Shown here: piece by piece, positions 1-20,084 of the stretch
Layout: each line of letters begins with the position of its first letter
Numbering within the stretch: the first letter of the stretch is position 1
Source: a virus
IMG/VR virus record: IMGVR_UViG_3300022752_000491
Location: 1-20,084 of that record
Reading direction: 5' to 3' (one strand)
Length of the DNA stretch: 20,084 bases
Translations under genes and position numbers: made by a program
Notes under the pieces: generated by a model
What the model saw: the letters and a program-made list of their open reading frames with translations, nothing else
The model's database searches: none
What the model was told of the DNA's origin: nothing

Positions 1-315
1 ACCCATACATCATATGATAACAAACTTAGTTTTTCAAATGATTTAGATAGTATAAGAAACACCCCTAGAAGCAAAAAAACAAAATCAATTGAAACTGGTA
101 GGGTAGAAAAGGGTTCATACTCGTCTCAAGAATTTAAGACTGTTAGCAAAAGTTTTGAACCTGTTCCATTTCATACTGTTGAATATAAATTATTACCAGC
201 GTCTCAAAAAATTAACACAGTTGATGACGTGAATGTAAAAAGATATTGCACAAATTGTGGTCACAAATTAGGAAAGACTAACAAATTTTGTGGACAGTGT
301 GGCACTAAAGCCTAA
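1..315 (+). CDS. Zinc-ribbon protein, 3' end only
   Basis: This is an open frame entering from the left edge with no start codon in view; 104 codons are visible before TAA at 313-315. The first ~75 residues are polar, rich in Ser, Lys and Thr, and look disordered. The C-terminus is a compact zinc ribbon: YCTNCGHKL, then FCGQCGTKA, giving Cys-x2-Cys, a 10-residue spacer and Cys-x2-Cys. This is the small zinc-ribbon type found at the ends of many bacterial and phage proteins, where four cysteines hold one structural Zn. The function of the whole protein cannot be told from this fragment. It lies on the opposite strand to the capsid genes and ends 27 bases before a terminator, so it belongs to a different transcription unit. 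Confidence 0.8.
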   Translation, partial: THTSYDNKLSFSNDLDSIRNTPRSKKTKSIETGRVEKGSYSSQEFKTVSKSFEPVPFHTVEYKLLPASQKINTVDDVNVKRYCTNCGHKLGKTNKFCGQCGTKA

Positions 316-341
316 AAAATAAAATAAAAGTTAACGCAAAT

Positions 342-372
342 AACCCGAAGAACTTGCACCTTCGGGTTTTTT
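342..372 (+). terminator. Rho-independent terminator of the zinc-ribbon unit
   Basis: AACCCGAAG (342-350) pairs perfectly with CTTCGGGTT (360-368) around a 9-base loop. A T-rich tract runs to 372. It lies 27 bases after the zinc-ribbon stop codon and in the same direction. The right arm and T-tract overlap the promoter proposed for the next small gene. Confidence 0.85.
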
Positions 373-384
373 ATTGTATATTTG
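354..384 (+). promoter_or_regulatory. Bacteroidota-type promoter (TTG-N20-TATATTTG)
   Basis: TTG at 354-356 and TATATTTG at 377-384 are separated by exactly 20 bases. TATATTTG matches the Bacteroidota -7 consensus TAnnTTTG, and TTG fits the -33 element. The start codon of the 51-aa gene follows 17 bases later. The same spacing recurs at 5863-5893 on the minus strand, which strengthens the call. Confidence 0.6.
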
Positions 385-401
385 TAAAAATAAAAAAAAA
401 A

Positions 402-557
402 ATGAAAGAAGAATTATTGGAAGCTTTTTTAAACGATGTTAAAAAAATAGTTGCAAATAACCCTAATGACACTGATTTAGGAATAGCTATAAGAAGTTAT
501 TTTAACAGTTTGCCAGAAATAATCAAAAATTTTAAACAAGAAATAGATAAATACTAA
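402..557 (+). CDS. Small hypothetical protein, 51 aa
   Basis: The protein begins MKEELLEAFLNDVKK and ends EIDKY. It looks mostly alpha-helical, with charged and hydrophobic residues alternating and one break around NNPNDTD. The start at 402 was chosen over an upstream ATG at 354, because the latter lies inside the terminator and promoter. The chosen ATG follows an A-rich leader and a good -7 element. No family is recognised. The stop codon overlaps the stop of the convergent HNH gene by a few bases, so there is no room for a terminator between them. It is probably expressed from a host-type promoter rather than with the capsid genes. Confidence 0.6.
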   Translation: MKEELLEAFLNDVKKIVANNPNDTDLGIAIRSYFNSLPEIIKNFKQEIDKY

Positions 558-1234
558 TATCTTGGACCTTTAGAAAGATTATCATTCCACCATAAAGGTT
601 GAAGATTGCTTAAAGCCCAACATTCCTTAAACTCTGGGTCATCCACAGATTCAAATTTAAAACTGGTCATCGGTCTTATATGGTCAACATGCCATTCACC
701 ATAATTATCCCATGTCATACCTTCCGTAAATTGTTTTTCCAAATGAGCCATCAATTCCTCAATACTATAACCAAGCAATGAAAATGTTTTATTAGTTTTT
801 TTAATACCACGTTCTTTAAGCAATTGCCAAACAGCTGTACGTGTTCTAATACCTAAACGATATTTTGGGTCCTCAGCACGTCTTTTACGCTCATAATCAC
901 GTTTATATTTGTTCACGTGTTCTCGATTATCTTCTCGCCATTTAGTATGTAAATCACGCAAATATTCACGGTTATTTTCAGCCCACTCTTTATACCATTC
1001 AGATATAATTTCTTTGTTATTTTCATAATACCTTTTATTAGCTGCTGACTTCCCACCTATATTTCGTCTACCCGATGAACCAATCACAACACCATTTTCT
1101 TTTAATGTTCTTATAATAATTGTCTTGTGGATACCCATTCGTTGACTAATAGTAGTCGAACCCAACATTTCATCATTATACATTTTTAGACATTCATCTA
1201 TTTGTTCTCTTGTTAATTCAATTTTTTTGCTCAT
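554..1234 (-). CDS. HNH homing-type endonuclease with N-terminal HTH
   Basis: A 226-aa protein. Residues ~8-50 look like a helix-turn-helix (GSTTISQRMGIHKTIIIRTL), a target-recognition module. Residues ~65-130 are a Lys/Arg/Glu-rich helical linker with a repeated pattern around ENNKE, ENNRE and EDNRE. Residues ~150-226 form the HNH nuclease: GMTWDNYGEWHVDHIRP carries the His-x-Asp-His core (H182, D184, H185), and SNLQPLWWNDNLSKG supplies the later Asn residues. The same C-terminal module occurs in the plus-strand HNH gene at 6066-6674. Such proteins nick or cut DNA at specific sites and behave as free-standing mobile genes in phages. It sits just outside the capsid gene, beyond that gene's terminator, with its own ATATTTATA motif three bases upstream. 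All catalytic residues look intact. Confidence 0.88.
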   Translation of the reverse strand: MSKKIELTREQIDECLKMYNDEMLGSTTISQRMGIHKTIIIRTLKENGVVIGSSGRRNIGGKSAANKRYYENNKEIISEWYKEWAENNREYLRDLHTKWREDNREHVNKYKRDYERKRRAEDPKYRLGIRTRTAVWQLLKERGIKKTNKTFSLLGYSIEELMAHLEKQFTEGMTWDNYGEWHVDHIRPMTSFKFESVDDPEFKECWALSNLQPLWWNDNLSKGPRY

Positions 1235-1237
1235 AAT

Positions 1238-1246
1238 TATAAATAT
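1238..1246 (-). promoter_or_regulatory. Putative phage late promoter motif (ATATTTATA)
   Basis: The coding strand reads ATATTTATA only 3 bases before the HNH start codon. If it is a -10 element, transcription would begin inside the first codons, so either the transcript is nearly leaderless or a later start is used. Confidence 0.45.
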
Positions 1247-1281
1247 ATTAATAAAAGTTTAAAAGGTCAAGTCCTATAAAT

Positions 1282-1311
1282 AAAAAAGGTGAGATTTCTC
1301 TCACCTTTTTT
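1282..1311 (-). terminator. Strong terminator after the major capsid gene
   Basis: The arms AAAAAAGGTGAGA (1282-1294) and TCTCACCTTTTTT (1299-1311) are perfectly complementary around a 4-base loop. On the minus strand the stem ends in six T, 20 bases after the gp23 stop. The flanking A and T runs make it bidirectional, so it could also stop plus-strand transcription coming from the left. Confidence 0.9.
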
Positions 1312-1330
1312 AAGTTATATAGATATTTTA

Positions 1331-3232
<1,902 letters not shown>

Positions 3233-3258
3233 AGTTTTTAGTTTTTAGTTTTTTTTAG

Positions 3259-4491
3259 TTATTTGTTTTCAACTCTTTGAATCAAATCAAGGATTCTCTT
3301 AGTTGAAGGGTCAACATAGGCGGTGCTTTCGTTTAATTGTTTAGAGCTGCCAGTGGTACCCTCTTTCATTATTTTTCTTTCTATCGCTTCACTAATTGGC
3401 TTTCTAGAAGCTAATTCGTTAGCAATAGTTTTGTATAACTTTTTGGACTCTTTAAGGTTTGTAACTTCTTCATCAAATCTTTTGATGATGTTTTGTTTTT
3501 CACCTTTGGTTGTCGCATGTTCCATGAACAATCTTGTTACATAAGTCAAGTTGCTATTGAACACTACAGTTTCTACCAACTTTGTTCTAAATTCTTTCAA
3601 AGCTTTTCTGAATTCTTCATTCTCAGCTTTAAGTTTTTTAGATTCAGTCAATAAAGTATTGTATTTTTTTGCTGTTTCAGAAACAAGTTTTTTAGCGATT
3701 ACAGATTCTTTAAGATTATCAGCACCAGCACCTTTAGGTTGACCTATGTTTGCTTTTCCTGGCAATCTATGAGCTTGACCAGAACCAACAGGAATAGCCT
3801 CTTCAATAGTTTCTTCTTCCTCTTGTTCCTCCTCTTCACCTTCTTCTTCCTCGCCTTCTTCCTCTTCACCTTCTTCTCCATCTACATCAGCCAAATCAGA
3901 AGGTTCACCTTCTTCATCACCCATTTCGATTTCGTAGTCTACTTCATCACCACCTTCAATGTCGTCAACATCAACATCTTCAACATCACCAGCCATTTCA
4001 TCATCCATGTCTAGGTCTGAAGGTTTAATTACGTATTCTCCTGGTTCAGAGACAGTTAGGTGAATTTCGTCACCAACGATTTCGATTTCGTCATCACCGC
4101 TTAATTTTTTGTAAACTGCGATTACGTCATCGTCAGACGCTTGAGTCAAGTCCAATTCTTCTGATGCCATTGCATCCATACCTTCTTCGTATGCGCCTTC
4201 TTCGTACATACCTTCTTCGTACATACCTTCGTTTTGCATACCTTCTGTTGGCATTTCACCCTCGGTCATTTTTGATTCAGATTCCATCTCAGATTCTTCA
4301 ACCTTTTCGGCTGCGCCTTCTTCAATTTCTTCTTCCACATAAGCCTCTTTAGCTAGAGACTCTTTCACCACACCATCAATTTCTTCCTTAGCTACGCTAC
4401 GAAGTATTTCTTTAGTGTTGGCATTGAGAGCACTTTGAATATTTTGAATATCCAAAAGAGCTTCTTCAAGTATTGATTTTTTGTCTGCCAT
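3259..4491 (-). CDS. 22: Prohead core scaffolding protein, T4 gp22-like
   Basis: A 410-aa, extremely acidic protein between the protease and capsid genes, exactly where T4 has gp22 (269 aa). An N-terminal helix (residues 1-50) is followed by a long Glu/Asp-rich region (~50-235). That region contains the repeat EGMYEEGMYEEGAYEEGMD and a run of Glu with single Gly. The C-terminal part (~260-410) is Lys/Glu-rich helix and coiled coil. In T4 the scaffold fills the prohead and is digested to peptides by gp21; cleavable Leu/Ile-x-Glu sites occur here (for example LTE and LKE in the C-terminal half). Identity rests on position, composition and architecture more than on residue-level conservation. 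Two ATATTTAT-like motifs lie in the 119-base upstream gap, which otherwise seems empty. Confidence 0.8.
   Translation of the reverse strand: MADKKSILEEALLDIQNIQSALNANTKEILRSVAKEEIDGVVKESLAKEAYVEEEIEEGAAEKVEESEMESESKMTEGEMPTEGMQNEGMYEEGMYEEGAYEEGMDAMASEELDLTQASDDDVIAVYKKLSGDDEIEIVGDEIHLTVSEPGEYVIKPSDLDMDDEMAGDVEDVDVDDIEGGDEVDYEIEMGDEEGEPSDLADVDGEEGEEEEGEEEEGEEEEQEEEETIEEAIPVGSGQAHRLPGKANIGQPKGAGADNLKESVIAKKLVSETAKKYNTLLTESKKLKAENEEFRKALKEFRTKLVETVVFNSNLTYVTRLFMEHATTKGEKQNIIKRFDEEVTNLKESKKLYKTIANELASRKPISEAIERKIMKEGTTGSSKQLNESTAYVDPSTKRILDLIQRVENK
4177..4251. repeat. 15-bp tandem repeat in the scaffold gene
   Basis: Five consecutive 15-base units beginning CATACCTTCTTCGTA. The first to third are nearly identical and the last two are diverged. 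They code for repeated (Glu-)Gly-Met-Tyr-Glu-Glu units in the acidic region. Confidence 0.8.
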
Positions 4492-4518
4492 TTTGTGTTT
4501 GTTTATGTTTTATTATTA

Positions 4519-4527
4519 GATAAATAC
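4519..4527 (-). promoter_or_regulatory. Putative late promoter motif, variant (GTATTTATC)
   Basis: The coding strand reads GTATTTATC, 27 bases before the scaffold start codon. It differs from the consensus ATATTTAT[AT] at the first and last positions. The spacing suits a -10 element with a short leader. Confidence 0.35.
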
Positions 4528-4549
4528 GACAATATCTATCTTATTTGTT

Positions 4550-4558
4550 AATAAATAT
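4550..4558 (-). promoter_or_regulatory. Putative late promoter motif (ATATTTATT)
   Basis: A full match to the motif, 58 bases before the scaffold gene and inside the protease-scaffold gap. It is a likely start point for abundant scaffold and capsid mRNA, since the 26-base scaffold-capsid gap holds no copy. Confidence 0.5.
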
Positions 4559-4610
4559 GTCTAGTTTTAAGAAAAGACAAGACATGTCAAAAAATTTTAT
4601 AAAAAAATGC

Positions 4611-5333
4611 TTATTCTGACAAGAAATTATCAAGTTTGTCCTTCAAACTTTCTTTTATTACATTTGCTTTTTTCTCAACACTTTCAACGTAAGGTTTAGC
4701 TTCAGCAATATCTCTAAATATCCAAGCATCTGGTGTTGATGGTGCAGTAACAACATCCCAACAAATTATTTCAAAATCGTCTTGAACAATTTGCTCACCA
4801 TTTCTACCTTCTTTAAGTGAACCAACACCTCTAGAAGAGACACCAATCTTAATTCTATTTCTTAAAAGATTTGCAACCTCATCACCTTTGGTTGAAACGA
4901 TACCATAGTTTATAAAACCTGGTGTCATAAGTATTTCCATTTTACCCATAAGGGTTTTACCTTCCCACCAAGTTTCAATGATATTGTGAGATATTCTATC
5001 ACCAGCTATAATGCTAGATTCTGGGTGGTCTAATTCACCAACAGCGCTACGTTCTCTAATAGCTTTCTGATATATTTCGTTTTGCTTTTTTAAAACTTGT
5101 TCTGGATATATTCTACCATTACGATTAAGAACTCCATATTTTTGTAATATAACATAAACAACTAGCGGTTCTGCAATTATTATTTTACCACTATCAAGTT
5201 TTTTGATTTCATTTATGAACGCTTGATTTCTAGGTTCATCAGGACTAATATAACCAGCATCATGCTCGATTAAATAACCGAAGCCAGTTTCTCCACGTCT
5301 AAGCGTTTTTATTTTATCATAATTTATATCCAT
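4611..5333 (-). CDS. 21: Prohead maturation protease, T4 gp21-like
   Basis: A 240-aa serine protease of the phage prohead (herpesvirus-assemblin) fold; T4 gp21 is 212 aa. The catalytic His is H103 in VGELDHPESS, and the catalytic Ser is S166 or S167 in IGVSSRGVGSL, which is the typical ending of this family. YGVLNRNGRIYP (66-77) is another conserved stretch. In T4 it cuts the scaffold, core proteins and the capsid delta-domain after Leu/Ile-x-Glu, then itself. The start at 5333 is preferred over an in-frame ATG at 5372, because the longer form would run through the promoter motif at 5351-5359 and start at the edge of the upstream terminator. The gene lies directly upstream of scaffold and capsid, as in T4. 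Confidence 0.93.
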   Translation of the reverse strand: MDINYDKIKTLRRGETGFGYLIEHDAGYISPDEPRNQAFINEIKKLDSGKIIIAEPLVVYVILQKYGVLNRNGRIYPEQVLKKQNEIYQKAIRERSAVGELDHPESSIIAGDRISHNIIETWWEGKTLMGKMEILMTPGFINYGIVSTKGDEVANLLRNRIKIGVSSRGVGSLKEGRNGEQIVQDDFEIICWDVVTAPSTPDAWIFRDIAEAKPYVESVEKKANVIKESLKDKLDNFLSE

Positions 5334-5350
5334 ATTTGCTAGCTTATAGA

Positions 5351-5359
5351 TATAAATAT
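5351..5359 (-). promoter_or_regulatory. Putative late promoter motif (ATATTTATA)
   Basis: The coding strand reads ATATTTATA, 17 bases before the protease start and just after a hairpin that ends the upstream gene. This terminator-promoter order supports the call. Confidence 0.55.
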
Positions 5360-5374
5360 CATATACAAACAAAA

Positions 5375-5400
5375 AAACCCCAGATTTATTTGTGGGCTTT
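5375..5400 (-). terminator. Terminator between the 144-aa gene and gp21
   Basis: On the coding strand, AAAGCCCA and TGGGGTTT pair (CCCA with TGGG, AAA with TTT, one G-G mismatch) around a 10-base loop. A run of seven T follows. It begins a few bases after the stop of the upstream gene. The stem is weaker than the others in this window. Confidence 0.55.
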
Positions 5401-5404
5401 GTTT

Positions 5405-5839
5405 TTATCTTTTTCTTTTATAAAAATCAAATGTGTCACACTTTTTAAAAACCTCGTCAATTAATACTTCTGCTAGTTTATTCAAACTTTCTTTCATTTC
5501 TTCAGAATTAACTGGTTTCATAACATTCAAATAAAGTGTTGTTTCACAACTCATAAAACTTCTTTTTCCTTTTCTTATTCCAGATTCCCTCAAATCCAAA
5601 TCAACAATTGTCATTTCTTTGTTGAGCTCTAAATTAGATGAATAAGCAAATAATACTTGCTTTACTTTTTTGTTTAAATTCCTAATTGCTCGATTGTAGT
5701 TTTCATCACAATCGTCTTTAGGCTCAGCCCAAGAAGAAATATTTAGATAAACCGACTTTGGATTCTTATTATTTACACTTCCAAAAATTACATTGAAATC
5801 TTTAAAAATAGTTGATTTAATTTCTTTACCTGTTTTCAT
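5405..5839 (-). CDS. Hypothetical protein, 144 aa, conserved phage type
   Basis: A soluble protein of mixed alpha/beta character with no signal peptide or membrane segment. Notable stretches are KSVYLNISSWAEPKDD, IVDLDLRESGIRKGKRSF and FMSCETTLYL. They read like a family I associate with Bacteroidota phages, but I know of no function. It stands alone between two control signals: a TTG-N20-TATACTTG promoter upstream and a terminator after its stop. It may therefore be expressed separately from the late genes around it. Its leader has the only AGG-like Shine-Dalgarno candidate in the window (CCAGGTAAT). It could be a core or head-completion protein by position, but nothing in the sequence proves this. 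Confidence 0.75.
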   Translation of the reverse strand: MKTGKEIKSTIFKDFNVIFGSVNNKNPKSVYLNISSWAEPKDDCDENYNRAIRNLNKKVKQVLFAYSSNLELNKEMTIVDLDLRESGIRKGKRSFMSCETTLYLNVMKPVNSEEMKESLNKLAEVLIDEVFKKCDTFDFYKRKR

Positions 5840-5862
5840 ATATTACCTGGTTTTTTATAACA

Positions 5863-5893
5863 CAAGTATAATGAAAAAAAATGAATGTGTCAA
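5863..5893 (-). promoter_or_regulatory. Host-type promoter (TTGACA-N17-TATACTTG)
   Basis: On the minus strand TTGACA (5888-5893) and TATACT (5865-5870) are 17 bases apart, close to ideal for sigma-70. Read in Bacteroidota style it is TTG-N20-TATACTTG, the same spacing as the promoter at 354-384. The start codon of the 144-aa gene follows 23 bases later. Confidence 0.65.
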
Positions 5894-5897
5894 GTGG

Positions 5898-6020
5898 CTA
5901 TTTTAAGTTGCCCCACAAAGCTATTGCAATGCCAATTGCAATTTGAACAAAAGTAATAATTGCTATAGCAGCAGCCCAACGATTCTTTTGTTTGTAAATC
6001 TCGTCTTTAGCCTCTTTCAT
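5898..6020 (-). CDS. 40-aa membrane peptide, duplicate of the 3' end of the 6664-7005 gene
   Basis: ATG at 6018-6020 to TAG at 5898-5900 gives 40 aa: MKEAKDEIYKQKNRW, then a hydrophobic segment AAAIAIITFVQIAIGIAIAL. It aligns without gaps to the last 41 residues of the complete gene at 6664-7005 (MKSAKDELYQQKNRW...AIITFVQ...), with about 25 identical residues. Several codon differences are silent (for example GAT/GAC, AGA/CGT, GGA/GGC). Similarity begins at the Met itself; the frame upstream (to a stop at 6051-6053) is unrelated. It is either a 3' fragment left behind when the HNH gene inserted or a working small membrane protein. An intact frame and silent substitutions favour past selection. 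Confidence 0.6.
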   Translation of the reverse strand: MKEAKDEIYKQKNRWAAAIAIITFVQIAIGIAIALWGNLK

Positions 6021-6046
6021 ATTAGTTAACTTTTTATAAAATTTAT

Positions 6047-6055
6047 ATATTTATT
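6047..6055 (+). promoter_or_regulatory. Putative late promoter motif (ATATTTATT), plus strand
   Basis: ATATTTATT lies 10 bases before the plus-strand HNH start. This is the only plus-strand copy found and it precedes the only plus-strand gene in the middle of the window. Orientation therefore follows the gene. It also lies 26 bases from the divergent 40-aa ORF. Confidence 0.45.
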
Positions 6056-6065
6056 AATAAAAACT

Positions 6066-6674
6066 ATGGAAGAAAAAAAATGTTATGATTGTAAACTTAT
6101 ATTACCATTAAATGATTTTGAAAAGTGTAAAAAATATAAAGATGGTTTGCATTATAGGTGTAAAGTTTGTAAGAAAAAATACAGAGAAAAAAATAAAGAA
6201 AAAATTAAAATTTTAAATAAAAAAAGAGACTATGAAAAAATGAAAATAGTAAATAAAAATTACAGAGAAAAAAATAAGGAAAAAATTAAAGATATCAACA
6301 GAATAAGTGGTAAAAAATATAGAGAAAAAAATAAAGAAAAAATTAAAAAATATGCAAAAGAATATTACAAAAAAAATAAACATTTAAAAGCTTGGAGAGA
6401 TATGTTAAAATCTTCATTAAAAAGATTAGGGCAAAAAAAAGAAGCCGCTACTATTGAATTACTTGGTTATTCAGCATTAGAATTAAAAAACCATATTCAA
6501 TCATTATTTGTTGATGGTATGACATGGGATAATCATGGTGAATGGCACATTGACCATATAAAACCAGTAAGCAGTTTTCCAAAAACAACTCACCCTAGTG
6601 TAGTTAATGCTTTGACTAATTTGCAACCATTATGGTGGTTAGATAATTTATCTAAAAATAAATTTATTTATTAA
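6066..6674 (+). CDS. HNH homing-type endonuclease with N-terminal zinc finger
   Basis: A 202-aa protein. Residues 6-35 are a treble-clef or zinc-finger-like unit with CYDC and CKVC pairs. Residues ~38-108 are a Lys-rich linker with three copies of YREKNKEKIK. Residues ~125-202 are the HNH nuclease: GMTWDNHGEWHIDHIKP with H161, D163, H164, then TNLQPLWWLDNLSKN. The nuclease half closely matches the HNH gene at 554-1234, while the N-terminal recognition unit differs. It is the only plus-strand gene in the middle of the minus-strand module. Its last codons overlap the 3' end of the membrane-protein gene at 6664-7005, and a second copy of that gene's 3' end lies on its other side. Very A-rich codon use sets it apart from its neighbours and suggests separate arrival. 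Confidence 0.88.
   Translation: MEEKKCYDCKLILPLNDFEKCKKYKDGLHYRCKVCKKKYREKNKEKIKILNKKRDYEKMKIVNKNYREKNKEKIKDINRISGKKYREKNKEKIKKYAKEYYKKNKHLKAWRDMLKSSLKRLGQKKEAATIELLGYSALELKNHIQSLFVDGMTWDNHGEWHIDHIKPVSSFPKTTHPSVVNALTNLQPLWWLDNLSKNKFIY
6180..6347. repeat. Three 30-bp coding repeats in the HNH linker
   Basis: Near-identical 30-base units at 6180-6209, 6261-6290 and 6318-6347 each code for YREKNKEKIK. The intervals are multiples of three, so the frame is kept. They extend the charged helix between the zinc finger and the nuclease. Confidence 0.85.
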
Positions 6675-7005
6675 AATAAGTTAATAAAGCTAAGGCAACT
6701 CCAAATAACACTTGAACAAAAGTTATAATAGCTATAGTAGCTGTCCATCTATTTTTTTGTTGGTATAGCTCATCTTTAGCAGATTTCATCTGGGATGGCG
6801 ACCAAACATCGTTAACCTTTTCAATCCATCTGGAATGAGTATCTACTTTACCTTCAACATTTTTAACTTCGGTTAGTTTTTGGTTCAATTCAGAAAAACG
6901 ACTATCCATGTCAGTTCTCATCCTGTCATAGTTATCATTAAGTCTCTCAAGTTCTTTTAAAACAAGCTTACTGTAATCTCCCCATGTTCCTGTTTCTTCA
7001 GCCAT
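6664..7005 (-). CDS. Coiled-coil protein with C-terminal membrane anchor, 113 aa
   Basis: Residues ~8-50 form a charged helix with heptad character (YSKLVLKELERLNDNYDRMR). The middle carries VDTHSRWIEKVNDVWSPSQM, and residues ~89-111 form one hydrophobic membrane span (TATIAIITFVQVLFGVALAL). The N-terminus has no signal peptide, so it is probably tail-anchored with the coil in the cytoplasm. This shape recurs in phages of marine and Bacteroidota hosts as an unknown protein. A holin-like or prohead-membrane-anchoring role is possible but not shown. It follows the 77-aa gene by 2 bases. Its 3' end overlaps the opposing HNH gene and is duplicated at 5898-6020. Confidence 0.8.
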   Translation of the reverse strand: MAEETGTWGDYSKLVLKELERLNDNYDRMRTDMDSRFSELNQKLTEVKNVEGKVDTHSRWIEKVNDVWSPSQMKSAKDELYQQKNRWTATIAIITFVQVLFGVALALLTYFNK

Positions 7006-7007
7006 GA

Positions 7008-7241
7008 TTATAATTTAATGTTGTTTAGTATGTTGGTTATCTTTACACACATTTTTTCGTAACACTTTATCTTAGATGTTGTTGTTTTTAAACTAGAGAC
7101 TTCCACTTTGCCGTCATCAATAACGTCTTTTAATTCTTTTAATATTGCATAGTGTTCATCGTTAGGTGTTCTATTGCAAATCTTTTCTGTTAATTCTCTT
7201 AACCTTAAGATATTTTCGCTAGGTATTGTGTGTGATGCCAT
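7008..7241 (-). CDS. Hypothetical protein, 77 aa
   Basis: A small, mostly helical protein (SENILRLRELTEKICNRTPN, then a Lys/Val-rich second half). It has three Cys with no metal-site spacing and no membrane segment. It is packed between two genes with 2-base gaps on each side, so it is surely co-transcribed with them. Its position between portal and protease is where T4 keeps the small core genes 67 and 68. No sequence similarity to those can be claimed. The leader is A-rich (AAAAGAAAACTAAAA before ATG). Confidence 0.7.
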   Translation of the reverse strand: MASHTIPSENILRLRELTEKICNRTPNDEHYAILKELKDVIDDGKVEVSSLKTTTSKIKCYEKMCVKITNILNNIKL

Positions 7242-7243
7242 TT

Positions 7244-8035
7244 TTAGTTTTCTTTTAAACTACTTCTAAGCTCAACAAGTTTAGAGACATTTTTTATAAA
7301 ATCTTCATTTATTTCTTGTTTGTCACTCAATAATCTATCTTTTACTCGCAAAAGTTTATCTTTTGTTTCCAAGTCAGAACCCTCTAATTTTTCGTTAATT
7401 AAATCAATACACTCTCTAACAACTTTACCATAAACTTCTTTCTTTTCATCATCAGTTGACTCAATCAATACTTTTATAATTTGTTTTTCTGATTCATCTA
7501 AAACGCCATATTTTTCATTATACTTATCAACCATTATGGTTGTTAACATACTATTTGGTAATTCTATAGTTTCAGAAGTAACTTTTTCCTTGTTGTTAAT
7601 AATATAATCAATTATTTTGCTAGTTGCCTCAACTATTGTATCAACATTCTCAGCTGATTTAGGTGTGAATATTAATGTGGAAATATTTTCATAAAGCTCT
7701 TCGTTCTCAACGTTTGAATTTTTTTCAAATAAAGGTTTTTCAACCAATTTTGAATTTGCTTCAAATATGTCTTTTTTACTGTATTTAGAAAACAAATCGA
7801 TATTCTCTTTTACAAACATACTGGCCTTATTGATATCTTTCTCTACTTTTTGTTCAATGTTAGTGTAAACCAAAAATTGTGTTTTAAGTATTTCGTTTTC
7901 TTTTAAAGACTTAACATAGTTTTTAAACAACTCTTTTTTTGATTTGTCCTCTGACATAACGCTTTCGGATAAAAGCGTGTTGTAAACACTTTTTATATGA
8001 CCGAAATTTTTTGTTATTTGAGTTAAATTTGTCAT
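7244..8035 (-). CDS. Helical protein between portal and protease; candidate prohead core protein
   Basis: A 263-aa, almost entirely helical, highly charged protein (Lys/Glu-rich, few aromatics, no Trp, no Gly-rich regions). It starts MTNLTQITKNFGHIKSVYN and ends LVELRSSLKEN. Position (directly after the portal and before the protease) and composition match what is expected of a prohead core or internal protein such as T4 gp67/gp68, though it is larger than either. Several Leu/Ile-x-Glu stretches could be cut by gp21. No domain is recognised and the role is inferred from context. A late-promoter motif lies 15 bases before its start, so this and the next two genes can be transcribed independently of the portal. 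Confidence 0.75.
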   Translation of the reverse strand: MTNLTQITKNFGHIKSVYNTLLSESVMSEDKSKKELFKNYVKSLKENEILKTQFLVYTNIEQKVEKDINKASMFVKENIDLFSKYSKKDIFEANSKLVEKPLFEKNSNVENEELYENISTLIFTPKSAENVDTIVEATSKIIDYIINNKEKVTSETIELPNSMLTTIMVDKYNEKYGVLDESEKQIIKVLIESTDDEKKEVYGKVVRECIDLINEKLEGSDLETKDKLLRVKDRLLSDKQEINEDFIKNVSKLVELRSSLKEN

Positions 8036-8050
8036 GGTTTTATTTTACTT

Positions 8051-8059
8051 AATAAATAT
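8051..8059 (-). promoter_or_regulatory. Putative late promoter motif (ATATTTATT)
   Basis: The coding strand reads ATATTTATT, 15 bases before the start of the 263-aa gene. It lies in the 45-base gap after the portal gene. Confidence 0.5.
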
Positions 8060-8080
8060 TGTTATTTTACATAAAAGAGA

Positions 8081-10165
8081 TTACTCACCTAACATTTTAT
8101 CAATGCCGTTTATCATATCATCAACATCTTTGTTTATTTTTACGTTTTTATCGTAAATTTTAACTCTCTCGTTAATCTCTTTTTTTGTTGGTACGATAGA
8201 ATCTAATAAAGTGTCAACAAATCTACCTTGATATTTTTTGGTTCTATCATCTAATTTCTTTGCCAATAATTTTTTTTGCTCTTTCAATAACTTATCAATT
8301 TTTTTAACTGATTCTGTTACTTCAGTTGGAGCAGCTTCTTCAGCACCAGCTTCAGTAGCTGCCTCTTCAGCACCAGCTATTTCAGCCCCAGCTTCAGCCT
8401 CTCCACCAGCTTCAGTAGCAGCTTCAGCTTCACCTTCTTCACCACCTCCAAAATCTAGGTCTTCACCACCTACACCTCCACCACCAAACGAACCGCCTAA
8501 ACCGCCTCCACCGCCACCTGTGGTAGTAGCACCTTCTTCACCTTCTCCACCAGCAGCCTCTCCGCCTTCACCACCGCCTTTAAGCGCTGATTTTATGTCT
8601 CCATATACTCTGTCAACTATATCAAACATACCAGTATGTTTAATTACATTAGCAGAATTAGCCAATTCAGCAGCAGCCGCTTTTTCAAGTCTTTGTTCAA
8701 GCAAATCTTTTTTGATTTCATCATCAGACATTCCTAATATATCTCGTTTAGCTCTAGTCATTGACATAGCTGCGAACCCATTACCTGCATCAGACACAGC
8801 GTCTTTATAAAGCGTTACTTTAGATTGAGTGTGTTCAATTTTAAGCATCTCAGCTTGAGTAGATGGGTTATTAAGTGTAAGTGTAAAGTTATCAAAGTCC
8901 TCATCAAAACCTAACAAATACAAATGAATAATGGCAATCTTATTAAGCTCTTGAAGCATTGATTGTTGGATTCTGTTTATAGTTCTAGAAAAACGAATAT
9001 CTTGTAATGCAAGATTTTTACCTTCACCAGCTGTTTCATCAAAACCTAAAAATGGTTTTGGTACACGCAAAGCTGTAAATAAATTATTTCTCAAATATTC
9101 AATATCAGCAATTTGGTCTAAGTTGCTGGCACCTGGTAGCGTATCAATAGGATTTGGTGCGTCTTCAGAGCGAACTGGAATAAAGAAGTCTTGGTCGTTA
9201 GATAATTGATTATATCTAAGGTCCATTTGACCAGTTTGTGGGTCAGTGATTGGAATTCTCTTAAATCTATCAGCAATTTCATTTACATATGCTGGTACAT
9301 CAGCGTCATCGATATTACCAACGTATATTTTATAAACACGTCTTTCTGGCGCACGAGTTACACGATAAACCAACATAGAATCTTCAGATAATATAAGCTG
9401 TTTCCAAATACGTCTGGCCTTCTCCAAAATTGACGTACCATATGGTAAACGTCTGTCATCACCAGTTAATCTAAAATGAGCAATTTGCCATGAATTAAAT
9501 TCAACATCACGGCCTCTCCAATAAAATTTAACTTTGTCTGCAACTGGTACATTTGCATTTGGTGTTTCTCTACCAGTAATCATGTCAAACAAACCACTTT
9601 CCCTTCTTTCCATTTCATAGTTTGGCATTTGTTTAGCGCCAGTAACACCATGCACGTCATCAATATTCAAAAACACAAAGTTGTCACCATATTTGCATGT
9701 ATTTCTAGTCCACATTGGTAAAGATGTATGAATATCTAATCTGTTGAAAAATAAATCCTCTAAAATACCTTTAACACGACTGCTATCTGAATAAACATTA
9801 AGTACTTTACCTTTATCACTAAGAGTCGTTGATTCTTCTGCCATGATATCCAAAGCAGCTGCAATTATTGGGTAAAATTCCATCGCTTCAAAATCAGAAT
9901 ATGAACCAATACGAGTTGTTTCATAATTTATTGATTGTTGAAAAAGGCCACTCTCAACCTTTTTCCACATTTGAGCCAAATATTTGTTTTGTTGTGCTTG
10001 TAGTTTAGCTCTTTCAAAGTCAGCTCTACTGTCTGTTTTAAGCAATACATCGTTACCCATATTGTAACGTTGTGGTTGCGGTTGACTTTGTTTTAATTTT
10101 GCCGAATCAGGACCTAAAATTTGCCCTAATCTTTGAAATATAGTTAAATTTCTATTTTCTGCCAT
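8081..10165 (-). CDS. 20: Portal vertex protein, T4 gp20-like
   Basis: This forms the dodecameric ring through which DNA enters and leaves the head and on which the terminase docks and the prohead starts. Recognisable gp20-type stretches include EFYPIIAAALDIMAEEST near residue 97, WTRNTCKYGDNFVFLN near 152, the basic stem region around RRIWKQLILSEDSMLVYRVT (~252-270), and LRVPKPFLGFDETAGEGKNL (~365-385). At 694 aa it is about 170 longer than T4 gp20 (524 aa). The excess is mostly a low-complexity Gly/Ala/Glu region (~528-615) with GGGGGG and EDLDFGGGEE, followed by a Lys-rich helical C-terminus. The start follows an A/T-rich leader without Shine-Dalgarno; no promoter motif was seen in the 46-base gap. 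Confidence 0.94.
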   Translation of the reverse strand: MAENRNLTIFQRLGQILGPDSAKLKQSQPQPQRYNMGNDVLLKTDSRADFERAKLQAQQNKYLAQMWKKVESGLFQQSINYETTRIGSYSDFEAMEFYPIIAAALDIMAEESTTLSDKGKVLNVYSDSSRVKGILEDLFFNRLDIHTSLPMWTRNTCKYGDNFVFLNIDDVHGVTGAKQMPNYEMERRESGLFDMITGRETPNANVPVADKVKFYWRGRDVEFNSWQIAHFRLTGDDRRLPYGTSILEKARRIWKQLILSEDSMLVYRVTRAPERRVYKIYVGNIDDADVPAYVNEIADRFKRIPITDPQTGQMDLRYNQLSNDQDFFIPVRSEDAPNPIDTLPGASNLDQIADIEYLRNNLFTALRVPKPFLGFDETAGEGKNLALQDIRFSRTINRIQQSMLQELNKIAIIHLYLLGFDEDFDNFTLTLNNPSTQAEMLKIEHTQSKVTLYKDAVSDAGNGFAAMSMTRAKRDILGMSDDEIKKDLLEQRLEKAAAAELANSANVIKHTGMFDIVDRVYGDIKSALKGGGEGGEAAGGEGEEGATTTGGGGGGLGGSFGGGGVGGEDLDFGGGEEGEAEAATEAGGEAEAGAEIAGAEEAATEAGAEEAAPTEVTESVKKIDKLLKEQKKLLAKKLDDRTKKYQGRFVDTLLDSIVPTKKEINERVKIYDKNVKINKDVDDMINGIDKMLGE

Positions 10166-10211
10166 AATATTATTTTTTTATAATGTAAGTTTTAATTCTA
10201 AAAAATAAAGA

Positions 10212-10445
10212 TTACTGTACGTAATCACATTCTACATATGCTAATCTTTCTTGCTTACCTATTGGGCTAACAGATAAAGTATAAACATAATTAGTTATCC
10301 AATCCTGACCTTGAGACCCAGCCGTTGCATTACAGTAATATGGTTTTTTTTGAAAGTTTTGGTTTTTCCTAACATTAGTTTCAATAGGTGACCATTTGTA
10401 AAGTTCAACACCGTAAGTTTTTAAAATAAATACTTTTTTTGCCAT
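10212..10445 (-). CDS. Hypothetical protein, 77 aa, between terminase and portal
   Basis: A small protein of likely beta structure (MAKKVFILKTYGVELYKW, then many Tyr, Thr and Asn; ending LAYVECDYVQ). It starts 11 bases after the terminase stop, so it is in the same operon. In T4 the sheath and tube genes 18 and 19 occupy this interval; this protein is far too small to be either. Nothing identifies its function. A GTATTTATT string near its start is simply its codons for Val-Phe-Ile and is not counted as a promoter. Confidence 0.7.
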   Translation of the reverse strand: MAKKVFILKTYGVELYKWSPIETNVRKNQNFQKKPYYCNATAGSQGQDWITNYVYTLSVSPIGKQERLAYVECDYVQ

Positions 10446-10456
10446 TTTATTTAGAT

Positions 10457-12235
10457 TTATCTCATTCCGTTAAATAACCACATGTATTGCCCTAAAGGGT
10501 CTTGCATATTTTTAGAAATTGCTGGGTTAAATTTAGGTTTTGGCGTTGCCGCCTTATGTCTGTTTTCTTTGCTAACAAAATTACCAGATGCTGGTTCTTC
10601 CTTTGTTGCTGGTGAACCAACAACCCAACTACTCAACATCGCTTTATTTTGTTTTTCCAATCTTTCTAGATTTTTAAAAGAGTGCTCAACAACCCATAAA
10701 CACATACCCATAGCCATCAGCAAATCATCATGATAACCATCCATGTGGTCTGGTCTACCATTTTTATAAATAAACGTTTTCATTTCAGATGTCATTCTAA
10801 CTGAACGAATTTTGACAGCGTCCGTTCTGATTTTAAACTCCAAATTTGATATCATTGGTAAACGAACAGATGTTGCTTGAAAACCTGGAACTTTGTTTTC
10901 TTTGTTATAGCTTGTTAGTTCTCTTTGTCTTGCAGATAAAACTTTTCCGTTTTGATTGTCATAGTGCAATCTTTTATAACCAAATTCTAATAACTTAAGA
11001 ACTGTAGTAACACCCATACCACCAGTCACGTCCACTACGGTATAGGCTTTGTATAAATCGCCATATTCTTCTACTATTTGAGCCAATAAGTCTGGTTGCA
11101 TTTTTCCTTGGTATTCAACTACTTGTTCCATGGTTGTAAAATCTAATATAACCATTGTGGATGAATCTTCACCATCACCTCTAGATACGTCAACTCCCAT
11201 GATGTATTGGTGACCTTCTTGTGGTTGTTCCCAAATCCAAATGTCACCATCTGGCCCAGCTGTATATAACGGTTCTTTTACGTTAAAATTATTTTGATGT
11301 TCGATATACTGTTCATCAATAACGTTTCCACCAGAACCAATAAAAGAAACGTCCAATTCTTGAGCAATCATCTTAGCGTCATTGTTCATACCACGACACA
11401 TTTCTTCGTACCATGAAGAAGTTGGTTTCCAACCTTCTGCAATTCTTCTTTGATAAGAATCGAAGGTAAATTCAACCTCGTGTTCTGTTACCTCATCTTT
11501 AGTCCAACGTAAATCTTTATTGTAACGCAAGTCTTCATACCATTTCATTTCAATGATATTGAAATTGTTTTCCTTTTTTCTAGCTTGGTCGTATGTTTTG
11601 TAATATAAAGCATCCATACCTCTTGGTGTAGAAATAAGAGTTGCTTTACCACCAGTACCTAATGCAGTCAGTGCAGCACCAAATACTTCAGCTCCATTAT
11701 CAATGTATGCTGCTTCATCCATTACAAGATATGTAGGTGTAAAACCACGCAACGCATCTTTTGATGTGGCTACCGCTTTTACACGACTACCATTAGGAAG
11801 TTTAATTTCTTTCTTTGAATCAGTAAGGAATATTGATTTTTCTTCGTTTTTTTGATTACCATAGTATTCAGCGCCCCAAACCCATCTTGGTAATTGAGAA
11901 ACAAACTCTTTAATTTTTGCCAAAAATTCAAATGCCAACTCTTGTTTGTTGGCAATGATAAGAACAGCTTCTGGGTTTTCAGAATCAGCAAAACCAACTT
12001 TTATAGCCATATAAGCTGCTGTGGTTGTTGATACACCAGCCTGTCTTGGTTTTGTGATTAGATTAAATCTATGCTTTTCATATGCGTGTATGATTTCTTT
12101 TTGTCTAGGGAAAAGCTTAAAAGGTACGAATCCTTCTTGAGTTTTGTCAAATGTCTCCAAGTAAGTCTCAATAGCGTATATTGGACTAGTCAAACATTTG
12201 GCATACTCTTTAAATATTTCATCTCTCGTTAGCAT
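10457..12235 (-). CDS. 17: Terminase large subunit, T4 gp17-like
   Basis: This is the packaging motor ATPase and nuclease: it docks on the portal, pumps DNA into the prohead and cuts it. The 592-aa length is close to T4 gp17 (610 aa). The ATPase half has a variant Walker A, KPRQAGVSTT (62-71), where the usual GKT/GKS lysine is replaced by Val and a Lys precedes the loop. Walker B is LVMDEAAY (170-177) and the coupling motif is ISTP (201-204). The RNase H-like nuclease half shows MGVDVSRGDGEDSS (Asp349), VVDVTGG (Asp402) and DGYHDDLLMAMG (Asp503/504), the usual acidic triad. The start at 12235 is set by the first Met, 11 bases after a promoter motif. Confidence 0.95.
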   Translation of the reverse strand: MLTRDEIFKEYAKCLTSPIYAIETYLETFDKTQEGFVPFKLFPRQKEIIHAYEKHRFNLITKPRQAGVSTTTAAYMAIKVGFADSENPEAVLIIANKQELAFEFLAKIKEFVSQLPRWVWGAEYYGNQKNEEKSIFLTDSKKEIKLPNGSRVKAVATSKDALRGFTPTYLVMDEAAYIDNGAEVFGAALTALGTGGKATLISTPRGMDALYYKTYDQARKKENNFNIIEMKWYEDLRYNKDLRWTKDEVTEHEVEFTFDSYQRRIAEGWKPTSSWYEEMCRGMNNDAKMIAQELDVSFIGSGGNVIDEQYIEHQNNFNVKEPLYTAGPDGDIWIWEQPQEGHQYIMGVDVSRGDGEDSSTMVILDFTTMEQVVEYQGKMQPDLLAQIVEEYGDLYKAYTVVDVTGGMGVTTVLKLLEFGYKRLHYDNQNGKVLSARQRELTSYNKENKVPGFQATSVRLPMISNLEFKIRTDAVKIRSVRMTSEMKTFIYKNGRPDHMDGYHDDLLMAMGMCLWVVEHSFKNLERLEKQNKAMLSSWVVGSPATKEEPASGNFVSKENRHKAATPKPKFNPAISKNMQDPLGQYMWLFNGMR

Positions 12236-12246
12236 GTTCTTTTAAC

Positions 12247-12255
12247 TATAAATAT
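12247..12255 (-). promoter_or_regulatory. Putative late promoter motif (ATATTTATA)
   Basis: The coding strand reads ATATTTATA, 11 bases before the terminase start and 33 bases after a strong hairpin terminator. The leader would be only a few bases long. Confidence 0.55.
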
Positions 12256-12287
12256 GACAAAACATAATAAAAACGAGATTATTAAAC

Positions 12288-12316
12288 AATTAAGGCTCCA
12301 ATTTGGAGCCTTAATT
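12288..12316 (-). terminator. Perfect hairpin terminator before gp17
   Basis: AATTAAGGCTCC (12288-12299) and GGAGCCTTAATT (12305-12316) form a 12-bp perfect stem with a 5-base loop. It starts 12 bases after the stop of the 422-aa gene. The T-tract on the minus strand is moderate (TTAATTGTTT); on the plus strand it is similar, so it may work both ways. Confidence 0.75.
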
Positions 12317-12328
12317 TATTTATTTTCG

Positions 12329-13597
12329 TTATTTGAATAAATCTTCAAACGTAAATCCCTCGTCTGTGTCATCATCTGGTTTATCACCCATAAGCTCATC
12401 AAAATCAAATCCCTCGTCTTTTGTTTCTATTTCATTGTGTGAGTTTATTTCGTTCATTGCTTCATTGAACTCGTCTTCTTGCATAGAAGCTTTTATCTCT
12501 TTAACAATGTTTTCTATTATGTTTTTTCCTTCTTTTGTACCAGCCATAATTTCACGCATTTTGATGTTAAATTCTTTAACTGGTAAAGAAGCCAAATCAC
12601 AATAAATTTGATGTTTTAAATTAAAATCATCTGGGTCAATCATTGAAGTGAAACTTCCCCATAAAGCAGGCCCAAGTCTCATATCCCACGGTTCAGCAGC
12701 TAAGAAATCTGCTTTGTTTATAACATATTCGCCAATTCTTTTATCTTTTGGCAAACCATGCGCTGATATAAGTTCCATAACACCTTTAACCAGTTCATGT
12801 ATAAGCACTGGGAATACCATTGCTTGCGCATAAATAACAGCTTTAGGGTTAGATTGTGTTGGAAATTGAACACTAACAACACCACCGTTAACACCGTTTT
12901 CCATAGCTGGCATTATGTAATACATATAGTCAGCTGCTGACATCATCTTAGAATATTTGTTTGGCAAACGTGGGTCCAAATTAGTCAATTCTTCATCAAC
13001 CATATGATACATATGGTTTGTTTTTTTAGCAGCGCCTTGTATCATTGCATTCATAAACCTACGTTTATAAACCTCTTCATTTGCGCCAACCATTTCATCG
13101 TGATTCATAAAATCAACCTCAACAGCCATAGGTTTTGGATTCTTTTTGGTTCCAACCATGTTTATTTCTGAAGTCAATTCAGCGTGTATCTCAACAACAT
13201 CTTCGCTCATATCAAACTCTTCACGTATCATCTTCTCAGCCAATTCTTCCAAAGCTTTTTTATGCTTTGCTTCAATACCCATAGTTTCATAAACCATAGG
13301 CATCATTTCTTTCATTACATCAGCGTTATTTATCACATCAACATCGTGAGCTCTTTTATAACGATTTGCAACTTCTTTAAAACGCTCACCCATTATTTTT
13401 TCTTCAAACATTGATTCGTCACCTTCTGGAAAAATAGGATGTTTACCCAAAGAATGTTTTCTCATCATCAAATCCTCTTCAAGTTTTGGATGCATTCTTT
13501 CAGTCAAACCTTCTGGATATAAAACGCTTTCATTTAACGTTTTAGGTTTGCTGTTACTTTTAAGTGCGTTCTCAACTATTTTTCTGTAGTTACTCAT
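12329..13597 (-). CDS. Unknown virion-module protein, 422 aa, with paired acidic C-terminal motifs
   Basis: A large, Met- and acid-rich protein directly upstream of the terminase. The N-terminal ~145 residues are mainly charged helix. A better-structured central part (~150-380) includes YMYYIMPAMENGVNGGVVSV and FPVLIHELVKGVMELISAHG, which read like a phage family I have seen but cannot name. The HEL-VKG string is not a HExxH protease site. The C-terminus ends in two similar peptides, DEGFDFDELM and DEGFTFEDLF, after an acidic linker, resembling protein-docking tails. T4 keeps neck and tail-completion genes 13-15 and small terminase 16 in this place, but no specific match can be claimed. It overlaps the upstream gene by 8 bases and is followed by a strong terminator. 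Confidence 0.75.
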   Translation of the reverse strand: MSNYRKIVENALKSNSKPKTLNESVLYPEGLTERMHPKLEEDLMMRKHSLGKHPIFPEGDESMFEEKIMGERFKEVANRYKRAHDVDVINNADVMKEMMPMVYETMGIEAKHKKALEELAEKMIREEFDMSEDVVEIHAELTSEINMVGTKKNPKPMAVEVDFMNHDEMVGANEEVYKRRFMNAMIQGAAKKTNHMYHMVDEELTNLDPRLPNKYSKMMSAADYMYYIMPAMENGVNGGVVSVQFPTQSNPKAVIYAQAMVFPVLIHELVKGVMELISAHGLPKDKRIGEYVINKADFLAAEPWDMRLGPALWGSFTSMIDPDDFNLKHQIYCDLASLPVKEFNIKMREIMAGTKEGKNIIENIVKEIKASMQEDEFNEAMNEINSHNEIETKDEGFDFDELMGDKPDDDTDEGFTFEDLFK

Positions 13598-14492
13598 TGT
13601 TAATGTCTTTTACTTTAATAATTCTTTTTACTTTACTCTCAGTTACTGGTTGTTGTGTATTAACTTTTGACAAATCTTTTAACCCACCAATTAATTGTGA
13701 CAATCCATTTCTAGGGACTCCAATCATTTCAGCAAATGCTGCAATAACTTCTCTTTTAGCAACTGGTGTTTTAATAGTGTCTACAATATTTGAAGGAATT
13801 CTTTTTTTAATAAGGTCCATAAGTTTTTTTGCTTTTACATTCATTTCCTCATCACTTTCTTCACCAGTTGGTGTCACTTCAGAAACCATGTGTTTTTTAG
13901 GGCCAAAAACTTTACCTTCAAAATATTTTTTAAATTCTCTAATACCCATGTATCTCTCTTCTTCATTCATGGTTGCCTTAGCTAATTCCTCTATTGTTTT
14001 AAATTTTCTGAATTTACCAGTTTTTTCGTTAACAATATAGTGTCTATATTCACCCAAACCTAAAGTTGAATCTTGTTTTTTTACCTCATTTGGCATTTCT
14101 ACAGCTTCTTTCATGGGGTTTGCTATATTCTCTTCAAAATATTGCATATCGTGAACAATATTATTTCCACTATCATCCATATCATCAAAACAATAAACAC
14201 CCATAATAACATTGTTATCTGGGGTTAATGCTCTAACCATTTGATATCTTTTGTCACCTATTGAAAAAGGTTGTGACACCTCACCTGTTTCAGCATCTTT
14301 AACGTTTGACAAATACTTAATTGTAGCTCTGTCTTGTGGCTCAATAACACCGTCAGTTTCCATTATTTTCTTGTCAATCGGAACTATATTGACTTTTTGC
14401 CCTTTTAAATCGGCTAATGTTTGTTTTAATTCTGCTTTTGGTACCATGATTAATGGCGCATCGGCTTCGTTTACTTTATTTTGTTTCTCCAT
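13590..14492 (-). CDS. Unknown protein, 300 aa
   Basis: Soluble, with a beta-rich N-terminal half (ALTPDNNVIMGVYCFDDMDD, EYRHYIVNEKTGKFRKFKT). The C-terminal half is helical and basic and contains PVAKREVIAAFAEMIGVP followed by GLSQLIGGLKDLSK; the first looks like a small helix-turn-helix-type fold, though I cannot prove DNA binding. If it is one, this would be a candidate for the missing small terminase function, but the length (T4 gp16 is 164 aa) argues against simple equivalence. It overlaps its upstream neighbour by 17 bases and its downstream neighbour by 8, so the three genes are translationally linked. Confidence 0.72.
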   Translation of the reverse strand: MEKQNKVNEADAPLIMVPKAELKQTLADLKGQKVNIVPIDKKIMETDGVIEPQDRATIKYLSNVKDAETGEVSQPFSIGDKRYQMVRALTPDNNVIMGVYCFDDMDDSGNNIVHDMQYFEENIANPMKEAVEMPNEVKKQDSTLGLGEYRHYIVNEKTGKFRKFKTIEELAKATMNEEERYMGIREFKKYFEGKVFGPKKHMVSEVTPTGEESDEEMNVKAKKLMDLIKKRIPSNIVDTIKTPVAKREVIAAFAEMIGVPRNGLSQLIGGLKDLSKVNTQQPVTESKVKRIIKVKDINNE

Positions 14493-14889
14493 GATATTGT
14501 TGATTATAGTTTAATATTAGGTCTTTTTCATATAACTTTTCTTCCACTTCTTTTATTTTTTCACCAAATTTAAAACAAAGTCTCTTATCTGGATATGAAT
14601 CATAAGCGTTTATATTCTCCCAAGCCAATGCAATAACCCCATCAACAGCATCCCAAACAGCAAATGTATCGCTGTTTTGAACAACATCCAATTTTAGTTC
14701 TGATTCCAAACGACCAACTTTTTTAATAAAATGGTCATGCGGAGCCTGTGGTCTTCCAGAAGCTGGAAATGTATCCCATTCTTCTCCGTCAATATTTTTG
14801 GTTGTGTCGGAAAATATAAACTCAAACAAGTAATTACCTTGATAATTCTTGCCAACCATATTAACGTATATGAGATACAAATCTTTCAT
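14476..14889 (-). CDS. Unknown protein, 137 aa, conserved phage type
   Basis: A compact alpha/beta protein with many aromatic residues. Striking stretches are LFEFIFSDTTKNIDGEEWDT, FPASGRPQAPHDHFIKKVG and DTFAVWDAVDGVIALAWENI, with KLYEKDLIL near the end. The pattern looks like a conserved single-domain family in Bacteroidota phages, but no function is known to me. Its ATG overlaps the stop of the upstream gene (TAATG), a standard arrangement for coupled translation, and its own end overlaps the next start by 17 bases. Position in the neck/completion-gene interval hints at a head-tail joining role; this is inference only. Confidence 0.75.
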   Translation of the reverse strand: MKDLYLIYVNMVGKNYQGNYLFEFIFSDTTKNIDGEEWDTFPASGRPQAPHDHFIKKVGRLESELKLDVVQNSDTFAVWDAVDGVIALAWENINAYDSYPDKRLCFKFGEKIKEVEEKLYEKDLILNYNQQYHGETK

Positions 14890-16727
14890 TAGTTTATATA
14901 CATATTTAATTCGTAATTACCGCTTTCCATTCTATAAATTTGAACTTGTAAAGCTTTTCTTTGTGGTATACCACTTTTTGTTAATTCTTTGCTAAATCTT
15001 TCTGTGTGACCATAAGGTACGTGTTGAACATCATTCATATTAAATTCAACTTCATCATAACCTCTAGCAACACTGTAATTTATAGCAGCATCTAAAGCAC
15101 TAGACAGAGTTTTATGGTATGTTTCGTAATCAAACTTACCTTCTTTGATTGCTTTTGGGTCTGGTTGTACATTAGGCATCGGTAAAAAAGGCTTATCTTT
15201 TCTACTTGGTTGTTTAACAGGTTCAACTGGCGCTGTTTTAGGTTTTACTGGCGCTGGTTTTGTCATTGGTTCAGCCATGGTATCATCTTGTCCAAATGTT
15301 TCTCTTAACATATTTTTTATAATGTTTTTAGGTTCAAAGATACTCAAATTTTCTGACATTGACAAGTTTTCATTACTTTTTTTACCCCAGCTCTCACCTT
15401 TTTTGGGGGTTCCACAAGCTGAAGGTGTTGGTCTACATGCTGGGTATTTTGCTCTTTTTTCACCTTCTTCTCTACCACATGGTTTACATTTTTTTCTACC
15501 AGTTTCTGGGTCTTTCCTACACGTGTTGCAATCAACCCATCCTTGAGATTTACCTTCCCCACCTTTTCTAGCAAACCAACCATGAAGACCTTGTTCTTTT
15601 TCTTTTGAAAAATCAGTTTTTTTGGCTTCGTTTGTTTTCATATTGTTGTCAACCCAAGATTGTAGTTCATGAACATCTGGCGCATAGTCTTTACCTTTTC
15701 TTCTGGTAATTGCATCATGCGCTTTTTTAATCATCTCTTTTGAATATTTTTCTGAATCTTCTATAGACTCATTTCTTTTTTTTCTACCTTGACAATGAGC
15801 TCTTTGGCTAAATCCTTTTGGGTTACTGCAATCTATGCTTCTTTTGTATTTCTCAGACCATTTTTCTTCAATTGGTTCTTCATCAACTTCCATAAGTTTT
15901 TTTATAGTGTCATAATCATTGTTAAGTATTTCAATTTGTGTTCTTTTTGAAACTACTTTATGATTATTATCAACATAAATAAAAGGTGCAGTATGTAAAA
16001 TTATATCATCTAGATACATCTGCATTTGAAAATGATTTACTGGATTTTTACCTTTATTAACAAAATCAATTTCATTTACTCCACCAACTAATCCTTGAGC
16101 TAAATCGTATAAAAAATGTCTAGCAACCAATTCATTTATTTTAGCAACATCATTTTCATATTCCGTTTTCCACATAGGAATCCATTCCTCTGCCATTTTT
16201 TTATTAAACTCTTTGATAGAGAATAATTTGTATCCTTTAATTTTGTTTAATATTTGTTCAAAATTTCCTTCCTCTGACTCATTGGTTTTATTTCCCCAAT
16301 TAGCAGCACCAACTTTACGACATTTAACAAGGGCACCACTAGCATAAGCTGATGGCCATACGTCATATCTAGCTCTTACTTTATGGTAACAAGCATCCTT
16401 TTTACCTTTTTTCTTTTTACCCTCCTCAATGGCCTCATAAACAACCAATTCATCATCTTCAAACTTGGTTTCGATAATTTCAACCATCAAATCTACAGAA
16501 CCTTTGATAACCCTATGAAATGTGTTTTTTGGTATGAAAAACTCTTCATTAATATTTAACTTTTTTGGTAACTCATTATCAAATTGAACCAACCAATCGT
16601 TTTCATTCAAAGGAATAACTATTCTATCTTCACTATCACGATGCCATACCAGTTCTTCACTTTCAACAAGATGTGAAAATGTTCTTCTAATTATGTTTCC
16701 AGTCTTTTGTTCTGTATATGGTTTCAT
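14889..16727 (-). CDS. Multidomain protein: cupin-like domain plus Cys-rich DUF5872-like modules
   Basis: A 612-aa mosaic. Residues ~15-95 look like a cupin barrel (EELVWHRDSEDRIVIPL, FFIPKNTFHRVIKGSVDL) of a type common in T4-like phages. Residues 111-140 hold the motif DACYHKVRARYDVWPSAYAS plus ALVKCRK (DUF5872-like). Near 296-316 is SIDCSNPKGFSQRAHCQGRK. Residues ~379-440 hold GLHGWFARKGG, a CxxC-x10-CxxC zinc-finger-like unit, and KYPACRPTPSACG. A Lys/Pro-rich linker leads to a separate C-terminal domain (~529-612). These Cys/Lys units recur across marine phages; their role is unknown, with nucleic-acid or metal binding in the virion most plausible. The start at 16727 is chosen because it follows the upstream stop by one base; an in-frame ATG at 16787 would overlap that gene by 59 bases. 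Confidence 0.82.
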   Translation of the reverse strand: MKPYTEQKTGNIIRRTFSHLVESEELVWHRDSEDRIVIPLNENDWLVQFDNELPKKLNINEEFFIPKNTFHRVIKGSVDLMVEIIETKFEDDELVVYEAIEEGKKKKGKKDACYHKVRARYDVWPSAYASGALVKCRKVGAANWGNKTNESEEGNFEQILNKIKGYKLFSIKEFNKKMAEEWIPMWKTEYENDVAKINELVARHFLYDLAQGLVGGVNEIDFVNKGKNPVNHFQMQMYLDDIILHTAPFIYVDNNHKVVSKRTQIEILNNDYDTIKKLMEVDEEPIEEKWSEKYKRSIDCSNPKGFSQRAHCQGRKKRNESIEDSEKYSKEMIKKAHDAITRRKGKDYAPDVHELQSWVDNNMKTNEAKKTDFSKEKEQGLHGWFARKGGEGKSQGWVDCNTCRKDPETGRKKCKPCGREEGEKRAKYPACRPTPSACGTPKKGESWGKKSNENLSMSENLSIFEPKNIIKNMLRETFGQDDTMAEPMTKPAPVKPKTAPVEPVKQPSRKDKPFLPMPNVQPDPKAIKEGKFDYETYHKTLSSALDAAINYSVARGYDEVEFNMNDVQHVPYGHTERFSKELTKSGIPQRKALQVQIYRMESGNYELNMYIN

Positions 16728-16728
16728 G

Positions 16729-17181
16729 TTACTTTTTATTTTTTTCTTGCCATTTATAGGAGATTGAATCTTCTTCAATAGGGCCACCCTTGGCCCATGT
16801 TCTACAACTTCTAGCTGAATGACACTTAAAGTGATGCATCCAACAATATCCTAGTCTACCATCGTCATCAGACACAGGTCCTGGCATACAATCATCCATC
16901 CTAGGCGATATATCAAATGCGACACAGTTACCACATTTAGATTGCATAGCCGCTTCAACACTAGTATTCCAATGGTCAGCTATCTTTTCCCAGAAATCAG
17001 CTGGCTCATCAACATTTAATGGGCCATATTGAATGTGCGGTTCATTTATTGCAGCATCTCTATTTTTGGTATTTAATTCCAAATCTTGAGTTGCTTCTGG
17101 GCATTCCATTTCTGGTTTACCCAAAAGCTGTTTATTTTTACGCTCAATTAAGCGCTGTTTTTGTTTTGTTACTCTACTCAT
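16729..17181 (-). CDS. Small Cys-rich phage protein, HiPIP-like
   Basis: A 150-aa protein with seven Cys (27, 83, 86, 98, 113, 120, 126). The core reads SKCGNCVAFDISPRMDDC, then LGYCWMHHFKCHSARSCRTW and KGGPI. This layout is the phage family often compared with high-potential iron-sulfur proteins; the cysteines could hold an Fe-S cluster or zinc. Upstream of it is QYGPLNVDEPADFWEKIADH with a following WNTS, a recurring partner segment in the same family. The N-terminal 25 residues are basic (KQKQRLIERKNKQ). It sits between two other proteins with Cys modules and ends one base before the next start. The partner and chemistry are unknown. Confidence 0.8.
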   Translation of the reverse strand: MSRVTKQKQRLIERKNKQLLGKPEMECPEATQDLELNTKNRDAAINEPHIQYGPLNVDEPADFWEKIADHWNTSVEAAMQSKCGNCVAFDISPRMDDCMPGPVSDDDGRLGYCWMHHFKCHSARSCRTWAKGGPIEEDSISYKWQEKNKK

Positions 17182-17194
17182 AATTAGTTATTTA

Positions 17195-18568
17195 TTACCA
17201 CCATGTACCACCACCAGCTAAACCTAATGACTTAGCATATCTTGGTAAACGGCATGCCCAATACCCTGGGCTAGTTCTGTCTGTCTTTGAAGGGCAGTTA
17301 TGTCTGTCTGAAAATGCTTTTCTAGCTTTAGGGTCTCTTAACTTCACAGCCAAATTACCACCACCAGACTTAGCGCCAAATGATACTTTTTTAATATTAC
17401 CAGATTGAGGGTCTCTTACGTAAACATAAAATTTCTTTGAACCACCTCTTTTAGGTTTACCCAATTCAACTTTTTTACCCTTGTACTCAGCTTCATTTAT
17501 TTCTTCTGTTTCAGCTTCTTCATAGATAAAATTCATCTTAATCTTTTTACCTTCAAGCATGATATATTGATTATCAAATTCATTAACAATAAATGCATCA
17601 TTTTCATTAAGTTTAATAAGCCCTTTTGAATATAAAGACTTAACTTCTTTAATCAAATTAAAATATTTTTCTGAACCGACTCTATATATTGTTTCATTCA
17701 AAGGAATTTCATTTTCAATATGGTATTTTAAATCATCAGAAACCATCATTTCTTTATGCAATTCCATTGGAGCTGACCATTCATCTTCCATTTTAAATTC
17801 GTCATCAGAATCTACATGGTAGTCATTTAATCTACCTTCTATGAAATGATAAACTTCTTCAACATCATCAGCTGACGTTGCAAGGTGGTCTAAAGCCCAT
17901 CCATGACCATCTGACAATAAAGCATCTACTTCATCGTAATTCATTTTTAATAATTCACCAGCAGCGTGATGAATTGTTTTAAGGTTCTGCCAAAACATGT
18001 AGTTATTTGATTCTTTTTCCATAGGATTGTGTGTATTTTGATATTCAGCTTCTTCACTACCTTCTGGTGCAAATATGCTTAATTTTTTAGGATTGTCAAT
18101 GAACATGTTCTCTTCAATTTCTTTTTCACCACCAAAATCTAAATCACTAGCTGGTTCTTCAGCTGGTGCCTCTTCTGATGGAGCCTCAGTGTCTGCTGGT
18201 GCTTCTTCATCTGGTGCTTCTTCAGCTGGAGCTTCCTCGTCACCAACACCTGATTTTCTAACTTTGCTTATGATATCTTTTTGGTCTTCAGCATCCATTT
18301 CACCTGTGTGAGTCGCTGACAATAAAGAATTAATCGCAAATTTCTCTAATTCGAAATCTGGTTGACCTTGTTCTTCAGTATATTTTCTAAGGGATTGTCC
18401 TAATTTACCAGTTAATTGTTGGATAAATTTCTTTGGGTCCGTTTCTTCATCAGCTTCAACACCAGCATCAAATGGTTCATCATCAAATGGTTTATCATCT
18501 GTTGCTGGAGCTTCTAATGCTGCGTCATCAACTGGCGCTACTGGTTCTTCAGCAGCTGGCTCAGCCAT
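17195..18568 (-). CDS. Acidic linker protein with C-terminal Cys module; probably continues upstream across an A10 run
   Basis: From the first ATG it is 457 aa. Residues 1-160 are Ala/Pro/Glu-rich and disordered, including SDLDFGGEKE. A helical middle (~185-345) has DEVDALLSDGHGWALDHL. The C-terminal ~95 residues form the recurring unit with GKPKRGGSKKFYVYVRD and AFSDRHNCPSKTD plus GYWACRL, ending GGGTWW. The start is doubtful: the frame stays open for 29 more codons up to the previous gene's end, with the same Ala/Pro/Glu composition, yet contains no ATG, GTG or TTG. The ATG also lacks the A/T-rich leader seen elsewhere. A -1 shift on the A10 run would fuse it to the gene at 18655-19539. It may really be the second half of one protein of roughly 780 aa. 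Confidence 0.8.
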   Translation of the reverse strand: MAEPAAEEPVAPVDDAALEAPATDDKPFDDEPFDAGVEADEETDPKKFIQQLTGKLGQSLRKYTEEQGQPDFELEKFAINSLLSATHTGEMDAEDQKDIISKVRKSGVGDEEAPAEEAPDEEAPADTEAPSEEAPAEEPASDLDFGGEKEIEENMFIDNPKKLSIFAPEGSEEAEYQNTHNPMEKESNNYMFWQNLKTIHHAAGELLKMNYDEVDALLSDGHGWALDHLATSADDVEEVYHFIEGRLNDYHVDSDDEFKMEDEWSAPMELHKEMMVSDDLKYHIENEIPLNETIYRVGSEKYFNLIKEVKSLYSKGLIKLNENDAFIVNEFDNQYIMLEGKKIKMNFIYEEAETEEINEAEYKGKKVELGKPKRGGSKKFYVYVRDPQSGNIKKVSFGAKSGGGNLAVKLRDPKARKAFSDRHNCPSKTDRTSPGYWACRLPRYAKSLGLAGGGTWW

Positions 18569-18640
18569 AGGTTCTTCAATTGGGGCCTCAACAGCTGGCT
18601 CGCTAGGAGCAGCTATTTTTAGTTTATATTTGGTTTCTTC

Positions 18641-18670
18641 GTCTAAATTAGTTTTTAGACTTTTTTTTTT
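18641..18670 (-). other. A10 slippery run with adjoining hairpin; candidate -1 frameshift site
   Basis: On the coding strand the last codons of the 294-aa frame are GTA AAA AAA AAA GTC TAA, so a zero-frame A AAA AAA heptamer exists. A -1 shift enters the downstream frame and reads through to 17195. Directly after the run, GTCTAAA (18660-18654) pairs with TTTAGAC (18647-18641) around AACTAA, a perfect 7-bp stem that includes the stop codon. The stem is AT-rich and close to the run. Ribosomal frameshifting, RNA-polymerase slippage or a homopolymer sequencing error would all fit. Confidence 0.55.
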
Positions 18671-19539
18671 ACTTCGCCTTCAGCAATACTGTCAATTATT
18701 GAATCAATATCTTTTAAAGCATTAAGAATCGAAAGCTTAGATTCTTTTACATCTTCTTTTTTACCAGCTCTTAATTTTTTAAAATCATCAGCATCCAACT
18801 TTCCGTTTTTGTTAACATCAAGTTTTTTTTGACCGCCTTTAAGTTCTTCTTTAGCCATCATCTCATCAATGGCTATCTCAGCCTCAGTCATTTCAACTTC
18901 ATCCATATATGCTTCTTCATACATAGATTCATCCATACCCATTTTCTTTTTAACATCCATAACACAAGCTTCGTATTTAGCTTTATCTTCTCTACCCACA
19001 CTAGCAGTGCAAATAGCCCATGGGTTGTTTTTCTTTTTGGCTTCGTCCATATACATTTCATCCATGTACATTTCATCCATTGGTTTGTTACCTTCTAAGT
19101 TTCCTTCACCAGTAAATCCATTACCTTTCATTTCAGAAAAACCAGCCATTCCAGCTTCTGAAATTAAATTGTCATTCAAAAATACATTGATTTCACCATC
19201 ATAGTTGTGTGCTTCAGCAAGACTTCTAAATTTAAGATTCAAATGTTTTATTGCCTTTGCGTATGAAGGGTAGGCTTCTTGCTTTTTGTTCTGTAAACCA
19301 CCTATATATTTAAAATCTTCAGCAACCAAATTTTTGGTTTTGTCAGTTTTCTTTATATACCATTCGTGATTTTCTCTTACAATAGCGTAAGCATTTCCAT
19401 CTGGACCCATCTTGGTTAATTCAACAACAATGTTTGATTTGTTTTCATTGATTGATTTAATACCCATCAATTGTTTCATACGCTCATTGATTTCTTGACC
19501 TTTGAGACCTATTGGGTTAATTAATATATTCTTTTTCAT
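18655..19539 (-). CDS. Virion-type protein with Cys module and EF-hand-like loop, 294 aa
   Basis: The N-terminal ~125 residues look folded (NIVVELTKMGPDGNAYAIV, AYPSYAKAIKHLNLKFRSLA). After them comes a Met/Tyr/Asp/Glu repeat (MDEMYMDEMYMDEAKK). Residues ~173-198 carry NPWAICTASVGREDKAKYEA and CVMDVKKKM, a two-Cys module recurrent in T4-like marine phages. Residues ~237-260 contain DVNKNGKLDADDF, an EF-hand or dockerin-like calcium loop. The protein ends VKKKV at a run of ten A, and the next frame (-1) continues into the 457-aa gene. A full promoter motif lies 31 bases upstream, so this is the first gene of the transcript through 12329. Function unknown; association with the virion is inferred from the module families and the neighbourhood. 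Confidence 0.8.
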   Translation of the reverse strand: MKKNILINPIGLKGQEINERMKQLMGIKSINENKSNIVVELTKMGPDGNAYAIVRENHEWYIKKTDKTKNLVAEDFKYIGGLQNKKQEAYPSYAKAIKHLNLKFRSLAEAHNYDGEINVFLNDNLISEAGMAGFSEMKGNGFTGEGNLEGNKPMDEMYMDEMYMDEAKKKNNPWAICTASVGREDKAKYEACVMDVKKKMGMDESMYEEAYMDEVEMTEAEIAIDEMMAKEELKGGQKKLDVNKNGKLDADDFKKLRAGKKEDVKESKLSILNALKDIDSIIDSIAEGEVKKKV

Positions 19540-19570
19540 ATTTTATAATTTCTTTGAATGTTTATTTTAA

Positions 19571-19579
19571 AATAAATAT
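19571..19579 (-). promoter_or_regulatory. Putative late promoter motif (ATATTTATT)
   Basis: The coding strand reads ATATTTATT, 31 bases before the start of the 294-aa gene and just after the stop of the 81-aa gene. The leader between them is A/T-rich. Confidence 0.5.
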
Positions 19580-19596
19580 GTAGCTAAAGATTAAAA

Positions 19597-19842
19597 TTAC
19601 CTAGCATCTATACTTCCTTGGTAAACGTTATTATTATCACCTAGCAAGAAACAACCAGTACCACCACTTATTGTATTAACTAAAAGAGATATTGTAGAAG
19701 AGGCGCCTATATTTATGCTGGTTCCGTTTATGATAGCTGAACAACCAGCTGACCCTCCATATACCTCACTATACGTATGTGCTGAAAATACAGGGCTCTG
19801 AGCAGGTACTATTATCGAATATACATTATTAAATTTTGGCAT
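19597..19842 (-). CDS. Small beta-rich protein, 81 aa
   Basis: The composition is Gly/Ser/Thr/Asn/Ile-rich with short alternating hydrophobic strands (YSIIVPAQSPVFSAHTYSEV, SAIINGTSINIGASSTISLL, GTGCFLLGDNNNVYQGS). Two Cys occur, with no metal-site pattern. It has no signal peptide, no membrane segment and few charges. The look is that of a small beta-sandwich such as a head decoration or tail-fibre accessory protein, but I recognise no family. It is a single-gene unit with its own ATATTTATA motif 15 bases upstream and another such motif after its stop. That would fit a protein made in quantity, though this is inference. Confidence 0.7.
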   Translation of the reverse strand: MPKFNNVYSIIVPAQSPVFSAHTYSEVYGGSAGCSAIINGTSINIGASSTISLLVNTISGGTGCFLLGDNNNVYQGSIDAR

Positions 19843-19857
19843 TATTAAATGTTTTCT

Positions 19858-19866
19858 TATAAATAT
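19858..19866 (-). promoter_or_regulatory. Putative late promoter motif (ATATTTATA)
   Basis: The coding strand reads ATATTTATA, 15 bases before the 81-aa gene, with AGAAAA between. Confidence 0.55.
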
Positions 19867-19910
19867 CAGTAAACGTAAGAAAAACCAAAATCAAACCTAT
19901 TTTTACTAAA

Positions 19911-19925
19911 CTCATAAATTATGAG
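19911..19925 (-). terminator. Short hairpin at the end of the 46-aa gene, weak terminator candidate
   Basis: CTCATAA and TTATGAG form a perfect 7-bp stem with a 1-base centre, overlapping the stop codon. It is followed on the minus strand only by TTTAGTAAAAATAG, a poor T-tract, and the loop is too short unless the inner pairs open. Confidence 0.25.
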
Positions 19926-20059
19926 TTATTCTTAACTTCAATAAATGCTTGTTTCAATGCTTCTTTAGAATTAAGGTCAGGATTTTCAGCTTTTATTTCA
20001 GTAAGTTTTTTAATAACTTTACCTAATTCTTTAAGTTTTGGGTTGTCAATATTAACCAT
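19919..20059 (-). CDS. Small helical protein, 46 aa
   Basis: ATG at 20057-20059 to TAA at 19919-19921 gives 46 residues: MVNIDNPKLKELGKVIKKLT, then EIKAENPDLNSKEALKQAFI and EVKNNS. The Lys/Glu/Leu pattern predicts two amphipathic helices with a turn at ENPDLNS. It has normal codon use for the window, an A/T-rich leader and the same direction as the following genes. No family is recognised. The remaining 25 bases to the right edge are A/T-rich and hold nothing further that can be called. Confidence 0.55.
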   Translation of the reverse strand: MVNIDNPKLKELGKVIKKLTEIKAENPDLNSKEALKQAFIEVKNNS

Positions 20060-20084
20060 ATTTTAATATTTTTAATTAATCATT

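Follow-up and report, generated by a model that had tools for sequence, protein, structure and literature searches.

How did an endonuclease gene come to lie between two diverged copies of the 3' end of one gene, and which of the copies is native to that gene? The question arises in a 20-kb virus record of a T4-related phage (IMG/VR IMGVR_UViG_3300022752_000491, 20,084 nucleotides, hereafter the window), where genes for the gp23 capsid protein, head protease, portal and terminase surround the site.

The locus and its parts

The gene concerned (6664-7005, minus strand) encodes a small coiled-coil/membrane protein of 113 aa and of unknown function, for which family searches found no named family and no match was obtained among 50,697 phage records. 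It lies tail to tail with an HNH endonuclease gene, the two overlapping by 11 bp at the target's stop end, and beyond the HNH gene follows a 40-aa ORF that can be aligned without gaps to the final 41 codons of the 113-aa gene, with 68% identity over 37 residues (E ~2e-14). The 202-aa endonuclease has an intact HIDHIKP..N..N motif; no Pfam family above the cut-off and no PDB relative were found for it. This three-ORF layout, with a tail similarity starting at an ATG, had been described in an earlier note made from the letters alone and holds, except that the fused tail, given there as 6664-6787, ends at 6789, codon 73 (ATG) being 6787-6789. The same note had denied that the second copy was a fresh duplication, rightly so: about 14 synonymous and 19 non-synonymous changes separate the two tails over 40 codons. 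The parts of the locus are listed in Table 1.

Table 1. Parts of the occupied 113-aa gene locus, with positions in the window.
Feature	Position	Strand	Evidence
Native 5' part of target gene, codons 1-72	6790..7005	-	93% protein identity to HNH-free L002/L050
Foreign replacement 3' end, 41 codons + stop, in-frame fusion completing the gene	6664..6789	-	69-71% identity to native tails of nearest relatives (L002, L050, L001, L003)
HNH endonuclease gene, 202 aa, antisense to target	6066..6674	+	PHROG 1035 endonuclease VII, E 2e-23
Right end of insert, non-coding, upstream of HNH (45 bp)	6021..6065		Missing from L050 and L001
Whole insert, 769 bp (replacement tail + HNH), exactly before native codon 73	6021..6789		Both flanks align continuously to HNH-free L050 and L001
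Stranded native 3' end, codon 73 to stop	5898..6020	-	100% protein identity to gene end of L002/L050
Promoter-like TTGACA-17-TATACT after native stop, intact	5865..5893	-	Consensus scan and alignments; similar in relatives

Native and foreign ends of the 113-aa gene

A scan of viral contigs recovered 55 loci with the 113-aa gene, and a profile scan 128 loci with 62 distinct tails, some of the 128 being repeats of one contig. The sole match in a bacterial genome (L138) is a 14-kb contig binned with a Magnetococcales MAG and is probably phage. The site is empty of HNH in every relative found with this gene. In the nearest of these, L002 and L050, the single tail corresponds to the 40-aa ORF, from which it differs by 9 synonymous and no non-synonymous changes, and has 71% protein identity to the tail now on the window gene; a 144-aa gene directly follows it. 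The single tail of L001 and L003 is 90% identical in protein to the same 40-aa copy. Alignments of L050 and L001 with the window are unbroken except for the foreign tail, the antisense HNH gene and the adjoining 45 bp, whereby the left junction falls exactly before codon 73 and the native sequence restarts exactly at codon 73 on the far side. The earlier note had predicted that in HNH-free relatives the gene's own 3' end would match the stranded copy and that the HNH gene would be absent exactly there; both were seen. HNH-free relatives with the long and the short ORF side by side, which would have refuted it, were found at none of the 128 viral loci.

By these alignments, the insert is established as a foreign tail plus an antisense HNH gene placed at codon 73. 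The assignment of native and foreign ends in relatives supports the inference that the endonuclease arrived with its own version of the gene's 3' end, leaving the old end stranded. No close donor of the foreign tail was found, the nearest tail type being that of L227 (78%). Since the window holds the single occupied locus known at this gene, apart from a likely ghost in L227 (see below), the mobility of its cassette can be argued only by analogy with other targets.

The same arrangement at other target genes

When left and right flanks were compared for HNH genes related to that of the window, the same anatomy was recognized in related uncultured phages at seven further targets, or eight with the window gene, and it involves several endonuclease lineages. 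At an SNF2-type helicase the order is the gene with a fused tail, an antisense HNH gene overlapping the helicase stop by 6 bp, a second small ORF, the stranded tail and a glutaredoxin-like gene. An RlaP-type nucleotidyltransferase presents the 5'-end version, that is, a stranded native head, an antisense HNH gene and the gene with a new head, with the same unit and junction in two phages. The gp23 capsid gene of L009 carries another HNH type on the same strand as the gene; its two 22-codon ends encode one and the same peptide, nearly all their differences being synonymous, and the stranded copy with its terminator resembles HNH-free relatives. A head-tail adaptor-like gene in L152 is associated with a DUF723/DUF4379-type endonuclease (PHROG 559), and its stranded tail has the same protein sequence as the tail of the relative L155. 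The remaining targets are a 180-aa gene of unknown kind in L305 and two genes met among other HNH genes of two of these phage genomes, a 178-aa gene and a RuvC-like gene (so labelled from its sequence, without a family search). The native state was checked for the nucleotidyltransferase, gp23, head-tail adaptor-like, 180-aa, RuvC-like and 178-aa genes.

The arrangement is recurrent but not general, most surveyed HNH loci being without it. Tail duplication was present at 6 of 46 distinct HNH loci in the survey, one of the six doubtful; nine HNH loci from isolated or named phages (Vibrio, Klebsiella, Flavobacterium and one uncultured) had none. About a third of the endonuclease genes found carry it, a figure from three partly read genomes, two of which had any such gene. 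As a background, same-strand duplication around a 600-bp gap occurred in 1 of 351 random placements in control loci, which itself turned out to be a true example, and in 6 of 165 placed at random within HNH contigs; the arrangement therefore exceeds chance expectation.

Several candidates were rejected. In L058, two small ORFs around an HNH gene share 37% similarity and are probably paralogous genes, so the locus was left uncounted. A recognition motif shared by the 113-aa gene and helicase sites was not significant, 12-17% of random phage windows matching as well. The window also has a second HNH gene (554-1234, 226 aa) directly after the gp23 capsid gene and on the same strand; it is not accepted as a cassette, there being no stranded capsid tail and the capsid terminator being like that of HNH-free L002. 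Its relatives occupy the same place in L006, L009, L019, L034, L044 and L047, with a clear stranded capsid tail only in L009. In three named Vibrio and Klebsiella phages (L365, L369, L370), an HNH gene and the (putative) major capsid gene converge tail to tail, again with no duplicated tail.

The genome of the empty-site relative L050 contains three related antisense HNH genes within ~4 kb (L374, 1685-5853), one of them a tail-replacing cassette. At the head protease of L003 (5913-6634), residues 1-16 are found ~0.7 kb upstream of a copy spanning residues 5-240, a possible 5'-end case. The portal gene is split at residue 155/156 by ~1.0-1.3 kb in L002 (899-2169) and also in L006, L010, L028 and L050, whether by an intein or an intron being undetermined; it is split elsewhere in L026, L030 and L037. 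A flank repeat in L025 has found no explanation.

The helicase cassette as a moving unit

In the comparison of 80 helicase loci, HNH carriers with both tails have the fused-type tail on the helicase gene and the native-type tail stranded. The maximum-likelihood tail tree (71 columns) united in one clade (100/99) six fused tails, two further tails, one beside an HNH gene and one beside an HNH remnant, and the tail of HNH-free L195; all stranded tails fell among the native tails of HNH-free phages. Several stranded tails stood beside the same neighbour as assigned by the helicase core (L139/L143, L171/L201, L152/L155, L090/L183). In the core tree itself the carriers were scattered, and 0% of bootstrap trees gave them a single origin. 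L139 and L217 share 93-98% identity across the cassette, fused tail included, against 71-88% in the flanks. Fused-tail distances followed HNH distances with r=0.97, compared with 0.40 for the stranded tail, albeit for five carriers only.

The insertion can be seen most directly in a near-isogenic pair. The empty L201 and the occupied L171 are ~99.4% identical over 1.6 kb upstream, switch at GATTGGGT/TACAGGT, and after the cassette are 100% identical over 300 bp from the stranded tail on, starting with AACGAGCAAGCC; about 10 native bases were replaced at the L171 insertion. The tail-HNH unit with the same junction is present in at least five phage lineages. On these comparisons, helicase tail and HNH gene are shown to move as one unit between phages.

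The motif NNEQAEDR used by the HNH cassettes is occupied by another element in L154, L206 and L208 (from ~5670), where an intein-like insertion reads ..NNEQAEDR/CVFGGQLVMTNEGYKLIEDI.. Hence, this conserved helicase motif is one site for two kinds of mobile element. The helicase cassettes possess a second ORF upstream of HNH (L070 4604-5011, L079 853-1407, L090 480-1121) with a similar N-terminus and a variable rest; one of these ORFs has a weak match to an Arc-like repressor and is possibly an endonuclease regulator.

States after endonuclease loss

Several loci retain parts of a cassette. In L152 the two helicase tails are separated by only a few bases, without an HNH gene; its fused tail falls into the HNH-associated clade, for which reason the locus is read as endonuclease loss. 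L164 has a fused helicase tail with a degraded HNH gene, L161 an HNH gene without a stranded tail, and L195 a foreign-type helicase tail alone. The RuvC-like tail of L397 is foreign at its start and native at its end, as would be expected from recombination between the two copies; this assignment is weaker because the fused type of this gene also occurs in HNH-free phages. L227 bears the 113-aa gene with the window's distinctive tail type and no HNH. Its 45 bp before the promoter, compared with native tail ends, were on average identical at 20.0 of 45 positions, against at most 19.3 in 500 shuffles (promoter-anchored, simple shuffle), while an unanchored search for a native-tail remnant was not significant. 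Judged by its sequence, L227 is likely the ghost of a lost cassette. The existence of HNH-loss products is thus shown.

Selection on fused and stranded tails

Fused and native tails are separated by dN of ~0.23-0.26. Among themselves, the fused tails show dN/dS of 0.03-0.12, i.e., purifying selection, and therefore behave as functional protein ends. This concerns the function that a carried gene part would have to restore in a home-and-rescue element; escape of these tails from cleavage is inferred only.

Compared with their native neighbours, the stranded tails give dN/dS of 0-0.09, values that native pairs show as well. Those of the window, L139, L217, L171, L152 and L090 are all intact and conserved, in L152 even after HNH loss. 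The earlier note had raised the possibility that the stranded end in the window is reused as a small membrane peptide, which would then have its own function. An intact ORF with an ATG, a dN/dS against relatives near 0 and the intactness of stranded tails elsewhere would fit such a peptide. However, the start ATG is nothing else than native Met73, other stranded copies have no start codon at their edge, and native pairs are equally low in dN/dS; the conservation can be accounted for by recent insertion just as well as by function. The suggestion is therefore left without support, and we consider a retained peptide improbable.

Proposed mechanism and alternatives

The insert is very likely an intron-less homing cassette, consisting of an antisense HNH gene and a diverged copy of the target's 3' end that would serve as a cleavage-proof replacement. 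In an endonuclease-free phage within the same cell, the HNH enzyme would cut near codon 73 of the native gene, and repair of the break from the occupied genome would copy the cassette in. The upstream part of the gene might act as the left homology arm and, probably, the stranded native tail as the right one. The incoming tail would complete the gene, which would keep the cost to the host phage low, and since neither junction restores the native site, the occupied gene should remain uncut. Cleavage, cut position, immunity of the occupied gene and spread by homing are all inferences that rest on the anatomy and on what is known of phage homing endonucleases (PMC2988022). Of the earlier proposal of exon-replacing homing without intron or intein, the anatomy and the lack of an intron signature are thus confirmed, and the cleavage and homing themselves stay at the level of inference.

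The duplication could instead be the accident of a single repair event and no part of a mobile unit, if an intergenic HNH gene had been copied together with the adjoining gene end of a donor phage by one-sided strand invasion and end joining. Phage homing normally involves co-conversion of flanks (PMC2988022), and at the 113-aa gene a single occupied locus is known. An accident does not account for the helicase tail-HNH unit, which recurs with the same junction in its several lineages and is more alike than its flanks, nor for the nucleotidyltransferase unit, which likewise occurs in two phages. As an explanation of the present elements such imprecise homing is unlikely, though not to be dismissed, and it may have been the first origin of each cassette. 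The adjacency of two similar copies, and L152 with two helicase tails and no HNH, might also suggest that the gene's 3' end was simply duplicated in tandem, independently of the endonuclease, and that the HNH gene was inserted between the copies later. Then HNH-free relatives of the 113-aa gene with two tails might be expected, whereas the 128 loci contain none; the copies differ from each other far more than the stranded copy does from relatives, and the tail tree parts fused from stranded tails across phages, unlike a within-phage duplication. We therefore hold this explanation to be highly unlikely. Even less credit, next to none, is given to a spliced intron or intein (or part of one), or to pieces joined at the RNA or protein level: although inteins occupy the same helicase site in three phages, the window gene is complete with its own stop codon, the HNH gene is antisense to it, and no Rfam intron match was obtained up to E 1.

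Besides the homing cassette proposed for the window, a wider reading seems to us probable, namely that home-and-rescue elements exist in nature as a whole class, borne by large freshwater phages. Several unrelated endonucleases (different HNH types, DUF723/DUF4379) would have repeatedly acquired diverged ends of needed genes (capsid, helicase, nucleotidyltransferase, adaptor and others). They would spread by cleaving the native form of the gene and delivering a protected one; phage lineages would thereby exchange protein ends, and the exchange would outlast endonuclease loss. By making good the portion that it disrupts, a selfish endonuclease could in this way inhabit a needed coding sequence without the help of an intron or intein. 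Engineered home-and-rescue drives rest on the same principle, and in phages it can be studied by comparing empty sites with near-isogenic occupied ones and with the scars left after loss. Such elements would explain concretely how phage genomes come to have mosaic protein ends, and would also account for odd short ORFs beside endonuclease genes that would be annotated as hypothetical proteins. With conserved head and replication genes among the targets, the model yields clear predictions that cleavage assays and phage crosses can address.

Comparison with known systems

The T4-like free-standing homing endonucleases of the seg and mob groups (intronless homing) are likewise phage-encoded, lack an intron, adjoin conserved genes and are expected to spread via double-strand-break repair in mixed infection (PMC2988022). 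The window element shares with free-standing enzymes a homing-family endonuclease domain and a site that is empty in close relatives. The seg and mob genes, however, sit between genes and often cut at a distance (PMC2988022), whereas the window element lies inside a coding sequence and brings a replacement gene end; the word stem 'duplicat' is absent from that review of T4 mobile DNA. A group I intron or intein would require splicing for the host gene to be whole, and the window gene is complete without it. The inteins at the helicase site use the same motif and also leave the host protein whole, but by protein splicing rather than by a new gene end. The synthetic HomeR drive similarly combines a nuclease in a needed gene with an uncuttable version of a part of that gene; it uses Cas9 in Drosophila (PMC7968924), while the phage element is natural and employs a naturally diverged gene end.

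The phage case was not found in the literature searched, including T4 mobile DNA reviews and a phage endonuclease survey (PMC2988022, PMC2993671, PMC10448857); subscription papers were mostly outside the search. The closest anatomy is that of the mobile ORFs (mORFs) of fungal mitochondria, which form hybrid genes at atp6, atp9, cox2 and nad3 of Glomus sp. (PMC3630166) and, according to a citation in that paper, at atp6 of Allomyces macrogynus. There, as in the window, an endonuclease ORF lies in a gene, a foreign C-terminal part completes the gene and the native part is stranded downstream; the stranded part matches relatives and the inserted part does not. The window element thus agrees with the mORFs in having a foreign end fused in frame and a native end stranded beyond the endonuclease ORF. 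It departs from them in the enzyme: fungal mORFs encode LAGLIDADG or GIY-YIG endonucleases, in places in frame with the host gene, whereas the phage elements use HNH or DUF723/DUF4379-type enzymes, whose genes mostly run antisense to the target and overlap its stop codon, and there is also a 5'-end version. The anatomy is therefore known from fungal mitochondria; new, as far as the searched literature goes, is its phage-borne form, with HNH or DUF723/DUF4379-type enzymes, mostly antisense, at both 3' and 5' ends and in eight genes.
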